A DNA stretch of 64,000 bases from Alphaproteobacteria bacterium (GTDB lineage Bacteria; Pseudomonadota; Alphaproteobacteria; Micropepsales; Micropepsaceae). The position numbers and the translations under genes are program-made. The notes beneath the pieces are model-generated. The model was not told the DNA's origin. It made no database searches and saw only the letters and a list, made by a program, of their open reading frames with translations. Position 1 is the stretch's first letter; every line of letters starts with the position of its first letter. Shown piece after piece: positions 1 to 64,000 of this stretch. The stretch lies in NCBI GenBank assembly GCA_947473475.1, contig CANJBZ010000001.1, positions 186,001 through 250,000 of the forward strand. The letters run 5' to 3'.

Positions 1-599
1 ATGGCGAAGTACACTTCATTCTGGCCGGGATAGCCGACGACGATTTTCATCTTCGTGCCGAGTGTGGCGTTGATCAGCCGCGCATAGAAGGACGGCGTGG
101 AGTTGGCGCCCGACGAACCGACGCTGATTTCCCGCTTCTGCAGATCGGCGAGCGAATTCACCGGCGCTGTCTTCCACACCGCGATGAGCCCAACCTCGAC
201 GCTTGGCGAGCCCAGCCAGTTGAATTTGGTTGGATCGTATCGCGCTTCTTTGGTGCCGAGCAGCGGCTCGAACGGCGTGTTGTTCTGCATCGCCGCGATG
301 AAGGTGCCGTCCTTGGGCGCGCTGCGGTACAGATAGTTCATCGCCACGATGCCGCCGGCGCCCGGCATGTTGTTCACCACGACGCGCGGATTGCCGGGAA
401 TATGCTTGCCCAGATATTTTGCGATGGTGCGGCCCATGATGTCGTAGCCGCCGCCGCTGGAGGAGCTGATGACCAGCGTGACGGTTTTGCCTTTGTAGAA
501 GTCTCTCGCCGGCTGTGCGGATGCGGGCGCGGCAAACAACAGGTTTGCGCCGAGCGCCAGCGTCAAACCCGTCGCGAATTTCTGCCAGTTATATTGCAT
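1..599 (-). CDS. Tripartite tricarboxylate transporter (Bug/TctC) substrate-binding protein, partial
   Basis: This is the N-terminal part of a periplasmic solute-binding protein of the Bug/TctC family; the rest lies beyond the left edge. The translation starts MQYNWQKFATGL and has a signal peptide ending near ASAQPARD. It continues with the family pattern DFYKGKTVTLVISSSSGGGYD, then HIPGNPRVVVNNMPGAGG and FNWLGSP. The ATG at 599 shares one base with the stop of the upstream dioxygenase gene (TGATG), so the two genes are translationally coupled. Such proteins bind small carboxylates and deliver them to TctAB membrane subunits, none of which is in this window. The ligand cannot be read from sequence. 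Confidence 0.9.
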   Translation of the reverse strand, partial: MQYNWQKFATGLTLALGANLLFAAPASAQPARDFYKGKTVTLVISSSSGGGYDIMGRTIAKYLGKHIPGNPRVVVNNMPGAGGIVAMNYLYRSAPKDGTFIAAMQNNTPFEPLLGTKEARYDPTKFNWLGSPSVEVGLIAVWKTAPVNSLADLQKREISVGSSGANSTPSFYARLINATLGTKMKIVVGYPGQNEVYFA

Positions 600-1462
600 C
601 AAGACGGCCGCACGGTGCCTTTGACCGTCGTGCGAAGCATCAACCGCCGTTCGGTTGACGGGAAATCCGTGCGCGCGTGCGACGAGCAGCGATTGTCCCA
701 CAGCAGCAGATCGCCTTTGCGCCACGCATGGGTATAGACGAATTCCGGTTTCTCGGCGTGGTCGTACACGGCGTTCAGCAGTTGATTGCTTTCGGCTTCG
801 TCCATGTCGATCACCTTCACCGTCATCAGCCGGTTCACATAGACGGCCTTGCGCCCCGTATCCTCATGCGTGCGGAACACCGGATGCACGAATTCGTTGA
901 ACGCTTCCACGCCACGGTCGTCGCCGCGTTGCGTTGAGCCGTAATTGTAATGGTGCAGCGCCTTCTTGCCTTCCAGCCGCGCGCGCACCGCGGGATCGAG
1001 CGTCTCATAAGCCGCATAGCCGCTGGCAAACAGCGTGTCGCCGCCATGCGACGGAATTTCCACCGAATAGAGCAGCGTCGCTTTGCTCGGCACTTCCTTA
1101 TGGATCATGTCGTGGTGGAACATCATCTCGCCGTCCGGAAGCGCGCCGATGGGCTCGCCGTTCTCACGGATGTTCGAGATCAGCATGATGCCCGGCAGCA
1201 TTTTGGAAAAACCGGCCGGAAAATATTTGGCAGGACGGTCGAGATTGCCGGTTTCGCCGAAATAGGTGGTGACCCGCAGCAGGTCTTCCTGGGAAAGATT
1301 TTGCCCGGGAAACACCAGCACCAGATGGTTGAGCCAAGCCTGGTAAATGGCAGCGACCGTCTCTTCATCGGGGCGTTCGCGCAGGTCAAGGCCGCGGATT
1401 TCCGCGCCGATGTGTTTGGTCAAAGGGACAATGTCGAGTCGCGTCTTCGTCAGAGTGGTCAT
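599..1462 (-). CDS. TauD/TfdA-family Fe(II)/2-oxoglutarate-dependent dioxygenase
   Basis: A 287-residue member of the TauD/TfdA family, which hydroxylates small substrates using Fe(II), O2 and 2-oxoglutarate. The iron-binding triad is visible: H116 and D118 in FHHDM, and the distal H262 in DNRCSSHART, followed by the 2-oxoglutarate-binding arginine in ERRLMLR (about residue 273). Length and motif spacing match intact family members (taurine or 2,4-D dioxygenase). The substrate is unknown. It is coupled to the downstream binding-protein gene by a one-base overlap, suggesting that the transported compound and the dioxygenase substrate are related. No strong Shine-Dalgarno site precedes the ATG. 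Confidence 0.88.
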   Translation of the reverse strand: MTTLTKTRLDIVPLTKHIGAEIRGLDLRERPDEETVAAIYQAWLNHLVLVFPGQNLSQEDLLRVTTYFGETGNLDRPAKYFPAGFSKMLPGIMLISNIRENGEPIGALPDGEMMFHHDMIHKEVPSKATLLYSVEIPSHGGDTLFASGYAAYETLDPAVRARLEGKKALHHYNYGSTQRGDDRGVEAFNEFVHPVFRTHEDTGRKAVYVNRLMTVKVIDMDEAESNQLLNAVYDHAEKPEFVYTHAWRKGDLLLWDNRCSSHARTDFPSTERRLMLRTTVKGTVRPS

Positions 1463-1543
1463 GGGAGCCGCCGTCGGTTAGCAAAATTTTGATGCCGCCA
1501 GAGTAGCGAATGGCCTCAACCCGGCGCAACTGCGGCCCATTTC

Positions 1544-1603
1544 CTCCCCTGCGTAGCGAAGCGGAGCGGGGGAGGGGGACCGCGAAGCGGTGGAGGGGGC
1601 GAG
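1544..1603. repeat. Intergenic palindromic repeat, 'B' type
   Basis: A GC-rich stretch with nested short palindromes (GCGTAGCGAAGCGGAGCG, then CCGCGAAGCGG between runs of G). Nearly the same sequence recurs at 44526-44588 downstream of the bicupin gene, and related blocks occur inverted at 44661-44715. It lies upstream of the dioxygenase gene and just 3' of the small antitoxin-like gene. It has no coding potential of its own. Confidence 0.75.
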
Positions 1604-1633
1604 CCGTAGCCTGAAACTATGTTTCGTTGGACT

Positions 1634-1804
1634 TCACAGCTTTGGAGAGACCGTCTCCGGGCTAGTGCGTTTCGGCTCAATGATCAGCCGATCACCCTCC
1701 CGGTACATAATTACCTCCTCACCGGGCAGTTCGAGGTCAGGCGGGATGTCGATCGCTTGCTCGCCGCCGATCCGATACAGCTTGACGGGATACTCTTTCA
1801 GCAT
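1634..1804 (-). CDS. AbrB/VapB-like (SpoVT fold) antitoxin, orphan
   Basis: A 56-residue protein, MLKEYPVKLYRIGG...VIMYREGDRLIIEPKR, that follows the swapped-hairpin AbrB pattern of VapB-type antitoxins: an N-terminal strand, an 'R-x-G-x-x-Q-A-I-x-I-P' loop (residues 11-21), then a 'REGD-L-I-I-E-P' strand. Such proteins bind DNA as dimers and usually neutralise a VapC/PIN toxin. It starts 9 bases after the stop of the GMC oxidoreductase gene, in the same reading frame. No PIN toxin follows; the next 170 bases hold only a palindromic repeat and the dioxygenase promoter region. It could be a remnant of a TA pair or a stand-alone regulator. Confidence 0.72.
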   Translation of the reverse strand: MLKEYPVKLYRIGGEQAIDIPPDLELPGEEVIMYREGDRLIIEPKRTSPETVSPKL

Positions 1805-1813
1805 GCGTTGACC

Positions 1814-3433
1814 TTAAGCCGCAACCCGGCCCCGGATCAAATCGGCGCCCTTTTCGGCCATCATGAGGACGGTCGCGTTGATGTGGGCCGAGACGAGGTC
1901 CGGCATCGCGGAGGCATCCACCACCCGCAAGCCTTCCATACCCCGAACCCGCATCTGCGGGTCGAGCACGCAATCCTCGCGAGTGCCCATCAGGCAGGTC
2001 GAGGCCGGATGGTGCGCCGTCACGACCACGCGCCGCAGCCAAGCATCGATCTCGGCATCGGTCTTCACCGCGTCGCCGGGCGACTTCTCGACGCCACGGA
2101 AAGAATCCAGCGGCTTTTGCAGACCCACCTCGCGGGCGCGCTTGAAACCCTCGCGCAAGGTGGCGAGGTCGGAGCCAACGGCCAGCAGGTTCAGGAAGAT
2201 GCGCGGATGGGTGCGCGGGTCGGCGGAGGCCAGCTTCACTTCCCCGCGGCTCTGTGGATGCAGCAGCGTGGGCCGGATGCCAAAGCCGTCGGTGTAGGCG
2301 CGCTTGAACGGCGGGAGCCACAAGTCGGCATGGGTCGGCGCGCCGCGGAACATGAACTCAATGTCGGGGACCGCTAAATCCGGACGGGTCTTGACGAAGG
2401 CGTGCAAGCCGCCGGGCACGATGGTGGCGACACCTGTGCCGCGGAAATGCGCTTCGATCATGCCGCGCGCCATGCGGTCGAAGCGCATGGCATCGCGAAA
2501 CGGTCCCGGACTCGGGCGCGTGTACATGATGAGCGCCGCCACGTGATCTTGCAGGTTCTTGCCCACGGGCAGGTCGAGCACCGGCGGGATGCCCATTTCG
2601 CGCAGATGCTCGGCGGGGCCGATGCCCGACAGCATCAGAATTTTCGGTGTGTTGAATGTGCCGGCCGACAGGATGACTTCACGCTCCGCACTGGCGCGGA
2701 TGGTTTGTCCCTTTAGGGCATATTCGATGCCGGTCGCGCGGGTGCCTTGCAGCAGAATGCGCGTGGTCAGCGCCTCCGTCTTGACCGTCAGGTTGGGGCG
2801 CTTCAGCGCGGGGCGGAGATAGGCCGCGGCGGCCGACGAGCGTCTGCCGTTGCGGATGGAATATTGGCTGCGCGCCCAGCCCTCATGCGTGCCGGCGTTA
2901 TAGTCGTACACCACGGGATAGCCCGCGGTTCTGGCCGCTTCGATCCAGGCGTCGAACAGCGGGTCTTTGGTCTTGGCCCATTCAACACCAATTGGCCCCG
3001 AGCCGCCGCGAAAGGCGTTCTCGCCTTCCTCCCAGGTTTCGGTGCGTTTGAAATAAGGCAACACGTCCGCATAGGACCACCCCAACGCGCCCGATTGGGC
3101 CCATCGCTCGTAGTCACCTGGATCGCCGCGCGTGAACGCCATGACGTTAATGGACGATGAACCGCCCAACACCTTGCCGCGCATCGCCTCGATGCGACGG
3201 CCATTCAGGGCGGGCTCGGGTTCCGAATCGTAACCCCAATCGAACATGCGGCTGGCATGCATGCGCCCAAGGCCGAGGGGGATGTGGATGTAGGGATGCC
3301 TATCCGGGCCGCCCGCTTCCAGCAGCAGCACCTTGCACCCGGCGTCTTCCGTCAGCCGGTTGGCCAAAACGCAGCCGGCTGAGCCCGCACCGGCGATGAT
3401 GTAGTCGTAGTTGTTGTTTGAAGCCTCAGACAT
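1814..3433 (-). CDS. GMC family FAD-dependent oxidoreductase (choline/alcohol dehydrogenase-like)
   Basis: A 539-residue glucose-methanol-choline oxidoreductase. The N-terminal FAD-binding motif GAGSAGCVLANRL is at residues 15-27 and is followed by LLLEAGG. The GMC signatures around GGSSSINVM and SAGTFNTPKILMLSGIGP are present. The C-terminal active-site segment HHPASTCLMG supplies the catalytic histidine, with SAHINATVLMMAEKGAD at the end. Family members oxidise primary alcohols or choline with FAD. The exact substrate is not readable. The start at MSEASN is supported by an AGGA about 7 bases upstream. It is followed directly by the small antitoxin-like gene. Confidence 0.92.
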   Translation of the reverse strand: MSEASNNNYDYIIAGAGSAGCVLANRLTEDAGCKVLLLEAGGPDRHPYIHIPLGLGRMHASRMFDWGYDSEPEPALNGRRIEAMRGKVLGGSSSINVMAFTRGDPGDYERWAQSGALGWSYADVLPYFKRTETWEEGENAFRGGSGPIGVEWAKTKDPLFDAWIEAARTAGYPVVYDYNAGTHEGWARSQYSIRNGRRSSAAAAYLRPALKRPNLTVKTEALTTRILLQGTRATGIEYALKGQTIRASAEREVILSAGTFNTPKILMLSGIGPAEHLREMGIPPVLDLPVGKNLQDHVAALIMYTRPSPGPFRDAMRFDRMARGMIEAHFRGTGVATIVPGGLHAFVKTRPDLAVPDIEFMFRGAPTHADLWLPPFKRAYTDGFGIRPTLLHPQSRGEVKLASADPRTHPRIFLNLLAVGSDLATLREGFKRAREVGLQKPLDSFRGVEKSPGDAVKTDAEIDAWLRRVVVTAHHPASTCLMGTREDCVLDPQMRVRGMEGLRVVDASAMPDLVSAHINATVLMMAEKGADLIRGRVAA

Positions 3434-3446
3434 CTAACATCCTAGG

Positions 3447-3547
3447 TGTCATGGCCGGCTTGACCGGCCATCCAGCAGCCGCGCGTCTGCGCGGCATAGT
3501 TCTACTTTACGCTCGCCTGGATGGCCCGCTTTGGCGGGCCATGACAC
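3447..3547. repeat. Inverted-repeat intergenic element, 'D' type
   Basis: About 100 bases whose ends are inverted copies (GTCATGGCCGGCTTGACCGG at the left; a GGCGGGCCATGACAC end at the right), each end also folding on itself. A longer element with the same kind of ends lies at 61930-62092, and shorter relatives are at 31968-32026 and 40531-40580. It fills the gap between the binding-protein gene and the GMC gene. Confidence 0.7.
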
Positions 3548-3552
3548 AGGGA

Positions 3553-4578
3553 TTATTTCGCCAATTGGGCGGCGCGGGCGACGATAGGTTTCGGCGCGCT
3601 ATAGGCCGTTTTCAGCAGCGCCTCGATTTGCGGACCCGTCAGCGGCTCGATTTCCAATTGCAGCTTGCCGGCTTCGGCAACGAAGGCGGGATCCTTCAAC
3701 GTGTCCATGAAAGCTTGGCGCATGATCGCCAGCCGGTCGGGCGGCGTGCGGGGCGGCATGGCGAAGGGGCGGCCCATTTCCTGCCGGATCAGAATCAATT
3801 CCAGAACCCGCTTGCTGTCCGCATCGGAGACAAGATCGATCGCATTCGGCACATCGGGAAGATCGTGCAGCTTCTCCAGCCCGATCTGCAAAATGATGTT
3901 CAGCTTCTTGTCCCGAAACCAATCGGGCCGGGAAGCCTTCAGCGTCGAATAGGACAGCCCGCAAATGCCATCCACCTCGCCGCGTTCCAGCGCCAGCGTT
4001 TGGCCTGCGCCTTCGGTGTAGCCGCCGATCACCTTGAACTTGGTGCCGAGCATCGTGTTCACGATTTTCGGCATGATGGCCGAATTGCCCGTCGCGCCGG
4101 TGGCGCTCACCGTAATCTCGCGTGCTTTCGCCTGCTCGATGCGCGTGACCGGACTTTTGTCCTTCCAGGTGACGCAGATGTTTTCGAGCTTGCCGATCGA
4201 GCCCAGCCAGCCGAATTTCTGGCCGTCGAACCGCGCAGACTTTTCGCCGAACAGCGGGTCCATCGCCGCTCCATTGGTCAGCGCGGCAAGGGTCAGCCCG
4301 TCGGGCGCCGACGAATTGTAGAGCGTGTTTGCCGCAATCAGGCCACCGGCGCCGGGCGTATTCTTCGGCACGATGGCCGGATTGCCTGGAATATGCCTGC
4401 CCAGATGCCGCGCGAACGCCCGCGCATAGGTGTCGTAACCGCCGCCCGCGCCGCTGGCGATCAGCATGATCACCTGCTTGCCTTTGTAGAAAGGCTGCGC
4501 GTTCTGTGCCGCCGCCGGTAAGGCAAGCAGCGCCAGAGCCACGCAGCCCATTATTCGCGCGAGCGCCCGGCGCTTCAT
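3553..4578 (-). CDS. Tripartite tricarboxylate transporter (Bug/TctC) substrate-binding protein
   Basis: A 341-residue periplasmic binding protein with a signal peptide (MKRRALARIMGCVALALLAL then AAAQN). The mature part begins PFYKGKQVIMLIASGAGGGYD and has HIPGNPAIVPKNTPGAGG and FGWLGSIG, all typical of the Bug/TctC family. The ATG at 4578 is chosen over a longer open frame because it gives a clean signal peptide and overlaps the stop of the upstream racemase-fold gene by four bases (ATGA). No TctA/TctB membrane subunits are nearby. The coupling suggests that the ligand feeds the racemase-fold enzyme, but this is inference. Confidence 0.9.
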   Translation of the reverse strand: MKRRALARIMGCVALALLALPAAAQNAQPFYKGKQVIMLIASGAGGGYDTYARAFARHLGRHIPGNPAIVPKNTPGAGGLIAANTLYNSSAPDGLTLAALTNGAAMDPLFGEKSARFDGQKFGWLGSIGKLENICVTWKDKSPVTRIEQAKAREITVSATGATGNSAIMPKIVNTMLGTKFKVIGGYTEGAGQTLALERGEVDGICGLSYSTLKASRPDWFRDKKLNIILQIGLEKLHDLPDVPNAIDLVSDADSKRVLELILIRQEMGRPFAMPPRTPPDRLAIMRQAFMDTLKDPAFVAEAGKLQLEIEPLTGPQIEALLKTAYSAPKPIVARAAQLAK

Positions 4579-5309
4579 CCCGGCAACATTTCCGACAGCA
4601 AGCGTCCGTAACCCTTGACCGGATGGTTGATCATCAGCCGCTTCTGGATTTCCCAGCAGCGCGCGGGCACGGGATGAATCACGGGGACGCCCAAATCGGC
4701 TTCCAGCATGTCGATGATGCCCATCACGCGCCAACCGGAGCCCAGGAGGTAGATTCCTTCCGCTTCATCTTTGTGCTTCAGGAAGACCCTCTTCACATGG
4801 GCGTAAACCATCTCCGCCGACAGGTTGCCGACCTCTTGAAAGGGCACATCGATCCCTTCCATGCCGAGCACGTCGAAGCCCGCGTCCACGAAATATTTCC
4901 CGAACGTCTCGTTGATCTTGCCTGGGAAATAGGAGGCGCCGATGAACCGCTTTACCTTCAGCGCATTGAGCGCCCGGATATGGTTGGTGCCGGACGTGAA
5001 GACCTGTGTCTTATAGGTCTTTTCCCACTTTTTGATCAGCTCGGCCTCACCCTGATAGCCGAGCACCATGAACGGCGGCGCCCCTTCCGGGTGAATAATG
5101 TCCACTTCATGCTCCGCGAGCTTGGCGATCAGCGGCTCATAATGCGGAATGATTGTGGTGAATTCCTCGCGTACACCCCGTTGGATATCAAGGAACAGGG
5201 GGATGATCCCGACGCCTTCGGGCAGGATGCGGCACAATTCTTCAACGGAGCCGGGGCGCATGGTCGGTTTAATGTTGCCGACGACCCCCCGCCAGGATGT
5301 GAAAGCCAA
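4575..5309 (-). CDS. Asp/Glu racemase / arylmalonate decarboxylase-fold protein lacking the family cysteines
   Basis: A 244-residue protein resembling the maleate isomerase/arylmalonate decarboxylase/hydantoin racemase superfamily (TSWRGVVGNIKPTMRPGS near the start; IIPHYEPLIAKLAEHEVDII; GVPVIHPVPARCWEIQ at the end). In this superfamily one or two cysteines carry out proton transfer. Here the first position falls in HPEGAPPFM (about residues 73-81) and the second in LLGSGWRVM (about 188-196), with no cysteine in either. The likely start is the TTG at 5309, preceded by AAAGGGGA at good spacing; no suitable ATG exists before residue 17. It is divergent from HyuA and coupled to the downstream binding-protein gene. 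Confidence 0.75.
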   Translation of the reverse strand: MAFTSWRGVVGNIKPTMRPGSVEELCRILPEGVGIIPLFLDIQRGVREEFTTIIPHYEPLIAKLAEHEVDIIHPEGAPPFMVLGYQGEAELIKKWEKTYKTQVFTSGTNHIRALNALKVKRFIGASYFPGKINETFGKYFVDAGFDVLGMEGIDVPFQEVGNLSAEMVYAHVKRVFLKHKDEAEGIYLLGSGWRVMGIIDMLEADLGVPVIHPVPARCWEIQKRLMINHPVKGYGRLLSEMLPG

Positions 5310-5453
5310 ATTCGTCCCCTTTGTTTTATAGAGCTGGGCCGAAATTAGGCGGTTTACCCCGCCGTTTCCAGCGCCAAGGGAACCGGCCCTTGTTGCCCGA
5401 TTGTTCCTTCTATAAACGGGACGGCACACAGCCATTCCCCTTTGAAAGCCGCT
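5310..5453. promoter_or_regulatory. Divergent intergenic region between the racemase-fold gene and hyuA
   Basis: This 144-base gap separates two divergent operons, so it should carry promoters for both. It is more AT-rich than its surroundings. Visible structures are a short GC hairpin (GGCGG-TTTAC-CCCGCC near 5348) and a TATAAA-like hexamer near 5412 facing the hydantoinase operon. No regulator gene sits here, and I cannot assign a specific operator. Confidence 0.4.
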
Positions 5454-7532
5454 ATGGGCCGATACCGTTTGACCGTCGATACCGGAGGCACGTTCTCCGA
5501 TTTCGTTTATCTGGATGAAAGCACGGGCGAAGTCACCATCGCCAAACTGCCGTCCACGCCCGACGATCCCTCGCGCGCGATCCTCTCCGGCGTGCAGGTG
5601 TTGCTGGACAAAGGCATTGCGCCCTCGGACATCGCCTATTTCTGCCATGGCACCACCGTGGGCACGAACGCCTTGCTGGAAGGCAAGGGCGTGCGCACCG
5701 GGCTCCTCGTCACCAAGGGCTTTCGCGGCATCTATGAAGTGGCCGAGCAGTGCCGCCCGCATGGGGCGGCGATCTTCGACATTTTCTACGACCGCCCGCC
5801 GCTGCTGGTGACCGAAAATTTGACCGGCGAAGTCGCGGAGCGTGTCTCGGCGAAAGGCGAAATCCTGCTGCCGCTCGATGAGACGGCTCTGCGCGCCACG
5901 GTGCGCGAGCTGAAGGACGAAAACGTCGCGGCCATTGCGGTGTGTCTGTTGTTTTCGTTCTTGCGGCCTGAACATGAGGAGCGCGCCCGCGCGATCATCG
6001 CCGAGGAAATGCCGGACTGCGCGGTTTCGCTTTCCTCCGATGTCGTGCCGCAGATTCGCGAATATTACCGGCTGTCGACCACGGTCATTAACGCCTATCT
6101 CGAACCGATTCTGGCGCGCTATATCGGAAATTTGGAAAACCGACTGTCGCAGGCAGGCGTAATCACGCCGCAGAAATACATCATGCAATCCAATGGCGGC
6201 ATGGCGACATTCGCCGCCAGCGCCAAAAAGGCGGTTGCCACAGTCCTGTCCGGCCCTGCCGGCGGAATTACCGCAAGCGTGCAGACCTGCCGCACGACGG
6301 GGATCGCCAATCTCATCACGTTCGATATGGGCGGCACGTCCTGCGATGTGGCGCTCATCAAGGATGGCGAAGCGGCGGTGCAAAATCGCGGCAAGATCGA
6401 AGGCCGCGATATTTCCCTGCCGATGATCGACATCAACACCGTGAGCGCGGGTGGCGGAACGGTGGCGCGCGTGGACCGCTTCGGCCAACTGGAAGTTGGG
6501 CCGGAAAGCGCGGGCGCGGTACCCGGACCGGCATGTTACGGCCGCGGCGGCACAGAGCCGGCGATCACCGACTGCAATGTGGTGCTCGGCTATCTGTCGC
6601 CGGACAATTTTCTGGGCGGCAAGATGCGTCTCGATACGGACGCGTCACGCCGCGCCATCGAGACGAACGTCTCTGAGAAATTGAAGCTGTCCGCCGAAGA
6701 TGCCGCCGAGGGGATTGTCCGCATCATCAATGTGAAGATGCAGGAAGCGATCAAGGCAATCTCCACCATGCGTGGCCACGATTTGCGCGATTTTCAACTG
6801 CTCGCCTTTGGTGGCGCGGGGCCGCTGCATGCTTGCGCGATTGCCGCCGAACTCGGCATGGCGGGCGTAGTGGTGCCGCTTTATCCTGGCGTCTATTCGG
6901 CCATGGGCCTTTTGATGTCGGATGTGAAGCACGACTATATCCGCTCGAAAATGGCGGCATTGGCGAATGTGAAGGCGGAAGACGTCGCCGGCGTGTTCAG
7001 GGAGTTGGAAAGTCATGCCGCGCGCGATTTGCGCGACGAAGGTTTCGAGGCGTCTCAAACGCTCATCGAACGCGCTTTGGACCTGCGCTATGCGGGGCAG
7101 GGCTATGAAATCACAATTCCCTGCGACTGGCCTTTGCAGGGCGACAGCCTGAAAACATTGCGCGCTCGCTTCGACGAGATGCACAAACAGATGTTCGGCC
7201 ACACCGCACCTGGCGAGCCCGTCGAGATTGTGTCCTATCGTCTGCGCGGTGTCGGCCGCGTGCCCCCTGTGGCTCTGCCTAAGCACGAACGCAAGGGTCT
7301 GCCGTTGTCCGCTGCGCTGCGTGAAACCCGCAAGGCGCGCTTCAATGGCGTGACGCATGACTGCCCCGTGTACCAGCGCGAGCGGCTCGATGTAGGCATT
7401 ACTTTCGCCGGTCCCGCCATTGTCGATCAGCTCGACGCGACGACGGTGATCCCACCGGGCCAAACCGCGCGCGTCGATGAATTCAAGAACATCCTGATTT
7501 CCTCAACACGGACGGAGGGGGCGCAGTCATGA
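5454..7532 (+). CDS. hyuA: Hydantoinase/oxoprolinase A-type subunit (HyuA)
   Basis: A 692-residue HyuA-type subunit. These proteins have an actin/hexokinase-like ATPase fold and, with HyuB, catalyse ATP-dependent ring opening of hydantoins or 5-oxoproline, or carboxylation of ketones in the acetone carboxylase relatives. The phosphate-binding motif VDTGGTFSDF lies at residues 8-17, CHGTTVGTNALLEGKG follows, then SGPAGGI and ITFDMGGTSCDVA, and late FGGAGPLHA. The ATG at 5454 is preferred over an upstream TTG because the first strand of the fold begins immediately after it. The gene overlaps hyuB by four bases. The substrate could be a hydantoin, N-methylhydantoin or oxoproline-like lactam. Confidence 0.93.
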   Translation: MGRYRLTVDTGGTFSDFVYLDESTGEVTIAKLPSTPDDPSRAILSGVQVLLDKGIAPSDIAYFCHGTTVGTNALLEGKGVRTGLLVTKGFRGIYEVAEQCRPHGAAIFDIFYDRPPLLVTENLTGEVAERVSAKGEILLPLDETALRATVRELKDENVAAIAVCLLFSFLRPEHEERARAIIAEEMPDCAVSLSSDVVPQIREYYRLSTTVINAYLEPILARYIGNLENRLSQAGVITPQKYIMQSNGGMATFAASAKKAVATVLSGPAGGITASVQTCRTTGIANLITFDMGGTSCDVALIKDGEAAVQNRGKIEGRDISLPMIDINTVSAGGGTVARVDRFGQLEVGPESAGAVPGPACYGRGGTEPAITDCNVVLGYLSPDNFLGGKMRLDTDASRRAIETNVSEKLKLSAEDAAEGIVRIINVKMQEAIKAISTMRGHDLRDFQLLAFGGAGPLHACAIAAELGMAGVVVPLYPGVYSAMGLLMSDVKHDYIRSKMAALANVKAEDVAGVFRELESHAARDLRDEGFEASQTLIERALDLRYAGQGYEITIPCDWPLQGDSLKTLRARFDEMHKQMFGHTAPGEPVEIVSYRLRGVGRVPPVALPKHERKGLPLSAALRETRKARFNGVTHDCPVYQRERLDVGITFAGPAIVDQLDATTVIPPGQTARVDEFKNILISSTRTEGAQS

Positions 7533-9277
7533 CACAGCTTGGCGCCGTCGATCTGGAAATCATCAAAGCCAGTCTCTCCGGCATTGTGCAGGAGATGCAA
7601 AACTCCCTGTTCCGCACCGGCTTCTCGACCATCGTGCGTGAGTCGCAGGACGCCTCCTGTGCGATCATGGATACCAATGCCGATGTGATCGCGCAGCATG
7701 TGGTGCTGCCCCTGCACATGGGCGCGTTTCCGGCGTGCGGGCGCGCAGTGCTGCGCGCCTATGGCGGCGACATCGTCGAAGGCGACGCATACCTGATAAA
7801 TCACCCCTATGACGGCGGCAGTCCGCACGCGCCTGACATGGCGGTGATCACGCCGATTTTCTTTGCGGGCGAACTGATCGGCTTCTGTGGGTCCATTGCG
7901 CATAAAAGCGACATCGGCGGGCCCGTGCCGGGCTCCTGCTCGGGGCAGGCGCGCGAAACCTTCAACGAAGGGCTGCATCTTCCGGCGGTGCGCTATTTCC
8001 GCGGCGGGCAGCGCAATGTCGAAATCGAACGCATCATCGCCGCCAATTCCCGCACGCCTGAACTGGTGCTCGGCGACATCCGCGGCCAGGTGGGTGCGAG
8101 CCGTTTGGGCGAGCAGCGCGTCGGCGAATTGCTGGCAAAGTTCGGCAAAGACAATGCGCAGCAGAGTTTCAACCGGCTGCTCGAACTCGCTGAGATGAAA
8201 ATGAAGGCCGCCATCACGGAATGGACGGATGGCACGTTCGAAGGCGAACGCTTCGTTGACGATGACGGCATCGATCTGAACGTGCCGGTGCGCATCCACG
8301 TTGTTGTGGAGAAAAAAGTCGACCAGATCAGCTTCGATTTCACCGGCTCGGCCGATCAGACCAAAGGCCCCGCCAATGTGCGTCCGCCGCTGGTGCAGGC
8401 CGCCGTCGGTTATGTGCTGATTTCACTGGTCGATCCGCATATTTTCATCAACAGCGGCATCCTGCGTAGTTTTGAGGTGAAAACGCGCGAGGGCAGCGTG
8501 CTCAATCCGCGCTTTCCCGCTTCGGTCAACACCTACAACGCGACGGTGCATGCGATGGTCGAGGCGCTTTTCTCGGCCCTGTCGCATGTTATCCCCGCGC
8601 GGGCACGCGCCGATGGCTGTGGCAGCCGTTCGATCATCATCGGCGGGCGGGCGACCTCCGCCGGAAAGTCCTATGTGCAATACGAAATCGTCGGCGGTGG
8701 CGCTGGCGGGCGCGCGACGAAAGATGGCGCGTCGGGAACCTCGGTTAACCAGAGCAACGCCAAGATTGCTTCCATAGAAATCATCGAAAGCGAATTTCCC
8801 ACGCGCATACAGCGGTTCGAGCTGATCCGGGATTCCGGCGGCGCCGGCAAATATCGCGGCGGGCTTGGCCTCTTGCGCGAATACGTCAATCTCGCCGACG
8901 CACGCTTTTCCATCCGCTCGTCCAAGCATGTGATTGCGCCTTTGGGCGCGCAAGACGGCGGCCCGGGCCGCACCGGCGATCTGACGATCAATCCCGGAGC
9001 GGCGGACGAGAAGCACCTGCCCACGCGTTACGCCGATTACCCGCTGAAAGCTGGCGATGTCTTCCGTTTGGAAACGCCCGGCGGCGGCGGTTTGGGCAAT
9101 CCCTTCGAGCGTGAACCGGCGGCGGTTCTTGCCGATGTGGCGCAAGGCTACGTTTCGCCCGAGCGCGCCTCCTCCGATTACGGTGTGTCCATCATCAGTG
9201 ACGGCCGTAAATGGTGCCTCGACGATGCAGCAACGGCACAGCTGCGTGCAGATTCCAGAAACGTGGGTAGTGGATAG
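7529..9277 (+). CDS. hyuB: Hydantoinase/oxoprolinase B-type subunit (HyuB)
   Basis: A 582-residue partner of HyuA, translationally coupled through an ATGA overlap. Family landmarks include GAVDLEIIKASLSGIVQEMQ at the start, INHPYDGGSPHAPDMAV (about residues 91-107), HKSDIGG with further metal-ligand-like histidines and acids, and a C-terminal glycine-rich LETPGGGGLGNPFERE. HyuB carries the amidohydrolase-like active site, while HyuA supplies ATP-driven activation. Length is normal for the stand-alone B subunit. An ABC importer and an exported amidohydrolase lie downstream, so this block probably imports and opens a cyclic amide; this is inferred from context only. Confidence 0.93.
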   Translation: MTQLGAVDLEIIKASLSGIVQEMQNSLFRTGFSTIVRESQDASCAIMDTNADVIAQHVVLPLHMGAFPACGRAVLRAYGGDIVEGDAYLINHPYDGGSPHAPDMAVITPIFFAGELIGFCGSIAHKSDIGGPVPGSCSGQARETFNEGLHLPAVRYFRGGQRNVEIERIIAANSRTPELVLGDIRGQVGASRLGEQRVGELLAKFGKDNAQQSFNRLLELAEMKMKAAITEWTDGTFEGERFVDDDGIDLNVPVRIHVVVEKKVDQISFDFTGSADQTKGPANVRPPLVQAAVGYVLISLVDPHIFINSGILRSFEVKTREGSVLNPRFPASVNTYNATVHAMVEALFSALSHVIPARARADGCGSRSIIIGGRATSAGKSYVQYEIVGGGAGGRATKDGASGTSVNQSNAKIASIEIIESEFPTRIQRFELIRDSGGAGKYRGGLGLLREYVNLADARFSIRSSKHVIAPLGAQDGGPGRTGDLTINPGAADEKHLPTRYADYPLKAGDVFRLETPGGGGLGNPFEREPAAVLADVAQGYVSPERASSDYGVSIISDGRKWCLDDAATAQLRADSRNVGSG

Positions 9278-9279
9278 AG

Positions 9280-9350
9280 CTCCCCCTCACCGCCTCGCTC
9301 CGCTCGGCTCCTCTCCCCCTCCGGGGGAGAGGGTGGGGTGAGGGGGCGGT
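9280..9350. repeat. Palindromic repeat, 'C' type
   Basis: A C-rich arm followed by a G-rich arm (CTCCCCCTCACC ... GGTGGGGTGAGGGGGCGG) with an inner CTCTCCCCCT/GGGGGAGAGG hairpin. A shorter version is at 57015-57056. It lies between hyuB and the dehydrogenase gene. The latter has its own AGAAGGAAAAC ribosome binding site, so here the repeat is not needed for translation. Confidence 0.75.
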
Positions 9351-9378
9351 CTCTCAATGTACTCAGAAGGAAAACGAA

Positions 9379-10188
9379 ATGACCGTTAGAACCACAGGTA
9401 TCGTCGGATTGGGCGCGATGGGTTATCAGATGGCCCGCCATATGGTGAACAAGGGTTTCGCCGTCACCGGTTACGATATTGCGCCGGACCCGATCCAGAA
9501 AGCCCGTGCAGCAGGTGTCGCCATCGCGAACAGCCCTGCGGAAGTCGGCGACAACGCCGAAGTCGTCATCGTCATGGTGGCGACCGATACGCAAGTGGAA
9601 GACGTGGTGCTTCGCTCCGGTCTACTCGACCGGTTGGCGAAAGGCTCGGTCATCTGCGTCGCCAGCTCGACCTCCGTCGAAACGGCGCGCGATCTGGAAA
9701 CCGCCTGTGCCAAACACGGCATCGGCTGCCTCGATACGCCGGTGGTGCTCGGCCAGGAAGCTGCCGACAACGGCACGCTGACGATCTTCTGCGGCGGCGA
9801 CGAAGACGCATTCAACAAGGCCAAGCCCGCTCTGTCGGCCTTTGGCGCCAACGTCATGCATGTGGGCCGTTCGGGTTCGGGCCAACTCACCAAGACCGCC
9901 AACAACATGCTGCTCTGGGCCTGTATGGTCGCGAATTATGAAGTGCTCAGTCTGGCCAAGAAAATGGACGCCGACGTGCCGAAGCTGATCGCGGCGCTGG
10001 CCCATTCCAGCGGCGCCAATTGGTCGCTCGCCCGCTGGGGTAAAAGCACCGGCAAGTGGGCCGAGAAGGACATGGATGTGGCGATGGAATTGGCCCAGGA
10101 CGCGAAGATGCCCGTGCCGCTGGCCGCCCTTGTCGATCAGCTGATGAAGGGCATGAACCAGGAAAAGATGAAGGCGCTGCTGGCCTAA
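9379..10188 (+). CDS. NAD(P)-dependent beta-hydroxyacid dehydrogenase (3-hydroxyisobutyrate dehydrogenase family)
   Basis: A 269-residue member of the 3-hydroxyisobutyrate/tartronate semialdehyde reductase family. The Rossmann dinucleotide motif GLGAMG is at residues 10-15. The substrate-binding signature appears as PVVLGQEAADNGTLTIFCGG (about 121-140), and the catalytic lysine is K172 in GSGQLTKTANN. It is somewhat shorter at the C-terminus than the usual 290-300 residues. These enzymes interconvert beta-hydroxyacids and semialdehydes, which would fit processing of a product from the hydantoinase block. The start has a good ribosome binding site (AGAAGGAAAAC). Confidence 0.9.
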   Translation: MTVRTTGIVGLGAMGYQMARHMVNKGFAVTGYDIAPDPIQKARAAGVAIANSPAEVGDNAEVVIVMVATDTQVEDVVLRSGLLDRLAKGSVICVASSTSVETARDLETACAKHGIGCLDTPVVLGQEAADNGTLTIFCGGDEDAFNKAKPALSAFGANVMHVGRSGSGQLTKTANNMLLWACMVANYEVLSLAKKMDADVPKLIAALAHSSGANWSLARWGKSTGKWAEKDMDVAMELAQDAKMPVPLAALVDQLMKGMNQEKMKALLA

Positions 10189-10303
10189 ACAGTGGCACTG
10201 ACACGCGGAGCTGTGAACGCCGAAACGCTGGCGTTCGGTCCCGGATACCGCCAAAATCGTGGCCAGCCATAAGGCAAAGCCTGGGCAGGAGGAGTTTTCG
10301 CAC

Positions 10304-11299
10304 GTGTTTCGATGGATGTCCCTAGCGGCCGCATGCGTGCTCGCGCTGGGTGTGGCACAGGCCGCACCCGCCACCCCGCCTGCCAAGCTGATCCCGTTGA
10401 GAGTTGCCTATGACGGTTATTCCATGACCACCGCGCCGATGAACTATGCGGTGGAAAAGGGGATCTTTAAAAAATACGGGCTGGATGTGACGCTGGCCTA
10501 CATCGACGGCGGCAGCACGCTGTCGCAGGCGGTGGTCGGCGGTTCGATCTCCATCGCGCAGAACGGCTATGCGCCGGCCGCAACCGCTGCGGTGGCAGGG
10601 GCCGACATGGTGTTCATCGGCGGCATTTCCAATCAGCTGCCGTTTCAGTTGGTGGTGAAGGGGACGATTAAGTCTGCCGCCGATCTGAAGGGTAAGAAGG
10701 TCGCCATCTCCCGCTATGGCGCGTCCTCGGATGTCGCCGCGACCTACACGCTGAAGAGCCTCGGACTAAAGCGCACGGACGTGGTGATCCTGCAGCTTGG
10801 TGGCGAAGGCACACGGACCGCCGCCATGTTGTCGGGCCAAATCGATGCCTCGCTAGAGCAATATCCGCGGACCGGCGAGCTTGAGGAAAAAGGTTTCCGC
10901 GTGCTGGCCGACGGCTTGCAGATTGCCGCCGATTATCCAAACACGTCCTATGTTTCGACGCGGGCCTTCATCAACAAAAATCCCGATATCGTGAAGCGCT
11001 TCACGATGGGAATTTCCGAAGGCATCCACGAGTTCAAAACGCACAAGGAAGACGCGCTGAAATCGACCGCGGCATTCCTGAAATCCAAGCCCGGCCCTGC
11101 GCTGGACAAGGCCTATGAGGTGTTCATCACCAAGGTCTATCCCGACGAACCGCGCCCTTCGATCAAGGGTATCGCGCTGGTATTGGATGAGCTGAAGACG
11201 CGCGTCCCCGCCGCCGCGAAGTACAAACCCGAACAGCTTGTCTACATGGGCGCCTTCGACGCCCTAGACAAAGAAGGCTTCTACGCGAAGCTGAAGTGA
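10304..11299 (+). CDS. ABC transporter substrate-binding protein, SsuA/NMT1 (nitrate/sulfonate/taurine) family
   Basis: A 331-residue periplasmic binding protein with a signal peptide (start FRWMSLAAACVLALGVAQA). Family features are the opening strand LRVAYDGYSMTTAPMNYAVE, KYGLDVTLAYIDGGS, and DLKGKKVAISRYGASSD around the hinge. The GTG at 10304 is preferred because GGAGGAG lies about nine bases upstream; a longer frame from 10259 has no such site. It is the first gene of a binding protein, ATPase and permease set, though two short repeat-filled gaps separate the genes. The ligand is unknown; family members carry sulfonates, thiamine precursors, nitrate or aromatic acids. Confidence 0.9.
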   Translation: MFRWMSLAAACVLALGVAQAAPATPPAKLIPLRVAYDGYSMTTAPMNYAVEKGIFKKYGLDVTLAYIDGGSTLSQAVVGGSISIAQNGYAPAATAAVAGADMVFIGGISNQLPFQLVVKGTIKSAADLKGKKVAISRYGASSDVAATYTLKSLGLKRTDVVILQLGGEGTRTAAMLSGQIDASLEQYPRTGELEEKGFRVLADGLQIAADYPNTSYVSTRAFINKNPDIVKRFTMGISEGIHEFKTHKEDALKSTAAFLKSKPGPALDKAYEVFITKVYPDEPRPSIKGIALVLDELKTRVPAAAKYKPEQLVYMGAFDALDKEGFYAKLK

Positions 11300-11378
11300 C
11301 TTCTGCCTGCCACACCGAACGGCATCCACGGTGAAAGAGAGTTTCAAGTTGCGCCAAGCGGATTGGATTCCCGGTCTT

Positions 11379-11433
11379 CGTCATCCTGAGGTGCGCTGCG
11401 CGTTCTTCGCGCGCGGCGCCTCGAAGGACGCAC
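11379..11433. repeat. REP-like palindrome (CGTCATCCTGAGGTGC...CCTCGAAGGACGCAC)
   Basis: A repeat of a kind frequent in alphaproteobacterial genomes, starting CGTCATCCTGAGGTGC and ending GCCTCGAAGGACGCAC with a palindromic middle. The same core is found in the next gap as an inverted pair at 12266-12317 and 12331-12389. It sits between the binding-protein and ATPase genes of one transporter. Confidence 0.8.
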
Positions 11434-11449
11434 GTTGCAGCAGCACGCC

Positions 11450-12250
11450 ATGAGCCACGCGCCTCTCAAGCTCGAAGCCGCCGGTGTGAAGCTGGCCTTT
11501 TACAACGAGCGCATGAAGCGGCAGCTCGTGGTGCTGGGCGGCATCGATCTGACGGTGCGCGAAGGCGAACTGGTTTCCATCGTCGGTCCGTCCGGCTGCG
11601 GAAAATCCACGTTTCTGTCTGCCGTCGATGGCTTGGTGAAAGTGAACGGCGGCACGATCAAGGTCGACGGCAAGACGGTGAGCGCGCCGGGGCCGGACCG
11701 CGCCATGGTGTTCCAGCAGGATTCGCTTTTCCCGTGGCGCACGGTGTTGCGCAACGTGATGTATGGGCTGGAACTGCAAAAGCGCCTCTCCAAAGACGAG
11801 ATGCGCAAACGCGCCTCGGATTTGGTGGAGCTGGTGGGTCTTGGCGGTTTTGCCGAACATTATCCGCACGAGCTGTCCGGCGGTATGCGTCAGCGCGTGA
11901 ACATCGCGCGGGCGCTGGCGCCCGATCCGGAATTGCTGTTGCTGGACGAGCCGTTCGCGGCGCTGGACGCGCAGACCCGCGAATTCATGCAGGTCGAGCT
12001 GCTGAAGATTCTGGCGCGCGCCAAGAAGACGGCTCTGTTCATTACCCATCAAATCGACGAAGCGATCATCCTGAGTCATCGCGTGGCCGTATTCTCTGCC
12101 CGGCCCGCCCGCATCAAGGCGCTGATCGACATCGATCTGCCGGCGGCGCGCACTCTGGAAGTAAAGCTCTCGCCCCGCTTCCGCGAGCTTCAGGATCATA
12201 TCTGGCGTCTGATCCAGGAAGAATCCGCCCCCATGGCGAAGGTGGGCTGA
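11450..12250 (+). CDS. ABC transporter ATP-binding protein, SsuB/TauB family
   Basis: A 266-residue ATPase that energises the importer. Walker A is GPSGCGKST at residues 46-54, the Q-loop is FQQDSLFPW near 88, the signature is LSGGMRQR near 142-149, and Walker B is LLLLDEP near 162-168, followed by the D-loop ALD and the switch histidine in FITHQIDEA. All motifs are intact. The ATG at 11450 is preferred to a TTG 15 bases upstream. Together with 10304-11299 and 12410-13246 it forms a complete SsuABC/TauABC-type importer. Confidence 0.95.
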   Translation: MSHAPLKLEAAGVKLAFYNERMKRQLVVLGGIDLTVREGELVSIVGPSGCGKSTFLSAVDGLVKVNGGTIKVDGKTVSAPGPDRAMVFQQDSLFPWRTVLRNVMYGLELQKRLSKDEMRKRASDLVELVGLGGFAEHYPHELSGGMRQRVNIARALAPDPELLLLDEPFAALDAQTREFMQVELLKILARAKKTALFITHQIDEAIILSHRVAVFSARPARIKALIDIDLPAARTLEVKLSPRFRELQDHIWRLIQEESAPMAKVG

Positions 12251-12265
12251 GATGGGGAATTTCAT

Positions 12266-12389
12266 GCATCCTGCGTGCTTCGAGGCGTTGCTCCGCAACG
12301 CACCTCAGCATGACGGGAAGCGGGTCAAAACTTCTCGTCATCCTGAGGTGCCTGGCGTGCGGCGCACCCCGGGCCTCGAAGGACGCACC
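12266..12389. repeat. Inverted pair of REP-like palindromes
   Basis: Two copies of the element at 11379-11433 in opposite orientation (12266-12317 and 12331-12389), separated by about 13 bases. The left copy reads as the reverse complement of CGTCATGCTGAGGTGC...CCTCGAAGCACGCA. Together they fill almost the whole gap between the ATPase and permease genes and could fold into a large stem-loop in the transcript, a typical arrangement for BIME-like REP pairs. Confidence 0.8.
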
Positions 12390-12409
12390 ATCTCACCGGG
12401 CATTTCCGC

Positions 12410-13246
12410 ATGACCGTCACCCCGGCCGACGAAAATCTCATCGGTGACGACGCCGACACCGCCGCGCCCACCACATCACGCTGGCGGCGCAACGAAAATC
12501 TCGTCCTCGGCCTCGTATCGGTCATCGCCTTTCTCATCTTCTGGGAATCATCGGCGGCGTTCGGCTGGGCCAATCCGCTGTTCACCAGTTCGCCGAGCCG
12601 TATTGTTGCGGCCGGTTATGAGATGTTCGCTGACGGCAGCATCTGGCCGGACCTTGCGGTCAGCGCCGAGGAATTCGTGCTCGGTTATGGGCTTGCGGTC
12701 ATCGTAGGCGTGCCGCTGGGTATTCTTATGGGCTGGTATTCGCGTCTGAATGCCGTGCTCGATCCATTCGTGAATGCGCTCTATGCGACGCCGCGCATCG
12801 CACTGATGCCGCTCATCATCATCTGGTTCGGCATAGACCTGTCCGCCAAAATTGCCATTATCTTTCTCTCCACCGTGTTTCCCATCCTGGTCAACACTAT
12901 GACTGGCGTCCGCACGATCGAGCGCGATTTCATCAAGGTCGCCCGCTCGTTCGGCGCCTCCGACGGGCAGCTCTTTCTGACCGTGGCTCTGCCGTCCTCA
13001 GTGCCCAATCTCCTCACCGGCCTGCGGCTGGGATTGGGCCACGCGCTGATCGGCATTGTCGTCGGAGAGATGTACGGGGCCTCTGCCGGTATCGGCTTCA
13101 TGATGCAGACTGCGGGCGCTACCTTCCAGACAGACAAGGTAATGGTCGGCATTATCATCATTGCGGCGGTCGGCATGGGCTTGACCCACGTACTGAAGAT
13201 GATCGAGCGAAAATACGACGTCTGGCGGCCCGACCACCACGGTTGA
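12410..13246 (+). CDS. ABC transporter permease, SsuC/TauC family
   Basis: A 278-residue inner-membrane permease with about six predicted membrane segments (for example VLGLVSVIAFLIFWESSAAF near residues 31-50). The cytoplasmic EAA-type coupling loop is recognisable around the segment ERDFIKVARSFGASDGQLFL (about 167-186). It completes the transporter with the two preceding genes. The N-terminal 25 residues are hydrophilic, as is common in SsuC-like proteins. Confidence 0.93.
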   Translation: MTVTPADENLIGDDADTAAPTTSRWRRNENLVLGLVSVIAFLIFWESSAAFGWANPLFTSSPSRIVAAGYEMFADGSIWPDLAVSAEEFVLGYGLAVIVGVPLGILMGWYSRLNAVLDPFVNALYATPRIALMPLIIIWFGIDLSAKIAIIFLSTVFPILVNTMTGVRTIERDFIKVARSFGASDGQLFLTVALPSSVPNLLTGLRLGLGHALIGIVVGEMYGASAGIGFMMQTAGATFQTDKVMVGIIIIAAVGMGLTHVLKMIERKYDVWRPDHHG

Positions 13247-13319
13247 AGCCCGAATCCCGCCCTTTTGAAGCGCCCCCCGGAGCGATAGACTAGCGGCAGC
13301 CATCGGGAGGGCTGGGACA

Positions 13320-14507
13320 ATGATCCATCGCCGTCACTTTATCTCTGCAGCGGGTAGTTTTGTTCTGGCGCAAACGGCGTCTCGCGCCTTCGGTGCGCAG
13401 GCACGCTACGACCTGCTGATCAAAGGCGGGCGCGTTATCGATCCCTCCGTTCGGTTGGACGGCGTTCGTGATGTCGCCATCGCCAATGGCCGGATCGCCG
13501 CCGTCGACGCGAACATCGCCGCCGATGCGGCCGAGATGATCGACGCGCGCGGCAAGCTGGTTGTGCCGGGTCTTATCGACGTTCACACCCACGCTGCGCG
13601 CACCAAGGAAGGCCCTGGGTTGGTGCTGCAGGACGGTGTCACCGGCTGGATCGATGCCGGCTCGCAGGGGGCGGATCACATCGGCGATACGATTGCGATT
13701 GCGCAGTCTTCGCCGCAGCCCGCGCGCGTGCTGATCAATATCGGCCGCGCAGGCATTCTGCCCGAAGGCGACACGATGGATTTGGCGCGGGCCGATGTGG
13801 CGGCATTGCGCGATGCCATTTCGAAGAACCGCGACATGATCGCTGGCGTGAAATGCCGGCTATCGCGTGACGTGGCCGGGCCGAACGATGCGGAAGTGCT
13901 CCGGCGGGCGCAAGCCGTCGCGACCGAGTTCAACCTGCCGGTCATGATCCACATGGGCCAGACCGTGTCGCCGCTGCCCATGCTGATCAATCAGCTCAAG
14001 AAGGGCGATATCGTCACGCATATGTTCGCCCCGCCCCCCAACAGCATCATCGACGAGTCCGGGCACATTCTCCCCGAAGTTCTTGCGGCGCGGCGGCGCG
14101 GCGTGTGGTTCGACATCGGCAACGGCCAGGCGGGCCACATGCGCTGGGATACGGTCGCCGCCATCATGAAGACCGGCTTCTGGCCGGATTCGTTCTCGAC
14201 GGACTGGAACGTAAACGCGCACATGACGGGCGTTATCGACATGCCCAATTGCATGTCGAAGCTGATGGGCTATGGCATGACGGTCGAGCAGGCCATTGCG
14301 CGCGGCACGGTCAATCCGGCGCGCATGTTCCCGCAGTTCAACGATCGCGGCACGCTGAATGTGGGTGCGCCGGCTGATGTCGCGGTGCTGGAGCTGCGCG
14401 ACGGCAACTTCGAATTCGAGGACAATTACAAAAACAAGATCACCGGCAAGCAACGCTTCTTCCCCAGCGCAACCGTGCTTGGCGGGAAGCGCGTGGGACC
14501 GGCGTAA
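13320..14507 (+). CDS. Exported amidohydrolase-superfamily metallohydrolase
   Basis: A 395-residue amidohydrolase/deacetylase-type enzyme with a probable export signal (IHRRHFISAAGSFVLAQ; an RR pair suggests Tat). The metal site is visible: DVHTH (about residues 82-86), a candidate bridging lysine in GVKCRLSR, histidines in MIHMGQ and VTHMFAP, and an aspartate in FSTDWN. The frame resembles dihydroorotase-like proteins (YDLLIKGGRVIDPS at the start; GTLNVGAPADVAVLEL at the end). It follows an importer and the HyuAB block, so hydrolysis of a cyclic amide or N-acyl compound is plausible but unproven. Confidence 0.88.
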   Translation: MIHRRHFISAAGSFVLAQTASRAFGAQARYDLLIKGGRVIDPSVRLDGVRDVAIANGRIAAVDANIAADAAEMIDARGKLVVPGLIDVHTHAARTKEGPGLVLQDGVTGWIDAGSQGADHIGDTIAIAQSSPQPARVLINIGRAGILPEGDTMDLARADVAALRDAISKNRDMIAGVKCRLSRDVAGPNDAEVLRRAQAVATEFNLPVMIHMGQTVSPLPMLINQLKKGDIVTHMFAPPPNSIIDESGHILPEVLAARRRGVWFDIGNGQAGHMRWDTVAAIMKTGFWPDSFSTDWNVNAHMTGVIDMPNCMSKLMGYGMTVEQAIARGTVNPARMFPQFNDRGTLNVGAPADVAVLELRDGNFEFEDNYKNKITGKQRFFPSATVLGGKRVGPA

Positions 14508-14509
14508 TC

Positions 14510-15358
14510 ATGCGCGTAGCCACTGCTATCGCGTTATCCGCCTGCGCCGCGATGATCAGCGCATCGTCCGTGAACGCGACCGAGCCTGTCTTCGTGCCGC
14601 GGTTCGCGCCGGATGTGCTGACCGCATGGCAGGTCAATCATCCAGACGGCGATGATTACATTCCTCCGGCGGTCGGACCTGGGCCGGTGAAATACGATCC
14701 CGCGCATCCTTTCATTCCGACCGATCCGGCAAGCTCAATTCAGCCGACCTACCGCGTCGCCGATTTGAACAGTCCCATTCTGCAGCCTTGGGCGAAGGAG
14801 CAGATGAAGAAGGCGAACGACGAAGTGTTTGCCGGTAAGATTCCCTTTGTGGCGCGGGAACGCTGCTGGCCCGCCGGTACGCCAGCGTTTGTGTTGGAGC
14901 CGCCGTTCAACATCACGCTGTTCATCGATACGCCGAAGGAAATCCTGATCGTTCATCAGAACGATTTCCAGTTCCGGCACGTCTACATGAATGTGCCGCA
15001 CACGAAGAATCCAAAGCCGTCTTGGACCGGTGAATCCGTTGGCCAATACGAAGGCGACACACTGGTGGTCGATACTATCGGCCTGAACGACAAGACCTTC
15101 GTCGACAATTACCGCACGCCGCACACGGTGCAGATGCACGTCGTCGAACGCTTCCGATTCATCAACGACGGCAAGGTGCTGGAAGACGAAATCACGGTGG
15201 ATGATCCAGGCGCATTCACCACGCCGTGGAAGGCGATCCAGCGTTGGAACCGCACCAATCGCGGCCCCATGGAAGAGCTAAGCTGTTCGGAAAACAACGA
15301 AGGCCTCTTCGATTACGACGTAAAGCCGATCCCACAAGCCAAGACGCCGGATTTTTGA
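14510..15358 (+). CDS. Secreted protein of unknown function (paralogue of 15576-16487)
   Basis: A 282-residue protein with a signal peptide (MRVATAIALSACAAMISASS). I do not recognise a named domain. It shares a long conserved block with the gene facing it: NPKPSWTGESVGQYEGDTLV, TIGLNDKTFVDNYRTPH, HVVERFR, and EITVDDPGAFTTPWK. Proteins with this block are widespread in soil bacteria as uncharacterised secreted proteins, often several per genome. The 3' end lies close to a repeat cluster. It starts two bases after the amidohydrolase stop, so it is probably co-transcribed with it. Confidence 0.8.
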   Translation: MRVATAIALSACAAMISASSVNATEPVFVPRFAPDVLTAWQVNHPDGDDYIPPAVGPGPVKYDPAHPFIPTDPASSIQPTYRVADLNSPILQPWAKEQMKKANDEVFAGKIPFVARERCWPAGTPAFVLEPPFNITLFIDTPKEILIVHQNDFQFRHVYMNVPHTKNPKPSWTGESVGQYEGDTLVVDTIGLNDKTFVDNYRTPHTVQMHVVERFRFINDGKVLEDEITVDDPGAFTTPWKAIQRWNRTNRGPMEELSCSENNEGLFDYDVKPIPQAKTPDF

Positions 15359-15359
15359 G

Positions 15360-15514
15360 GCCTGCGCCCCCTCCGTCCGGCCTCGCGCAAGCGCGATGCC
15401 GGCCACCTCCCCCGTAACAACGGGGGAGGAAAGGCGGGCGGCGTTCTTTTCCTCCCACGTTGTTACGGGGGAGGTGGATCGCCGCGAAGCGGCGAGACGG
15501 AGGGGGCGAGGGCG
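15360..15514. repeat. Inverted pair of 'A' type repeats (CCTCCCCCGTAACAACGGGGGAGG core)
   Basis: Two head-to-head copies of an element with a CCCCCGTTGTTACGGGGG hairpin core and a C-rich or G-rich tail that includes a variable small palindrome (CGCCGCGAAGCGGCG in the right copy). Other copies are at 29682-29823 (again an inverted pair) and 59206-59254 (single). The pair sits between convergent genes. Confidence 0.82.
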
Positions 15515-15523
15515 GCAGCAAAC

Positions 15524-15556
15524 AAAAAGGCCGGCCCAAATGCGGACCGGCCTTTT
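15524..15556. terminator. Bidirectional rho-independent terminator
   Basis: AAAAAGGCCGG, a 12-base loop, then CCGGCCTTTT: a six-base-pair GC stem (15529-15534 with 15547-15552) flanked by an A run on one side and a T run on the other. It lies between two convergent genes, just 3' of the stop of the leftward gene at 15576, so it can serve both strands. Confidence 0.8.
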
Positions 15557-15575
15557 CCACTCAAACTTGTACCGC

Positions 15576-16487
15576 TTAACCGCCGCTGAGCAGACGTTGC
15601 TCCGCGCCGTCCTTATCCGTGGGAATCGGCTCCAGCTTGTCGGCATAGGCTTGGTTCAGCGGGTTGACCATTTCGCCGTCCATGCAGCGGATTTCTTCGG
15701 CGAACGTGCCGGTCACGTTGCCCGGTTCCGCCGGCTGGGTGGTGACTTTCTCCCAGACCTTGGTCCCCTTCCAGGGCTGCTTGAAGGTGGCGGGATCGTC
15801 GACCGTAATCTCGACCTGCAGTTTCTTGCCGCCTTCGATCATGCGGAAGCGTTCAACCACATGCAGCTTCTCGCTGTGGGGCGTGCGGTAAAGATCCACG
15901 AAGCTCTTGGTCGTCTGCCCGATGGTGTCGACCACCAGCGTGTCGCCTTCATAGTGGCCAACCGACTCGCCATTCCAAGACGGCTTCGGGTTCGCACTGT
16001 GCGCGACGTTCATATGAACCGGGCGCACGATCTGATCGCGTTGCCAGATGATGTAGACGGTTTTCGGCGTCTGCAGGAAATAGGTCCGCCCGGGGCTGAG
16101 ATCGAGCGTCGGGATTCCCGGCTGCCAGCAGCGCGAAGTGCGGTTGTACATCGAAAAACCCGCATCGATCATCTGGTTGGCTTTTTTCAAACCCTCCTTG
16201 GCGAAGTCCGTCAGGTTGGGATTGTTGACGTCGCCATAGCGCCATGTCGGCTGTCCCCCGACATTGTTCGGCACATATTTGACCTTGGGATCCTGCCCAA
16301 CGGGCAAAGGGCTCCCCGCCACGTGCTCCATACCGCCGGCGCTATTCCAGCCAATGCCGCCTTGCATGAAATCTGGGATCGTGCTGTCGGCGGCGACAGC
16401 CGGCACAAGGGCGGCCACGCCATATATCAGTGCAGCCAGCGCGGCGCCGGCAAATAGATGACGAGCTTTGATCTTGGACATGCGCAC
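15576..16487 (-). CDS. Secreted protein of unknown function (paralogue of 14510-15358)
   Basis: A 303-residue protein with a signal peptide (KARHLFAGAALAALIYGVAA). It shares with the facing gene the block NPKPSWNGESVGHYEGDTLV, TIGQTTKSFVDLYRTPHSEK, HVVERFRMIEGGKKLQVEIT and DDPATFKQPWK, plus a preceding RCWQPGIPTLDL/RCWPAGTPAFVL segment with one conserved cysteine. Sequence outside the block differs considerably, so the duplication is not recent. A GGAGG site (reverse of CTCCTCCC) precedes the ATG. Function unknown; the conserved face could bind a ligand at the cell envelope. Confidence 0.8.
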   Translation of the reverse strand: MRMSKIKARHLFAGAALAALIYGVAALVPAVAADSTIPDFMQGGIGWNSAGGMEHVAGSPLPVGQDPKVKYVPNNVGGQPTWRYGDVNNPNLTDFAKEGLKKANQMIDAGFSMYNRTSRCWQPGIPTLDLSPGRTYFLQTPKTVYIIWQRDQIVRPVHMNVAHSANPKPSWNGESVGHYEGDTLVVDTIGQTTKSFVDLYRTPHSEKLHVVERFRMIEGGKKLQVEITVDDPATFKQPWKGTKVWEKVTTQPAEPGNVTGTFAEEIRCMDGEMVNPLNQAYADKLEPIPTDKDGAEQRLLSGG

Positions 16488-16718
16488 CTCCTCCCGATGG
16501 TCAGGTCACGCGAGCCGCTTCGGGCTCGTCGTATCAGGCAGCATCTTACGCCCGTGGCCCGCCGCTGACAATTAAGCGCCGGATCAGCTTCACGTCAGGA
16601 GACGTTCTGCCCGGCCAATCAACATGTTGAAGGCCGGGGGCGTCTAAGTCTTTGCCGATTGGCGTGTACCTTGCCCTCTCCCAGCAGTAGATTTGCCAAG
16701 CTAGAAACGGGGCCAGGC

Positions 16719-18857
16719 ATGAAACGCGCGACTCTCATAGTGCCGGCAGCGATCGCAATTGCCACGGCCGCTGGGTTGGTTGCCGCGCAACCACGTGCGC
16801 CGAGCGGCGACCCTGAACTGCGGCAGCCCGCGTCGAAGGAATGGCTGCATGCGGGCGGCGATTGGAGCAATTCGCGCTATTCGACGCTGACGCAAATCAC
16901 GCCCGCCAACGTCAAGACTCTGAAAGGCGCGTGGGCCGTCCATTTGGGTTCTGGCCTCGGCGCGAAATATTCGCTGGAGACGACGCCCATCGTTAAAGAC
17001 GGCGTCATGTACGTCACGTCAGGCAATGACGATGTGTTCGCGCTGGATGCGAAAACCGGCGCGCTGATTTGGGAGCACCGCTCCGGGCTGGATCAGAGCA
17101 TCAACACGGTCTGCTGCGGCTGGGACAATCGCGGGCTCGCCATCGGCGATGGCCGCGTCTATCTCGGGCGGCTCGACGGCACGTTCGAGGCGCTGGATGT
17201 CAAAACCGGCAAGCGCGTTTGGCTGGCGACCATCGGTAAATGGCAGGCCGGCTACACAATCACCTCCGCGCCGACCTATTACAAAGGCGTTGTCTACACC
17301 GGCGTGTCCGGCGGCGACCGCTCCGCGCGCGGCAAGCTGACGGCGCTGGATGCGAAAACCGGAAAGGAGTTGTGGCACTTTTGGACGGCCGCTGGGCCGA
17401 ACGAGAAAGGCGGCGACACGTGGCCCTCGCCGAACGATCCGGACAAGGACAAACGCGAAGCCTATCTGCATGGCGGCGCGAATATCTGGCAGGCGCCGGC
17501 CATCGATCCCGATTTGGGCCTGATCTATTTCTCGACCGGCCAGCCCGGCCCCGACGCCGTCGGCGAGGGCATCAAACGCCCCGGCGACAATCTGTTCAGC
17601 TCCTCCATTGTCGCGCTGCATCTGGACGGCAGCTATGCGTGGCACTTCCAGATGGTGCACCACGATTTGTGGGATTTCGATTGCCCCTCGCCGGTGGTGC
17701 TGTTCGATCAAATGATAGACGGCGTGATGCGCAAGGGCATCGCGGAAGCTTGCAAGACGGGCTGGATTTATATGCTCGATCGCACCAACGGCAAGCCGCT
17801 GATCGGCATTGACGAGAAGCCCGTGGAGCAGGACCCGCGCGTTGCTTCGGCGAAGACCCAGCCGATTCCGCGCGGCGATGCACTGATTCCACAATGCCCA
17901 GCGGCGCTGCCGGGCTGGGTGACCAAATGCATTTTCGGTGTGATCTATGACATGCCGATTTTGATGTCGCCGGGCGGCAATGGCGGCACCAATTGGTCGC
18001 CGATGGCCTACAACCCGAAAGAAGGATATTTCTACGTCACCGCCGCCGACCGGCCGCAAAGCCGCATCTTGCGTCAGCTCGGTAAGGCCGTTGGCCCACC
18101 CATCGGGGCGCGTTATGCGGGCACGCTGTCGGCGGTGGATTCGCGCACCAACAAGATCGTCTGGCAGAAGAAGATGCCGTATTCGATAGGGCAGGGCAGC
18201 GGTGCCTTGGCGACGGCGTCGGGGCTCGTGTTCCACGGCGAACCAAGCGGGGAATTGCAGGCCTATGACGCCAAGAACGGCGCGCTGCTCTGGCAATGGC
18301 AGACAGGCGCGGGCGCGGATGCTCCGGCGGTTACTTACGAAGTCGATGGCGAACAATATGTCGCCATAGCCTCCGGCGGCGTTGCGATTCAAACGACCTC
18401 CGCCAATGGCGACATGATCTGGGCGTTTTCGTTGAAGGGCAGTCCCGGCGGACGGTTGCAGCCGTTCGAAGCGCCGCGTCCTCCCGTGAACCTCGTCAGC
18501 TATGAAGGGCCGGTTGTGGCCACCAACGCGATCAAACTTCAGGATTACATGTTCATGCCCGCGCGCGTGACGGTGCGAGCCGGACAGAAGGTCACCTTCA
18601 CCAATGACGGCGGCGAAATGCACAATGCCTCATCGTCCGAAGCAGGCGGTTGGGATACCGGCTTGATGGCGCACGGACAGACGGTGGCCATCACCTTCAA
18701 TCGTCCGGGTACGTATAATTTCAACTGCTCGCCGCACCCTTCCATGATCGGGCAGATCGTGGTGACGGGCGATGCGGTAGCCAACGCCCGGCCCATAATG
18801 GTGGAGCGCGGCCCGGTCCCGCCGGGCGCCGCAACAACAGCGACACACGAGCATTGA
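16719..18857 (+). CDS. PQQ-dependent alcohol dehydrogenase-like quinoprotein with C-terminal cupredoxin domain
   Basis: A 712-residue exported protein. Residues 1-24 form a signal peptide. Residues about 40-590 are a PQQ beta-propeller with repeated 'ALDAKTG-W' type blades and the vicinal cysteines C132-C133 (NTVCCGW) typical of PQQ alcohol dehydrogenases. Residues about 604-690 form a small blue-copper domain with a full set of type 1 ligands: H635 (MHNAS), C670, H673 and M676 (NCSPHPSM). Many PQQ alcohol dehydrogenases instead carry a C-terminal cytochrome c, so the copper domain probably replaces heme as electron acceptor. The ATG at 16719 gives a clean signal peptide. Confidence 0.9.
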   Translation: MKRATLIVPAAIAIATAAGLVAAQPRAPSGDPELRQPASKEWLHAGGDWSNSRYSTLTQITPANVKTLKGAWAVHLGSGLGAKYSLETTPIVKDGVMYVTSGNDDVFALDAKTGALIWEHRSGLDQSINTVCCGWDNRGLAIGDGRVYLGRLDGTFEALDVKTGKRVWLATIGKWQAGYTITSAPTYYKGVVYTGVSGGDRSARGKLTALDAKTGKELWHFWTAAGPNEKGGDTWPSPNDPDKDKREAYLHGGANIWQAPAIDPDLGLIYFSTGQPGPDAVGEGIKRPGDNLFSSSIVALHLDGSYAWHFQMVHHDLWDFDCPSPVVLFDQMIDGVMRKGIAEACKTGWIYMLDRTNGKPLIGIDEKPVEQDPRVASAKTQPIPRGDALIPQCPAALPGWVTKCIFGVIYDMPILMSPGGNGGTNWSPMAYNPKEGYFYVTAADRPQSRILRQLGKAVGPPIGARYAGTLSAVDSRTNKIVWQKKMPYSIGQGSGALATASGLVFHGEPSGELQAYDAKNGALLWQWQTGAGADAPAVTYEVDGEQYVAIASGGVAIQTTSANGDMIWAFSLKGSPGGRLQPFEAPRPPVNLVSYEGPVVATNAIKLQDYMFMPARVTVRAGQKVTFTNDGGEMHNASSSEAGGWDTGLMAHGQTVAITFNRPGTYNFNCSPHPSMIGQIVVTGDAVANARPIMVERGPVPPGAATTATHEH

Positions 18858-18862
18858 CCTCG

Positions 18863-18989
18863 ACCCTCCCCTTGAGGGAGGGTCGAAATTGCTCGCCCAT
18901 TGCGAGCAATTTCGGGGATAGGGAACCGTCGACTGTCCCCTCCCCGAAATTCGCTGACGCAAATTTCGACCCTCCCTCAAGGGGAGGGT
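18863..18989. repeat. MITE-like palindromic element, divergent copy
   Basis: A 127-base element with perfect 28-base terminal inverted repeats (ACCCTCCCCTTGAGGGAGGG then TCGAAATT), each end also forming its own hairpin. The interior holds a second inverted set around AATTTCGGGG and CCCCGAAATT. It has the same architecture as the copies at 32851-32998 and 52726-52879, with a different end sequence. It ends 10 bases before the start codon of the next gene, whose GGGAGG ribosome binding site directly abuts the element. Confidence 0.8.
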
Positions 18990-18999
18990 GGGAGGTTTT

Positions 19000-19740
19000 A
19001 TGTACGATCCCATCATTCCCCGCGCGCGTTTGGGATTCATCATTCCCGCATCCAACCGCATGGTGGAGCCGCAAATGGCGCGGTTTGCGCCAGCGGGCGT
19101 GGTGCCGCATTTCATGCGGCTGCGCATGACCAACCAATACAAGCGGCCCTTGCCGGAGCTGTTGCCCACCATCCTGAACGCCGCCGAGCATTTGATGGAT
19201 TCCAAATGCGACATCATTGTCTTCCAGTGTACCGGCACGTCTATGTCGGGCGGCGTGGATATGGACGAATATGTCGTGTCGGAAATCGCCAAGGCGGCGA
19301 AACGTCCGGCCATCAGCACGGCGGGCTCTGTGAAGGCGGCGTTGGCGGCGTTGAACGCGAACAAGCTCGTGTTCATGTCCGAGACGGAGCAGGCCGGACA
19401 CGATAAAAAGGTGAAGTTCCTGAAGGAAGCCGGCTACGAATTGCTGGCCGACAAAGCCGCGAGCCTGTCGGGCACCGACGCCTATTGCGTGACGCCGCCG
19501 CGCTTCTGGTACGACATGGCGTTGTCGCTGCGGAACGATGCCGCCGATGCCTATTTCATTTCCTGCGCCAACATCCATAGCATCGACGTGATTGGAGATC
19601 TGGAAGCCGCGCTGAACAAGCCGGTGATCACCAGTAATCAGGCCGCGCTGTGGTGCGCGCTGCGGACGCTTGGATTGCCCGATGCGATCGCGAATCTCGG
19701 TACACTCTTTCAGCGCGATTTGCTCAAGGCGGCAGCGTAA
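19000..19740 (+). CDS. Asp/Glu racemase / maleate isomerase-fold enzyme
   Basis: A 246-residue member of the Asp/Glu/hydantoin racemase and maleate isomerase superfamily. Both catalytic-type cysteines are present: C77 in VFQCTGTSMSG and C189 in ISCANIHS. The substrate carboxylate-binding ASNRMVEPQM (about residues 17-26) resembles maleate isomerases and arylmalonate decarboxylases. The ATG at 19000 is chosen because GGGAGG lies five bases upstream. Reactions in this family include cis-trans isomerisation of maleate, decarboxylation of malonates and racemisation of hydantoins; which applies cannot be decided. It is followed by a VOC gene after 13 bases. Confidence 0.85.
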   Translation: MYDPIIPRARLGFIIPASNRMVEPQMARFAPAGVVPHFMRLRMTNQYKRPLPELLPTILNAAEHLMDSKCDIIVFQCTGTSMSGGVDMDEYVVSEIAKAAKRPAISTAGSVKAALAALNANKLVFMSETEQAGHDKKVKFLKEAGYELLADKAASLSGTDAYCVTPPRFWYDMALSLRNDAADAYFISCANIHSIDVIGDLEAALNKPVITSNQAALWCALRTLGLPDAIANLGTLFQRDLLKAAA

Positions 19741-19753
19741 GCGCGGAGTGCTG

Positions 19754-20140
19754 ATGATGAGCGTGCAACTCAATCATACGATCGTCTGGTGCCGCGATCA
19801 GGCGAAGTCGGCGGCATTCTTAAGCGAGATATTGGGTCTTCCGGCGCCAACCCGCTTCGGGCCGTTTCTTGTCGTGCAAACCAGCAATGGCGTTTCGCTC
19901 GACTTCCATGAGACAGACGAAGACGTTCAGTCTCAGCATTATGCGTTCCTGATCGGCGAAGATGAGTTCGATGCCATCTTCGGGCGCATCAAGGAGGGCG
20001 GCGTCAAACATTGGGCCGATCCTGCGAAAAGCCGCCCTGGCAAAATCAACCGCAACGATGGCGGGCGCGGCGTCTATTTCGAAGACCCGGACGGCCATTT
20101 CCTGGAAATTATTACACGTCCTTACGGAAGCGGCGGATGA
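19754..20140 (+). CDS. VOC/glyoxalase-fold protein
   Basis: A 128-residue single-domain vicinal-oxygen-chelate protein. Potential metal ligands are H8 (LNHTIV), H62 region (QHYAFLI) and the late glutamate in GHFLEIITRPY. The DPDGHFLEI ending is typical of glyoxalase/bleomycin-resistance/dioxygenase proteins. Two adjacent ATG codons (19754 and 19757) are possible starts. It is close behind the racemase-fold gene and probably co-transcribed. Function within the superfamily (lyase, isomerase, dioxygenase) is open. Confidence 0.85.
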   Translation: MMSVQLNHTIVWCRDQAKSAAFLSEILGLPAPTRFGPFLVVQTSNGVSLDFHETDEDVQSQHYAFLIGEDEFDAIFGRIKEGGVKHWADPAKSRPGKINRNDGGRGVYFEDPDGHFLEIITRPYGSGG

Positions 20141-20206
20141 CGCGTGGCGCTGGCGTTCTAATTAACCTCTGACTATGCTTGGCCTGCGATGTGAGGCGGA
20201 AAGCAG

Positions 20207-20767
20207 ATGAACAGCTGGACCAGGAATAAATTGTGCGCAGCGGCTGCAATCTTCGCGGTTGCGGCGTCGCCCGCTTATGCCGATCCGACCTGGAAAATAC
20301 AGAACGCGCATTTCGACGATGGCGGCACGCTCACCGGCACCTTCACGTTCAATGTCTACGACATATTGACGGCGTGGGGGCTGAAGGTGACGGCGGGAAC
20401 CACAATTCCCACGCCCTATAATTATCATCCGAACATCAACGCCTCGAATCTGACGCTCAGCTCCGTCGCGTTCTTTTCCTCGTCTCAGGACGATCCCGGT
20501 GGCGATTACAACCGCACGCTTGTTTTGGCCTTCACAGCGCCGATCACCTTCGGCGGCGTCAATCTGATTGATCCAGCGGCGAGCTATGAATGCGGCAGCT
20601 ACAGCTGCACCGACAAGCGCTACCTGCTCGCCAATACCCGCCAACCAGCTTCGGCGGTTTCCGTCACGTCCGTGCCGGAGCCTGCGAGCTTTGCGATTCT
20701 GGGTCTCGGTCTTCTGGCGGCCGGCGCGGCACGCCGCAACCGCAGGGAAATCACGTCACGCCGGTGA
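20207..20767 (+). CDS. PEP-CTERM sorting-signal protein
   Basis: A 186-residue exported protein. It has a signal peptide (KLCAAAAIFAVAASPAYA) and a C-terminal PEP-CTERM tripartite tail: VPEPAS, a hydrophobic stretch ILGLGLLAAGA, then basic RRNRR. Such tails are cleaved by exosortase, commonly in exopolysaccharide-producing bacteria. The body has a beta-rich composition with a CGSYSC pair late. No exosortase gene is in this window. The last 17 bases overlap the 3' end of the convergent binding-protein gene. Confidence 0.88.
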   Translation: MNSWTRNKLCAAAAIFAVAASPAYADPTWKIQNAHFDDGGTLTGTFTFNVYDILTAWGLKVTAGTTIPTPYNYHPNINASNLTLSSVAFFSSSQDDPGGDYNRTLVLAFTAPITFGGVNLIDPAASYECGSYSCTDKRYLLANTRQPASAVSVTSVPEPASFAILGLGLLAAGAARRNRREITSRR

Positions 20768-21815
20768 TTTTGTTGTAGCGGGCGATGACGGGCTTCGGGG
20801 TTGCGGCCATGCGGCGGATGATTTCGCGCACGGCTTCGCCGTCGATCGGTGTGATGTCGAGTTTGCTGCGCATAGCATCGGCCAGAAATTCCGGGTCTTT
20901 CACCATGTCGGAGAACGCACGGCGAAGCGCGGCCGCGCGGTCGGCGGGAATGCCGGACGGCGCGAGGAACGGCAGCGCCATATAGAGCGGCGCTTCGGTG
21001 AAGGCGATAATTTCCAGCGCCGTTTGATCCTTGGTGAGTTCGCTTGCCAGCGGCACGTCCGGCAAAAGCGGGTGGCGCGTCTTGCGGCCGAACTGCAGCA
21101 GCGGGCGCAGCTCTTTTGCGTTCCACAACGCGGCTTGGTTCGCCATCACCGAATTCAGCCCGATCACCTGGCCGTCGAGATCGCCTTGCATCATCGCAAA
21201 GAACATGCCCGGCGCGCCGGCAAAGCCGTCTTTCACCTCGATGTTCAGCTTCAACACATCGCGCGCGACCAGCGCGAAAGTGAGATTGGTCGAGCCGGGA
21301 TCATCGCCGCCGATCAGCGCCGGAACGGCGGGCTGCTTCAACTCCGCAACGGTCCGTGCGGGATGGCGCGCATTGACGATCAGCACATAGGCATCCGTCG
21401 CGAAGGACGACAGACTGCCCAGCCAATTTAACGCCAGCGGATCGAACTTCGCGGCTTTCTCACCCTGAATCGCCAGCTGCGCGATGCCGCGCTGGATCAC
21501 GGCGATAACGGTGCCGTCCTTGGCCGCGCCGTTCGCGAAACTGTTCGCCAGCGCCAACCCGCCACCGGCTTCGCGGTTTTCGGCGACGATGGTGGGATTG
21601 CCGGGAATGAACCGGTGCAGATGCCGTGCGACCAGCCGCCCCGACAAATTGTTGATGCCGCCGGGCGCTGTGGGAATCACCAGCGTAATCGTTTTGCCGC
21701 GATAGAACTGCTCGACGCTTTGCGTTTCCGCACCCGATGCGGGCAGTGCGCCGGTAAAACCCGCAGCGGCCAGAGCCGTCGCGCCGCGCAGGAAGGCCGC
21801 TCTGCTGATCGTCAT
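20751..21815 (-). CDS. Tripartite tricarboxylate transporter (Bug/TctC) substrate-binding protein
   Basis: A 354-residue periplasmic binding protein with a signal peptide (MTISRAAFLRGATALAAAGF). Family blocks are QFYRGKTITLVIPTAPGGIN, FIPGNPTIVAENREAGGG and LNWLGSLSSF, with a C-terminal GIPADRAAALRRAFSDMVKD. The usual GGGYD is replaced by GGINN, so the ligand loop differs from the other copies in the window. The gene runs downstream of glucokinase after four bases, giving a likely operon MFS-MFS-glk-binding protein. Confidence 0.88.
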   Translation of the reverse strand: MTISRAAFLRGATALAAAGFTGALPASGAETQSVEQFYRGKTITLVIPTAPGGINNLSGRLVARHLHRFIPGNPTIVAENREAGGGLALANSFANGAAKDGTVIAVIQRGIAQLAIQGEKAAKFDPLALNWLGSLSSFATDAYVLIVNARHPARTVAELKQPAVPALIGGDDPGSTNLTFALVARDVLKLNIEVKDGFAGAPGMFFAMMQGDLDGQVIGLNSVMANQAALWNAKELRPLLQFGRKTRHPLLPDVPLASELTKDQTALEIIAFTEAPLYMALPFLAPSGIPADRAAALRRAFSDMVKDPEFLADAMRSKLDITPIDGEAVREIIRRMAATPKPVIARYNKITGVT

Positions 21816-21819
21816 CGCC

Positions 21820-22764
21820 TTAATCCCTAAACAGAGTGCGCAAGCCTAAAAACGCCGGGATCGGGTGCATCACCACATAGGTGGGAATGTCGGACAGATA
21901 ACGCCGGTAGCGGCCCTTGAACTCGAACCGCTCGCGGAACGCCGAGTGGCGGAAGATCTCGTGAATCTTCGGCACGATGCCGCCCATGACATACACGCCG
22001 CCGCGCGCGCCGAAGGTCAGCGCGACGTCGCCCGCGAACGTGCCCAGCATAGCGCAGAACATGTTCACCGCATCACGGCATTGCGGATCGCAGCCGGGAT
22101 ACAGATGCGTGATGTGCTCGGGCGTGGAGGGCGCCGCCGTCTTGCCCGCAAGCTCGCACAGCGCTTCATAGAGATTGACCAGACCCGGCCCGGACAAAAG
22201 CACCTCCGCTGACACATGCGCATATTGGCGGCGTACAATGTCGATGATGGAGGCTTCGCGCGAATCCAGTGCGGCCAACGTCACATTGCCGCCTTCGCCG
22301 GCAATCGCCGACCACACGCCATTCACCGAAACCAGCCCCGCTACGCCCAGGCCGCTTCCCGGTCCCAAGGCCACCTTCGGCATCCCCGGCTCCGGCGCGC
22401 CTTCGCCGATTTGCAGCAGATCGTCCGGCGTCAGTTGCGGAATGGCCAGCGCGTTGGCGGCGAAGTCGTTCACCACATGCAGCTGCGTCCAGCCGAATTG
22501 CCGCTTCAGCGCTTCGATGGAGAAGGACCAGGGGCTGTTCGTCAGCATGACCCGGTCGCCGGTCACCGGCCCGGCCACACCCATGGCGGCTTCGCCAGGG
22601 CGCTCGCCCTCGGGAATGCCGCCCAGGAAGGCCGCGATGGCGTCGGCCGGTGTTTCGTAATCGTCGACTTGCAACACCTCGCTTTCGCCGATTTCGCTGC
22701 CGTGCAGCAGGGCGAAACGCGCATTTGTGCCGCCGATATCGGCGATAAGGCGAGGCTTGTTCAC
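21820..22764 (-). CDS. glk: Glucokinase (bacterial Glk family)
   Basis: A 314-residue ROK/actin-fold glucokinase that phosphorylates glucose with ATP. The phosphate-1 motif IADIGGTNARFALL lies at the start. GVAGPVTGDRVMLTNSPW, HVVNDFAANALAIP (catalytic aspartate), GPGSGLGVAGL and GGIVPK are typical. The GTG at 22764 is chosen because the fold starts right there and AGGA lies upstream; a longer frame to 22827 would overlap the upstream transporter gene. Placement among aromatic-acid-type MFS transporters and a TctC-like protein is unusual for a glycolytic gene. Confidence 0.9.
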   Translation of the reverse strand: MNKPRLIADIGGTNARFALLHGSEIGESEVLQVDDYETPADAIAAFLGGIPEGERPGEAAMGVAGPVTGDRVMLTNSPWSFSIEALKRQFGWTQLHVVNDFAANALAIPQLTPDDLLQIGEGAPEPGMPKVALGPGSGLGVAGLVSVNGVWSAIAGEGGNVTLAALDSREASIIDIVRRQYAHVSAEVLLSGPGLVNLYEALCELAGKTAAPSTPEHITHLYPGCDPQCRDAVNMFCAMLGTFAGDVALTFGARGGVYVMGGIVPKIHEIFRHSAFRERFEFKGRYRRYLSDIPTYVVMHPIPAFLGLRTLFRD

Positions 22765-22783
22765 GAAAATAATCCTGCTCGGT

Positions 22784-24142
22784 TTAAATCTTATGCGTCG
22801 CGGGAGATGCCGTTCCCGTATGGGCATAGAACTGTCCCATCATCGCAATGGCAATGGCGCCGAGCAACATGGGACCGGCGGCGGCGTAGAAGAGTTGGGA
22901 CGGGTTCCAACCGGCATCGAGAAGCAGCCCGGCAAGCAGGGGGCCGATAACGCCGCCGATGCGGCCGATGCCGAGCGACCACCCCAGACCCGTGCCGCGC
23001 AAGGCTGTCGGGTAGAAATAAACCGAAAGCGCATTGTTCGCCTTTTGCCCGCCGGAAAGGCAGAAGCCGACGAATGTCGAGGTGGCGATGACGATGGCCG
23101 GCGCGGGCGATTGCAGAACCTGCCCCATGACCGCGCAGGAAACGGCGGACACAGCAAACAGGCTCGACACCACGATATAGGGGCCGAAACGGTCCATCAG
23201 CGGTCCCAGGATGAACGCGGCAACAATACCGCCGGCAAGCCCCACCGTGGTGGCGGTGATCGCGGTTGTCTGCGACAGGCCCACGATCACCAGCAATTGC
23301 GTCAGCCATTTCTGCAGGAAGAAATAGACCATCAGGTTCATGAACATCCCGGCCCAGATGAAGCCGGTACCGAGCCCGCGCCCGCCTTCGAGCAGTTGCG
23401 GCACGGAGACTTTGCGCCCGCCTTGCGCGCCCGCGATCAGCCGCGTGGACGGCGAGATCGCAAGCTGCGGCGCGATACGCTTCAGGATGCCAACGGCGCG
23501 CTCGCGGTTGTTGCCGCGATTGACCAGATATTCCACCGACTCCGGCAATGCGAAAAAGAACAGCGCCGACAATATCAGTGTGCCGATGCCGCCGAAGGCC
23601 AGCACCGCCTGCCAGCCGAACGAATCGAGCAGCACGTTGGCGACGATCCCTGCGCTGATCTGGCCCAGCGAGAAGCCGATATAGACGAGCGTGATGGAGG
23701 TCGAACGCACGCGCTCCGGGAAATATTCGCCCGTCAGCGCCACCGCGCTTGGCATTGCGCCGCCGACTCCAATGCCCGTGAGAAAGCGAAAGCCGATGAG
23801 CATCGCCACGCCGGTCGATGTCATCGTCAGGAAGGTGAGCGTTCCGAACGCGGCGGAGCAGGCGACCACCATGCGCTTGTGCCCAAAGCGCGCGGATAGC
23901 GGCGAGAGGAAGAGATAGCCGAGCAGCAGACCCACCATATCGGCGGTCAGAATGGTGCCGAGGGTGCTTGGGGGAACGTGCCACTGCCGGGTCAACTGCG
24001 GCGCGATATAGCCGATGACGGAGGTGTCGAACCCTTCGACCAGCAGCGCGCATCCGCCGAGCACTCCGACGAGCCACTGCAGGGGGCCAATCTTGCTCGC
24101 ATTGACCAGCGCATCGGTTTCGATGACGGCAGTACGATCCAT
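22784..24142 (-). CDS. MFS transporter, aromatic acid:H+ symporter (AAHS) type
   Basis: A 452-residue transporter with about 12 membrane segments. AAHS-type features are the first-helix pattern GGCALLVEGFDTSVIGYIAP (with the acidic residue of the family DGFD signature replaced by EGFD), the loop 2-3 motif LSARFGHKRMVV, and the helix 4 region FLTGIGVGGAMPSAVAL. These proteins import aromatic acids such as 4-hydroxybenzoate with protons. The ATG at 24142 is preferred over a longer frame because the family N-terminus begins there. It is a paralogue of the next gene upstream, 10 bases away. Confidence 0.9.
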   Translation of the reverse strand: MDRTAVIETDALVNASKIGPLQWLVGVLGGCALLVEGFDTSVIGYIAPQLTRQWHVPPSTLGTILTADMVGLLLGYLFLSPLSARFGHKRMVVACSAAFGTLTFLTMTSTGVAMLIGFRFLTGIGVGGAMPSAVALTGEYFPERVRSTSITLVYIGFSLGQISAGIVANVLLDSFGWQAVLAFGGIGTLILSALFFFALPESVEYLVNRGNNRERAVGILKRIAPQLAISPSTRLIAGAQGGRKVSVPQLLEGGRGLGTGFIWAGMFMNLMVYFFLQKWLTQLLVIVGLSQTTAITATTVGLAGGIVAAFILGPLMDRFGPYIVVSSLFAVSAVSCAVMGQVLQSPAPAIVIATSTFVGFCLSGGQKANNALSVYFYPTALRGTGLGWSLGIGRIGGVIGPLLAGLLLDAGWNPSQLFYAAAGPMLLGAIAIAMMGQFYAHTGTASPATHKI

Positions 24143-24152
24143 GATGATGCTT

Positions 24153-25541
24153 TCAAGCCTTCGCGGCGGCGTTTGGCGCGTGCGGGGTAGGGACCGCGCG
24201 CTCGACGGGAGCCGTGCCATACTTCCGGCCCATCGCGAAAATGGCGGTCGCGCCGATGATGGAGGGAATGGCCAGCACGCCGAATACGGCAGGCGATGAC
24301 CAGCCCGCGGTCAGGAAATAGCCCACCGCAATCGGTCCGACGATGGCGCCGATGCGCCCGATGCCCAGACCCCAGCCCAACCCAGTCGAGCGCAGCGCCA
24401 CCGGATAGAAAAACACCGACAACGCATTGCCGCCTTTCTGCACGCCGCTGGTGCAGAAGCCCGAGCCGAACGAGGTCGCAATGATAAGGCCCGCGACCGC
24501 CCAGGACAGCGACGCTCCGATGAACAGGCTGAAGGCGATGCTGCCGAAGAACAGCGTGCCCATGACTTTGTAGGGACCAAAGCGGTCGATCAGTGGCCCG
24601 ATGATGAAGGCGCCCACAATACCGGCGGCGAAGGATGCTTCCGTGGCGATGATGGAGATATGCTGGTCGAACCCGGCATCGACCAGCACTTTCGTCAGCC
24701 ACACCTGCAGTGTCGTGTTGACGATCAGGTTCATACCCAGCGCAATCCAGATCACCACGGTGCCGAAGGTGCGGCCCTTCTCGAACAGCTTTGGCAGCAA
24801 TTGGAAAATGCTCAGCCTGGCGCCGTCGCGCTCTCCCGCGACAAGGCGTGTGCTGTCCGTGATCGTGCGTGCGGGATCGATGCGCCTCAGGATGCGCTTG
24901 GCGGTCTCCGGCTTGCCGCCGCGGTTGACCAGATATTCCAGCGACTCCGGCAGAACCACCATCAGCACGGCGGCGAGCACCATCGCAAGCGCGCCGCCGA
25001 TCACCACCGCCCCCTGCCAGCCATACGGTCCCAGCACCGCATTGGCGACTTCGCCGCCGGAGCCCTGGCCCAGCGAAAAGCCGCAATAGATGAAGGTGAT
25101 GGAGGTGGAGCGGCGATGCTTAGGGAAATATTCCCCGGTCAGCACCACGCCCGACGGTAGCGCGCCGCCAAGCCCGATGCCCGTCAACAGGCGCAAGATG
25201 AACAGTTCGGACGCGTTGCTGGAAACGGCGGTCAGCAGCGCCAGCGTTCCGAAACTCAGGATGCAGGCGATGGCGGTGCGCTTATGGCCGAAGCGCGCCG
25301 ACAGCGGCGCCACGAACAGATAGCCGATCAGCAGCCCGACCTTGTCGGCGGCCAGAACCCACCCCAGCACATCGCGCGAGATGTTCCAGTTCTTGGCGAT
25401 CTGCGGCGCGATATAGCCGATCAGCTGCGTGTTGAAGCCATCGACAAAAAGGATGCACGCCCCCAGCACGCCCACGGTGATCTGCAGCGCGCTGATACGG
25501 CTCTCATTGATGACAACATCGGTGTCGATTGTTTCGGCCAC
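24153..25541 (-). CDS. MFS transporter, aromatic acid:H+ symporter (AAHS) type
   Basis: A 462-residue AAHS-type transporter, paralogous to the gene after it. Key segments are GACILFVDGFNTQLIGYIAP, LSARFGHKRTAIAC, and LLTGIGLGGALPSGVVLTGE, and a second-half RFGPYKVMGTLFF. The first-helix acid is in VDGFN. The tandem pair shares the same gene order and spacing and probably arose by duplication with later divergence, perhaps broadening the substrate range. Confidence 0.9.
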   Translation of the reverse strand: MAETIDTDVVINESRISALQITVGVLGACILFVDGFNTQLIGYIAPQIAKNWNISRDVLGWVLAADKVGLLIGYLFVAPLSARFGHKRTAIACILSFGTLALLTAVSSNASELFILRLLTGIGLGGALPSGVVLTGEYFPKHRRSTSITFIYCGFSLGQGSGGEVANAVLGPYGWQGAVVIGGALAMVLAAVLMVVLPESLEYLVNRGGKPETAKRILRRIDPARTITDSTRLVAGERDGARLSIFQLLPKLFEKGRTFGTVVIWIALGMNLIVNTTLQVWLTKVLVDAGFDQHISIIATEASFAAGIVGAFIIGPLIDRFGPYKVMGTLFFGSIAFSLFIGASLSWAVAGLIIATSFGSGFCTSGVQKGGNALSVFFYPVALRSTGLGWGLGIGRIGAIVGPIAVGYFLTAGWSSPAVFGVLAIPSIIGATAIFAMGRKYGTAPVERAVPTPHAPNAAAKA

Positions 25542-25648
25542 CCGCTTCTCTCCCAGAACGCCCCGGACTTGTGCCCGTGTTTGGAAACAGCCTAGCCCGG
25601 AACTGCCCCGCTAGGCCACCGACAAGGAGCGAGACAATTGCGCTCTTT

Positions 25649-25783
25649 GTCATCCCCGGCGAGCATCGCCTAAGCGATGCGAGGGAAGGGGATCTATTCG
25701 GTGAAAGCAAAGCAAAAGCGGCGACAAATGGATTCCCTTCCCGTCGTGACGCGAAAACCGCCTCACGACGCCCGGAATGACAC
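25649..25783. repeat. Inverted-ended intergenic repeat
   Basis: About 135 bases with ends GTCATCCCCGG and CCGGAATGACAC, in the style of the element at 54131-54223. It occupies most of the roughly 330-base gene-free stretch between the transporter gene and vapB. The rest of that stretch shows only the promoter of the toxin-antitoxin operon. Confidence 0.65.
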
Positions 25784-25818
25784 CCTGAGGGACTAGGCAA
25801 TGGGGCATGCGCCTGGCA

Positions 25819-25850
25819 TTGAAAATAACATCAAACGATGATAAAATCGT
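25819..25850 (+). promoter_or_regulatory. vapBC promoter with overlapping palindromic operator
   Basis: TTGAAA (25819-25824), a 17-base spacer, then TAAAAT (25842-25847) form a near-consensus sigma-70 promoter. An inverted repeat ACGAT-N6-ATCGT (25835-25850) is centred on the -10 box. This is where the VapB antitoxin would be expected to bind for autorepression. The start codon of vapB lies 23 bases further on, after a GGAGG. Confidence 0.65.
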
Positions 25851-25872
25851 GCCTTGCAATGGAGGTCCGCCG

Positions 25873-26070
25873 ATGCGCACGACACTTGCCTTGGATGACG
25901 ATCTCGTTGCAAAGGCGCAAGCGTTCACCGGCTTGAAAGAGAAGTCGAGCCTGGTCCGCGAGGCGCTTAAAGCCCTCATAGAGCGCGAAAGCGCGCGGCG
26001 GCTGGCGCGCCTAGGCGGCAGCCAGCCCGGTCTGAAGGCGCCGCCACGGCGACGGCCAAGCGCGAAATGA
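25873..26070 (+). CDS. vapB: VapB-type antitoxin (ribbon-helix-helix)
   Basis: A 65-residue antitoxin. The N-terminal strand MRTTLALDDDLVAKAQ and following helix EKSSLVREALKALIERE match the ribbon-helix-helix antitoxins of the VapB/DUF2191 type. The C-terminal basic, flexible tail would wrap the toxin. A GGAGG precedes the ATG at 25873, which is preferred over a longer frame. It overlaps the toxin gene by four bases. Confidence 0.88.
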   Translation: MRTTLALDDDLVAKAQAFTGLKEKSSLVREALKALIERESARRLARLGGSQPGLKAPPRRRPSAK

Positions 26071-26450
26071 TCCTGGCCGATACGTCGGTCTGGGTCGATC
26101 ATCTGCGTGCGAGCAACAATGCACTCGCCGCGCTGCTCGACACCGGAATGGTTCTGGCGCATCCCTTTGTTATCGGCGAGCTTGCTTTGGGCAATTTGCG
26201 TCAGCGCGAAATCGTGCTGAACGCGCTGGCAGACCTGCCCCAAGCCCGCGTCGCGACAGACGCGGAGGTTCTTCATTTCATCGATCACCATGCATTGTTC
26301 GGGCGCGGGATCGGATATGTCGACGCCCATCTGCTCGCCGGAGTGCGTCTGACGGCCGGAGCGGAGCTGTGGACGAACGACAAGCGGCTGCACGGCGTCG
26401 CCGCTCAATTGGGGGTGGCGTTCGAGTCGCGGCAGCACCGCGGCTCATAG
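26067..26450 (+). CDS. vapC: VapC toxin, PIN-domain ribonuclease
   Basis: A 127-residue PIN-domain endoribonuclease. The Mg-binding acids are visible: D5 (LADTSVW), E38 (VIGELALG), D86 (GIGYVDAHLL) and D105 (WTNDKRL). It overlaps the antitoxin stop by ATGA. VapC toxins inhibit growth by cutting tRNA or rRNA when the antitoxin is lost. All catalytic residues are intact, so it is probably functional. Confidence 0.92.
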   Translation: MILADTSVWVDHLRASNNALAALLDTGMVLAHPFVIGELALGNLRQREIVLNALADLPQARVATDAEVLHFIDHHALFGRGIGYVDAHLLAGVRLTAGAELWTNDKRLHGVAAQLGVAFESRQHRGS

Positions 26451-26595
26451 GGCTATGGCGTAGGCGTAACGCGTCTCTCTCCCACACCCCGGCCTTTGGC
26501 CCATGATTATGACCCCAGCCTAGCCCGGAAACAGGCCCCTCGGCCACCAACAAACCCGTCAAATTGCAGTGGAAACTCCCGCAAAGCCCAGCGCC

Positions 26596-26632
26596 GTGAC
26601 AACGCGGAAACGGGACGAGCTATAATGGGGCC
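26596..26632 (+). promoter_or_regulatory. Promoter predicted to give a leaderless transcript
   Basis: GTGACA (26596-26601, five of six matching the -35 box) and a perfect TATAAT (26621-26626) with a 19-base spacer. The expected transcription start falls at about 26633, exactly on the A of the ATG of the next gene. No Shine-Dalgarno site lies before that ATG, consistent with a leaderless mRNA. Confidence 0.5.
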
Positions 26633-27115
26633 ATGGTTCGCCGAGTCGATCCGCGTTACTCAAACAACATGATTGATGCTCATGTGCTGGACCGCACGGG
26701 CGGGCCTGAAGACGCCGTGGTCGACGAGATTTTGTCGCTCGCTGACAACGAACAGTTGAGCGTGATGTTGCCGCATTCCGTGCAACGCGAGATTCAACAC
26801 CCGAATACGCCACAGTATGTCAAGCAGCGGGCGGCTGGGTTGCTCTTCACAGTTCCCGTGCAGTTAACTTCTGGAGAGAGGGATCAGCACCGGAAAATCA
26901 GAGAGATACTTCAGGGAAACGCTAAGCCCGGCAAACACGATAGCGACGCTTATCACGTTGTAGAGGCCAGCAAATACGGTGGTTATTTCATCACGAACGA
27001 CCGGCGCATTCTGGATAAGGCCCCCGAGATCGATCGGATACTTCAGATCATGATAGTTACACCGAGCGAATTCCTCCACATGTATCGTCGGTGTGAAAAG
27101 CAATACCCCCAATAA
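26633..27115 (+). CDS. Solitary PIN-domain-like protein
   Basis: A 160-residue protein with a PIN-like layout: MIDAHVLD at residues 13-20 (D15), E53 in VQREI, acids at D103/D105 in HDSDAYHVVEAS, then FITNDRRIL (D123). This order matches the metal-binding acids of PIN nucleases. No antitoxin gene is adjacent, and the codon usage is visibly more AT-rich than in neighbouring operons, suggesting transfer. If the start is instead the ATG at 26669 the protein begins right at the PIN fold. The target is unknown. Confidence 0.65.
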   Translation: MVRRVDPRYSNNMIDAHVLDRTGGPEDAVVDEILSLADNEQLSVMLPHSVQREIQHPNTPQYVKQRAAGLLFTVPVQLTSGERDQHRKIREILQGNAKPGKHDSDAYHVVEASKYGGYFITNDRRILDKAPEIDRILQIMIVTPSEFLHMYRRCEKQYPQ

Positions 27116-27200
27116 CAGGAAACGTCGGGTGACGGGCGGCCCAGGTGACCGGCCCCTCTGTAGGAATTGGGAGCAGAGCGGAAATTCACGCGTCTTGCGA

Positions 27201-27395
27201 TCACCAGGCTGGGAAGCACAGGGCCTCTAGGATGTCTTCCCGCTCAATGTACGGATAATTCGCGAGCGGATCGTCGATGCTGCGGCTGGCACCGATCTGA
27301 CCGACGATCATTCCGACCGTGACTCTCTGACCGCGGACGCAAGGCTTCCCTCCCATTACGGCGGGATTTTGAGTGATGCGCGGGAATACGGTCAT
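27201..27395 (-). CDS. DUF433-domain small protein
   Basis: A 64-residue protein with the DUF433 pattern: RITQNPAVMGGKPCVRGQRVTV, then the helix 'MIVGQIGAS' and YPYIEREDILEAL. DUF433 proteins have a winged-helix-like DNA-binding fold and are usually antitoxins paired with a DUF5615 PIN-like toxin. It ends a few residues earlier than most relatives (LCFPAW). The start overlaps the stop of the upstream unknown gene by four bases (ATGA), so the pair is coupled. No DUF5615 gene is nearby. Confidence 0.8.
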   Translation of the reverse strand: MTVFPRITQNPAVMGGKPCVRGQRVTVGMIVGQIGASRSIDDPLANYPYIEREDILEALCFPAW

Positions 27396-28093
27396 CTCGA
27401 TTTTTCCAGCTGCGCGCCGATCGTAAATTCGTCGCTTAGGCATTTTGTCAAGAACGCTAGAACGTGCTCCTGAAGAAAACGCGCGCTGAAATCGCCCGAT
27501 GGAAAATACGCAACTGAATCGAGCGCCTTCACCCTCGGGCTCTTCGTTAGCCAAAATTCGTCTTGTTCCTTCTTTGTTTGCCGAAAATCAGCAGCGACAA
27601 GAACCAGATCGCCCGCGATCAATATCCTTAATTGCGCGGTGCTTAGATTGAACCATGCTTGCCGGATTCGCTCGGGTGGCGACTCTTCAAGCGTGACCCG
27701 ATTGCACATTGTACGAGATAACTCATCTTCAACCGAGTGAGCCAATTCCGGTACAAAAAATAGTTGCGCACCCGTCGTCCAACTGTCCTCAAGGAGGTAT
27801 TTCCCCTCGGAATTCTTAACAAGTTCTCCGCTCACCGTAGTGGCATAAAAGCCTGTGTGTTCAATTCCCACCCAAAGGCGGCACAGACCCTCTAGTTCCG
27901 CCTGCTGCTGTACTGTGAACTTCTTTAACTCATCAATTATTCTCGGCGCGAGATCATCGCATAGCCGCTTGTGCAATACGCGGTTCGCACGCTGCGCGAT
28001 CCGCTCCTCCTCAACACCCCGCTGCTCCGACTCAATGATGGGGATATATTTAGCCCGCGCGATTTCCAGCGCCTTTCTATATTCATCGGACAT
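27392..28093 (-). CDS. Unknown protein coupled to the DUF433 gene
   Basis: A 233-residue soluble protein that I do not recognise. The first 75 residues look like helical, charged segments (ALEIARAKYIPIIESEQRGV, then RIAQRANRVLHKRL). The middle contains GLCRLWVGIEHTGFYATTVSG, and the rest is mixed. No signal peptide or membrane segment is seen. Base composition is more AT-rich than in the flanking catabolic operons. By position it takes the place normally held by a toxin next to a DUF433 antitoxin, so it may be a toxin or a partner of the DUF433 protein. This is an inference from gene order only. Confidence 0.6.
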   Translation of the reverse strand: MSDEYRKALEIARAKYIPIIESEQRGVEEERIAQRANRVLHKRLCDDLAPRIIDELKKFTVQQQAELEGLCRLWVGIEHTGFYATTVSGELVKNSEGKYLLEDSWTTGAQLFFVPELAHSVEDELSRTMCNRVTLEESPPERIRQAWFNLSTAQLRILIAGDLVLVAADFRQTKKEQDEFWLTKSPRVKALDSVAYFPSGDFSARFLQEHVLAFLTKCLSDEFTIGAQLEKSR

Positions 28094-28350
28094 AGAAAAT
28101 TATCCGCTCCAATCTTGAGAAATTCAGGTCAGAGCGGACTTTCCGGCGAATAAGGCTATCAAGGTCGCGCGTTCCCTGAAGGCCATCCCACTCTGCGTCG
28201 ATCCAAGGGCCACTTATAATCCACTCTTACCCCATTTCCTGGAAGGGGCAACCTTTATGCACGCGAAGAAGCAAGGTCGCTTTTCTGTGCGGTTACGGTA
28301 ATCTTGCCTGTGGCCGTAAGGGCGAAGGGGCTCACTATGCCTAACGAGGA

Positions 28351-29658
28351 ATGACGAATACTGCGGTCGAGGAAAATAGCGCTGCGGCTCTGTCACGGCG
28401 CGGGTTTGTTCTAACCGCATCGGCTGTAGCAGCCAGTGTCGCCGCGCTGGTGCAGCCTGCGCGCGCTGCGATTGTTCAGACCGATCTTTCGACGCTGCTG
28501 CCTTACGGTAACGGCACTATTCCGGCGGGTATTCGTACGCGCACGGCTAACAACAACAATGGGCTGACGGTGCATTTCCTGGAGGCGGGATATGAAACGC
28601 CCGGGCGGCCGCTGGTCATGCTGCTGCATGGGTTTCCGGAGCTGGCTTATAGCTGGCGCAAGGTGATGCTGCCTTTGGCGGCGCAGGGTTATCACGTCAT
28701 TGCGCCGGATCAGCGCGGCTATGGCCGCACCACCGGCTGGGACAATTCCTATGACGCGGACGGCGATGCGTTCCGCATTCTGAACATGGTGCGCGATGCC
28801 GTCGGTCTGGTTCATGCGCTGGGCTATCGCCAGGTCGCGATGATCGCGGGGCATGACGCGGGCGCGCCGGTCGCGTCTTGGGCGGCGCTCATACGGCCCG
28901 ATATTTTTCGCTCGGTGGTGATCCTCAGTTCGCCGTTTGAAGGTGCGCCAGCGGTTGCGCTCAACACGGCGAATGGCGCCGCGCCGCCGCCGCGCGCCAT
29001 CAATGATGAGGAGCTGGACGCGGAACTCGCTAAGCTCGATCCGCCGCGCAAATATTATCAGAACTATCAGCGCACGCGCGGCGCCAATGACGACATGCTG
29101 CATGCGCCGCAAGGGCTGCACGCGTTTTTCCGCGCCTATTATTTCTACAAGAGCGCCGATTATGCCGGGAACAAGCCGCATCCCCTGAAGGCGCGCACCG
29201 CCAAGGAGATGGAGGAAATCCCGCATTACTATGTGATGCTGAAGGACAAGGGCATGGCGGCCAATGTTGCGCCGCTTATGCCGTCCGCCGATTACATCGC
29301 GAACTGCAAATGGCTGACCGAACCGGAAGTCGAAGTCTATGCCACCGAATATGCGCATACCGAATTCACCGGCGCGCTGCAAGGCTATCGCGTGCGGCGT
29401 GGCTCGGACCCCCGAAGCATTGCGGAGATGCGGACGTTCGCCGGTCGGAGCATCGATCAGCCCTCTATGTTCATCGGCGGCAAAAGCGATTGGGGCGTGC
29501 GGCAGACTCCGGGCGCGGCTGAGAAAATGCAGACGACCGCCTGCACGCATATGGTCAGTTTCAACCTGATCGACGGCGCGGGCCATTGGGTGTAGCAGGA
29601 ACAGCCCGAGCAGGTGAGCGCGCTGATGACCCAATTCCTGCGCGATTACGCGAAGTAG
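28351..29658 (+). pseudogene. Epoxide hydrolase-like alpha/beta hydrolase interrupted by an in-frame TAG
   Basis: An exported (Tat-like SRRGFVLTASAVAASVAAL) alpha/beta hydrolase of the epoxide hydrolase family: oxyanion motif HGFPE, then a nucleophile elbow GHDAGAPVA with aspartate, and a final catalytic histidine in GAGHWV. The frame stops at TAG (29593-29595) just after GHWV. It would continue after it as QEQPEQVSALMTQFLRDYAK to TAG at 29656-29658, exactly the normal family ending. A single C-to-T change (CAG to TAG) explains this. The 414-residue product keeps all catalytic residues but loses the last helix, so it may be inactive, unstable or partly read through. Confidence 0.82.
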
Positions 29659-29681
29659 TTTCGCCCCGCCCGCACCTCTTT

Positions 29682-29823
29682 CTTCCCCCGTTGTTACGGG
29701 GGAAGTGGCGCGCGAAGCGCGACGAAGGGGGCGGGGGGGCATCAAAAATACCTCTCCTTGCAAGCGCCCGCGCCCCCTCCACCGCTTCGCGGTTCCCCTC
29801 CCCCGTAACAACGGGGGAGGAAA
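29682..29823. repeat. Inverted pair of 'A' type repeats
   Basis: Two copies of the CCCCCGTTGTTACGGGGG-core repeat in opposite orientation, the left with a GCGCGAAGCGCG inner palindrome and the right with CCGCTTCGCGG. It has the same arrangement as 15360-15514. It fills the gap between the hydrolase gene and the PQQ dehydrogenase gene. Confidence 0.82.
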
Positions 29824-29901
29824 CAAAGGGGGAAGAAAAGCGGCGTTGAATGGCGTCTGCCCGCGCCGCATAGTGTGACAAATAACAATTGGGAGGCTTT
29901 T

Positions 29902-31947
29902 ATGATTTCCAGGCGCAATCTGCTGGCGTCGGCGTCCGTGACCATTCTGGCCGTTGGGGCGGGGGTGGGGCGGCTCAACAGCCTGATGGCGCAGCCCGCG
30001 CAGGCGCCTTCCGTCCCCGGTACCTCGAACGGGGAATGGCGGACCTTTGGCGGCGATCTGGCGAGCACGCGCTATGCGCCGCTGGATCAGATCAACGGCA
30101 CGAACTTCAAAGACCTTCAGGTGGCGTGGCGGTTCAAGACCGATTCCTACGGTCCGCGTCCCGAAATCAATTTCGAAGGCACGCCGCTGATGGTGGACGG
30201 CGTGATCTATTCGACCGTCGGCACGCGCCGGGCGGTGGTGGCGCTGGATGCCGCGAGCGGCGAGGTTCTGTGGACGCATCGCCACGACGAGGGTGCGCGC
30301 GGGCAGGGTGCTCCGCGCCGCCTCTCCGGGCGAGGCCTCGCCTATTGGACCGACGGACGCGAGTCTCGCATCATCTATGTGACGCCGGGCTATCAAATGC
30401 TCGCGCTGGACGCGAAGACCGGCGCGGTCGTGACGAGCTTCGGCACCAATGGCATCGTCGATCTCAAACTTGATGACGACCAGCAGATGGACCTCGTCAC
30501 CGGCGAAGTCGGCCTGCACGCGGCGCCGGTTGTCGCGCGCAACGTCATCGTGGTTGGCGCGGCACATTTGCCGGGCGGCGTTCCCAAGCGCACGAACAAC
30601 GAAAAGGGCTACGTCCGCGGCTTCGATGTGCGCAGCGGCAAGCGTTTGTGGATTTTCCACACCATCCCGTGGCTGGGCGAATTCGGCAACGATACGTGGG
30701 AAGCGGAATCCTGGGCCAATAACGGCAATGCCGGCTCGTGGGGGCAGATGTCCGTCGATGAGCAGGCCGGCATCGTCTATTTGCCCGTGGAGCTTCCGAC
30801 CGGCGATTATTATGGCGGTCACCGTCCCGGCAACGGGCTGTTCGGCGAGACCTTGGTTGCTCTCGATCTGATGACCGGGCAGCGCAAATGGCACTATCAG
30901 TTCGTCCATCACGGCATCTGGGACATGGACATTCCCGCCGCGCCGATTCTGGGCGATATCACGGTGAATGGCCGCACGATCAAAGCGGTGATGCAGCCGA
31001 CGAAGCAAAGCTGGCTGTATGTGTTCGATCGCTACACCGGTCAGCCCGTATGGCCGATCGAAGAACGCCCCGTCCCGAAGGGCGAAGTGCCCGGCGAGTG
31101 GTATGCGCCGACGCAGCCCTACGTGACGCGGCCCGCGCCCTATGACCGCCAGGGCGTTTCGCTGGACGATCTGATCGACTTCACGCCGGAGCTGAAGGCG
31201 CAAGGGCAGGCAATCGCCGCCAAGTACAAACTGGGGCCGCTGTTCACGCCGCCGGTAGCCAGCAAATGGCCCGCGCCGTTGGCAACGCTGATGATGCCGT
31301 CCTCCACGGGCGGGGCGAACTGGCCGGGCGGGTCGTACGATCCCGAAACGCATATGTTCTTCGTCTATTCATCGACGCAGATCACGGGCCTTGGGCTGAT
31401 CCCGCCGAAGGACCGTACGCAATCCGATATGCGTTATATCCAGGGGCGCGCCAGCGATCCCAATAAGCCGCCTGCGGGCGATGCGGGCGGGGGCGGTGAA
31501 GGCGGCGGCGGCGCGGAATTCTCAGTACAAGGATTGCCGTTGGTGAAGCCGCCTTACGGCCGCATCACGGCGTTCAACATGGATACCGGGGATCTGGTTT
31601 GGCAGATCGCCCATGGCGAAACGCCGGACAACATCCGCAATCATCCCGCGCTGAAAGGCGTGACCATCCCGCGCACGGGCCGCGTGGGCCGCATCGGCAC
31701 GCTGGTGACGAAGTCGCTGGTGATTTCAGGCGAAGCGGGTTTTGCGACGCAACCGGATGGACGCCGCGGCGCGATGCTGCGCGCCTATGACAAGAAGACC
31801 GGGCAGGAATTGGGTGCGGTTTACATGCCCGCGCCCGAGACCGGCACGCCGATGACATACATGCTGAACGGTAAGCAATACATCGTGATTGCCGTCAGCG
31901 GCGCCGGCTTCGGCGGCGAACTGATCGCGTACAAACTGCCGGGGTAG
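29902..31947 (+). CDS. PQQ-dependent dehydrogenase (quinoprotein glucose dehydrogenase-like)
   Basis: A 681-residue exported quinoprotein with a Tat-type signal (ISRRNLLASASVTILAVGAG). The beta-propeller begins WRTFGGDLASTRYAPLDQI and has repeated ALD-x-x-TG-x-x-x-W blades. Landmarks include HHGIWDMDIPAAPIL and the late STGGANWPGGSYDPET. It lacks the vicinal Cys-Cys of the alcohol dehydrogenases and has no cupredoxin or heme domain, resembling glucose/quinate-type enzymes without their membrane anchor. A glycine-rich insertion (GGGGEGGGG, about residues 531-539) is present. The ATG at 29902 has GGGAGG upstream. The electron acceptor is not evident. Confidence 0.9.
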   Translation: MISRRNLLASASVTILAVGAGVGRLNSLMAQPAQAPSVPGTSNGEWRTFGGDLASTRYAPLDQINGTNFKDLQVAWRFKTDSYGPRPEINFEGTPLMVDGVIYSTVGTRRAVVALDAASGEVLWTHRHDEGARGQGAPRRLSGRGLAYWTDGRESRIIYVTPGYQMLALDAKTGAVVTSFGTNGIVDLKLDDDQQMDLVTGEVGLHAAPVVARNVIVVGAAHLPGGVPKRTNNEKGYVRGFDVRSGKRLWIFHTIPWLGEFGNDTWEAESWANNGNAGSWGQMSVDEQAGIVYLPVELPTGDYYGGHRPGNGLFGETLVALDLMTGQRKWHYQFVHHGIWDMDIPAAPILGDITVNGRTIKAVMQPTKQSWLYVFDRYTGQPVWPIEERPVPKGEVPGEWYAPTQPYVTRPAPYDRQGVSLDDLIDFTPELKAQGQAIAAKYKLGPLFTPPVASKWPAPLATLMMPSSTGGANWPGGSYDPETHMFFVYSSTQITGLGLIPPKDRTQSDMRYIQGRASDPNKPPAGDAGGGGEGGGGAEFSVQGLPLVKPPYGRITAFNMDTGDLVWQIAHGETPDNIRNHPALKGVTIPRTGRVGRIGTLVTKSLVISGEAGFATQPDGRRGAMLRAYDKKTGQELGAVYMPAPETGTPMTYMLNGKQYIVIAVSGAGFGGELIAYKLPG

Positions 31948-31967
31948 TTCTAACCTCTCACCGTGGC

Positions 31968-32026
31968 CGGGCCCCGACCCGGCCATCCAGCCGCGCGGCG
32001 TCCGCCGCGCCGCCCATGGTGAGAAG
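31968..32026. repeat. Short 'D' type palindromic repeat between convergent genes
   Basis: Reads GTGGCCGGGCCCCGACCCGG then CCATCCAGCC..., ending with a GGCGG/CCGCC style palindrome. It is related to the ends of the elements at 3447-3547 and 61930-62092 and lies in the gap between two convergent genes, where it may add to termination. Confidence 0.55.
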
Positions 32027-32031
32027 GGGAT

Positions 32032-32847
32032 TTATCGCGACAGGAAGCGGATCGCCAATTCGTTGAAGCGGTCGGGCAGATCGATGTGGGGGAAGTGGGC
32101 GGCTTCTTCGAAGACGGCCAATTCGGAGCCGGCGATTTCTTGTTGTAGCTCGGCGGCATAACCGGGTTCGCGCAACGGGTCTTTGCCGCCCGCGACGATC
32201 AGCGTCGGCCGCTTGATGGCGCGGTAATCGATGTTTTCCTTTTCGCCGCCCTTCACGCCTGGACGCCGGAAGCGAGCCGCCGCCGTGCATTCCCAAGACC
32301 CCGGCACCAGCGACAGCCGGTGCCGGCGATCAAGATAGTCTTCATCGTCGCGCAGAGGCGTGACCAGCAGCGTGGTTTGCAGGATGCGCTTCATGTGCTC
32401 GCGCGTGCCGTCATAGGAATTCAGGATTTGCCGGGCCTCATTCACCGGCGCGAAGCCGCCCGACGATGCGAGTATCATTTTGTCGATGGGCCAAGCGAGA
32501 TTATCGTGCGCCGCGACTTGTGCCAGCAAGCCGCCCCCCATGGAATTGCCGACGAAATGCGCGCGTTCGATGCACAGCGTTTTCAGCAGCGCCGCTATGT
32601 GCTGAACCCGGAGCGTCCGCATGTCGTCAAAGCTGAACAGCTTGGCGCTTTCGCCGAAGCCCAGCCAATCCGGCGCAATGACGTGGAAATGTTCGGCCAA
32701 TGCAGGCGCGGTGAATTCCCAGGACAATTCGGCGCAACCGCCAAACTCGCCGGAATGCAACAGCACGACATGCGGCCCACGCCCGCCTTCGAAGAAGTGC
32801 GTGCGCATGCCGTCGATGTTCAGGAATTTGCTTTCCAGTCCGAGCAT
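32032..32847 (-). CDS. Alpha/beta hydrolase (C-C bond hydrolase-like)
   Basis: A 271-residue alpha/beta hydrolase. The nucleophile elbow is GNSMGGG, the oxyanion region is LLHSGEFGG, and the catalytic histidine is in EAAHFPHIDLP near the C-terminus. The pattern resembles meta-cleavage product hydrolases of aromatic degradation. Its ribosome binding site is GGAGGTGA, seven bases before the ATG, and this is supplied by the end of the palindromic element that lies directly upstream. Substrate unknown. Confidence 0.85.
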   Translation of the reverse strand: MLGLESKFLNIDGMRTHFFEGGRGPHVVLLHSGEFGGCAELSWEFTAPALAEHFHVIAPDWLGFGESAKLFSFDDMRTLRVQHIAALLKTLCIERAHFVGNSMGGGLLAQVAAHDNLAWPIDKMILASSGGFAPVNEARQILNSYDGTREHMKRILQTTLLVTPLRDDEDYLDRRHRLSLVPGSWECTAAARFRRPGVKGGEKENIDYRAIKRPTLIVAGGKDPLREPGYAAELQQEIAGSELAVFEEAAHFPHIDLPDRFNELAIRFLSR

Positions 32848-32850
32848 ATA

Positions 32851-32998
32851 ATCACCTCCCCCTTGCGGGGAGGTCGAAATGTTGAAGCGGCGTCAGCCGC
32901 GAGGCATTTCGGGTGGGGGGATTGTTCCGGATGGCTCCCCCCACCCGAAATTGCTCGCTGCGCTCCCAATTTCGACCTCCCCGCAAGGGGGAGGTGAT
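32851..32998. repeat. MITE-like palindromic element with Shine-Dalgarno-bearing ends
   Basis: A 148-base element with perfect 30-base terminal inverted repeats: ATCACCTCCCCCTTGCGGGG then AGGTCGAAAT. Each end forms its own CCTCCCC-GGGGAGG type hairpin. Read outwards, both ends finish GGGGGAGGTGAT, which matches the bacterial anti-Shine-Dalgarno sequence almost fully. Inside is a second inverted set (GGGTGGGGGG / CCCCCCACCC). A close copy is at 52726-52879, a divergent one at 18863-18989, and a solo end at 60209-60235. No coding sequence is inside. Confidence 0.85.
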
Positions 32999-33030
32999 GG
33001 CTGCGTTCGACATGGGATGGCCTGTACTTA

Positions 33031-34218
33031 TTATTCCGCGGCGATGGCGATGGGATCGGGTTGGCGTAGTTCTTTCAGGCGCGGGTAGACCTCTTTGGCG
33101 AAGATTGTGAGGTTTTCCACCGTGTCTTCGTGAGACATCGGTCCGGCATGGCCCATCATTAGGAGATTTCCCATACCGCCGCAGTGACCCACGAAGTCTT
33201 TGATCTGGTCATAAACCTGATCGGGCGTGCCGCAGAACAGAACGCCGGCATCGATCAAATCCTGCACGCTGCCCTTGGCCATTTCGATAACGCGGCCATC
33301 CTTGGTGTAACTGCGCGGCTTGCCTTCACCCTTCAGCATACGGACGTTGTCTTCCATCGACAGGTAGCCCGGCGGATTGCGGAACGGCGCAAACACGATG
33401 GCCGAGGACCGCGGATAGGTCGCGATCAACTCGCCGCGTCGGCGGGCTTCCGCCTCGGTATGGCCGATGGCGACGAATCCAAGATAGCCAAACCGGTCGG
33501 CGGGCGCCGCCGTGCCGAATTTCTGCGTGTAGCCTTTGCGGTACGCGTCATAGAGACGGCGCGTATCGTAACCCGTGCCGAGCGTCGCCATGACATAGCC
33601 ATAGCCCCCGAGCTTAATAGCGGTCTGTGTGCTGCCCGTTGTGCTCCAAACGGGAGGATGCGGCTGCTGATAGCACCGAGGCCACACGTTCACGTGGCGA
33701 TAGTTGAAGTTCTCGCTCTCCCAATTGAACGGCTCGTCGTGGGAGGTCAGCGCCTTCATGATGAAATCATGCGCTTCCCAGAAGCGGTCCGACTGAAACA
33801 CCGGATTCATGTTGGCAATCGGCACTTCCTGCGGCACGCCGCGCACGAAGCCCATTTCCAAACGCCCACGCGAAATCACGTCGATCATCGCCAATTCTTC
33901 CGCGGCGCGCAGGGGATCGGGACGGTTGGCGATGGGGTAACCCAGCACCAGCAGGCGCGCGCGTTTGGTGATGCGCGCCAGCACCGACATGCCGACGACC
34001 ACGGCCGCGCTCATGCAGGTCGCGGTGGCGTGATGCTCGTTGAGCATGATGTCCAGGCCGAGTTCGTCGGCGAGCTGCCATTCGTCGTAATAGCGTTCGA
34101 ACAGATCGGCCGCGTGCTTGGGATCGAGCTTGCGGTTGGGCAGATTCACGCGGAGCGAACCGTTATGGTCGTTCCACGCGTCCGGATAGGGCTGCTCCGT
34201 GAATTGGAAGACTCTCAT
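33031..34218 (-). CDS. LLM-class flavin-dependent (luciferase-like) monooxygenase
   Basis: A 395-residue luciferase-like oxidoreductase using reduced flavin. Landmarks are LGLDIMLNEHHATATCMS early, LGYPIANRPDPLRAAEELAM, and DVISRGRLEMGFVRGVPQE with the RLE-GFVRG pattern of this class. Family members oxidise alkanesulfonates, nitrilotriacetate or ring compounds. Its start overlaps the stop of the upstream hydrolase gene (ATGA) and a GGAG precedes it, so it is coupled. The gene pair is divergent from two IclR regulators. Confidence 0.92.
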   Translation of the reverse strand: MRVFQFTEQPYPDAWNDHNGSLRVNLPNRKLDPKHAADLFERYYDEWQLADELGLDIMLNEHHATATCMSAAVVVGMSVLARITKRARLLVLGYPIANRPDPLRAAEELAMIDVISRGRLEMGFVRGVPQEVPIANMNPVFQSDRFWEAHDFIMKALTSHDEPFNWESENFNYRHVNVWPRCYQQPHPPVWSTTGSTQTAIKLGGYGYVMATLGTGYDTRRLYDAYRKGYTQKFGTAAPADRFGYLGFVAIGHTEAEARRRGELIATYPRSSAIVFAPFRNPPGYLSMEDNVRMLKGEGKPRSYTKDGRVIEMAKGSVQDLIDAGVLFCGTPDQVYDQIKDFVGHCGGMGNLLMMGHAGPMSHEDTVENLTIFAKEVYPRLKELRQPDPIAIAAE

Positions 34219-35021
34219 CGGCCGGTCTCCTGCAGAAATTCGCTCACGCTGCGTGCAAACGCTTCGGGTTGCTCAAGATGGGGAAAGTGGCCTGCGCCTG
34301 TAATCGTATTGAAGCGCGCGCCAGGAATGGCTGCGGCAAGCGCCTGTCCGTAATCGGGTTTGGCGATGCGGTCGGCTTCGCCCCAAAGGACGAGGGTGGG
34401 AATGCGGATGCGGTTCAGGCGCTGCTTCAGCTTGGGATTGTGCATAAAGGGCGTCCAGGCGTAGCGGCCCGTCGCTTCGCGCGACCGCGCCATCATCACC
34501 AAGTCGCTTTCCGGCAATGTCTTGGTGTTCGGCATCATCTTGGCGGGATCGGCATAGGCGATTTCGCCGAGCTGCTTATCGGTCATCGCAAAGATGTCCG
34601 CGATATCGCGCGTCTCACGGTCACCCGGTTTGATGCCGACGCTGTTTGCGAGCACAAGACGCGAAATGCGCTCGGTCGTCTTGACGGCAATTTCCGCCGC
34701 AATCCAGCCGCCGAGCGAAACGCCGACCACGGCGCAATCGCGCAACGCCATCGCTTCCATCAAATCCAGATAGAGATAGGCGAGGTCGTCCACGGTGGTC
34801 AGGTGCCGTGGCGCCTGATCCATGCCGAAGCCGGGGTGGGTGGGCGCGATCACGCGCGCATTTTCCGCCAGCAGCTCAAGCACGCGCGCGTTCGGATCGA
34901 CGCGTCCGGCCGGATGACCGGGATGCAGGAACAGAACCGGCCGCCCGCGCCCGCGTTCGGTGACTTCAACGCTAACCCCGCCTAGATCGACGCGGTTCGT
35001 TTCCGGGGCTGAAACGGCCAT
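34215..35021 (-). CDS. Alpha/beta hydrolase
   Basis: A 268-residue alpha/beta hydrolase: oxyanion segment FLHPGHPAG, nucleophile elbow GVSLGGWIA, acid in LWGEADRI, and catalytic histidine in GAGHFPHLEQPEAF. A strong GGAGGTGGGG site precedes the ATG. It is first in a two-gene operon with the luciferase-like monooxygenase. A Baeyer-Villiger-type oxidation followed by ester hydrolysis would make biochemical sense, but this is inference. Confidence 0.9.
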   Translation of the reverse strand: MAVSAPETNRVDLGGVSVEVTERGRGRPVLFLHPGHPAGRVDPNARVLELLAENARVIAPTHPGFGMDQAPRHLTTVDDLAYLYLDLMEAMALRDCAVVGVSLGGWIAAEIAVKTTERISRLVLANSVGIKPGDRETRDIADIFAMTDKQLGEIAYADPAKMMPNTKTLPESDLVMMARSREATGRYAWTPFMHNPKLKQRLNRIRIPTLVLWGEADRIAKPDYGQALAAAIPGARFNTITGAGHFPHLEQPEAFARSVSEFLQETGR

Positions 35022-35051
35022 GTTGCCCCACCTCCCATATCGTTATAGTAT

Positions 35052-35067
35052 GTGAAATCTATTTTAC
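35052..35067. promoter_or_regulatory. Palindrome in the hydrolase/iclR divergent region
   Basis: GTGAAATCTATTTTAC: a seven-base inverted repeat with one mismatch around a two-base centre, in an AT-rich 86-base divergent gap. IclR proteins commonly bind such TGAAAT/ATTTCA-like palindromes next to their own gene. It is a candidate operator for one of the two IclR proteins encoded from 35108. Confidence 0.5.
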
Positions 35068-35107
35068 TTCCTCAATTCTATCGGGCGTCCGTTCCGTCTG
35101 TCAAACC

Positions 35108-35938
35108 ATGATCCCTGACGAAAAATCTGCTGCGGAAGCCGTGCGATATCGCAATCAAGCGACGCAGCGGGTGTTGTCGGTGCTGACGGCGTTCGCCGGC
35201 TACACCGATCCGCGCGGTGTAAGCGAAATCGCCCGCGAACTCGGCATGACCAAGAACATGGTCTACCGCGCGCTGGCGACCCTCACGGAGGAGGGCTATT
35301 TGATGCGCGACGCCGGTGGCGAGCGGTACCAGCTGGGGCCGCGGCTTTTCGCGTTTGCCGCGGGCACAAGCGGCGAATCCGGCATTGTCGCGCTCAGCCG
35401 GAGCGTGCTCGAACAGCTGCATCACCTCACCGGCGAGAGCGTCTATCTGTCCATCATCGTGGGGCGCAATCGTGTCACGGTGGACGACATTCAGGCGCTA
35501 GGGGCACGTGTGCTCCGCAGCCAGCGCGGTTCGCCGGTGCCGCTGCATTGCACAAAGATGTCGCGCGTCCTGCTCGCTCATCTGACGGATGCGGACATCG
35601 CGGAATATCTGAAGGCGGCTGCGCCTCTGGCTCGCCCGCATCCCACGCCCGACCCGCCAAGCCAAACGGCAAAAGGGATTTGGGAGGATATAAGGGCTAT
35701 CCGCAGCGTGCCCTATGTCTTGTGGCGCAATCCGCATCATGCCAGCGCGGCCTATGCGATTTTTCCGATCCGCGACGCGAGCGGCAGGCCGCATGCCATC
35801 GTGACCGTCGGCGGCCCACGGGAGCGCTTCGATTTGGCTGAGATCGAAGCCGCGTTGCCGCGCATGCGCGCCATTATGGAGCCGCTGGAACGCGAGGCGC
35901 GTCTGTTTCCGGCGCCGCCATTCCTGGTGGATGCATGA
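35108..35938 (+). CDS. IclR-family transcriptional regulator
   Basis: A 276-residue regulator. The winged helix-turn-helix is at residues about 18-75 (VLSVLTAFAGYTDPRGVSEI, LGMTKNMVYRALATLTEEGY). The effector-binding IclR domain follows, with HHLTGESVYLSIIVGRNRVT and PLHCTKMSRVLLAHL. It is divergent from the hydrolase/monooxygenase operon, its likely target. The stop overlaps the start of a second IclR gene by four bases. Confidence 0.9.
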   Translation: MIPDEKSAAEAVRYRNQATQRVLSVLTAFAGYTDPRGVSEIARELGMTKNMVYRALATLTEEGYLMRDAGGERYQLGPRLFAFAAGTSGESGIVALSRSVLEQLHHLTGESVYLSIIVGRNRVTVDDIQALGARVLRSQRGSPVPLHCTKMSRVLLAHLTDADIAEYLKAAAPLARPHPTPDPPSQTAKGIWEDIRAIRSVPYVLWRNPHHASAAYAIFPIRDASGRPHAIVTVGGPRERFDLAEIEAALPRMRAIMEPLEREARLFPAPPFLVDA

Positions 35939-36708
35939 GCAGCTCCGCGCGCCGCGCTTTGCGGATTCTCGAAACGATCGGCCGCAGTGAGCAGCCGCTG
36001 GCCGTGACCGAAATCGCGCGCGCGATGGACTTGCCTCCGGGCACCGCATTCCGCAGCCTCGATGCGCTGGTCAAAGCCGGGCTCGTGGCGCGCTATCAAT
36101 CGTCTTCGCGCTATGTGATGGGCGGTGCGGTTGAGCAATTGCGGCGCTCGCTTCTGCGGCGCTTTCGGATGCGCGAAGCAGTGCTCCCTTATTTGCATCA
36201 GCTCGCTTCCTTGAGCGGTGAGACAGCCTGCCTGCATGTGCGGCTCGGCTGGTACGGGTTACGGATCGCATCGGCGCTCGGGACCGGCGAAGTGGCAAAC
36301 GCGCCCGTGCTGGGCGAGACGTATATATTGGGCCAACATTTCGCCGGCCGGGCGATGCTGGCTGTTCTCGGCGGCACTGCCGTCACGCGCTTTCAGAATT
36401 GGCGCGCTACGCATGGGATCGCGGGAACCGCCTCTGAGGGGCCGCTCACTGGCCTTCGCCGTCAGGGCTATTCCGCCGGTGAAGAGGGGCTTGCCGGCCG
36501 CGCGCCAATCGCATTTCCCCTGCTATGGGGTCCGGGCTGGGCGGCGGCGCTCGCCCTTGAAGGCCCGGTTTTCGACGGACAGACGAAGACCCCGGAATTT
36601 GCGGCGTGGCAGGCTATTGCCAGTGATGTGAAGGGGTTAGCGCGAGGTCAGCCCGACATTTTCGCAAACCCTTTTGGCAGTCTCGATCCCGGCGCCTTCC
36701 GGCTTTAA
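35935..36708 (+). CDS. Second, tandem IclR-family transcriptional regulator
   Basis: A 257-residue IclR-type regulator with the helix-turn-helix AVTEIARAMDLPPGTAFRSL (about residues 21-40) and a C-terminal effector domain (LASLSGETACLHVRLGWYGL; FAGRAMLAVLGG). It is translationally coupled to the preceding IclR gene through ATGA. The two proteins are clearly different in sequence, so they may form heteromers or sense different effectors. A hairpin terminator follows at 36794. Confidence 0.88.
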   Translation: MSSSARRALRILETIGRSEQPLAVTEIARAMDLPPGTAFRSLDALVKAGLVARYQSSSRYVMGGAVEQLRRSLLRRFRMREAVLPYLHQLASLSGETACLHVRLGWYGLRIASALGTGEVANAPVLGETYILGQHFAGRAMLAVLGGTAVTRFQNWRATHGIAGTASEGPLTGLRRQGYSAGEEGLAGRAPIAFPLLWGPGWAAALALEGPVFDGQTKTPEFAAWQAIASDVKGLARGQPDIFANPFGSLDPGAFRL

Positions 36709-36793
36709 CGCGGCCCTTCACGGCGCCTTCGGTTGGACAGGACTATTAAACGAGGATTAACCGATCCCGGCCCATCTTACCGGCAAGCATGCG

Positions 36794-36823
36794 CACCGCC
36801 CGGCAAGCGGACGGTGGCTTTTT
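36794..36823 (+). terminator. Rho-independent terminator after the tandem iclR genes
   Basis: CACCG-C-CCG, loop GCAAG, CGG-A-CGGTG, then GCTTTTT: an eight-base-pair stem with one internal mismatch and a five-base T run. It lies 86 bases after the iclR stop and ahead of the histidine kinase gene. Confidence 0.65.
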
Positions 36824-36844
36824 GCGGGATCGGTAGCGCACACC

Positions 36845-38308
36845 ATGTCCATGCCCAGCGCAGTGCTCGGGTTTAAGAGTTTCATGGAAGCGGCGCGGGG
36901 GCTGCCAAGAGCGATTGCGAGATCGCTGAACCCGGCAACGCCTACGGATGCCGCCATCCTCGAATCGCAGCTCGACATCGTGCATACGAGCATCCGGTGG
37001 CTGGATTTCGCGCTTCCCGTGACCGCTGCCGCTGTCATGCTGACCGTCTACAATAATGGCATCGCGGCGATGCCGATGGGCGCGTTCTTTGTCGTCCTGG
37101 TGCTGACCTGTCTCCTGAACGAATATTTATTGGGCCGAAAAACGCCGGTCTTTGAGGGCGAAATTCAACACGCCAAATGGCGGGCGAGAACGGTCAGCAT
37201 ATCGGCGGTCATGCTGGTCACCGTTTGGTGCATGACGGTCCTTTCCATGTACCATCCGGAAATCATTGCGAATCGGATTTTTATCGTGCTGGTTCTGGCC
37301 TGCACGGTGGGTTCGCTCAGTTCGATGTTTGCAACGCACACGGCATCGGCGGCGGGGACCATGCTGGTCATGATCGCCTCGCTTTTCGCGATACTGATCC
37401 GCAACGGCTTTTCAGGCCGCTTTTCGCTGATACCAATAGGTGCGGTCTACGTTCTTTTCGTGATCAATCAGGTGCGAGGCTTGCATGAACGTTTCGCGCA
37501 AGGCCGCCGCCTGGAACTGGACCACGAGAAGCTCATCACAAGTCTGCGCGAAGCGAATGAGGAATCACGCGCGGCGCAGGAACAGGCTATTTCGGCGAGC
37601 AAGGCCAAATCCGAATTCCTCGCCAATATGAGCCACGAACTGAGGACGCCTTTGAACGCCATCATCGGCTTTTCGGAGGTCATGCGCGAACAGATGTTCG
37701 GTCCGCTCGGCGATGCGCGGTATCGCGATTATACGCGGCTGATACACAGCGCCGGGGCGCATCTTCTCGGGCTGATCAATGACGTTCTCGACATGTCGAA
37801 GATCGAGGCCGGCAAGTGGGAGTTGAATCCCGAAAGCTTCGACGTCAAACTCGTCATCGGTGAATGCGCCGACCTGATGCGCGAACGCGCTGAGGCAGCG
37901 GGCATCGACTTGGCGACGGAGCTGCCGGATCACGCGCTGCCGGTATTCGCCGACCGCCGCGCCGTAAATCAGATATTGCTCAACCTGCTCTCGAATGCGG
38001 TCAAATTCACACTGCCCGGCGGACGCGTTTGCGTTAAGGCCTCTACGCGCGATGGCGTCGTTTCGTTGGCCGTCGCAGACAATGGCATGGGAATTCCGGA
38101 GCGCGACTTGCCACGGCTTGGCCAGCCGTTCGTGCAGGTGCGTAATCAGCCGGGGGGCAACCATGCCGGAACCGGCCTGGGCCTCGCGCTTGTCCGGGCT
38201 TTTACCGAACAGCATCATGGGGCTATGCGGATCGAAAGCCTGCAAGGCGTCGGAACCACGGTCACAATCGACATACCCGAACATGCGGACATCGCAGCGG
38301 CGGCCTGA
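36845..38308 (+). CDS. Membrane sensor histidine kinase
   Basis: A 487-residue histidine kinase. An N-terminal region of several membrane segments (about residues 52-208) is followed by a short coiled segment (about 220-255). The HisKA dimerisation domain has the phospho-acceptor H264 in FLANMSHELRTPLNAIIGFS. The ATPase domain has N-box NQILLNLLSNAVKFT, G1 DNGMGIPE and G2 GTGLGLAL. The HisKA and downstream sequence resemble the PdhS/DivJ/PleC group of alphaproteobacterial cell-cycle kinases, though that similarity is common. No response regulator is adjacent. The input signal is unknown. Confidence 0.93.
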   Translation: MSMPSAVLGFKSFMEAARGLPRAIARSLNPATPTDAAILESQLDIVHTSIRWLDFALPVTAAAVMLTVYNNGIAAMPMGAFFVVLVLTCLLNEYLLGRKTPVFEGEIQHAKWRARTVSISAVMLVTVWCMTVLSMYHPEIIANRIFIVLVLACTVGSLSSMFATHTASAAGTMLVMIASLFAILIRNGFSGRFSLIPIGAVYVLFVINQVRGLHERFAQGRRLELDHEKLITSLREANEESRAAQEQAISASKAKSEFLANMSHELRTPLNAIIGFSEVMREQMFGPLGDARYRDYTRLIHSAGAHLLGLINDVLDMSKIEAGKWELNPESFDVKLVIGECADLMRERAEAAGIDLATELPDHALPVFADRRAVNQILLNLLSNAVKFTLPGGRVCVKASTRDGVVSLAVADNGMGIPERDLPRLGQPFVQVRNQPGGNHAGTGLGLALVRAFTEQHHGAMRIESLQGVGTTVTIDIPEHADIAAAA

Positions 38309-38487
38309 TTAGGAACGGCCGGAGGCCGATGCCTCTGCCCCCCCGCTCGAATCTCGGTTGCTTCCCCCCAGACCACAAATAGTTGATGAGCCAATGCATG
38401 CCGGCTGATCGCCGAAAAAGCACAAGGTCCTTTGTGGACAATTATGCGTACTGGTATGGTGCCGCCCGCAAATCAGGGAGAAAAACT

Positions 38488-39228
38488 ATGAAAAGACGCC
38501 TTCTACTGGCCGCTGCCGCTGCGGCGGGATTGTTGTTGTCCAATGGCTTTGCCGTCGCTGCGCCCGCGGCGAGTGCCGACGTTTCGGCTGCGATTGCCGA
38601 TGCAGGCCGCCCGCAAGCCGACAAGGACCGCGATGCACAGCGCCATCCCGCGGACCTGCTGGGCTTTACCGGCGTCAAGCGCGGCGACAAGGTGGCCGAA
38701 CTGGTCCCCGGCGGCGGTTACGTGACGCGGCTTTTGTCGAAGATCGTGGGACCCATGGGCCACGTTTATGCGGTCAACATGCCGACGCTGAACGAGCGTT
38801 TCAAAACCGGCGTAAACCCGATCATTGCCGACGCGGCCTATGGCAACGTCTCCGTTGTCGAGACGCCGCTGGCAACGATGAAATTCGCCGAGCCGCTGGA
38901 CGTCGTTTACACGTCGGAAAATTATCACGATTTCCAGAACATGGGCATGTTCCTTAGCGATACCGCCGCCCTAGGCAAAGCTGCCTTCGCCGCCCTGAAA
39001 CCCGGCGGGCTTTACATCATTACCGATTATGTAGGTGCTGCCGGGACCGGCAAGACCCAGACACAGTCGCTGCACCGCATTGATCCGGCAGTGATCAAGC
39101 AAGAGGTTCTCGCGGCCGGTTTCCAACTGGCCGAAGAAGGTAATGCTCTGATGAACGCCGGCGATAACCTCACGGCCCGGTCGGCACAGGGATCTTCGCA
39201 AACCATGCTGAAATTCAGGAAGCCCTGA
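38488..39228 (+). CDS. Exported SAM-methyltransferase-fold protein
   Basis: A 246-residue protein with a signal peptide (MKRRLLLAAAAAAGLLLSNG). The mature part looks like a class I methyltransferase: KVAELVPGGGYVTRLLSKIV as motif I, YAVNMP after strand 2, DVVYTSENYHDF as motif II, and LKPGGLYIITDYVG as motif III. Proteins of this type occur in many proteobacteria as putative periplasmic methyltransferases of unknown role. GGGAG lies ten bases before the ATG at 38488. It is two bases from a cytochrome b561 gene and probably co-transcribed. Confidence 0.85.
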   Translation: MKRRLLLAAAAAAGLLLSNGFAVAAPAASADVSAAIADAGRPQADKDRDAQRHPADLLGFTGVKRGDKVAELVPGGGYVTRLLSKIVGPMGHVYAVNMPTLNERFKTGVNPIIADAAYGNVSVVETPLATMKFAEPLDVVYTSENYHDFQNMGMFLSDTAALGKAAFAALKPGGLYIITDYVGAAGTGKTQTQSLHRIDPAVIKQEVLAAGFQLAEEGNALMNAGDNLTARSAQGSSQTMLKFRKP

Positions 39229-39230
39229 TT

Positions 39231-39773
39231 ATGAACGGTTCTTCGAGCGAACGGACGTATGGTGCGGTAGCACGCACGTTGCACTGGCTGGTGGTGGTTC
39301 TGCTGGCCGCGCAGTTTTACGTGGGCTGGACCATGCCGCACATCCGCAAGACGACTCCGCAGGAGGGTCTTGTGGAGGTGCATATGTCGCTCGGAGCATT
39401 GTTGCTTTTTGTCGTGGTGGCGCGGCTTGTCTGGCGGATTATGCGCCCGACACCGCTCATCACGACAATGAAGCCGTGGGAGCGCATGGTCGCGCGCGGC
39501 ACGCATGATTTGCTCTATCTGCTGCTGCTGCTGATTCCGTTTCTGGGGTGGGCGGCGGCGGGGTATTTCGGCTACTCGCCGCATCTGTTCGGAATGACGG
39601 TGCTTCCGGCCATCGCCAATGGCGATGCAGAGTGGGCGCACACGTCAGGCGATGTACATGGGTTCCTGACCTGGGTTCTGCTTGGTGCTGCCGGCTTGCA
39701 CGTTGCGGGCGCGCTGTACCACTATTTCATCCTGCACGACCGCATCATGCAGCGGATGCTGCCGGGTGTGTGA
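39231..39773 (+). CDS. Cytochrome b561-family protein
   Basis: A 180-residue inner-membrane di-heme cytochrome with four helices. Candidate heme ligands are histidines in LHWLVVVLLAAQFY (helix 1), VHMSLGALLLFVVVA (helix 2), and DVHGFLTWVLLGAAGLHVAG (helix 4). Family members carry electrons from quinol to periplasmic partners or act in superoxide removal. The gene follows the exported methyltransferase-like gene at once. The 3' end is two bases from the convergent aldolase gene. Confidence 0.9.
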   Translation: MNGSSSERTYGAVARTLHWLVVVLLAAQFYVGWTMPHIRKTTPQEGLVEVHMSLGALLLFVVVARLVWRIMRPTPLITTMKPWERMVARGTHDLLYLLLLLIPFLGWAAAGYFGYSPHLFGMTVLPAIANGDAEWAHTSGDVHGFLTWVLLGAAGLHVAGALYHYFILHDRIMQRMLPGV

Positions 39774-39775
39774 GA

Positions 39776-40528
39776 TTACTCGTCCGACTGGAAACCCGCG
39801 TGGCGCAGCCAGTATTGCCACGCGCGGTCGAAGCCTTCGCCGGGGCGTCCCTTGAGCTGACGTGCGCGAATTTTTTCGATTTCACCCGGCGTGAGAAATT
39901 TCACCGGCCCGAAGGCCTGCGCCTTCATCTGCAAATTGGCGTTCGTCTCCAGCATCACCGAGGCGTAGACCGCTTCGCGCAAGGAGGCGCCGACCACCGT
40001 CGAACCGTGGCCGCGCATTAGGACTGACGTGCGCGAACCGAGCACACGCGCCATATCGCGCCCCTGTTCCATGTTGGCGACCAAAAGGTCGGTATCGCCA
40101 AAATTGGTCTGTGCATCCCACACCGGAACCTCCGCGCCGATGGTGGCGCAGACATGCATGATCGGCCTCAGCGGATTGTCGATGACGCTGAAGGGCACGA
40201 CGCTATAGCTATGGCTGTGAACAATCGCCTGCACGTCCGGGCGTAACTCGTAGATCGCGCCGTGGATGAAGCGTTCCAGATACGGCTTGCCGTTGCCGGC
40301 TGCGGTCTGTCCGTCGAGCGTGAACGTCATGATGTCGGATGCGACGATCAGCTCAGGCGCACGCCCGCGCGAGAGCAGGAACTTGCTCGGATCGTCGGGG
40401 TGGCGAATGCTGACATGGCCGAAGGCATCGCAAACCTTTTCCGCCGCGACGATGCGGTTGGCGATGACAAGTTCGTCGATGGCGGTTTTGAGATCGGCCA
40501 ATGGTCCCTCCAAATATCTCTTTTTCAC
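39776..40528 (-). CDS. Class II aldolase/adducin-domain protein
   Basis: A 250-residue zinc aldolase-fold protein. Family motifs are FGHVSIRHPDDPSKFLLSRG early, the zinc-binding pair in VHSHSYSVVPF, and the later histidine in RGHGSTVVGASLREAVY. Reactions in this family include retro-aldol cleavage and decarboxylation. It follows the Rieske dioxygenase genes on the same strand after a repeat-filled gap. Two starts are possible: GTG at 40528, or TTG at 40501 with GGAGGG just upstream. Confidence 0.9.
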   Translation of the reverse strand: MKKRYLEGPLADLKTAIDELVIANRIVAAEKVCDAFGHVSIRHPDDPSKFLLSRGRAPELIVASDIMTFTLDGQTAAGNGKPYLERFIHGAIYELRPDVQAIVHSHSYSVVPFSVIDNPLRPIMHVCATIGAEVPVWDAQTNFGDTDLLVANMEQGRDMARVLGSRTSVLMRGHGSTVVGASLREAVYASVMLETNANLQMKAQAFGPVKFLTPGEIEKIRARQLKGRPGEGFDRAWQYWLRHAGFQSDE

Positions 40529-40530
40529 AC

Positions 40531-40580
40531 GGCCGGCCCCGGATCAGGTCCGGGGTTCCCGGCCACCCAGCCGGGGAGCG
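40531..40580. repeat. Palindromic intergenic repeat
   Basis: CACGGCCGGCCCCGGATCAGGTCCGGGG and following CCGG-rich palindrome, in the style of the 'D' elements. It lies between the dioxygenase beta-subunit gene and the aldolase gene. Confidence 0.5.
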
Positions 40581-40613
40581 TCCGTGACGCGAACGGTTAT
40601 TTTCGTTTTTGTA

Positions 40614-41102
40614 CTACAGTATAAAGCTCACCGCGCCGAGCGCGCCCAATTCATGCGCATCAATGACGACGCGGCGCTCCTTGATGCGGAAGCCATCGCC
40701 CACGCGCTTTAGGATAAAGCGATAGCCTCCGACATATTCACGAATGCGCTCATAACGGCGGAAACGGTCGCAGATGAAATTGGCCGCCACCGTCACCAGA
40801 TCGCCGTCAACGCTGAGAATCCGTACATTCGAGATGAGCCGGCGTGTGCGGGAATGGGGGTATTCCGCGTGGCAATCCGGGCTCATCAACCGCTTGACGC
40901 GTTCGCGGATGCGGACAATATCGTCGGCAAGGATAAACAGCGTGGTGCGGTGATCGCCTTCCGGGTGATCGTTCGGCGGCACATAATAGGTGGCGTCATC
41001 GGTCAACAGGCCGAGCCACTCCTCCAGCTTCCATTCGTCCAGCAGCGCAGCCTCGCGATAGAGAAAATCTTCCACTTGGCTGCGGGTGATGTCGTTGCCC
41101 AT
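40614..41102 (-). CDS. Aromatic-ring-hydroxylating dioxygenase, beta subunit
   Basis: A 162-residue beta subunit of a Rieske oxygenase (SnoaL-like cone fold). Typical features: VEDFLYREAALLDEWKLEEW at the start, FILADDIVRIRERVKRLMSP in the middle and KERRVVIDAHELGALGAVSF at the end. The ATG at 41102 shares one base with the alpha-subunit stop (TGATG). It has a structural role in the alpha3-beta3 complex. No ferredoxin or reductase gene is adjacent; these may be supplied from elsewhere. Confidence 0.92.
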   Translation of the reverse strand: MGNDITRSQVEDFLYREAALLDEWKLEEWLGLLTDDATYYVPPNDHPEGDHRTTLFILADDIVRIRERVKRLMSPDCHAEYPHSRTRRLISNVRILSVDGDLVTVAANFICDRFRRYERIREYVGGYRFILKRVGDGFRIKERRVVIDAHELGALGAVSFIL

Positions 41103-42370
41103 CAGACGCTCTCCATCATCTGATTCCATTTGCGCCAGAAAATGCGCAGATGGTGTTCGTCGGAATTGAGCTGCTCGCCCTCGCGCCCCATCCCGCGCGA
41201 CATTTCCGACCAGCGGTCGTCTTCCCAGTTGGCAAGGCCCTGCTGCACCAATTCCAGCGCCTCCACATCGTCTGGCGTGGCGAACCCGCCCGGACCGTAG
41301 AAGGTGAGGAACGCATCAAGGCGCCGCGCGCGGGCGCTTTCGGTTTCCTCAATGGGACCGAGAGCCCACGCCGTCACGTGCATCTTGCCGGCGCCATCGG
41401 GGAAGAAGGTGCGGATGGTCACCGAGGAACCGTCATTGATGACAAGATTGGGGAAGATCACCAAATTGCGGTTGGTATCGGCAATCCGGTTGGCGCGATC
41501 CGGCCCGACGCGCTCCACCAGCTCGCGGCGGATCTCCGCCATTTCGGGTTTGGCGTCTTCGCCATAGATCGGAATCCACGCCGCGACCGGACGGCCGCGG
41601 AAATTGACGTTGTCGGTCGTGAAATGACCGTTGCCGAGATCGATGGCCAGCCCTTTGGTGGGGAGTACGCGCCCCTCCGTCGGCCGTTCGATCTTGACGC
41701 CGGAATTGGCCATGTAGTTAAGCCAAGTCGAATGCGTCGTGGGCAGGTGATAGTCGTCAACGCTGTTTTCGACCATCAGCTTCCAATTGCCGGCGACGTC
41801 ATATTCTTGAACGCCGGTAACAACCTGCATCTGACCTGATGGCGATTGATCGACGACCAGATCGAGATATTCCGTCGCCTTGCCGAGATAGTCGAGCAGC
41901 GATGGCGCGTTCGCGTCCAAATTCATGAACCAGAAATCGCGGTAGGATTCGAAACGCGCAGGTCTGCGCAATCCCAATTCGGATTTGTCCAATTCGCCGG
42001 CATAGGCTTCCTCGCCGGGCACGCCCCCGAGCGCGCCGTCATTGCGATAGGCCCAGCCGTGGTAGATGCAGCGGAAGGAGCGGCGTGAGCCTTCGCGCTC
42101 TGTGCAGACGATGGCCGCGCGATGGCGGCAGGTGTTGAACAGGCAGTGGATATCGCCGCGCATATCGCGGTTGAAAATGATGGGACGTCCGGCCACCCGC
42201 CGCGTGACGAAATCGTTGGGCTTCTTCAGCTCGGAGGAGTGGCCGACATAGATCCAGCATTTGGAAAAAATGCACGCCATCTCGTCTTTAAGGACAGCCT
42301 CGGAAACCAAGGCCTCACGGTCCAGAAGAAACCGCTTTTTCACCGGATCGTCGACGATATAGCTGCGCAT
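41102..42370 (-). CDS. Rieske aromatic-ring-hydroxylating dioxygenase, alpha subunit
   Basis: A 422-residue catalytic subunit. The Rieske [2Fe-2S] ligands are C81, H83, C101 and H104 (TCRHRAA ... CIYHGW). The mononuclear iron site has H208 and H213 in DDYHLPTTH with the bridging aspartate next to them. Such enzymes insert O2 into aromatic acids or related rings. The group looks closest to benzoate/salicylate-type oxygenases, but the substrate cannot be fixed. Its promoter region contains a palindrome that also occurs near the iclR gene. Confidence 0.95.
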   Translation of the reverse strand: MRSYIVDDPVKKRFLLDREALVSEAVLKDEMACIFSKCWIYVGHSSELKKPNDFVTRRVAGRPIIFNRDMRGDIHCLFNTCRHRAAIVCTEREGSRRSFRCIYHGWAYRNDGALGGVPGEEAYAGELDKSELGLRRPARFESYRDFWFMNLDANAPSLLDYLGKATEYLDLVVDQSPSGQMQVVTGVQEYDVAGNWKLMVENSVDDYHLPTTHSTWLNYMANSGVKIERPTEGRVLPTKGLAIDLGNGHFTTDNVNFRGRPVAAWIPIYGEDAKPEMAEIRRELVERVGPDRANRIADTNRNLVIFPNLVINDGSSVTIRTFFPDGAGKMHVTAWALGPIEETESARARRLDAFLTFYGPGGFATPDDVEALELVQQGLANWEDDRWSEMSRGMGREGEQLNSDEHHLRIFWRKWNQMMESV

Positions 42371-42427
42371 CGGTGGTCCTCCTCCAGCGTTGGGACGCAG
42401 GTAAGAACCTGACCGTCAGAGTGTCAA

Positions 42428-42444
42428 GTCCCATATTTTGGGAT
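42428..42444. promoter_or_regulatory. Candidate IclR operator upstream of the dioxygenase operon
   Basis: TCCCATATTTTGGGA (42430-42444 region) has perfect five-base arms TCCCA/TGGGA around a five-base AT spacer, 58 bases upstream of the alpha-subunit start and just past the end of the iclR gene. A near-identical palindrome lies at 43235-43249 in front of the same regulator, which makes autoregulation plus control of the dioxygenase likely. Confidence 0.65.
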
Positions 42445-42453
42445 TTACGTGGA

Positions 42454-43200
42454 TTACTGCCCGCCGGACAGCGCTTTGGTTACGATCCCGGCGCAGAAGC
42501 GTACACGCTCGGCAATGGCCCCGACCTCGGCGGCAGGAAGGCGTGTGCGGCCGATTGTGAGGCTGAGACTGCCCAACGGCTCGCCTCTCTCGTCCAGAAT
42601 CGGCGCGGCAACGCCGGTGACGCCTCGCGTGACTTGGCTTTCCGTTATGTCCCAGCCGCGCTGCCGAATGTCCTTCAGTGATGCCTTTACTTTCGCAAGC
42701 GTGCTCCCGAGACCTGCGAAATCGCGCGGCTTGTCTTTATAGAGGCGTTGGAGCGTGCGTGCGGGCAGATAGGCGAGAATGATTCGGGACGCTGCCCCGC
42801 GCGTCAGAGGAAGCGCGCGACCCCGTTCATAGGTGCTTGAAAACGCTGCGCCACGGCTTTCCTGATGCACGCACAGCACCCGGTCGCGGTAACGGCGGCA
42901 GAGAAGCGCGATGCCTTCCACGCTGGATACCAGTTCGGCCATGACGGGGCGGCTGGCGGCGATCAGCGGATCGCTCATGCGCATGCGGTAATCGAGTTCG
43001 GCGACGCGCGGGCCCAAAGCATAGCCGGCGTTCGGGAAGGACGTGACCAGCCCCGCGTCCGACAGCAATTTGAGATAGCGGTAGAGCGTGGACCGTGTGA
43101 ATCCCAGGCGGCGCAACAGGTCTTCGGAGGTGAGCGGGGCGTCGCTGTCCTCAATCAGGTCCAGCACCTTCAGCAGGCGCTCATGGCTCGTCTCGCTCAT
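42454..43200 (-). CDS. IclR-family transcriptional regulator
   Basis: A 248-residue regulator. The winged helix-turn-helix covers about residues 8-62 (LLKVLDLIEDSDAPLTSEDL, RLGFTRSTLYRYLKLLSDAG). The effector domain includes ELVSSVEGIALLCRRYRDRV and ITESQVTRGVTGVAAPILDE. The ATG at 43200 is preferred over a longer frame to 43257, which would run through the palindrome at 43235. It lies between the dioxygenase operon and a divergent bicupin gene, and is probably the regulator of both. Confidence 0.9.
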   Translation of the reverse strand: MSETSHERLLKVLDLIEDSDAPLTSEDLLRRLGFTRSTLYRYLKLLSDAGLVTSFPNAGYALGPRVAELDYRMRMSDPLIAASRPVMAELVSSVEGIALLCRRYRDRVLCVHQESRGAAFSSTYERGRALPLTRGAASRIILAYLPARTLQRLYKDKPRDFAGLGSTLAKVKASLKDIRQRGWDITESQVTRGVTGVAAPILDERGEPLGSLSLTIGRTRLPAAEVGAIAERVRFCAGIVTKALSGGQ

Positions 43201-43234
43201 GGGCTGATTCTGCCAAGCTGGGCCGAAATCACAA

Positions 43235-43249
43235 TCCCATAATTTAGGA
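43235..43249. promoter_or_regulatory. Candidate IclR operator between iclR and the bicupin gene
   Basis: TCCCATAATTTAGGA: the same palindrome as at 42430-42444 with one mismatch in the right arm. It lies in the divergent gap between the regulator start (43200) and the bicupin start (43295), so it could control both directions. Confidence 0.62.
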
Positions 43250-43294
43250 CCACGCACGGTGGCGCTGGTTGGCCGCCGATGCTATGGGCGTCCT

Positions 43295-44524
43295 ATGCAC
43301 GACACCACCAAAGACGCCCATTGGCACGAGCCCAAGAAGGGCCAGAACGCAGGCACCGGCACTTTCCAACGGCCGAAGCTTCCCTATGACCGCTTTATGG
43401 AAGACGAGGGCGTTCCGGTCTTTCGCGGCATCGGCGTCAAGCAGGTTCAGGATTTGCCGATGGCGCCGTGGCGGCGGCTCGGCGGGCGAGGGTCGTATAT
43501 TCAGCTCTACGGTACGGAAGGCCTGTGGGGCATGTATGTCGTCGAAGTCCCCGGCGCGGGGGCGCTCAATGTCGAGCAGCATCTGTATGAGAAGATCGTC
43601 TTCGTCGTGGAGGGCCGCGGGTCAACCGAGGTCTGGAACGAGGGTGAAACCAAGCGCCACGTTTTCGAATGGCAAAAGGGATCGCTGTTCACCATTCCGC
43701 TGAACGCGAAGCATCGCATTGTCAACGCATCGAGCGCGCCTGCGCTTCTGCTGTGCGGCACATCCGCGCCGAACATTCTCAACCTGCTCGATGATCCGGA
43801 GTTCGTGTTCAATTGCCCGCACGCGTTTCGTCACCGCTTTTCGGGCGCGGACGATTTCTTTAAGCCGCGCGACGATGTCGAGCCCGATCCCGTGCGTGGG
43901 CTGGCGATGCGACGGACCAATCTTATTCCCGACGTTATCACGACGGAATTGCCGCTGGATAACCGGCGCTCGCCCGGTTACCGCCGCATTGAGCCGTTGA
44001 TGGCGGGCAATCGCTTCTATCAGTTCATCGGCCAGTATGAGACCGGGCGCTATTCCAAAGCGCATAAGCACCATTCGACGGCGGTGCTGATCTGCCTGAA
44101 GGGCAGGGGCTACACCTATACGTGGCACGAAAGTCTCGGACCGGCGCCGTGGCGCGACGGAGCGGCGGAAAAGGTAGTGCGGCAGGATTACGAATATGGC
44201 GGCATCGTCAGCGCCGCGCCGATGGCCGGCGATTGGTTTCACCAGCATTTCGGGATCGGCAAAGACGGCTTGCGCGTGCTGGCGTGGCACGGTCCGAACA
44301 ATCACCCGGCGCTGAAGGCCGGACGCCCCGGCGAAGCGATGCGCGATGTGTGGGCCGTCGATCTGAACCAAGGCGGCAACGCGATTCCGTATCACATGGA
44401 AGACCCGGCGCTACGGCGCGAATATGAAGAAACGCTGGCGCGCGAAGGTTTAATCTCCCGCATGGAGCCGCGCTTCTACGAAGAATCCGGCGCCGTCGAA
44501 GCTGACAAAATCGGCGGGTTTTAG
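43295..44524 (+). CDS. Bicupin-domain protein
   Basis: A 409-residue protein with two cupin barrels. The first has EQHLYEKIVFVVEGRGSTEV with an E-x-H metal pattern, and SLFTIPLNAKHRIVNAS. The second has HKHHSTAVLICLKGRGYTYT and GDWFHQHFGIGKDGLRVLAW. The layout recalls gentisate or homogentisate-like ring-cleaving dioxygenases, yet the overall sequence is not one I can name. The ATG at 43295 follows the operator palindrome by 45 bases; no clear ribosome binding site is visible. Ring cleavage of the Rieske product is an attractive but unproven role. Confidence 0.78.
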   Translation: MHDTTKDAHWHEPKKGQNAGTGTFQRPKLPYDRFMEDEGVPVFRGIGVKQVQDLPMAPWRRLGGRGSYIQLYGTEGLWGMYVVEVPGAGALNVEQHLYEKIVFVVEGRGSTEVWNEGETKRHVFEWQKGSLFTIPLNAKHRIVNASSAPALLLCGTSAPNILNLLDDPEFVFNCPHAFRHRFSGADDFFKPRDDVEPDPVRGLAMRRTNLIPDVITTELPLDNRRSPGYRRIEPLMAGNRFYQFIGQYETGRYSKAHKHHSTAVLICLKGRGYTYTWHESLGPAPWRDGAAEKVVRQDYEYGGIVSAAPMAGDWFHQHFGIGKDGLRVLAWHGPNNHPALKAGRPGEAMRDVWAVDLNQGGNAIPYHMEDPALRREYEETLAREGLISRMEPRFYEESGAVEADKIGGF

Positions 44525-44525
44525 T

Positions 44526-44716
44526 TAGCTCCTCCGCGTAGCGAAAGCGGAGCGGGGGAGGGGGACCGCGAAGCGGTGGAGGGGGCGGCCACCGCGCAAT
44601 TTGAAATTTGTTTTCCTGGAGATGGTACGGTCATCGACGACGGCAAAATTTCCGTCGCGCGCCGCCCCCTCCACCATGCTTCGCATGGTCCCCCTCCCCC
44701 GCGGCGCTTTGCGCCG
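44526..44716. repeat. Two facing 'B' type palindromic repeats
   Basis: The left copy (44526-44588) is almost the same as 1544-1603. The right copy (about 44661-44716) is an inverted relative with its own palindromes ATGCTTCGCAT and GCGGCGCTTTGCGCCGC. About 70 bases of ordinary sequence separate them. The block fills the gap between two convergent genes and can fold into a long stem. Confidence 0.78.
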
Positions 44717-44730
44717 CATGGGAGGAGTAT

Positions 44731-45288
44731 TTACTTCATCAGTTTCACTTCAATGGCGCCGGGGTCGATGCGGGCTTCGACGAAGGCGATCGAATCGACG
44801 AAACGGCCCAGATCGGGCGAGCCATAGTCACCGTTGGCGGGAAGAACCGTCACCTGCATTTCGATCAGGTGGTCTTTGTTGAAGAACACGCCCGACATGG
44901 TGCGTCCGCCGTTGTTCGGAAGTTCGACTGTCATCTTGCGGCCGTAGTTTGAATCGACGCGCGCATCCGCATCCGAAAGCACCTTTCCGGCTGCGGTCAG
45001 TTTCGTCGAAGCCTCTTTCATGATCGCGGCTTCCTGATTGCCGCGTCCGGAGAAGTCCACGGCTGTTACGCGATAAACGACGTTGTCATCCGTTACCTCG
45101 AAAACCGTCGCGCCGCGCTGCCCCGCCGTGGCGCTCGCGTAGTTCACCTTCGAGGTTTTCACCCCCTCGGGTGCATTGAATGAGAACACGGCGTCTTTGT
45201 TGAAGTACTGCTTCCAGGCTGCGTCGGCTGGAACGATGGCTGCGGCCAAAATGGCAAGCGTCGCGCCAAACAGAATTTTGGATTTCAT
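44731..45288 (-). CDS. Small exported protein of unknown function
   Basis: A 185-residue protein with a signal peptide (MKSKILFGATLAILAAAIVP, cleavage near ADAAWK). The mature domain starts WKQYFNKDAVFSFNAPEGVK, a pattern seen in many uncharacterised periplasmic proteins, and has two-layer alpha/beta features with a conserved PNNGGRTMSGVFFNKDHLIE. No cysteine is in the mature part. GGGAGG precedes the ATG at 45288. No functional assignment. Confidence 0.82.
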   Translation of the reverse strand: MKSKILFGATLAILAAAIVPADAAWKQYFNKDAVFSFNAPEGVKTSKVNYASATAGQRGATVFEVTDDNVVYRVTAVDFSGRGNQEAAIMKEASTKLTAAGKVLSDADARVDSNYGRKMTVELPNNGGRTMSGVFFNKDHLIEMQVTVLPANGDYGSPDLGRFVDSIAFVEARIDPGAIEVKLMK

Positions 45289-45403
45289 GCATCCCTCCCA
45301 CAATTTGGGCGAGAAGATAGCATTTCGCCCAACGCTGGGAAGATGTCCGGTCAGGGAAAAGCGCACAGTGAAATACGCACGAAACTGTGAGGAAGCGTAC
45401 CGC

Positions 45404-46810
45404 CTAGCGGGAAATGTCTTCCAGGGCACGGTTGTTGGTCGGGGGGCCCAGGACCGCAATAGACGTTGCCGCGATAGCCATGCTGCCGGCGATGAAGGCG
45501 AACACGCCGCCCGTGCCGAAGCGATCCAGGAAGAAGGCGATTACAAACGCGCTGAACACGGTGGACAGCCGGCTCCAGGAATAGACGAATCCCACGCCCA
45601 TGGCGCGGATGCGCGTGGGGTACAGCTCGGTCTGATAGGCGTGGAAGAGAAACGACATGGCGTTGTTCGACAGCGTCACCAGCACGCCAAACAGCACGAG
45701 CGGCAGCGCCAGCGTCAGCTGGCCGAAAATAATGCCGCAAATCCCGACACTCGATGCGGCGGCGACCAGCAGCCACTTGCGCTCGAAACGGTCGGCAAGA
45801 ACGGCGCCGAGCAACGGACCGAAGGGGGCCGCGATCGCGATCAGGAAGGTGTACTGCAGGCTGGTGGTGACGGCGATTCCCTGCTTGATCAGCAGTGTCG
45901 GAACCCAGTTGGAAAACCCATAAAATCCGACCGCCTGGAAAATGTTGAAGACGCTGAGCATCAGTGTGCGTGACAAGTACATGCCTTGCCAGATTTCCGC
46001 GAACCGTCCTCTCGGCGCAGAGGCTTCGCTTCCGGCCGGACGCGGCAGTATTACTCCGGCTTCCGCTTCGACGCGCCGCTCCAAATCGGTCATGATCCGA
46101 TCGGCTTCGGCGGCATGATCGTGGTTTGCCAGCCAGCGCGGCGACTCCGGCACGCGCAATCGGATCCACCACACGAACAACGCGCCGGCCGCGCCGATCA
46201 GCACCACCCAGCGCCAGCCATCAAGCCCGAGCGGCGTCAGCGGCACCAATTGCCAGCCAAGAAACGCGACCACCGGAACGGCGGCGAATTGAACGGTCTG
46301 GTTAATCGCGAACACGCGCCCCCGGCAGTGCTTGGGCACCAATTCCGCGAGGTAGGTGTCGATCGTCACCAGCTCTACGCCGACGCCAAGTCCCGATAGA
46401 AAGCGCCACAGATTGAGACCGAACGCATCGGTCTGAAACGCCATCACCACGCTCGCCACGGTGTACCAGAGCAGCGACACGGTAAAGATCGTGCGCCGGC
46501 CAAGACGGTCGGCCGCGAAGCCGAACACCAGCGTGCCGATAAACAGGCCCAGAAAGAACGCCGCCACGAAGCTGGCGATACCACTCGTTCCGAACAGGCC
46601 AGGCGTTGTGGACGTGAGAATGCCGCTGCGCACCAAGCCCGGCGCGATGTAGCCCGTTAGAAGCAGGTCGTAGAATTCAAAGAAGCCGCCCAGCGACAAC
46701 AGCAGCACGCGCGTCCACAGCGTGCGCGTCATGGGCAGCCGGTCGAGGCGCGCGGCTATCAGCCCGGAAACGTTTCCGGCCTGAAGCGGCAGCGCCTCCG
46801 CCTCGGCCAT
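45404..46810 (-). CDS. MFS transporter (sugar porter/SV2-like aromatic or metabolite type)
   Basis: A 468-residue transporter with 12 predicted helices. The loop 2-3 motif is FGFAADRLGRRTIFT, helix 4 is FLSGLGVGVELVTIDTYLAE with the family RxxxGxGxG-like pattern (as LSGLGVGVE), and the loop 6 region contains LRVPESPRWLANHD, the sugar-porter PESPRWL motif. It begins two bases after the hydrolase gene stop region and is likely co-transcribed with it. Substrate unknown; an aromatic acid linked to the gentisate genes is possible. Confidence 0.9.
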   Translation of the reverse strand: MAEAEALPLQAGNVSGLIAARLDRLPMTRTLWTRVLLLSLGGFFEFYDLLLTGYIAPGLVRSGILTSTTPGLFGTSGIASFVAAFFLGLFIGTLVFGFAADRLGRRTIFTVSLLWYTVASVVMAFQTDAFGLNLWRFLSGLGVGVELVTIDTYLAELVPKHCRGRVFAINQTVQFAAVPVVAFLGWQLVPLTPLGLDGWRWVVLIGAAGALFVWWIRLRVPESPRWLANHDHAAEADRIMTDLERRVEAEAGVILPRPAGSEASAPRGRFAEIWQGMYLSRTLMLSVFNIFQAVGFYGFSNWVPTLLIKQGIAVTTSLQYTFLIAIAAPFGPLLGAVLADRFERKWLLVAAASSVGICGIIFGQLTLALPLVLFGVLVTLSNNAMSFLFHAYQTELYPTRIRAMGVGFVYSWSRLSTVFSAFVIAFFLDRFGTGGVFAFIAGSMAIAATSIAVLGPPTNNRALEDISR

Positions 46811-46811
46811 A

Positions 46812-47657
46812 TCAGGCTTCGGCGACGATAGTGTTTTTCAGCAAACCCACACCGTCGATCTCGATCTCGACGACATCGCCGGGTTTCATCCACGGCGGCG
46901 GCGTGCGCACCCAGGCGACGCCGCCCGGTGTGCCCGTGACGATCACATCGCCCGGCTCCAGCCGCGCGAAGCTCGAAATATAGGCGATCAGCTTCGGCAC
47001 CGAATGGATCATCATGTCGAGCGTGGAAGACTGCATCACCGTGCCGTTCACGCGTGTCTGAATCTTCTTGCCGGCCAGTTCGCCTACTTCATCGGAGGTA
47101 ACCAGATACGGCCCGAACGGACCCGTGGCCGGAAAATTCTTGCCCGGTCCCCATTGCGAGGTGTGACGCTGGAAATCGCGCACCGAGACGTCGTTGTAGC
47201 AGGCATATCCCGCCACATGCTTCAGAGCGTCGGCTTCGCTGATGTAGCGGCCGCCCGTGCCGATGATCGCCGCAAGCTCGGCTTCATAGTCCAGATTTTC
47301 GGAACCCTTCGGGCGGACGACCGGTTGCAGATGGCCGATCTGCGTATCGTTCCAGCGCGCGAAAATGGACGGGTAGGCATGCCCGCCCAAACCCGTTTCG
47401 TTGGCATGCTCATGATAGTTAAGACCGACGCAGATGATCTTGCCCGGATTGGGGATCACTGGGTCGAACGCAATCTGGTCCAGGGTAAAATCCGCGGTCG
47501 CGCCTTTGACTTCGCGCTCGGCTTCGGCGCGCGCATCCGCGGCGATCAGGGCCTTCAAATCGGCGTGCTTCAATCGCTTGGTCAAATCGACAATTTTGTT
47601 GCCGTCCGCGACGCCGTAACGGGCGCTGCCGCTGGCGCGAAAAGACAGGAATTTCAT
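46812..47657 (-). CDS. Fumarylacetoacetate hydrolase family protein (candidate fumarylpyruvate hydrolase)
   Basis: A 281-residue FAH-fold hydrolase. The metal-binding acids fall in NLDYEAELAAIIG, and KIICVGLNYHEHANETG, NDVSVRDFQRHTSQWGPGKN and PGDVIVTGTPGGVAW are typical of fumarylpyruvate/acylpyruvate hydrolases. Fumarylpyruvate hydrolysis to fumarate and pyruvate is the last step of the gentisate pathway, and gentisate 1,2-dioxygenase lies at 51659. It is convergently arranged in a separate operon, so the role is inferred. The ATG at 47657 has GGGAG upstream. Confidence 0.85.
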   Translation of the reverse strand: MKFLSFRASGSARYGVADGNKIVDLTKRLKHADLKALIAADARAEAEREVKGATADFTLDQIAFDPVIPNPGKIICVGLNYHEHANETGLGGHAYPSIFARWNDTQIGHLQPVVRPKGSENLDYEAELAAIIGTGGRYISEADALKHVAGYACYNDVSVRDFQRHTSQWGPGKNFPATGPFGPYLVTSDEVGELAGKKIQTRVNGTVMQSSTLDMMIHSVPKLIAYISSFARLEPGDVIVTGTPGGVAWVRTPPPWMKPGDVVEIEIDGVGLLKNTIVAEA

Positions 47658-47819
47658 GCGGGTCAAATCTCCCAAGACAACTTTCCCTTAACCGCTGGAC
47701 GGGTTATAGGGAGGCCGAATGTTCGCCTGCGGTTACTATCACGCACGTCCCGGGCATCAAACAGCGAATTGTGCGGGTCCGGGGCCATATACCCCGGCAA
47801 AAGCCATAGGAGAGAAAGC

Positions 47820-49010
47820 ATGAACATCCGGCCCGATCAGGTTTGGACCACGCCCCTTAACGAGATGGATGCCGTGCAAAAGGGCTTCGACCACACCAAG
47901 ACCATCCGTTTTTACGACACCACGCTGCGCGACGGCGAACAGTCGACCGGGGTCTGCTTTAGCGCCGACGACAAATTTGAAATCGCCTGCAAGCTCTCGG
48001 AGCTGGGCATCGGCCGCATCGAATCCGGTTTCCCGCGCGTGTCCGAGGAAGACACCCAGGCAGTCAAGCGCATTCTGGATGCCGGCCTGAAGTCCGAAAT
48101 CTGGGGTTTCGCGCGCGCGTTGAAAGCAGACATCGACGCGCATCTCGAATTGGGCACGCAGTACACGCTGATAGAGATCACCACCAGCGACATGAAGATG
48201 AAGGCCTTCGGCTTCACGCGCGAAAAGGTCATGACCAGCGTCGTGGATGCGATGAAATATGCCAAGGACAAGGGCATCAAGCGCGTCAACTTCTTCGCGG
48301 TGGATAGCACGCGCAGCGATCTTGGCTATTTGCGCGACATTTACGGCGCGGCTCTGGAAGCGGGCGCCGATGAAATCTCGATGGTCGATACCATTGGTGT
48401 CTGCGCGCCGGAGACCGCCGAGTACCTCATTCGGCAGGTAAAGTCCTGGTTCCCGACCACGCCGCTGCATTGGCACGGCCACAACGATTTCGGTCTGGCG
48501 ACGGCCTCGGCGATCGCGGCGGTACGCGGCGGCGCGGATTGGATTCAGGGCACCATCAACGGCATGGGCGAGCGGGCAGGCAACGCCGACCTCTGCGAAG
48601 TCGCGCTGGCGTTGCAGTTCCTCTATCACGTGCCGGTGGAGATGGACCTGAGCAAGGCGCGCGAAGTGTCCAATCTCGTGCAGAAGCACGGCAAATACGA
48701 AGTCGATTCGTGGAAGCCGGTCACGGGCAAATACATTTTTACGCGCGAGAGTGGTGGGGTTGCCGCGCAATTCCACCAACCCTCGGCCATTGAGCCCTAT
48801 TCGTCCGACATTCTGTCCGCGACACGCCACATTGCGCTCGGCAAAAAGAGCGGCCTGGCCAACATCAAAATCAAGCTCGACGAGCTTGGCTTGAGCGCGC
48901 CTGCCGAAAAGCATGGCGCAATTCTGGAACGGGTGAAGTCGGTGGGGACGGCCGGGAAGCGGCTGGTTACCGACGATGAATTCCGCTCCATGGTCAAAGA
49001 ACTTGGGTGA
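47820..49010 (+). CDS. HMGL-type acyl transferase (homocitrate synthase/2-isopropylmalate synthase-like)
   Basis: A 396-residue TIM-barrel enzyme condensing acyl-CoA with a 2-oxo acid. The active-site signature FYDTTLRDGEQSTGVCF (about residues 29-45) and metal-binding HWHGHNDFGLATASAIA are intact. GTINGMGERAGNADLCEV is also typical. It lacks the LeuA C-terminal regulatory domain, as homocitrate synthase and other short forms do. It is too uncertain to say whether it makes citramalate, homocitrate or another product. AGGAGA lies before the ATG. It sits between gentisate-related genes, and a role in aromatic degradation would be unusual. Confidence 0.85.
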   Translation: MNIRPDQVWTTPLNEMDAVQKGFDHTKTIRFYDTTLRDGEQSTGVCFSADDKFEIACKLSELGIGRIESGFPRVSEEDTQAVKRILDAGLKSEIWGFARALKADIDAHLELGTQYTLIEITTSDMKMKAFGFTREKVMTSVVDAMKYAKDKGIKRVNFFAVDSTRSDLGYLRDIYGAALEAGADEISMVDTIGVCAPETAEYLIRQVKSWFPTTPLHWHGHNDFGLATASAIAAVRGGADWIQGTINGMGERAGNADLCEVALALQFLYHVPVEMDLSKAREVSNLVQKHGKYEVDSWKPVTGKYIFTRESGGVAAQFHQPSAIEPYSSDILSATRHIALGKKSGLANIKIKLDELGLSAPAEKHGAILERVKSVGTAGKRLVTDDEFRSMVKELG

Positions 49011-49204
49011 TCGGGAATTGGCTTGCGGGGGCTAGGAACGCCTCCCGCAAGGCCGCATCTGCCTCTCCCTTTTGTGACGATATCCTCTGCCTTACGGCGC
49101 GCGGGAGCAGGCCCGCGTTCGGTGCGGACCATTTGATTCAGCAGGAAACTCTGTCAATCTGCCCATGACGCGCCGGGGCACAAGATTCCGGCCGGGGAGG
49201 AAAT

Positions 49205-50569
49205 ATGGCTGGCGAACGCACGCTGGACGTAGCGGGCCTGATGGAAGGTAAGCTGACGCGCCCGCAGATTGGGATCGCGCTTTGGCTTTGCAGCTTGATG
49301 GTGCTCGAAGGCTACGACATGCAGGCGCTGTCGTTCGCGACGCCCGCCATTTTGAAAGAATGGTCCGTCAGCCGCGCCGATTTTGCTTATGTCGCGACCG
49401 CGCATCTGGTCGGATATTTTCTGGGCGCGATGGTCCTGTCGTTTTTCGGCGACCGTATGGGGCGGAAAAATATCATCGTTGCCGGCGCGACGATCTTCGG
49501 CGCCTTCACGTTTGCGGCCTCTTACGCCACATCGTCTTATGAGTTGTATTTGCTTCGGCTGGGCGCGGGCGTCGGTTTGGGCGGCGCTATTCCGTCTGGG
49601 ATTGCGCTTGCGGCTGAGTACATGCCGGCCCGCATGCGCGCGACCATTATCGGCTTGATGTATGTCGGCTATAATCTTGGCGCTGCCGCGGGCGGGTTTA
49701 TCGCGGCGGGGTCTATTCCGGCTTACGGTTGGCAGTCCGTGTTTTTCATCGGCGGGCTTGCCGCCATTCCGATGTTCGTCGCGCTTTACATCAAGCTGCC
49801 GGAATCGGTCCGATTCCTGATCGTGAGCGGCGCGCCCACGGCGAAGATTGCGGAAATCGTCCGCATGCTGCGTCCGCAAGCCGATTTGTCGGATGTGACG
49901 CGCTACGTCATCCATGAAGAGAGCCGCAGGAATTCGCCGTTCAGTCTGCTGACCGAAGGACGAGGCCTCGTCACGGTCCTCTTGTGGATCGCTTTCATCA
50001 CGGCGCTGGCCGGGCACTATTTCATTACGTTGTGGATGCCCACAGTGCTGTCCGACGACGGGTTCACCGTCCCGCAAGCCAACATGGCCATGGGAATGTT
50101 CCAGGCGGGTGGCGCGATCGGAAGCTTGTTGATTGCCTTTCTGCTCGATCGCATTGGCATCAAAGCCGTGGCGCTTACGTTCCTTGTGACGACGCCCGTT
50201 GTTGCCGCGCTCAGCCTGCATACGGGGTATGGCGTCCTCCTGCCGCACATGGTTCTGGCGGGCATTGGCGTGCTTGGCGGCCAGATCGGATTGAATGCGC
50301 TGGCCGGCACGATTTATCCTACTTACATGCGCGCCATGGGTGCCGGTTGGGCCCTGGGCATAGGTCGGGTAGGCTCGCTCGCCGGTCCCATCCTGGGCGG
50401 TTATCTGCTGAGCATGGGAATTTCACGGCCGACGCTGCTGCTGTTGGACTCGATACCGTTCCTGTTTTGCGCGCTCGCGCTTTACGCGATGTATACCGCC
50501 AAACGCGCGCGGGACGGGCAAACGGGCAGTGAAGTCAGCCTTGCCAAAGCCGGCGGATTTGCGCATTAG
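49205..50569 (+). CDS. MFS transporter, AAHS (aromatic acid:H+ symporter) type
   Basis: A 454-residue transporter with 12 helices. The first helix holds LWLCSLMVLEGYDMQALSFA, loop 2-3 is FFGDRMGRKNIIVAG, and helix 4 region LRLGAGVGLGGAIPSGIALA matches the AAHS group (PcaK, BenK, 3-hydroxybenzoate transporter). GGAGG precedes the ATG. It leads a run of genes (Pht5-like, gentisate dioxygenase, FAD hydroxylase), so 3-hydroxybenzoate or gentisate is a likely substrate. Confidence 0.9.
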   Translation: MAGERTLDVAGLMEGKLTRPQIGIALWLCSLMVLEGYDMQALSFATPAILKEWSVSRADFAYVATAHLVGYFLGAMVLSFFGDRMGRKNIIVAGATIFGAFTFAASYATSSYELYLLRLGAGVGLGGAIPSGIALAAEYMPARMRATIIGLMYVGYNLGAAAGGFIAAGSIPAYGWQSVFFIGGLAAIPMFVALYIKLPESVRFLIVSGAPTAKIAEIVRMLRPQADLSDVTRYVIHEESRRNSPFSLLTEGRGLVTVLLWIAFITALAGHYFITLWMPTVLSDDGFTVPQANMAMGMFQAGGAIGSLLIAFLLDRIGIKAVALTFLVTTPVVAALSLHTGYGVLLPHMVLAGIGVLGGQIGLNALAGTIYPTYMRAMGAGWALGIGRVGSLAGPILGGYLLSMGISRPTLLLLDSIPFLFCALALYAMYTAKRARDGQTGSEVSLAKAGGFAH

Positions 50570-50613
50570 CCGTCGCGAATAGCACCGTTCGAGACACCCA
50601 CTCGGAGTTAACG

Positions 50614-51603
50614 ATGAACAAGCTTCCGCTGACGGCGGCAATGCCCGATTACGACCATGTCCGTGACTTGGTCATGGGGCGCGTACAGGTTGAGGGTATC
50701 GATCTCACTTGCTTGACGCTTCCCGTTGAGGAAATCTTCTACCGCTTCATCGTCTACAAGGAGTGGGAAGTCTCCGAGATTTCCTTCGCCAAATACGTCT
50801 CTCTGACGGCCAGCGGCGACGAAAGCTTCTACGCGCTGCCGGTGTTTCCATCGCGCGTGTTTCGCCATTCTTCGCTGTATGTGCGTAAAGACGGGCCGAT
50901 TAAAGACATCAAGGATCTGGAAGGCCGCCGGGTGGGTCTTCCGGAGTGGGCGCAGACGGCGGCGGTCTATTCGCGCGGGGTTCTGCAATACGAATACGGG
51001 ATCGATCTCGCCGCGATCAAATGGGTGCAGGCCGGCGTCAATCAGCCGGGACGCATCGAGAAGGTCGATCTGCAACTGCCAAAGGGCGTCGAAATCGACC
51101 GCCGCCCTGATAAATCGCTGAACGGTATGCTGGTGTCGGGCGAAGTCGATGCGGTACTGGCGGCGCGCCCGCCGGACGCTTTCCTGCAAGGCCATCCCAA
51201 CATCAAACGCTTCTTCGAAAACTATCAGGAAATCGAAGCGGCCTATTACAAGAAGACCGGCATCTTCCCGATCATGCATGCGGTCGCGGTGCGCCGCGAT
51301 GTGCTGAACAAAAATCCCTGGATCGCGCGCAACCTGTTCAACGCGTTTGTCGAAGCGAAACGGCGGGCCATCGAACGGGCTTTCGATGGGACTGTGTCAC
51401 TTTATCCCATTCCGTGGGCAGACACGCGCGCACAGCAGGGCCGAGATCTTCTCGGCAAGGACTACTTCCCGTACGGCATCGAAGAAAACCGCACCACGCT
51501 GGAGGCCTTCCTGCGCTACGCCTATGAGCAAGGCGTCTGCAAACGCTTGCTGAAGGTGGAGGAGCTGTTTCCGAAGCAGCTTACTTCGATCCACAAAGTC
51601 TAG
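50614..51603 (+). CDS. Pht5-like (4,5-dihydroxyphthalate decarboxylase family) protein
   Basis: A 329-residue protein resembling 4,5-dihydroxyphthalate decarboxylase and related periplasmic-binding-fold enzymes: GRVQVEGIDLTCLTLPVEEI early, ISFAKYVSLTASGDESFYAL, PVFPSRVFRHSSLYVRKDG, and LEGRRVGLPEWAQTAAVYSR. No signal peptide is present, so it is cytoplasmic, like Pht5. The family also includes proteins of unknown function next to gentisate or phthalate genes. GGAG lies before the ATG. Whether it decarboxylates a hydroxylated phthalate that feeds the hydroxybenzoate route is an inference. Confidence 0.82.
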   Translation: MNKLPLTAAMPDYDHVRDLVMGRVQVEGIDLTCLTLPVEEIFYRFIVYKEWEVSEISFAKYVSLTASGDESFYALPVFPSRVFRHSSLYVRKDGPIKDIKDLEGRRVGLPEWAQTAAVYSRGVLQYEYGIDLAAIKWVQAGVNQPGRIEKVDLQLPKGVEIDRRPDKSLNGMLVSGEVDAVLAARPPDAFLQGHPNIKRFFENYQEIEAAYYKKTGIFPIMHAVAVRRDVLNKNPWIARNLFNAFVEAKRRAIERAFDGTVSLYPIPWADTRAQQGRDLLGKDYFPYGIEENRTTLEAFLRYAYEQGVCKRLLKVEELFPKQLTSIHKV

Positions 51604-51658
51604 CCGGGTCCGTCTGCGGGGCCTATAAAAGAGGCAGAACTCTCTTGGGGTGACTGCC

Positions 51659-52708
51659 ATGGAAAGCCACGCCGCGCTGCGGACAAACACCGACGATTTC
51701 GCGCGCTATTACGCGCGATTGTCGAAGGTCAACATGGCCCCGCTGTGGGAGGTTCTGAAGAACCTTGTCACGGCTGAGCCGGTGACGCCGGTTAAGCCGG
51801 CACAGTGGCGCTATACCGACGTGCGGCCGCTGCTGTTTGAATCCGCCGGGATGATTTCCGCCGAGCAGGCGGAGCGCCGCGTGCTGGTGCTGGAAAATCC
51901 GGGTTTGCCTGGCCAGTCGTCCGTCACCCATTCGCTGTATGCGGGCATTCAGCTGGTGATGCCGGGTGAGGTCGCGCCGCAGCACCGGCACACGCAAAGC
52001 GCGTTGCGGTTTATCCTGGAAGGGCGCGGCGCGACGACAACCGTGAACGGCGAGCGCTTCGACATGTTTCCGGGCGATCTCATCCTGACGCCGTCCTGGC
52101 AATGGCACGATCACCAGAACGAAACCGAGGTGCCGATCGTCTGGATGGACGGGCTGGACATCGCGCTGGTCAGTCTTTTGGACGCCAGCTTTATGCAACG
52201 GTCCAACAGTGCCGAACAGGACGTGACGTCGCACAAAGAGACGAGCCAGATTCGCTACGGCGCCAATCTGCTGCCCATCGACGATACGCCGCCTTCGCTG
52301 AATTCCCCGCTGATGCGCTATCCCTATGCGGAGACGCGTGCCACCCTGGAACGTATGAAAACGGCTTCGGCGTGGGATCCGTGCAATGGGATTCGTATGC
52401 GATACGCCCATCCGCGCACTGGCGATTGGGCGATGCCGACCATGGGACCGGCCATTCAGCTTGTGCCGAAGGGCTTTGCGACGGCGGGCTATCGCGCCAC
52501 CGACGGGACGGTGTTCGCCGTTGCGGAAGGGCACGGTACGGTGACGATCGGTGAGACGCGCTTTACACTATCGCCGCAAGATGTGTTCGTGTGTCCGCCC
52601 TGGGCTTGGCGCAAATTCGAAGCGTCCGACGATCTGGTGCTGTTCACCTTCTCCGATCGTCCCGTGCAGGAAAAACTCGGCCTCTGGCGCGAAGACCGCG
52701 CGCAGTGA
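51659..52708 (+). CDS. Gentisate 1,2-dioxygenase
   Basis: A 349-residue bicupin that cleaves gentisate to maleylpyruvate. The Fe(II) ligands are H109 and H111 in APQHRHTQSALRFILEG and H150 in TPSWQWHDHQNE. Other family segments are RRVLVLENPGLPGQSSVTHS, GIQLVMPGE and the second, non-metal cupin near VFAVAEGHGTVTIGETRF. Length agrees with characterised enzymes. The ATG at 51659 is preferred over a GTG nine bases earlier because TTGGGGTG lies six bases upstream. Next to it is a FAD hydroxylase that could produce gentisate. Confidence 0.93.
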   Translation: MESHAALRTNTDDFARYYARLSKVNMAPLWEVLKNLVTAEPVTPVKPAQWRYTDVRPLLFESAGMISAEQAERRVLVLENPGLPGQSSVTHSLYAGIQLVMPGEVAPQHRHTQSALRFILEGRGATTTVNGERFDMFPGDLILTPSWQWHDHQNETEVPIVWMDGLDIALVSLLDASFMQRSNSAEQDVTSHKETSQIRYGANLLPIDDTPPSLNSPLMRYPYAETRATLERMKTASAWDPCNGIRMRYAHPRTGDWAMPTMGPAIQLVPKGFATAGYRATDGTVFAVAEGHGTVTIGETRFTLSPQDVFVCPPWAWRKFEASDDLVLFTFSDRPVQEKLGLWREDRAQ

Positions 52709-52725
52709 TGTTTGCCGCCAGCGGA

Positions 52726-52879
52726 ATCACCTCCCCCATGCGGGGAGGTCGAAATGCTGAAGCGGCGGCAGCCGCAGAGGCATTTCGGGCGGGGGTATTG
52801 TTGCGGATAGCTCCCCCCACCCGAAATTGCTCGCGTTGGCACGCTCCCAATTTCGGCCTCCCCGCAAGGGGGAGGCGAT
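52726..52879. repeat. MITE-like palindromic element, copy
   Basis: A 154-base copy of the element at 32851-32998. Its ends are ATCACCTCCCCCATGCGGGG and an outer GGGGGAGGCGAT, with a T-to-C change in the right end that weakens the Shine-Dalgarno match. The inner GGGCGGGGG/CCCCCCACCC palindrome is kept. It is 55 bases from the hydroxylase start, too far to serve as its ribosome binding site. Confidence 0.85.
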
Positions 52880-52934
52880 TGTCGCGTTGCAACGCTCGAA
52901 GGCTTGAATTTTTACGTCCCAATTATTCCCGCCC

Positions 52935-54110
52935 ATGCCCAGTGTGAAGGACCGCGATCATCCCTTCATCATCGCGGGCGGGGGGATTGGGGGCCTCGCG
53001 GTGGCGCTGGCGTTGGCCAATCGCGGCTATGCTTCGCGCGTGTTGGAGCAGGCGCCGGAATTCAAAGAGCTTGGCGCGGGAATCCAGCTAGGGCCAAATT
53101 CCTGGCGAGCACTGCGCGTGCTTGGCATCGACGCGGCGGCAAAGCGGCTGGCGGTGTTTCCCCAGTCGCTGGTGATGATGGATGCCGTGACGGCCGAGCA
53201 GGCGGTGGCGATTCCGCTTGGCGGCTTCGAGCAGCGATTTGGTGCGCCTTACGCGCTCATCCATCGCGCCGATCTGCACAACACGCTGCTGGAAGCCTGC
53301 AAAGCCTCGCCGCTTGTCGCGCTCGAGACCTCGCAAAAAGTCGCCGATTTCGAAGATGACGGACGCACGGTGCGCGTCGTGATGGACAACGGCACGGTCC
53401 ACGAGACACCCGCGTTCATCGGCGCCGACGGTCTGTGGTCCACGATACGTGCAAAGCTCATCGGCGACGGCAAGCCGCGCGTTTCGGGACATGTCAGCTA
53501 TCGCGCCGTAATGCAGCCGTCCAATGTGCCGGAAAATCTGCGCCGCAACGACATGGTGCTGTGGGCCGGACCGAAATGCCACATGGTGCATTACCCGCTG
53601 CGCGGCGGAGAGCTGTACAACCTCGTCGCAACCTTTCACAGCAGCCGCTACGAGGAAGGCTGGAATTCGTTCGGTGAACCGGCGGAACTGCATGAGCGGT
53701 TCGGCGGAACCTGCGATGTCGTTCGGGAGATGCTGAGCAAGATCGAATCTTGGCGCATGTGGGTGCTGTGCGACCGCGAGCCGATCAAGGACTGGAGCAG
53801 GGGGCGCGTGACGCTGCTCGGCGATGCCGCCCATCCGATGCTGCAATATCTGGCGCAAGGCGCTGGGATGGCGATGGAAGACGCGGTGGTGCTGGCGAAA
53901 TGTTTCGATGATTCCGATAGCGTCGAAGAGGCGTTCGCAGCCTATCCGCAAAGGCGATATCTGCGAACGGGGCGGGTGCAATTGTCCGCGCGTCTCTATG
54001 GCGAGTTCTATCACGCCGATGGCGTGCGCCGGGAATTACGCAACGCCTTCGTCAAAAACGCGAGCTACGAAGGCCTCGCGTGGCTATACGACAAACAGCC
54101 CGATATTTAG
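52935..54110 (+). CDS. FAD-dependent aromatic hydroxylase (3-hydroxybenzoate 6-hydroxylase/salicylate hydroxylase type)
   Basis: A 391-residue flavoprotein monooxygenase of the class A group. The N-terminal FAD motif IAGGGIGGLAVALALANRG is at residues 12-30. The second FAD motif is VTLLGDAAHPMLQYLAQGAG, preceded by WVLCDREPIKDWSRG. The sequence resembles 3-hydroxybenzoate 6-hydroxylase and salicylate hydroxylase. Because it neighbours gentisate dioxygenase, 3-hydroxybenzoate 6-hydroxylation to gentisate is the better guess. A signal for its own promoter is not seen. The start is the ATG at 52935. Confidence 0.9.
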   Translation: MPSVKDRDHPFIIAGGGIGGLAVALALANRGYASRVLEQAPEFKELGAGIQLGPNSWRALRVLGIDAAAKRLAVFPQSLVMMDAVTAEQAVAIPLGGFEQRFGAPYALIHRADLHNTLLEACKASPLVALETSQKVADFEDDGRTVRVVMDNGTVHETPAFIGADGLWSTIRAKLIGDGKPRVSGHVSYRAVMQPSNVPENLRRNDMVLWAGPKCHMVHYPLRGGELYNLVATFHSSRYEEGWNSFGEPAELHERFGGTCDVVREMLSKIESWRMWVLCDREPIKDWSRGRVTLLGDAAHPMLQYLAQGAGMAMEDAVVLAKCFDDSDSVEEAFAAYPQRRYLRTGRVQLSARLYGEFYHADGVRRELRNAFVKNASYEGLAWLYDKQPDI

Positions 54111-54130
54111 CGAGCGGCTTTAAACCAATT

Positions 54131-54223
54131 GTCATCCCGGCCGAGCGCAGCGAGAGCCGGGACCTACTGTGCCGTTGCCTGGGTGGGTCCCGGATCGGCG
54201 CTGACGCACCGTCCGGGATGACA
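54131..54223. repeat. REP-type palindromic element
   Basis: GTCATCCCGGCCGAGCGCAG and a GAGAGCCGGGACC continuation at the left; a mirrored GGGTCCCGGATCGG ... CCGTCCGGGATGACAC at the right. This is a common kind of alphaproteobacterial repeat and lies between two convergent genes. Confidence 0.8.
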
Positions 54224-54230
54224 CCGAGTG

Positions 54231-55784
54231 TTAATGCCCGCCGCCGCCGATGCCTTCCAGCGCGAAGTAATCGGATGGCAGTGTTTCATCCTTCTGCGCG
54301 CGTTTGCTCATGTTGAACACGAGCGTCAACCCAACGCTGAGCGCGAAGTTCAACAGCACCGACAGAATGGCGATGTAGACGCGAATGGTGGTGCCGCCAA
54401 TCACCAGCGGATAGATCGCTTGGAAATTCAAGCTGGCGGCCATCCAGGTGCCGCACAGCATGCCCGCCGCCCAGCCGATCAACAGCGCCTTGGAATTCAG
54501 CCAGCGCGTATAAAGACCGAAGATCATCGCGGGGAAGGTATGGATGATCCAGATGCCGCCCAGGAGCTGCATTTGAATGGCGTATTCATGCGGCAGAAGC
54601 ATGATGAACAACAGCGCGCCGACCTTTGCCATCAACGACATGGTCTTCGCGGTCCTCGCCTCGGCTGCGGGTGAGCAATTGGGATTGATGAATTCGCGAT
54701 AGATGTTGCGGGTGAAAAGATTGGCCGCGGCAATTGACATAATCGCCGCCGGTACGAGAGCGCCAATGCCGATGGAAGCAAATGCAAATCCTACGAACCA
54801 AGATGGGAAAACCTGAAGGAACAGCGCCGGAACCGCAAAGTTCGGGCCGTATTGCTTGAACGCCGCAGCATAGGCCGGCATCTCTCTGACGCCGACCGCG
54901 AGCGCCATAAAGCCCAGCAGCGCGATGAGACCGAGCAGGAAGGAATAGGCCGGGAGCAATGCGGCATTGCGGCGAATGACGTGGCGGCTCGATGACGACA
55001 ACACGCCCGTTACCGAATGCGGATAGAGGAACAGCGCCATGGCCGAACCCAGGAACAGCGTGGCGTAACCCGTGTAAGTGCCCAAATTATCGGCCAGCAG
55101 CAGCTTCTCGGACGGCACAGCAGCAAAAACCTTGTCCCAGCCTCCTACCTCATAGGGAATCACAATCACCGCCGCGAAGACGGTGATGTAGATCATGATG
55201 TCCTTGACGATCGCGATTGCGGCAGGTGCGCGCAGACCGCTGAAAAAATCGAACGCCGCCAGAATGGCAAAGGAGATGATCAGCGGCAGGTACACCAGCG
55301 CACCGGCCAGTTGCACGCCCATGGCGCCGATGACGACTTCCAGCCCGATCAGCTGCAGCGCGATGTACGGCATCGTCGCGAGGATGCCGGTCAAAGCGAT
55401 AGCCAGCGCCAGCCAGCGGTCGCCGTATCGCCCGCGGATGAAATCGGCCGCCGTGATGTAGCCGCGGGCCCGCGCCACCGACCAAAGCCGGGGGAACACG
55501 ATGAACACAAACGGATAGACCACAATGGTGTAGGGAACCGCGAAGAACGCGAGCGCGCCCGCTCCGAAGGCCAGCGCCGGTACGGCGATGAAGGTGTAGG
55601 CGGTATAAAGATCGCCGCCGAGCAGAAACCAGGTGATCAGGGTGCCGAACTTACCGCCGGCAAGGCCCCATTCATGGAGCTGGTCGAGATCGCCTCGTTT
55701 CCAGTTCGCCGCGGCAAACCCGATAAACGTCACCAACGCGAAGAAGAATATGAAAACGACCAGCGCCGTAATATTCAGTGGCAT
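54231..55784 (-). CDS. Sodium:solute symporter (SSS family)
   Basis: A 517-residue membrane protein with about 13 helices. Typical SSS sequence includes WGLAGGKFGTLITWFLLGGD, the YTAYTFIAVPALAFGAGALAF region and SIGALVPAAIMSIAAANLFT-like segments near the sodium site. It is preceded by a 71-residue DUF3311 membrane protein, and this two-gene set is a known arrangement in proteobacteria. Likely substrates are small carboxylates or amino acids; the solute is not evident. Confidence 0.9.
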   Translation of the reverse strand: MPLNITALVVFIFFFALVTFIGFAAANWKRGDLDQLHEWGLAGGKFGTLITWFLLGGDLYTAYTFIAVPALAFGAGALAFFAVPYTIVVYPFVFIVFPRLWSVARARGYITAADFIRGRYGDRWLALAIALTGILATMPYIALQLIGLEVVIGAMGVQLAGALVYLPLIISFAILAAFDFFSGLRAPAAIAIVKDIMIYITVFAAVIVIPYEVGGWDKVFAAVPSEKLLLADNLGTYTGYATLFLGSAMALFLYPHSVTGVLSSSSRHVIRRNAALLPAYSFLLGLIALLGFMALAVGVREMPAYAAAFKQYGPNFAVPALFLQVFPSWFVGFAFASIGIGALVPAAIMSIAAANLFTRNIYREFINPNCSPAAEARTAKTMSLMAKVGALLFIMLLPHEYAIQMQLLGGIWIIHTFPAMIFGLYTRWLNSKALLIGWAAGMLCGTWMAASLNFQAIYPLVIGGTTIRVYIAILSVLLNFALSVGLTLVFNMSKRAQKDETLPSDYFALEGIGGGGH

Positions 55785-55799
55785 TGTTTCCCCCCCGCC

Positions 55800-56015
55800 T
55801 TATTTTGGTTCTGTGGCGTAATAGACGAAGGCGGTAATGACCATGCTCACGAAAATCCACGCGAGCTGAAACCAGTAGAAGAACGGGAAGCCGAACAGCA
55901 CCGGGTCCATTTTGTTGTAGAAGGGCACATACAGGACCAGCAACGGTACGAGCAGCCACAAAAGAATGCCGCCGCGCCCGTCGTTCGCGCCGCCTCCATC
56001 CCGATTGTCCGCCAT
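55800..56015 (-). CDS. DUF3311 small membrane protein (symporter partner)
   Basis: A 71-residue protein with two membrane segments (LLWLLVPLLVLYVPFYNK and AWIFVSMVITAFVYYA) separated by the conserved PFFYWFQ. This is the DUF3311 pattern; such proteins are encoded directly before SSS-type symporters and are thought to be accessory subunits. The gap to the symporter gene is 15 bases. Confidence 0.88.
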   Translation of the reverse strand: MADNRDGGGANDGRGGILLWLLVPLLVLYVPFYNKMDPVLFGFPFFYWFQLAWIFVSMVITAFVYYATEPK

Positions 56016-56172
56016 TTTGGCCCCTCCCGCTTATCGTTAGGGCCTCTGATTAAGGCAAGTTAAGCACTGTGCCAAGCGGTTGCGCCGCCATGCGAAAACT
56101 TTGGCCTCTATGGCGGGCGCGGGCGGATTCGGGTAGCGTCCTGTTCAAAATATCGTGCCTGGGAGGCCGCTT
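56016..56172. promoter_or_regulatory. Divergent gap between the symporter operon and the VOC gene
   Basis: This gap should hold promoters for both directions. The only clear local feature is the GGGAGG ribosome binding site in front of the TTG at 56173. I see no strong palindromic operator. Confidence 0.35.
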
Positions 56173-56982
56173 TTGTTCGCCAAGCTCAACCATGTCGCCA
56201 TTGTCAGCGAGAACTACGCCCAGCTCTGCAAGTTCTACGAGGCGATGTTCGGCATGACCACCTCGTCCAAGACGCGGCCGACCCGCGCGGTGACGGTGAA
56301 GGACGGCTATGTCGGGCTGAACATCAACCCGCGCCGTGCCGGCCGTTCGGCGGGTTTCGATCATTTCGGCATCCAGGTTGAGGACGTGGAGACCGCTTTC
56401 GACCGGATGCGCCGCTGGTACCCGACGGTGAAATGGCAGCAGCGGCCGTCGAACCGGCCGTTCGCGGGAATCACCACGCACGACCCCGACGGCAATGTCT
56501 TCGACATTTCCCAGAAGGACATGGCGAACCGCAAAGAGGTCTATGTGGAGAACGACGGGCAGTTGAACCCGCGCTATATCGACCACTTTGCCCTGCGCAC
56601 GATGCACGCCGTCGAGATGGCGGACTTCTACACCCGCGTGTTTGAGTTGACCCCGGAGAACCGTAGGGAAGGCGACCCAAACTTCTACCTGAGCGATGGT
56701 CATGTGACGCTGATCATCATGCCGTGGGACATCACCAACTATGCCGGCACGGGCATCATCACCTGCGGCATGGACCATATCGGCTTCAAGGTTGAGAGCG
56801 TCGAAGCCTGCAAGGAAGATATCGCGCGCATCGCGGCCGACAATCCCCGGCTGGCGCCCGCGCCGGTGGGAACGGGCGCGGAGGGCGCGGCCCTGGCAGA
56901 GATGTGCCGGCGGTCCTGCCCAATCGGCGAGCACCTGCTGGCCGATTGCGATGGCATCCTGATCGACATCCACGAGCACTAA
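56173..56982 (+). CDS. Two-domain VOC protein (extradiol dioxygenase/glyoxalase-like)
   Basis: A 269-residue protein with two vicinal-oxygen-chelate repeats. The first repeat begins KLNHVAIVSENYAQLCKFYE and ends in TTHDPDGNVFDISQ. The second begins RYIDHFALRTMHAVEMADFY and ends MDHIGFKVESVEACKEDIAR. H7, H153-type histidines and the acidic residues suggest a metal centre. The TTG at 56173 is the best start, with GGGAGG upstream. Reactions could be extradiol ring cleavage or isomerisation; not decided by the sequence. Confidence 0.82.
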   Translation: MFAKLNHVAIVSENYAQLCKFYEAMFGMTTSSKTRPTRAVTVKDGYVGLNINPRRAGRSAGFDHFGIQVEDVETAFDRMRRWYPTVKWQQRPSNRPFAGITTHDPDGNVFDISQKDMANRKEVYVENDGQLNPRYIDHFALRTMHAVEMADFYTRVFELTPENRREGDPNFYLSDGHVTLIIMPWDITNYAGTGIITCGMDHIGFKVESVEACKEDIARIAADNPRLAPAPVGTGAEGAALAEMCRRSCPIGEHLLADCDGILIDIHEH

Positions 56983-57014
56983 GGAGAGCGTGATGCAGCA
57001 GTTGGCGCTGATAT

Positions 57015-57056
57015 CCCCTCTCCCCCTCGGGGGAGAGGGTTAGGGTGAGGGGGCGG
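57015..57056. repeat. Palindromic repeat, short 'C' type, at a gene start
   Basis: CCCCTCTCCCCCTCGGGGGA and GAGGGTTAGGGTGAGGGGGCGG: the hairpin core of the repeat seen at 9280-9350. It ends ten bases before the likely GTG start of the binding-protein gene and supplies the only G-rich stretch that could act as ribosome binding site. Confidence 0.75.
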
Positions 57057-57065
57057 TCTAACCGC

Positions 57066-58121
57066 GTGACCGAAGTGCTGCGGAAGGCGCTAACCGCGTC
57101 GGGCGTTTCCGCGGCGATGCTAGCGCCTGCGGTTGCGCGCGCCGATGCCGTGAGCGATTTCTACAAGGGCCGGCAGGTCACCATGGTCCTGTCCGCCGAT
57201 GCCGGCGGCGGCTATGGCAGCTACGCCAATGCGTTTGCGCCCTATCTCTCGGCCCATATCCCCGGCAAGCCGAAGATCGTCATTCAGTACATGCCGGGCG
57301 CAGGCGGATTGCGGGCGACGAATTTTCTCTATTCCGCCGCGCCCAAGGACGGCAGCACAATCGCGCTGATCCATTCCAGCGTGCCTTTTGCGCCAGTGTA
57401 CGGCCTCGCCGCCGCGAAATTCGATCCGCGCAAGTTCAATTGGATCGGCTCGATCAACGCCACATCGGGCATTTGCGTCGCCTGGAGCAGCTCGAACATC
57501 AAGACCTGGAACGACCTTTTCACCAAGCAATATATGGTGGGAAGCTCCGGCGCGGGGTCGCAAATGGAAACCATCCCGTTGATGCTGAACAAATTGTTCG
57601 GCACCAAGATCAAGGTGATTTCCGGCTATCGCGGCGGCAACGAAGTCTATCTCGCCATGGAACGCGGCGAAGTCAGCGGCCGTTGCGGCGGGCTGATTTC
57701 CTCCATCAAATCGACGCGGCCGGATTGGTTTCCGCAGAAAAAAGTATATGTGCCGGTGCAGATTGCACTGGAGCGCGATCCGGAATTCCCAGATTCACCC
57801 GCGCTGCTCGAATTCGCCAAGGACGCGCGTACCAAACAGATTCTTCAGCTCGTGCTGTCGCCGATGGCCATGGACCGCCCCATTCTTATGCCGCCCGGCG
57901 TACCCGCCGATCGCGTTGCCGCGCTGAAAGCGGCATTCCATGCTGCGATGGTCGATCCGGCGTTTCTTGCCGATGCCAAGAAGCAGCGTCTTGAAGTGAA
58001 AGAAGTCAGCGGCGAAAAAGTCGCTCAGCTTTTAACGGCTGCTTACGCCATGCCGCCGGATATCGTGAAAGCTGCCAATGAAGCAATGGGTGGCTCCGGC
58101 GGCGCGGGTGGCGGCGGATAA
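57066..58121 (+). CDS. Tripartite tricarboxylate transporter (Bug/TctC) substrate-binding protein
   Basis: A 351-residue periplasmic binding protein. The signal peptide is RKALTASGVSAAMLAPAVAR, followed by DFYKGRQVTMVLSADAGGGY, HIPGKPKIVIQYMPGAGG and FNWIGSINATSG. A GTG at 57066 is taken as start; an in-frame GTG at 57045 lies inside the repeat. The nearest Shine-Dalgarno-like sequence belongs to the upstream palindromic repeat. A metallo-beta-lactamase gene follows 21 bases later. No TctAB genes are nearby. The C-terminus is glycine-rich (GGSGGAGGGG). Confidence 0.88.
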   Translation: MTEVLRKALTASGVSAAMLAPAVARADAVSDFYKGRQVTMVLSADAGGGYGSYANAFAPYLSAHIPGKPKIVIQYMPGAGGLRATNFLYSAAPKDGSTIALIHSSVPFAPVYGLAAAKFDPRKFNWIGSINATSGICVAWSSSNIKTWNDLFTKQYMVGSSGAGSQMETIPLMLNKLFGTKIKVISGYRGGNEVYLAMERGEVSGRCGGLISSIKSTRPDWFPQKKVYVPVQIALERDPEFPDSPALLEFAKDARTKQILQLVLSPMAMDRPILMPPGVPADRVAALKAAFHAAMVDPAFLADAKKQRLEVKEVSGEKVAQLLTAAYAMPPDIVKAANEAMGGSGGAGGGG

Positions 58122-58142
58122 TTGGAAGTAAGGGAGAGATCG

Positions 58143-59198
58143 ATGAAACCAAGTCTTTTTGCATTAGGGATTGCTACTGCACTGATGGCGTCCGTGGCTG
58201 CGTACGCACAGCCGTCCTCGGTCAAGCCGATGACGTTCCCGGTGACGCAGGGAAAGACGTACAAATTCGAAAAAGTCGCCGAGGGCGTCTATTACGCGAC
58301 CGGCGGTTTTGGCAGCAACAATGTCGTCATCGTCAACGACAACGACGTGATGCTGGTCGATACCGGCACGACGCCCGGCAATACGCGCCGCTTCGTCGAA
58401 GATGTGAAGATGCTCACCAATAAGCCGATCAAATATGTGGTGAACACGCATTTCCATTTCGACCACACCGACGGCAATCAGGTCTTCGGTCCCGATGTGC
58501 AGATCATCGGGCAGGAATATCTGGCCAAGGCGATCAACCCCGGCATTCTCAACCGCGAGCCCTATCAAACCTCGACCGGCGCCGTCCTGCAGACGCAGAT
58601 GGACGATCTGAAAAAGCAGGTTGCCGATGAAAAAGATGCGGCAAAGAAGGCTGCGCTGAACAAGCAGCTTGCCGGCGCGCAGCAGATGCAGGCCGAGCTG
58701 AAGGAACTGAAGCCGACACCGCCGAACAAGACGTATAAGGACAAACTTGTCATTCAAAGCGGCAGCCGCGAGATCGATCTTCTGTGGCTTGGCCACGGAC
58801 ACACCGAAGGCGATACGGTTGTCTATTTGCCCAAGGAAAAGATCGTCGCCACCGGCGACCTCATGGAAAGCCGCCTTGCCTATATGGGCGATGCGATTTT
58901 CGATGAATGGATCGACACGTTGGACAGACTGAAAAAGCTCGATTTCAACGTCGTTCTGCCCGGCCATGGTATTCCGTTCGGCGACAAGAAGCTGATCGAC
59001 GCCTATCAGGATTACCTGCAGGACGTGATCGTGAAGGGGAACGAGCTGAAACGCTCCGGTACGTCGGTCGAGGATGCCGCCAAGACCATCGATTTGACGT
59101 CGCACGCCAAAGACTTTCCGCAGATCACCGGCAAAGGCGCCGACCTGCGCGGCATGCGCCGTCTCTACGCCTGGCTAACCGAACGTGGCGGCGGCTAG
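58143..59198 (+). CDS. Exported metallo-beta-lactamase-fold hydrolase
   Basis: A 351-residue protein with a signal peptide (MKPSLFALGIATALMASVAA). The zinc-binding motif is H103-F-H105-F-D107-H108 (NTHFHFDHTDG), with later ligands in GHTEGDTVVY, ATGDLMES and LPGHGIP. A helical, lysine/glutamine-rich insert (about residues 155-200: QMDDLKKQVADEKDAAKKAA) interrupts the usual core and looks like a coiled coil. Such periplasmic or secreted relatives include alkyl sulfatases and quorum-signal lactonases. Its substrate is unknown. Confidence 0.88.
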   Translation: MKPSLFALGIATALMASVAAYAQPSSVKPMTFPVTQGKTYKFEKVAEGVYYATGGFGSNNVVIVNDNDVMLVDTGTTPGNTRRFVEDVKMLTNKPIKYVVNTHFHFDHTDGNQVFGPDVQIIGQEYLAKAINPGILNREPYQTSTGAVLQTQMDDLKKQVADEKDAAKKAALNKQLAGAQQMQAELKELKPTPPNKTYKDKLVIQSGSREIDLLWLGHGHTEGDTVVYLPKEKIVATGDLMESRLAYMGDAIFDEWIDTLDRLKKLDFNVVLPGHGIPFGDKKLIDAYQDYLQDVIVKGNELKRSGTSVEDAAKTIDLTSHAKDFPQITGKGADLRGMRRLYAWLTERGGG

Positions 59199-59205
59199 GA
59201 TATTT

Positions 59206-59254
59206 TCCTCCCCCGTTGTTACGGGGGAGGTGGCCCGTAGGGCCGGAGGGGGCG
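59206..59254. repeat. Single 'A' type palindromic repeat abutting a gene start
   Basis: TCCTCCCCCGTTGTTACGGG continuing GGGAGGTGGCCCGTAGGGCC-GGAGGGGGCG. It ends nine bases before the GTG start at 59264, and its terminal GGAGGGGGCG is the only ribosome-binding-site-like sequence there. Confidence 0.82.
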
Positions 59255-59263
59255 AAGGCCGCT

Positions 59264-60196
59264 GTGGCAGCACCACGTAAAGTCATTATCACCTGCGCGG
59301 TGACGGGGGCGATTCACACGCCCTCCATGTCGCCGCATCTGCCGGTCACGCCCGATCAGATCGTCGCCGACGCGCTCGGTGCTGCCGAAGCGGGCGCCGC
59401 GATCCTGCATCTACATGCGCGCGACCCGCAAACCGGCAAACCGGATCAAACGCCCGAAGCGTTCGCGCGCTTTCTGCCGCGGATCAAGCAGCAGACGCAT
59501 GCGGTGATCAATCTGACCACTGGCGGCAGCCCCTTCATGACGCCGCAGGAGCGGGTGCGTCCTGCGCAAATTTTCAAGCCGGAAGTTGCATCCCTCAACA
59601 TGGGTTCGATGAATTTCGGCTTGTTTCCTATGCTCGACCGCTACAAGGACTTTCAGTTCCCGTGGGAGCGCGAGCATCTGGAAAATTCGCGCGATCTGGT
59701 GTTCCGCAATTCCTTCAAAGATATCGAATACATCCTGACCACCTGCGCCGATAACCGCACGCGCTTCGAGTTCGAGTGCTACGACATCGGTCACCTTTAC
59801 AATCTGAAGCATTTTCTCGACTGCGGCTTGGTGAAGCCGCCGCTGTTCGTGCAGTCCGTGTTTGGGATTCTCGGCGGCATCGGCACGCATCCCGAGGATG
59901 TCGCGCATATGAAGCGCACGGCGGACCGGCTGTTTGGCGATGCCTATCAATGGTCGGTTCTTGGCGCTGGGGCAGCGCAGATGCGAGTCGCCGCAATGGC
60001 CGCCGCCATGGGCGGCAATGTGCGCGTCGGTCTGGAGGATTCTTTATGGGCCGGACCCAAGCGGCTGGCCGTTTCCAGCGGCGAACAGGTCCGCATCGTG
60101 CGCGGCATCGTGGAAGGGCTGGGCCTTCAGATCGCAACACCCGATGAAGCCCGCGAGATACTGCACCTTAAAGGCGGCGCCAACGTCGTATTCTGA
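59264..60196 (+). CDS. DUF849/BKACE (beta-keto acid cleavage enzyme)
   Basis: A 310-residue protein of the beta-keto acid cleavage family: KVIITCAVTGAIHTPSMSPH at the start, AAILHLHARDPQTGKPDQTP (zinc-binding HLH), NLTTGGSPFMTPQERV and the late VRVGLEDSLWAGPKRLAVSS. These enzymes react a beta-keto acid with acetyl-CoA to give acetoacetate and a new CoA ester. The GTG at 59264 is taken as start since the family N-terminus begins there; its Shine-Dalgarno comes from the upstream repeat. It may act after the metallo-beta-lactamase enzyme, but no evidence fixes the pathway. Confidence 0.9.
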   Translation: MAAPRKVIITCAVTGAIHTPSMSPHLPVTPDQIVADALGAAEAGAAILHLHARDPQTGKPDQTPEAFARFLPRIKQQTHAVINLTTGGSPFMTPQERVRPAQIFKPEVASLNMGSMNFGLFPMLDRYKDFQFPWEREHLENSRDLVFRNSFKDIEYILTTCADNRTRFEFECYDIGHLYNLKHFLDCGLVKPPLFVQSVFGILGGIGTHPEDVAHMKRTADRLFGDAYQWSVLGAGAAQMRVAAMAAAMGGNVRVGLEDSLWAGPKRLAVSSGEQVRIVRGIVEGLGLQIATPDEAREILHLKGGANVVF

Positions 60197-60208
60197 TTTT
60201 ACGGTATA

Positions 60209-60235
60209 ATCACCTCCCCCTTGCAGGGAGGTGAT
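60209..60235. repeat. Solo end of the MITE-like element
   Basis: ATCACCTCCCCCTTGCAGGG followed by AGGTGAT: a self-complementary unit equal to one terminal repeat of the element at 32851-32998. It lies 12 bases after the BKACE stop and may act as a transcript-end hairpin or be a leftover of a deleted element. Confidence 0.75.
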
Positions 60236-60278
60236 TGCATAGCTAAGCCACATCGCACGGCGTGCGACTGTCGTGGCG

Positions 60279-61874
60279 TTACGCCGGCGCCACACCGGGT
60301 TTCCCATTTTCCACGACGAAGCTGCGGAACAGCGAGATGCCCGCGTCCTTGTCACGCGCGTCAGACACCGCCTGAAAGCGTACGTTCATCCGCTCCCGTT
60401 CCAGCGTAACGGAGACATAGCCGTGCTTGCGGCTGTCGAAAAAGCGGACATGCGGATTGTCCGGCATGTACTTCATAAACGCGTCGTAGCTCGGCCCATG
60501 CGCGGTGATGGAAGTACCTATGAACTCTGTGGCAACCGTCGGTGAATTGGGATCATCGAAATCGTGCTTCAAATCGTTGGCCCAGAAGGAATGAATATCG
60601 CCGGTAAGGACTACCGGATTGGACACGCGGCTCTCTTCCAGATGCTGCAGCAGGCGCGTTCGTGCGGCGGGATAGCCATTCCAGTCATCGGTCCAATAGC
60701 CAATTTCGCCAGCCGCATTCTTTTGCCGAAATACGCTCATCATCACGTCCTGCGCGATCAGATTCCATCGCGCGGGGGATTTGGCGAGACCGTCATACAG
60801 CCATTGTTCTTGCGCGTTGCCGAGCAGCGAACGCGCGGGATCGAGCCGCTCTGGACACGAAGCGTTGGTTTCCAGATGCGCGCCGCCTTTGTCCGGGCGG
60901 CGATAGCACGCCTCACGCGAGCGGTATTGCCGGCCGTCGAGCAGGGAAACCTCCAGCAGATCGCCGAAGCGCATGCGGTCATAGACATGCATCATGGCGC
61001 CGTTCGGCTGCGCCGACGCGCGCAGCGGCATGTGCTCGTAGAACGCCCGGTAAGCGGCGGCGCGGCGGACGAGGAATGCCGCAGGATCGGCGAAGTCCTG
61101 CGAGGATTGGTTGGCGTAGTCGTTCTGCACCTCGTGATCGTCCCAGGTGATCATCGCGGTCGTCTCCGCGTGCAGATATTGAAGGTCGGGATCGACGCGG
61201 TATTGGGCGTAGCGATTGCGATAGCCCGGCAGCGTCTTGGCGTCGGTTTTCTCGCTGTGCGCGCGCACGAGATCGGTCGAACGCAGGTCGGCATATTCGT
61301 AAATGTAATCGCCGAGGAAGATCACCAGATCGGGCTGCTCGTCGGCGAGATGCCGGTAGGCGGAGAAATAGCCGTGCTCGTAATTGGCGCACGAGGCATA
61401 GCAGAAGCGCATCTGCTCCAGCGCGGTTTGTGCGGCAGGCGCTGTCATCGCGCGGCCAATGTTGCTTCTCGCAGCACCGCTGATGAAGCGATACCAATAC
61501 GGGCGGCCGGGCTCCAGGCCGCCGATTTCAGCGTGCACGGAATAGGCATAGGCCGGATCGGCCATCGCGGCGCCTCGCCGGAAGACCGTCTTCATCTGCG
61601 GATCGCGCGCGATTTCATAAGACACGGGCGTAGCCGGACCGGTCATCCCTGCGGGCGCAGCGGGATCGTAATTTTCGGGCTCCGGAGCAAGCCGCGTCCA
61701 CAGGACAAATCCGTCCGGCGAAGGTGACCCGGATGCTACGCCGAGCGAGAATGGATTAATTTTCCATTGCACGCCCGCTGCGGCACGCAGCACTGCCGGA
61801 GCAAGCACCAGCCCACCACTTGCCGCCACGAACGCGCGGCGGGTGAGAATGGGCGAGGATTGCTTCGAACTCAC
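60279..61874 (-). CDS. phoD: PhoD-type alkaline phosphatase
   Basis: A 531-residue exported phosphodiesterase/phosphatase. A Tat-type leader (SPILTRRAFVAASGGLVLA) precedes the mature protein, which starts NPFSLGVASGSPSPDGFVLW. Metal-site motifs are FCYASCANYEHGYF (with the conserved cysteine), DLVIFLGDYIYEYAD, MITWDDHEVQNDYANQSSQD, and the late VVLTGDIHSFWANDLK. PhoD enzymes release phosphate from phosphodiesters and monoesters, using Ca and Fe. GTG at 61874 or 61883 fits the leader; the longer frame from 61907 starts with TTG. No Pho box is evident. Confidence 0.92.
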   Translation of the reverse strand: MSSKQSSPILTRRAFVAASGGLVLAPAVLRAAAGVQWKINPFSLGVASGSPSPDGFVLWTRLAPEPENYDPAAPAGMTGPATPVSYEIARDPQMKTVFRRGAAMADPAYAYSVHAEIGGLEPGRPYWYRFISGAARSNIGRAMTAPAAQTALEQMRFCYASCANYEHGYFSAYRHLADEQPDLVIFLGDYIYEYADLRSTDLVRAHSEKTDAKTLPGYRNRYAQYRVDPDLQYLHAETTAMITWDDHEVQNDYANQSSQDFADPAAFLVRRAAAYRAFYEHMPLRASAQPNGAMMHVYDRMRFGDLLEVSLLDGRQYRSREACYRRPDKGGAHLETNASCPERLDPARSLLGNAQEQWLYDGLAKSPARWNLIAQDVMMSVFRQKNAAGEIGYWTDDWNGYPAARTRLLQHLEESRVSNPVVLTGDIHSFWANDLKHDFDDPNSPTVATEFIGTSITAHGPSYDAFMKYMPDNPHVRFFDSRKHGYVSVTLERERMNVRFQAVSDARDKDAGISLFRSFVVENGKPGVAPA

Positions 61875-61929
61875 ACGAGCCACTCTCTTAGGAACAGCGG
61901 CACACAAGCACGGATTTGTAACCCACCTG

Positions 61930-62092
61930 TGTCATGGCCCGCAAAAGCTGGCCATCCAGGCGAAGCACGCACAATGCTTCACGCCTCGCTCGATATGATC
62001 TCACCTGCGTTATGTCTATCGCGGGCGACGTTCAATTCCTCCGGTATCCCGGCACTATCAACTGGATGGCCGCTTTTGCCGGCCATGACACG
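61930..62092. repeat. 'D' type inverted-repeat element
   Basis: The ends are GTGTCATGGCCCGCAAAAGC and the mirror GCTTTTGCCGGCCATGACAC, around a 110-base middle without coding potential. It corresponds to the element at 3447-3547, with a longer middle. It lies between two same-strand genes (NHL protein and PhoD). Confidence 0.72.
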
Positions 62093-62110
62093 AGTGACGG
62101 ATGGAGAACG

Positions 62111-63121
62111 TTACTTCTTCACAAACCGCTTCAGGTTCATGGCGCCGGTGTAGCCTGCGTAGACATTGCCGGCTTCATCGAAGGCGGTGGCTTCTTCGGA
62201 GTCGAAGTCCTTCGTCTCCGGAATGAACGCCGTCACCTTGCCGTCTTTGGCGCTGCCTATGCGGATGCCCTGTTTGAAGCCGGGATTCTCTTTCTCGTTG
62301 GACTGCGAGTCCGCGACGTAAAGCACGTCGTTCTTGTCGATCGCGATGCCGCTGGGGCGGCCGAACTGTCGCCACTCCGCCAGGAATTTTCCGTCCTGAT
62401 CGAAAATCTGGATGCGGTTGTTGGCGCGGTCCGCGACGAACAGGCGGCCTTGCGAATCCATCGCCAGCCCGTGCGGCTCGTCGAATTCGCTTTGGCCTTT
62501 GCCTTCCTTGCCCCACGCCTTGATGAACTTGCCCGTCTTGTCGAATTTGGCGATACGCGCATTGGTCTTTGCGCCATGACCGTCGGCAATGAAGATGTCC
62601 CCGTTCGGCGCGATCAGAATATCGGACGGGGCGTTGAAGTGCGTGGCGTCCTCGCCCGTGACGCCAGGCGTGCCGAGGGTCATCAATACCTTGCCTTCCG
62701 GCGAAACCTTCATCACCACGTGCCCTTTGCCGGGCTTGCCGTCTTTGGGGGCAATGCCAACGCCATCGGCGAGCCAAACATTGCCGTCGGTGTCGACGGT
62801 GATGCCGTGCGGACGCACGAACATCTTGGCGCCGAGCGTCGTTACTACGCGGCCCGACGCATCATATTTCGTCAGCGGATCGATGTTGGAGTTCTCGCAG
62901 GTCTGTCCGCCGCAGCGGTCGAACACCCACAGGCTCTTGCCGTCGCGGTCGATGGCGAGGCCGGGCGTGGAGCCGAAATTGCGGCCGGCGCCGTGCTTCG
63001 CCCAGCCTGCATCTTCGCGATACGGATTGGGGGCGGAATTGGGATCGGATTGCGCGGCTGCGACTCCGGCAATTGCAATGCCGCTCAAAAGAACGATGCC
63101 GAATTTTAATGAGTGCCGCAT
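62111..63121 (-). CDS. Exported NHL-repeat beta-propeller protein
   Basis: A 336-residue protein with a signal peptide (SLKFGIVLLSGIAIAGVAAA). It has NHL-type repeats with 'D-x-x-G-x-V/L-x-V-A-D' strands: VRPHGITVDTDGNVWLADG, NAPSDILIAPNGDIFIADG, DEPHGLAMDSQGRLFVADRA and GRPSGIAIDKNDVLYVADSQ. The resulting propeller resembles peptidyl-glycine alpha-amidating lyase-like and SMP-30-like proteins. Two cysteines (CGGQTCENS) near residue 69 could form a disulfide. GGGAGG precedes the ATG. Ligand and function unknown. Confidence 0.88.
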   Translation of the reverse strand: MRHSLKFGIVLLSGIAIAGVAAAQSDPNSAPNPYREDAGWAKHGAGRNFGSTPGLAIDRDGKSLWVFDRCGGQTCENSNIDPLTKYDASGRVVTTLGAKMFVRPHGITVDTDGNVWLADGVGIAPKDGKPGKGHVVMKVSPEGKVLMTLGTPGVTGEDATHFNAPSDILIAPNGDIFIADGHGAKTNARIAKFDKTGKFIKAWGKEGKGQSEFDEPHGLAMDSQGRLFVADRANNRIQIFDQDGKFLAEWRQFGRPSGIAIDKNDVLYVADSQSNEKENPGFKQGIRIGSAKDGKVTAFIPETKDFDSEEATAFDEAGNVYAGYTGAMNLKRFVKK

Positions 63122-63166
63122 GGTAATCCTCCCGTTTCTCGCCCGCAGGCTCTTACGCAAACACTA

Positions 63167-64000
63167 TCATGCGCCGCAGTAAGGCGCGAGACGGACGGCC
63201 AGATCGAGCAGAACTTCGTCTGCCCCTTCCCAGCCGATGAAAGACAAACCCGCCGGGCAGCCATCGACCACGGTGGCCGGAATATTCACCTGCGGCAGGC
63301 CGCTCAGGCCGGCAATGCAGGTCAGCGACAAGGCGCGGGCGCGGAATGCTTCTTGCTCGTCGGCGGTTGCATCGAGGCGGGGCGCGATGCAGGGCGCCGT
63401 CGGAATGCACAGCACGGTGCCGCGCGGAATGATTTCCCGGACCTGGACGCGTGCGACCTGCATAATATTGCGCGCCGCGGTCTCCATTGTCTCGGTCACT
63501 GTCGAGGCATATTGGACGCGCTCACGAATGCCCGGCCCGAGCGCCGGCTGTTGCGCGGTCATCCACGCGCCGTAAATCGACCAGATCTCGCGCCCCTGGA
63601 TGTTGCGGAAGGCCGCCCGCCAATCATCGTAACCGTCGGGCGCGATGAGAATGTCGTCGGTGGACGGCAGCACCGGCACGGCCCGTTTCACGAAACGGCG
63701 CAACGCGTGGCCAACCGCGTCGTCGCACAGGTGAAAGGCATCTCGCCCGAACAGCACCTGCATGATCGTGTCTGAATGACTCGTGCCTTGCAGCAGAACT
63801 GCGCCGGCTTTGCGGAACGTGCCTGGGCTTGCGGCGAACCAGCCGCCCACGTCAAAGCTGGGGGCCATGTCCATCGCGCCGGTCAGGTCGAAACGCCCGT
63901 GCGTCGGGCGGATGCTGTAAATGCCGCAGAAGCTGCCCGGCACGCGCATGGAGCCGCCGGTATCGCTGCCCAACGCAAGATCGCACGCGCCCGCGGCCAC
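63167..64000 (-). CDS. Amidase-signature family enzyme, partial
   Basis: The C-terminal 277 residues of an amidase; the N-terminus lies beyond the right edge. The visible part begins in the amidase signature: DLALGSDTGGSMRVPGSFCG, which contains the cis-serine and nucleophilic serine of the Ser-cisSer-Lys triad (the lysine would be in the missing part). IYSIRPTHGRFDLTG follows as expected. Late CIAGLSGLPQVNIPATV is also typical. Such enzymes hydrolyse amides to acids and ammonia. It fits the theme of amide degradation in the window. Confidence 0.88.
   Translation of the reverse strand: MAAGACDLALGSDTGGSMRVPGSFCGIYSIRPTHGRFDLTGAMDMAPSFDVGGWFAASPGTFRKAGAVLLQGTSHSDTIMQVLFGRDAFHLCDDAVGHALRRFVKRAVPVLPSTDDILIAPDGYDDWRAAFRNIQGREIWSIYGAWMTAQQPALGPGIRERVQYASTVTETMETAARNIMQVARVQVREIIPRGTVLCIPTAPCIAPRLDATADEQEAFRARALSLTCIAGLSGLPQVNIPATVVDGCPAGLSFIGWEGADEVLLDLAVRLAPYCGA

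Follow-up and report, generated by a model that had tools for sequence, protein, structure and literature searches.

The window, the whole 64,000-nucleotide stretch of DNA analysed here, carries on its minus strand an alpha/beta hydrolase gene and, upstream of it in the same operon, a luciferase-like monooxygenase gene, with a palindromic element lying in the 183-nt gap between them (Table 1). The hydrolase gene has an intact frame (271 amino acids; Pfam Abhydrolase_1, 1.2e-22), and its orthologues share the same start position. Read on the minus strand, the hydrolase start is GGGGGAGGTGATTATATG, in which 3 nt (TAT) separate the element from the ATG and 7 nt separate GGAGG from it; ahead of this ATG no strong Shine-Dalgarno-like sequence occurs other than the element end. 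An initial annotation, made from the sequence, had reported here a mobile-like palindrome of 148 bases with 30-base terminal inverted repeats, ending three bases before the ATG and placing a properly spaced signal there, and had interpreted the ends as portable ribosome binding sites. The description held up and the interpretation did so only in part, as set out below. The element proper begins at 32851; the start given earlier, 32847, took in the start codon of the gene.

Anatomy of the element

The ends, at 32851-32880 and 32969-32998, match each other perfectly as inverted copies of ATCACCTCCCCCTTGCGGGGAGGTCGAAAT; either one reads outward as GGGGGAGGTGAT. Each terminal repeat is itself a hairpin with an 8-bp GC-rich stem (ACCTCCCC-loop-GGGGAGGT, -17.6 kcal/mol), and the full 148 nt have a fold energy of -115.7 kcal/mol (z, -13.4), with end-to-end folding possible. 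In this layout the two small GC-rich REP hairpins, inverted with respect to each other, enclose a palindromic interior, and either strand can therefore fold into one long branched hairpin. The usual 16S tail is ATCACCTCC, and GGAGGTGAT, carried outward by the ends, is its perfect complement (9 nt), as the initial annotation had all but stated in calling the ends a nearly full anti-Shine-Dalgarno complement. The outward GGAGGTGAT is one side of the end-hairpin stem, its 3′ arm, and is sealed by the 5′ arm.

Table 1. Genes, element parts and further copies in the window (positions are those of the window).
Feature	Positions	Strand	Remarks
Alpha/beta hydrolase gene, with the element as its leader	32032-32847	-	
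Luciferase-like monooxygenase gene, upstream partner in the same operon	33031-34218	-	Stop 32 nt from the element
Whole palindromic REPIN-like element, 148 bp	32851-32998	.	Three internal hairpins between a REP end and its inverted counterpart
Left terminal inverted repeat, 30 bp	32851-32880	+	Hairpin ACCTCCCC-CTTGC-GGGGAGGT; minus-strand reading ends in GGGGGAGGTGAT
Right terminal inverted repeat, identical to left	32969-32998	-	Outward GGGGGAGGTGAT toward 3′ end of luciferase-like gene; no start codon
Internal hairpin CGAAATG...CATTTCG, inner GCGGC/GCCGC	32875-32911	.	
Central hairpin GGTGGGGGGA...TCCCCCCACC	32912-32946	.	
Internal hairpin CGAAATTG...CAATTTCG	32946-32974	.	
GGAGGTGAT, in hairpin stem	32851-32859	-	GGAGG 7 nt before ATG 32847
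Second full copy, 154 bp, 90% identical	52726-52879	.	Inside cupin-dioxygenase/FAD-monooxygenase gene pair
Second-subfamily full copy, 133 bp	18860-18992	.	Ends CCACCCTCCCC; without outward GGAGGTGA
Solo end, symmetrical hairpin ATCACCTCCCCCTTGCAGGGAGGTGAT	60209-60235	.	Between convergent genes

Copies, hairpin conservation and gain of the element

The initial annotation had noticed two more full copies and one solo end in the window, all of which were confirmed (Table 1), and had proposed searching the genome for the end. In the draft genome (3.87 Mb, 99% complete), 50 places matched the 27-base end at ≤3 mismatches, and the reversed pattern, run as a control at the same threshold, matched nowhere; this contrast and the fold energy both lie far outside what chance would give. 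The stretches read held about 34 full copies (29, plus 5 with a second-end loop one base longer) and 6 partial or solo ones; 38 of these 40 elements were intergenic by the gene calls used here. Full copies mostly measured 133-165 bp, and identity to the nearest copy within the genome ranged from 83 to 96%. One full copy was 77 bp long; this shortened element (L085 4023-4099, G000:C10:23022-23098) kept both ends, and most of its interior was gone. Related copies were also carried by congeners and family members. The exact 30-mer had no match outside this genome in a scan of genome contigs, and the 24-mer core was found in 77 stretches from Parvibaculum, Afifellaceae, Rhodobiaceae, Rhizomicrobium and other records, almost all alphaproteobacterial.

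Two further repeat designs were seen. In L083, L097, L098, L100, L102 and L103, an outer inverted repeat (GGGCTATCGCATATT ... AATATGCGATAGCCC) lay beyond the 30-bp ends, so that the element also exists in an extended form exceeding 200 bp. A separate GC-rich hairpin repeat, CCTCTCCCCCTCGGGGGAGAGGGTTAGGGTGAGGGGG, which is built much like the REP ends, occurred in the window at 9310-9332 and 57017-57038.

Across 42 distinct ends the stem covaried (A4-T24 to G-C, T7-A21 to C-G, C8-G20 to T-A), and stem cells were paired in 94.6% of cases (69 ends in the stretches read) versus 51-63% for slid partners. The outward letters differed between copies (GGAGGTGAT, GGAGGTAAT, GGAGGCGAT), and subfamily variants held the hairpin pairing while GGAGGTGA became GGAGGCGA or GGAGGTAA. 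Because subfamilies change GGAGGTGA yet keep the pairing, the hairpin is taken as the conserved feature; judged from this comparison of ends, it is kept by selection or copying, and the CCTCC/GGAGG stem brings the likeness to a Shine-Dalgarno sequence with it. One arm of such a stem is automatically an anti-Shine-Dalgarno and the other a Shine-Dalgarno sequence, so that any REP of this kind gives the impression of exporting a ribosome binding site.

Comparison of orthologous loci, also proposed by the initial annotation, gave two congeneric hydrolase orthologues without the element. With the same gene order, congener G006 has a 4-nt overlap (ATGA) between upstream stop and hydrolase start, and the two genes stand 24 nt apart in congener G003; neither GGAGG nor GGAGGTGA is present in the hydrolase leader of either. 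The gene pair around the 52726-52879 copy recurs in congeners G001 and G005, where the gaps are 10 and 12 nt and hold no element. Since the syntenic loci are element-free in congeners, both copies were most simply gained by insertion, and with about 40 dispersed copies in the genome the palindrome is, as first described, apparently mobile. Before the insertion the luciferase-like monooxygenase and hydrolase genes overlapped or lay close together, to go by their arrangement in relatives, and were probably translationally coupled. The insertion split this operon pair, and because it landed 3 nt from the start, the element end now provides the hydrolase with its only strong Shine-Dalgarno-like sequence. 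The locus offers a clean natural case of a repeat-split operon pair.

None of 15 well-preserved copies had a target-site duplication of 2-9 bp, which fits REPINs and equally other routes. It speaks against a classical MITE (of a DDE insertion sequence), which the 30-bp terminal inverted repeats and the size of 130-155 bp might otherwise suggest; as the terminal repeats are covarying hairpins, the hallmark of REPs, and solo hairpins exist, we consider a MITE quite improbable. No Y1/RAYT transposase gene (PF01797) was found in this genome (0 matches; 99% complete). Congeners G003 and G004 have copies and no RAYT, G014 and G012 have RAYT and no copies, and among relatives presence of the element does not track presence of a Y1/RAYT gene. 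We infer REPIN-like movement from the anatomy of the element, which would spread non-autonomously.

REPINs, or REP doublets, were described with REP-to-REP peaks at 71 and 110 bp in P. fluorescens SBW25 (Bertels and Rainey 2011, PMC3116915). The present element resembles them in its two inverted REP hairpins, preferred spacing, spacer, intergenic position and ability to fold as a single strand (PMC3116915), and also in its lack of target-site duplication and the presence of solo ends. It differs in its length of about 148 bp, its structured and palindromic interior, its copy number in the tens rather than hundreds, and a host genome without a RAYT gene. It is best described as REPIN-like (REPIN/BIME-like), not as a REPIN proper, because its layout matches that of REPINs and BIMEs but its genome has no RAYT. 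The CGTC- and GTAG-tagged REPs (Di Nocera 2013, PMC3733652) likewise have alphaproteobacterial hosts, an 8-9-bp stem, a 5-nt loop and inverted dimers, whereas the stem of our element is flanked by TTTCG, with no tag, and its tail is GAT, not CCA. Br-REP1 and Br-REP2 of Bradyrhizobium (PMC5082802) similarly combine several stem-loops and lie in 3′ regions of alphaproteobacterial genes, but their consensus sequences are unrelated.

Placement relative to genes and availability of the GGAGG

Genes were called with a home-made codon-usage caller trained on the stretches read, and the starts are those of the caller, uncurated. Shine-Dalgarno spacing was defined as GGAGG 4-10 nt from a start, and the null placed the same elements uniformly in the same gaps. 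The 38 intergenic elements of this genome present 30 start-facing ends, only one of which, that of the hydrolase copy, has this spacing; the null mean was 3.4 (P of 1 or fewer, 0.10), and there was no enrichment. In other alphaproteobacterial genomes (121 ends, 44 start-facing), the spacing was found at 1 of 44 ends, where a less refined estimate predicts about 1.7. Within tandem gene pairs, elements lay on average 41 nt from the stop versus 130 nt from the start (P, 0.002), and the median distance from element to stop was 29 nt. Divergent gaps held 2 of the 38 elements though they make up 29% of intergenic bases (binomial P, 0.0005 by bases; by gap number the deficit is not significant, P, 0.16). 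At one further element (L105 4184-4333, G000:C17), an end overlaps a called start (GGGGGAGGTGATG); a normal ribosome binding site would need more than the 2 nt of spacing present there, and the start call itself is uncertain.

These counts bear on the proposal that GGAGGTGAT faces outward under selection, since insertions near starts would create or raise translation. A perfect 9-nt anti-Shine-Dalgarno complement, ideal spacing at the hydrolase, hydrolase orthologues without the signal, and a genome that uses GGAGG-type signals (36 of 274 genes at the right interval versus 5 in the control interval) all speak for it. Ends are no more frequent 4-10 bases from starts than chance predicts, however, and element placement favours stops over starts, the signal is sealed within a hairpin, and its extension GGAGGTGA differs among subfamilies. 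The placement test refutes the portable ribosome binding site as a general property, and selection of the outward sequence for such a role is highly improbable. No precedent for repeats supplying ribosome binding sites was found in the literature searched. Repeats can mimic regulatory devices, and a placement test tells look-alike from function.

The stop-proximal placement might instead point to an RNA hairpin that acts at the 3′ ends of transcripts, by protection or termination; elsewhere in bacteria, REP hairpins have been reported to stabilise upstream mRNA and to affect termination (cited in PMC5082802). The same bias would follow equally well if purifying selection removed insertions close to promoters and starts, and no U-run follows the end hairpins of the 32851-32998 copy or the solo end at 60209; we regard action at the transcript level as unlikely. 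With strong confidence we read the element as a non-autonomous dispersed repeat of the REP-doublet type, tolerated mainly, and chiefly just, downstream of genes, whose outward Shine-Dalgarno likeness is one arm of a hairpin and sealed in it.

Whether ribosomes could use the GGAGG at the hydrolase was modelled. The 16S tail pattern had no match in this genome (≤2 mismatches) or its genus (exact), probably because the drafts lack rRNA genes; since the tail was not found in the draft, the identity of the anti-Shine-Dalgarno rests on general knowledge and on the enrichment of GGAGG ahead of starts. Within the start-facing set, GGAGGTGAT has the strongest predicted duplex (-17.6 kcal/mol). Its GGAGG, paired within the end hairpin as the 3′ arm, has a modelled unpaired probability of 0.001; among the other genes, which served as controls, the median was 0.32 and the 5th percentile 0.016. 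Net initiation energy (duplex energy plus unfolding cost, in a model without co-transcriptional folding, helicases or ribosome traffic) placed the hydrolase at rank 133 of 274 when just the local hairpin forms, and at rank 263 of 272, among the worst 4%, when the element folds in full. The predicted net benefit of the GGAGG is average at best, and because the Shine-Dalgarno-like sequence is base-paired, initiation at the hydrolase is most likely ordinary to low, not boosted.

It is conceivable, and we hold it as a tentative reading, that at this single locus the end has been captured and functions as the ribosome binding site of the hydrolase, with access perhaps depending on whether the hairpin opens. 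The overlapping genes of G006 and the 24-nt gap of G003, neither with GGAGG, are consistent with such a capture, as are the widened gap here, the intact frame and the lack of any other strong Shine-Dalgarno sequence before the ATG. The model leaves room for it with the local hairpin alone, where the net energy is not prohibitive, and argues against it with the whole element folded; moreover, chance alone should produce one such landing in about 30 tries. Local capture is compatible with the reading of the element as a dispersed REP-doublet-type repeat. Of the role in translation first suggested, what stands is that the element supplies the only strong Shine-Dalgarno-like sequence before the hydrolase; the general idea of a portable signal falls to the placement of the copies and to their hairpin.

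Overlap with the whalefall-1 RNA family

Both halves of the element match Rfam family RF01762 (window 32852-32920, plus strand, and 32937-32997, minus strand), as does L193 1501-1557. This family, whalefall-1, is catalogued as a noncoding RNA whose known occurrences are confined to whale-fall metagenomes (PMC2864571). We found 54 matches in this genome, 28 of which have an inverted partner within 60 bp. Scores were 22-24 bits for the window copy, 33.5 for the best match in its own genome and 39.0 in one relative, against a gathering score of 37. Matches occur in congeners and family members, one of them above the gathering score, and there was none in the searched genomes of other families of the class (G019-G025) or in 14 controls.

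Like whalefall-1, the half-element consists of the end hairpin, a CGA/CAGA link, a GA...UC hairpin and then GGGUGRGG; unlike it, the window copy scores below the RF01762 gathering score, and whalefall-1 is described as an sRNA. From this likeness and from the frequent inverted pairing of its matches, whalefall-1 may be half of a dispersed palindromic DNA repeat family and not an sRNA, and the Rfam family may need reclassifying as a genomic repeat, given its overlap with the element. A wider account, in which the repeat broke an overlapping or closely spaced and probably coupled gene pair and its end hairpin took on the role of a structure-gated ribosome binding site, and in which, separately, whalefall-1 is a half-palindrome and not an sRNA, is possible as a whole, though we would put it forward only with reserve.

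Matches to Rfam MIR1858 were also obtained; they lie far under the family cut-off and were rejected, as they reflect no more than the long GC-rich hairpin.
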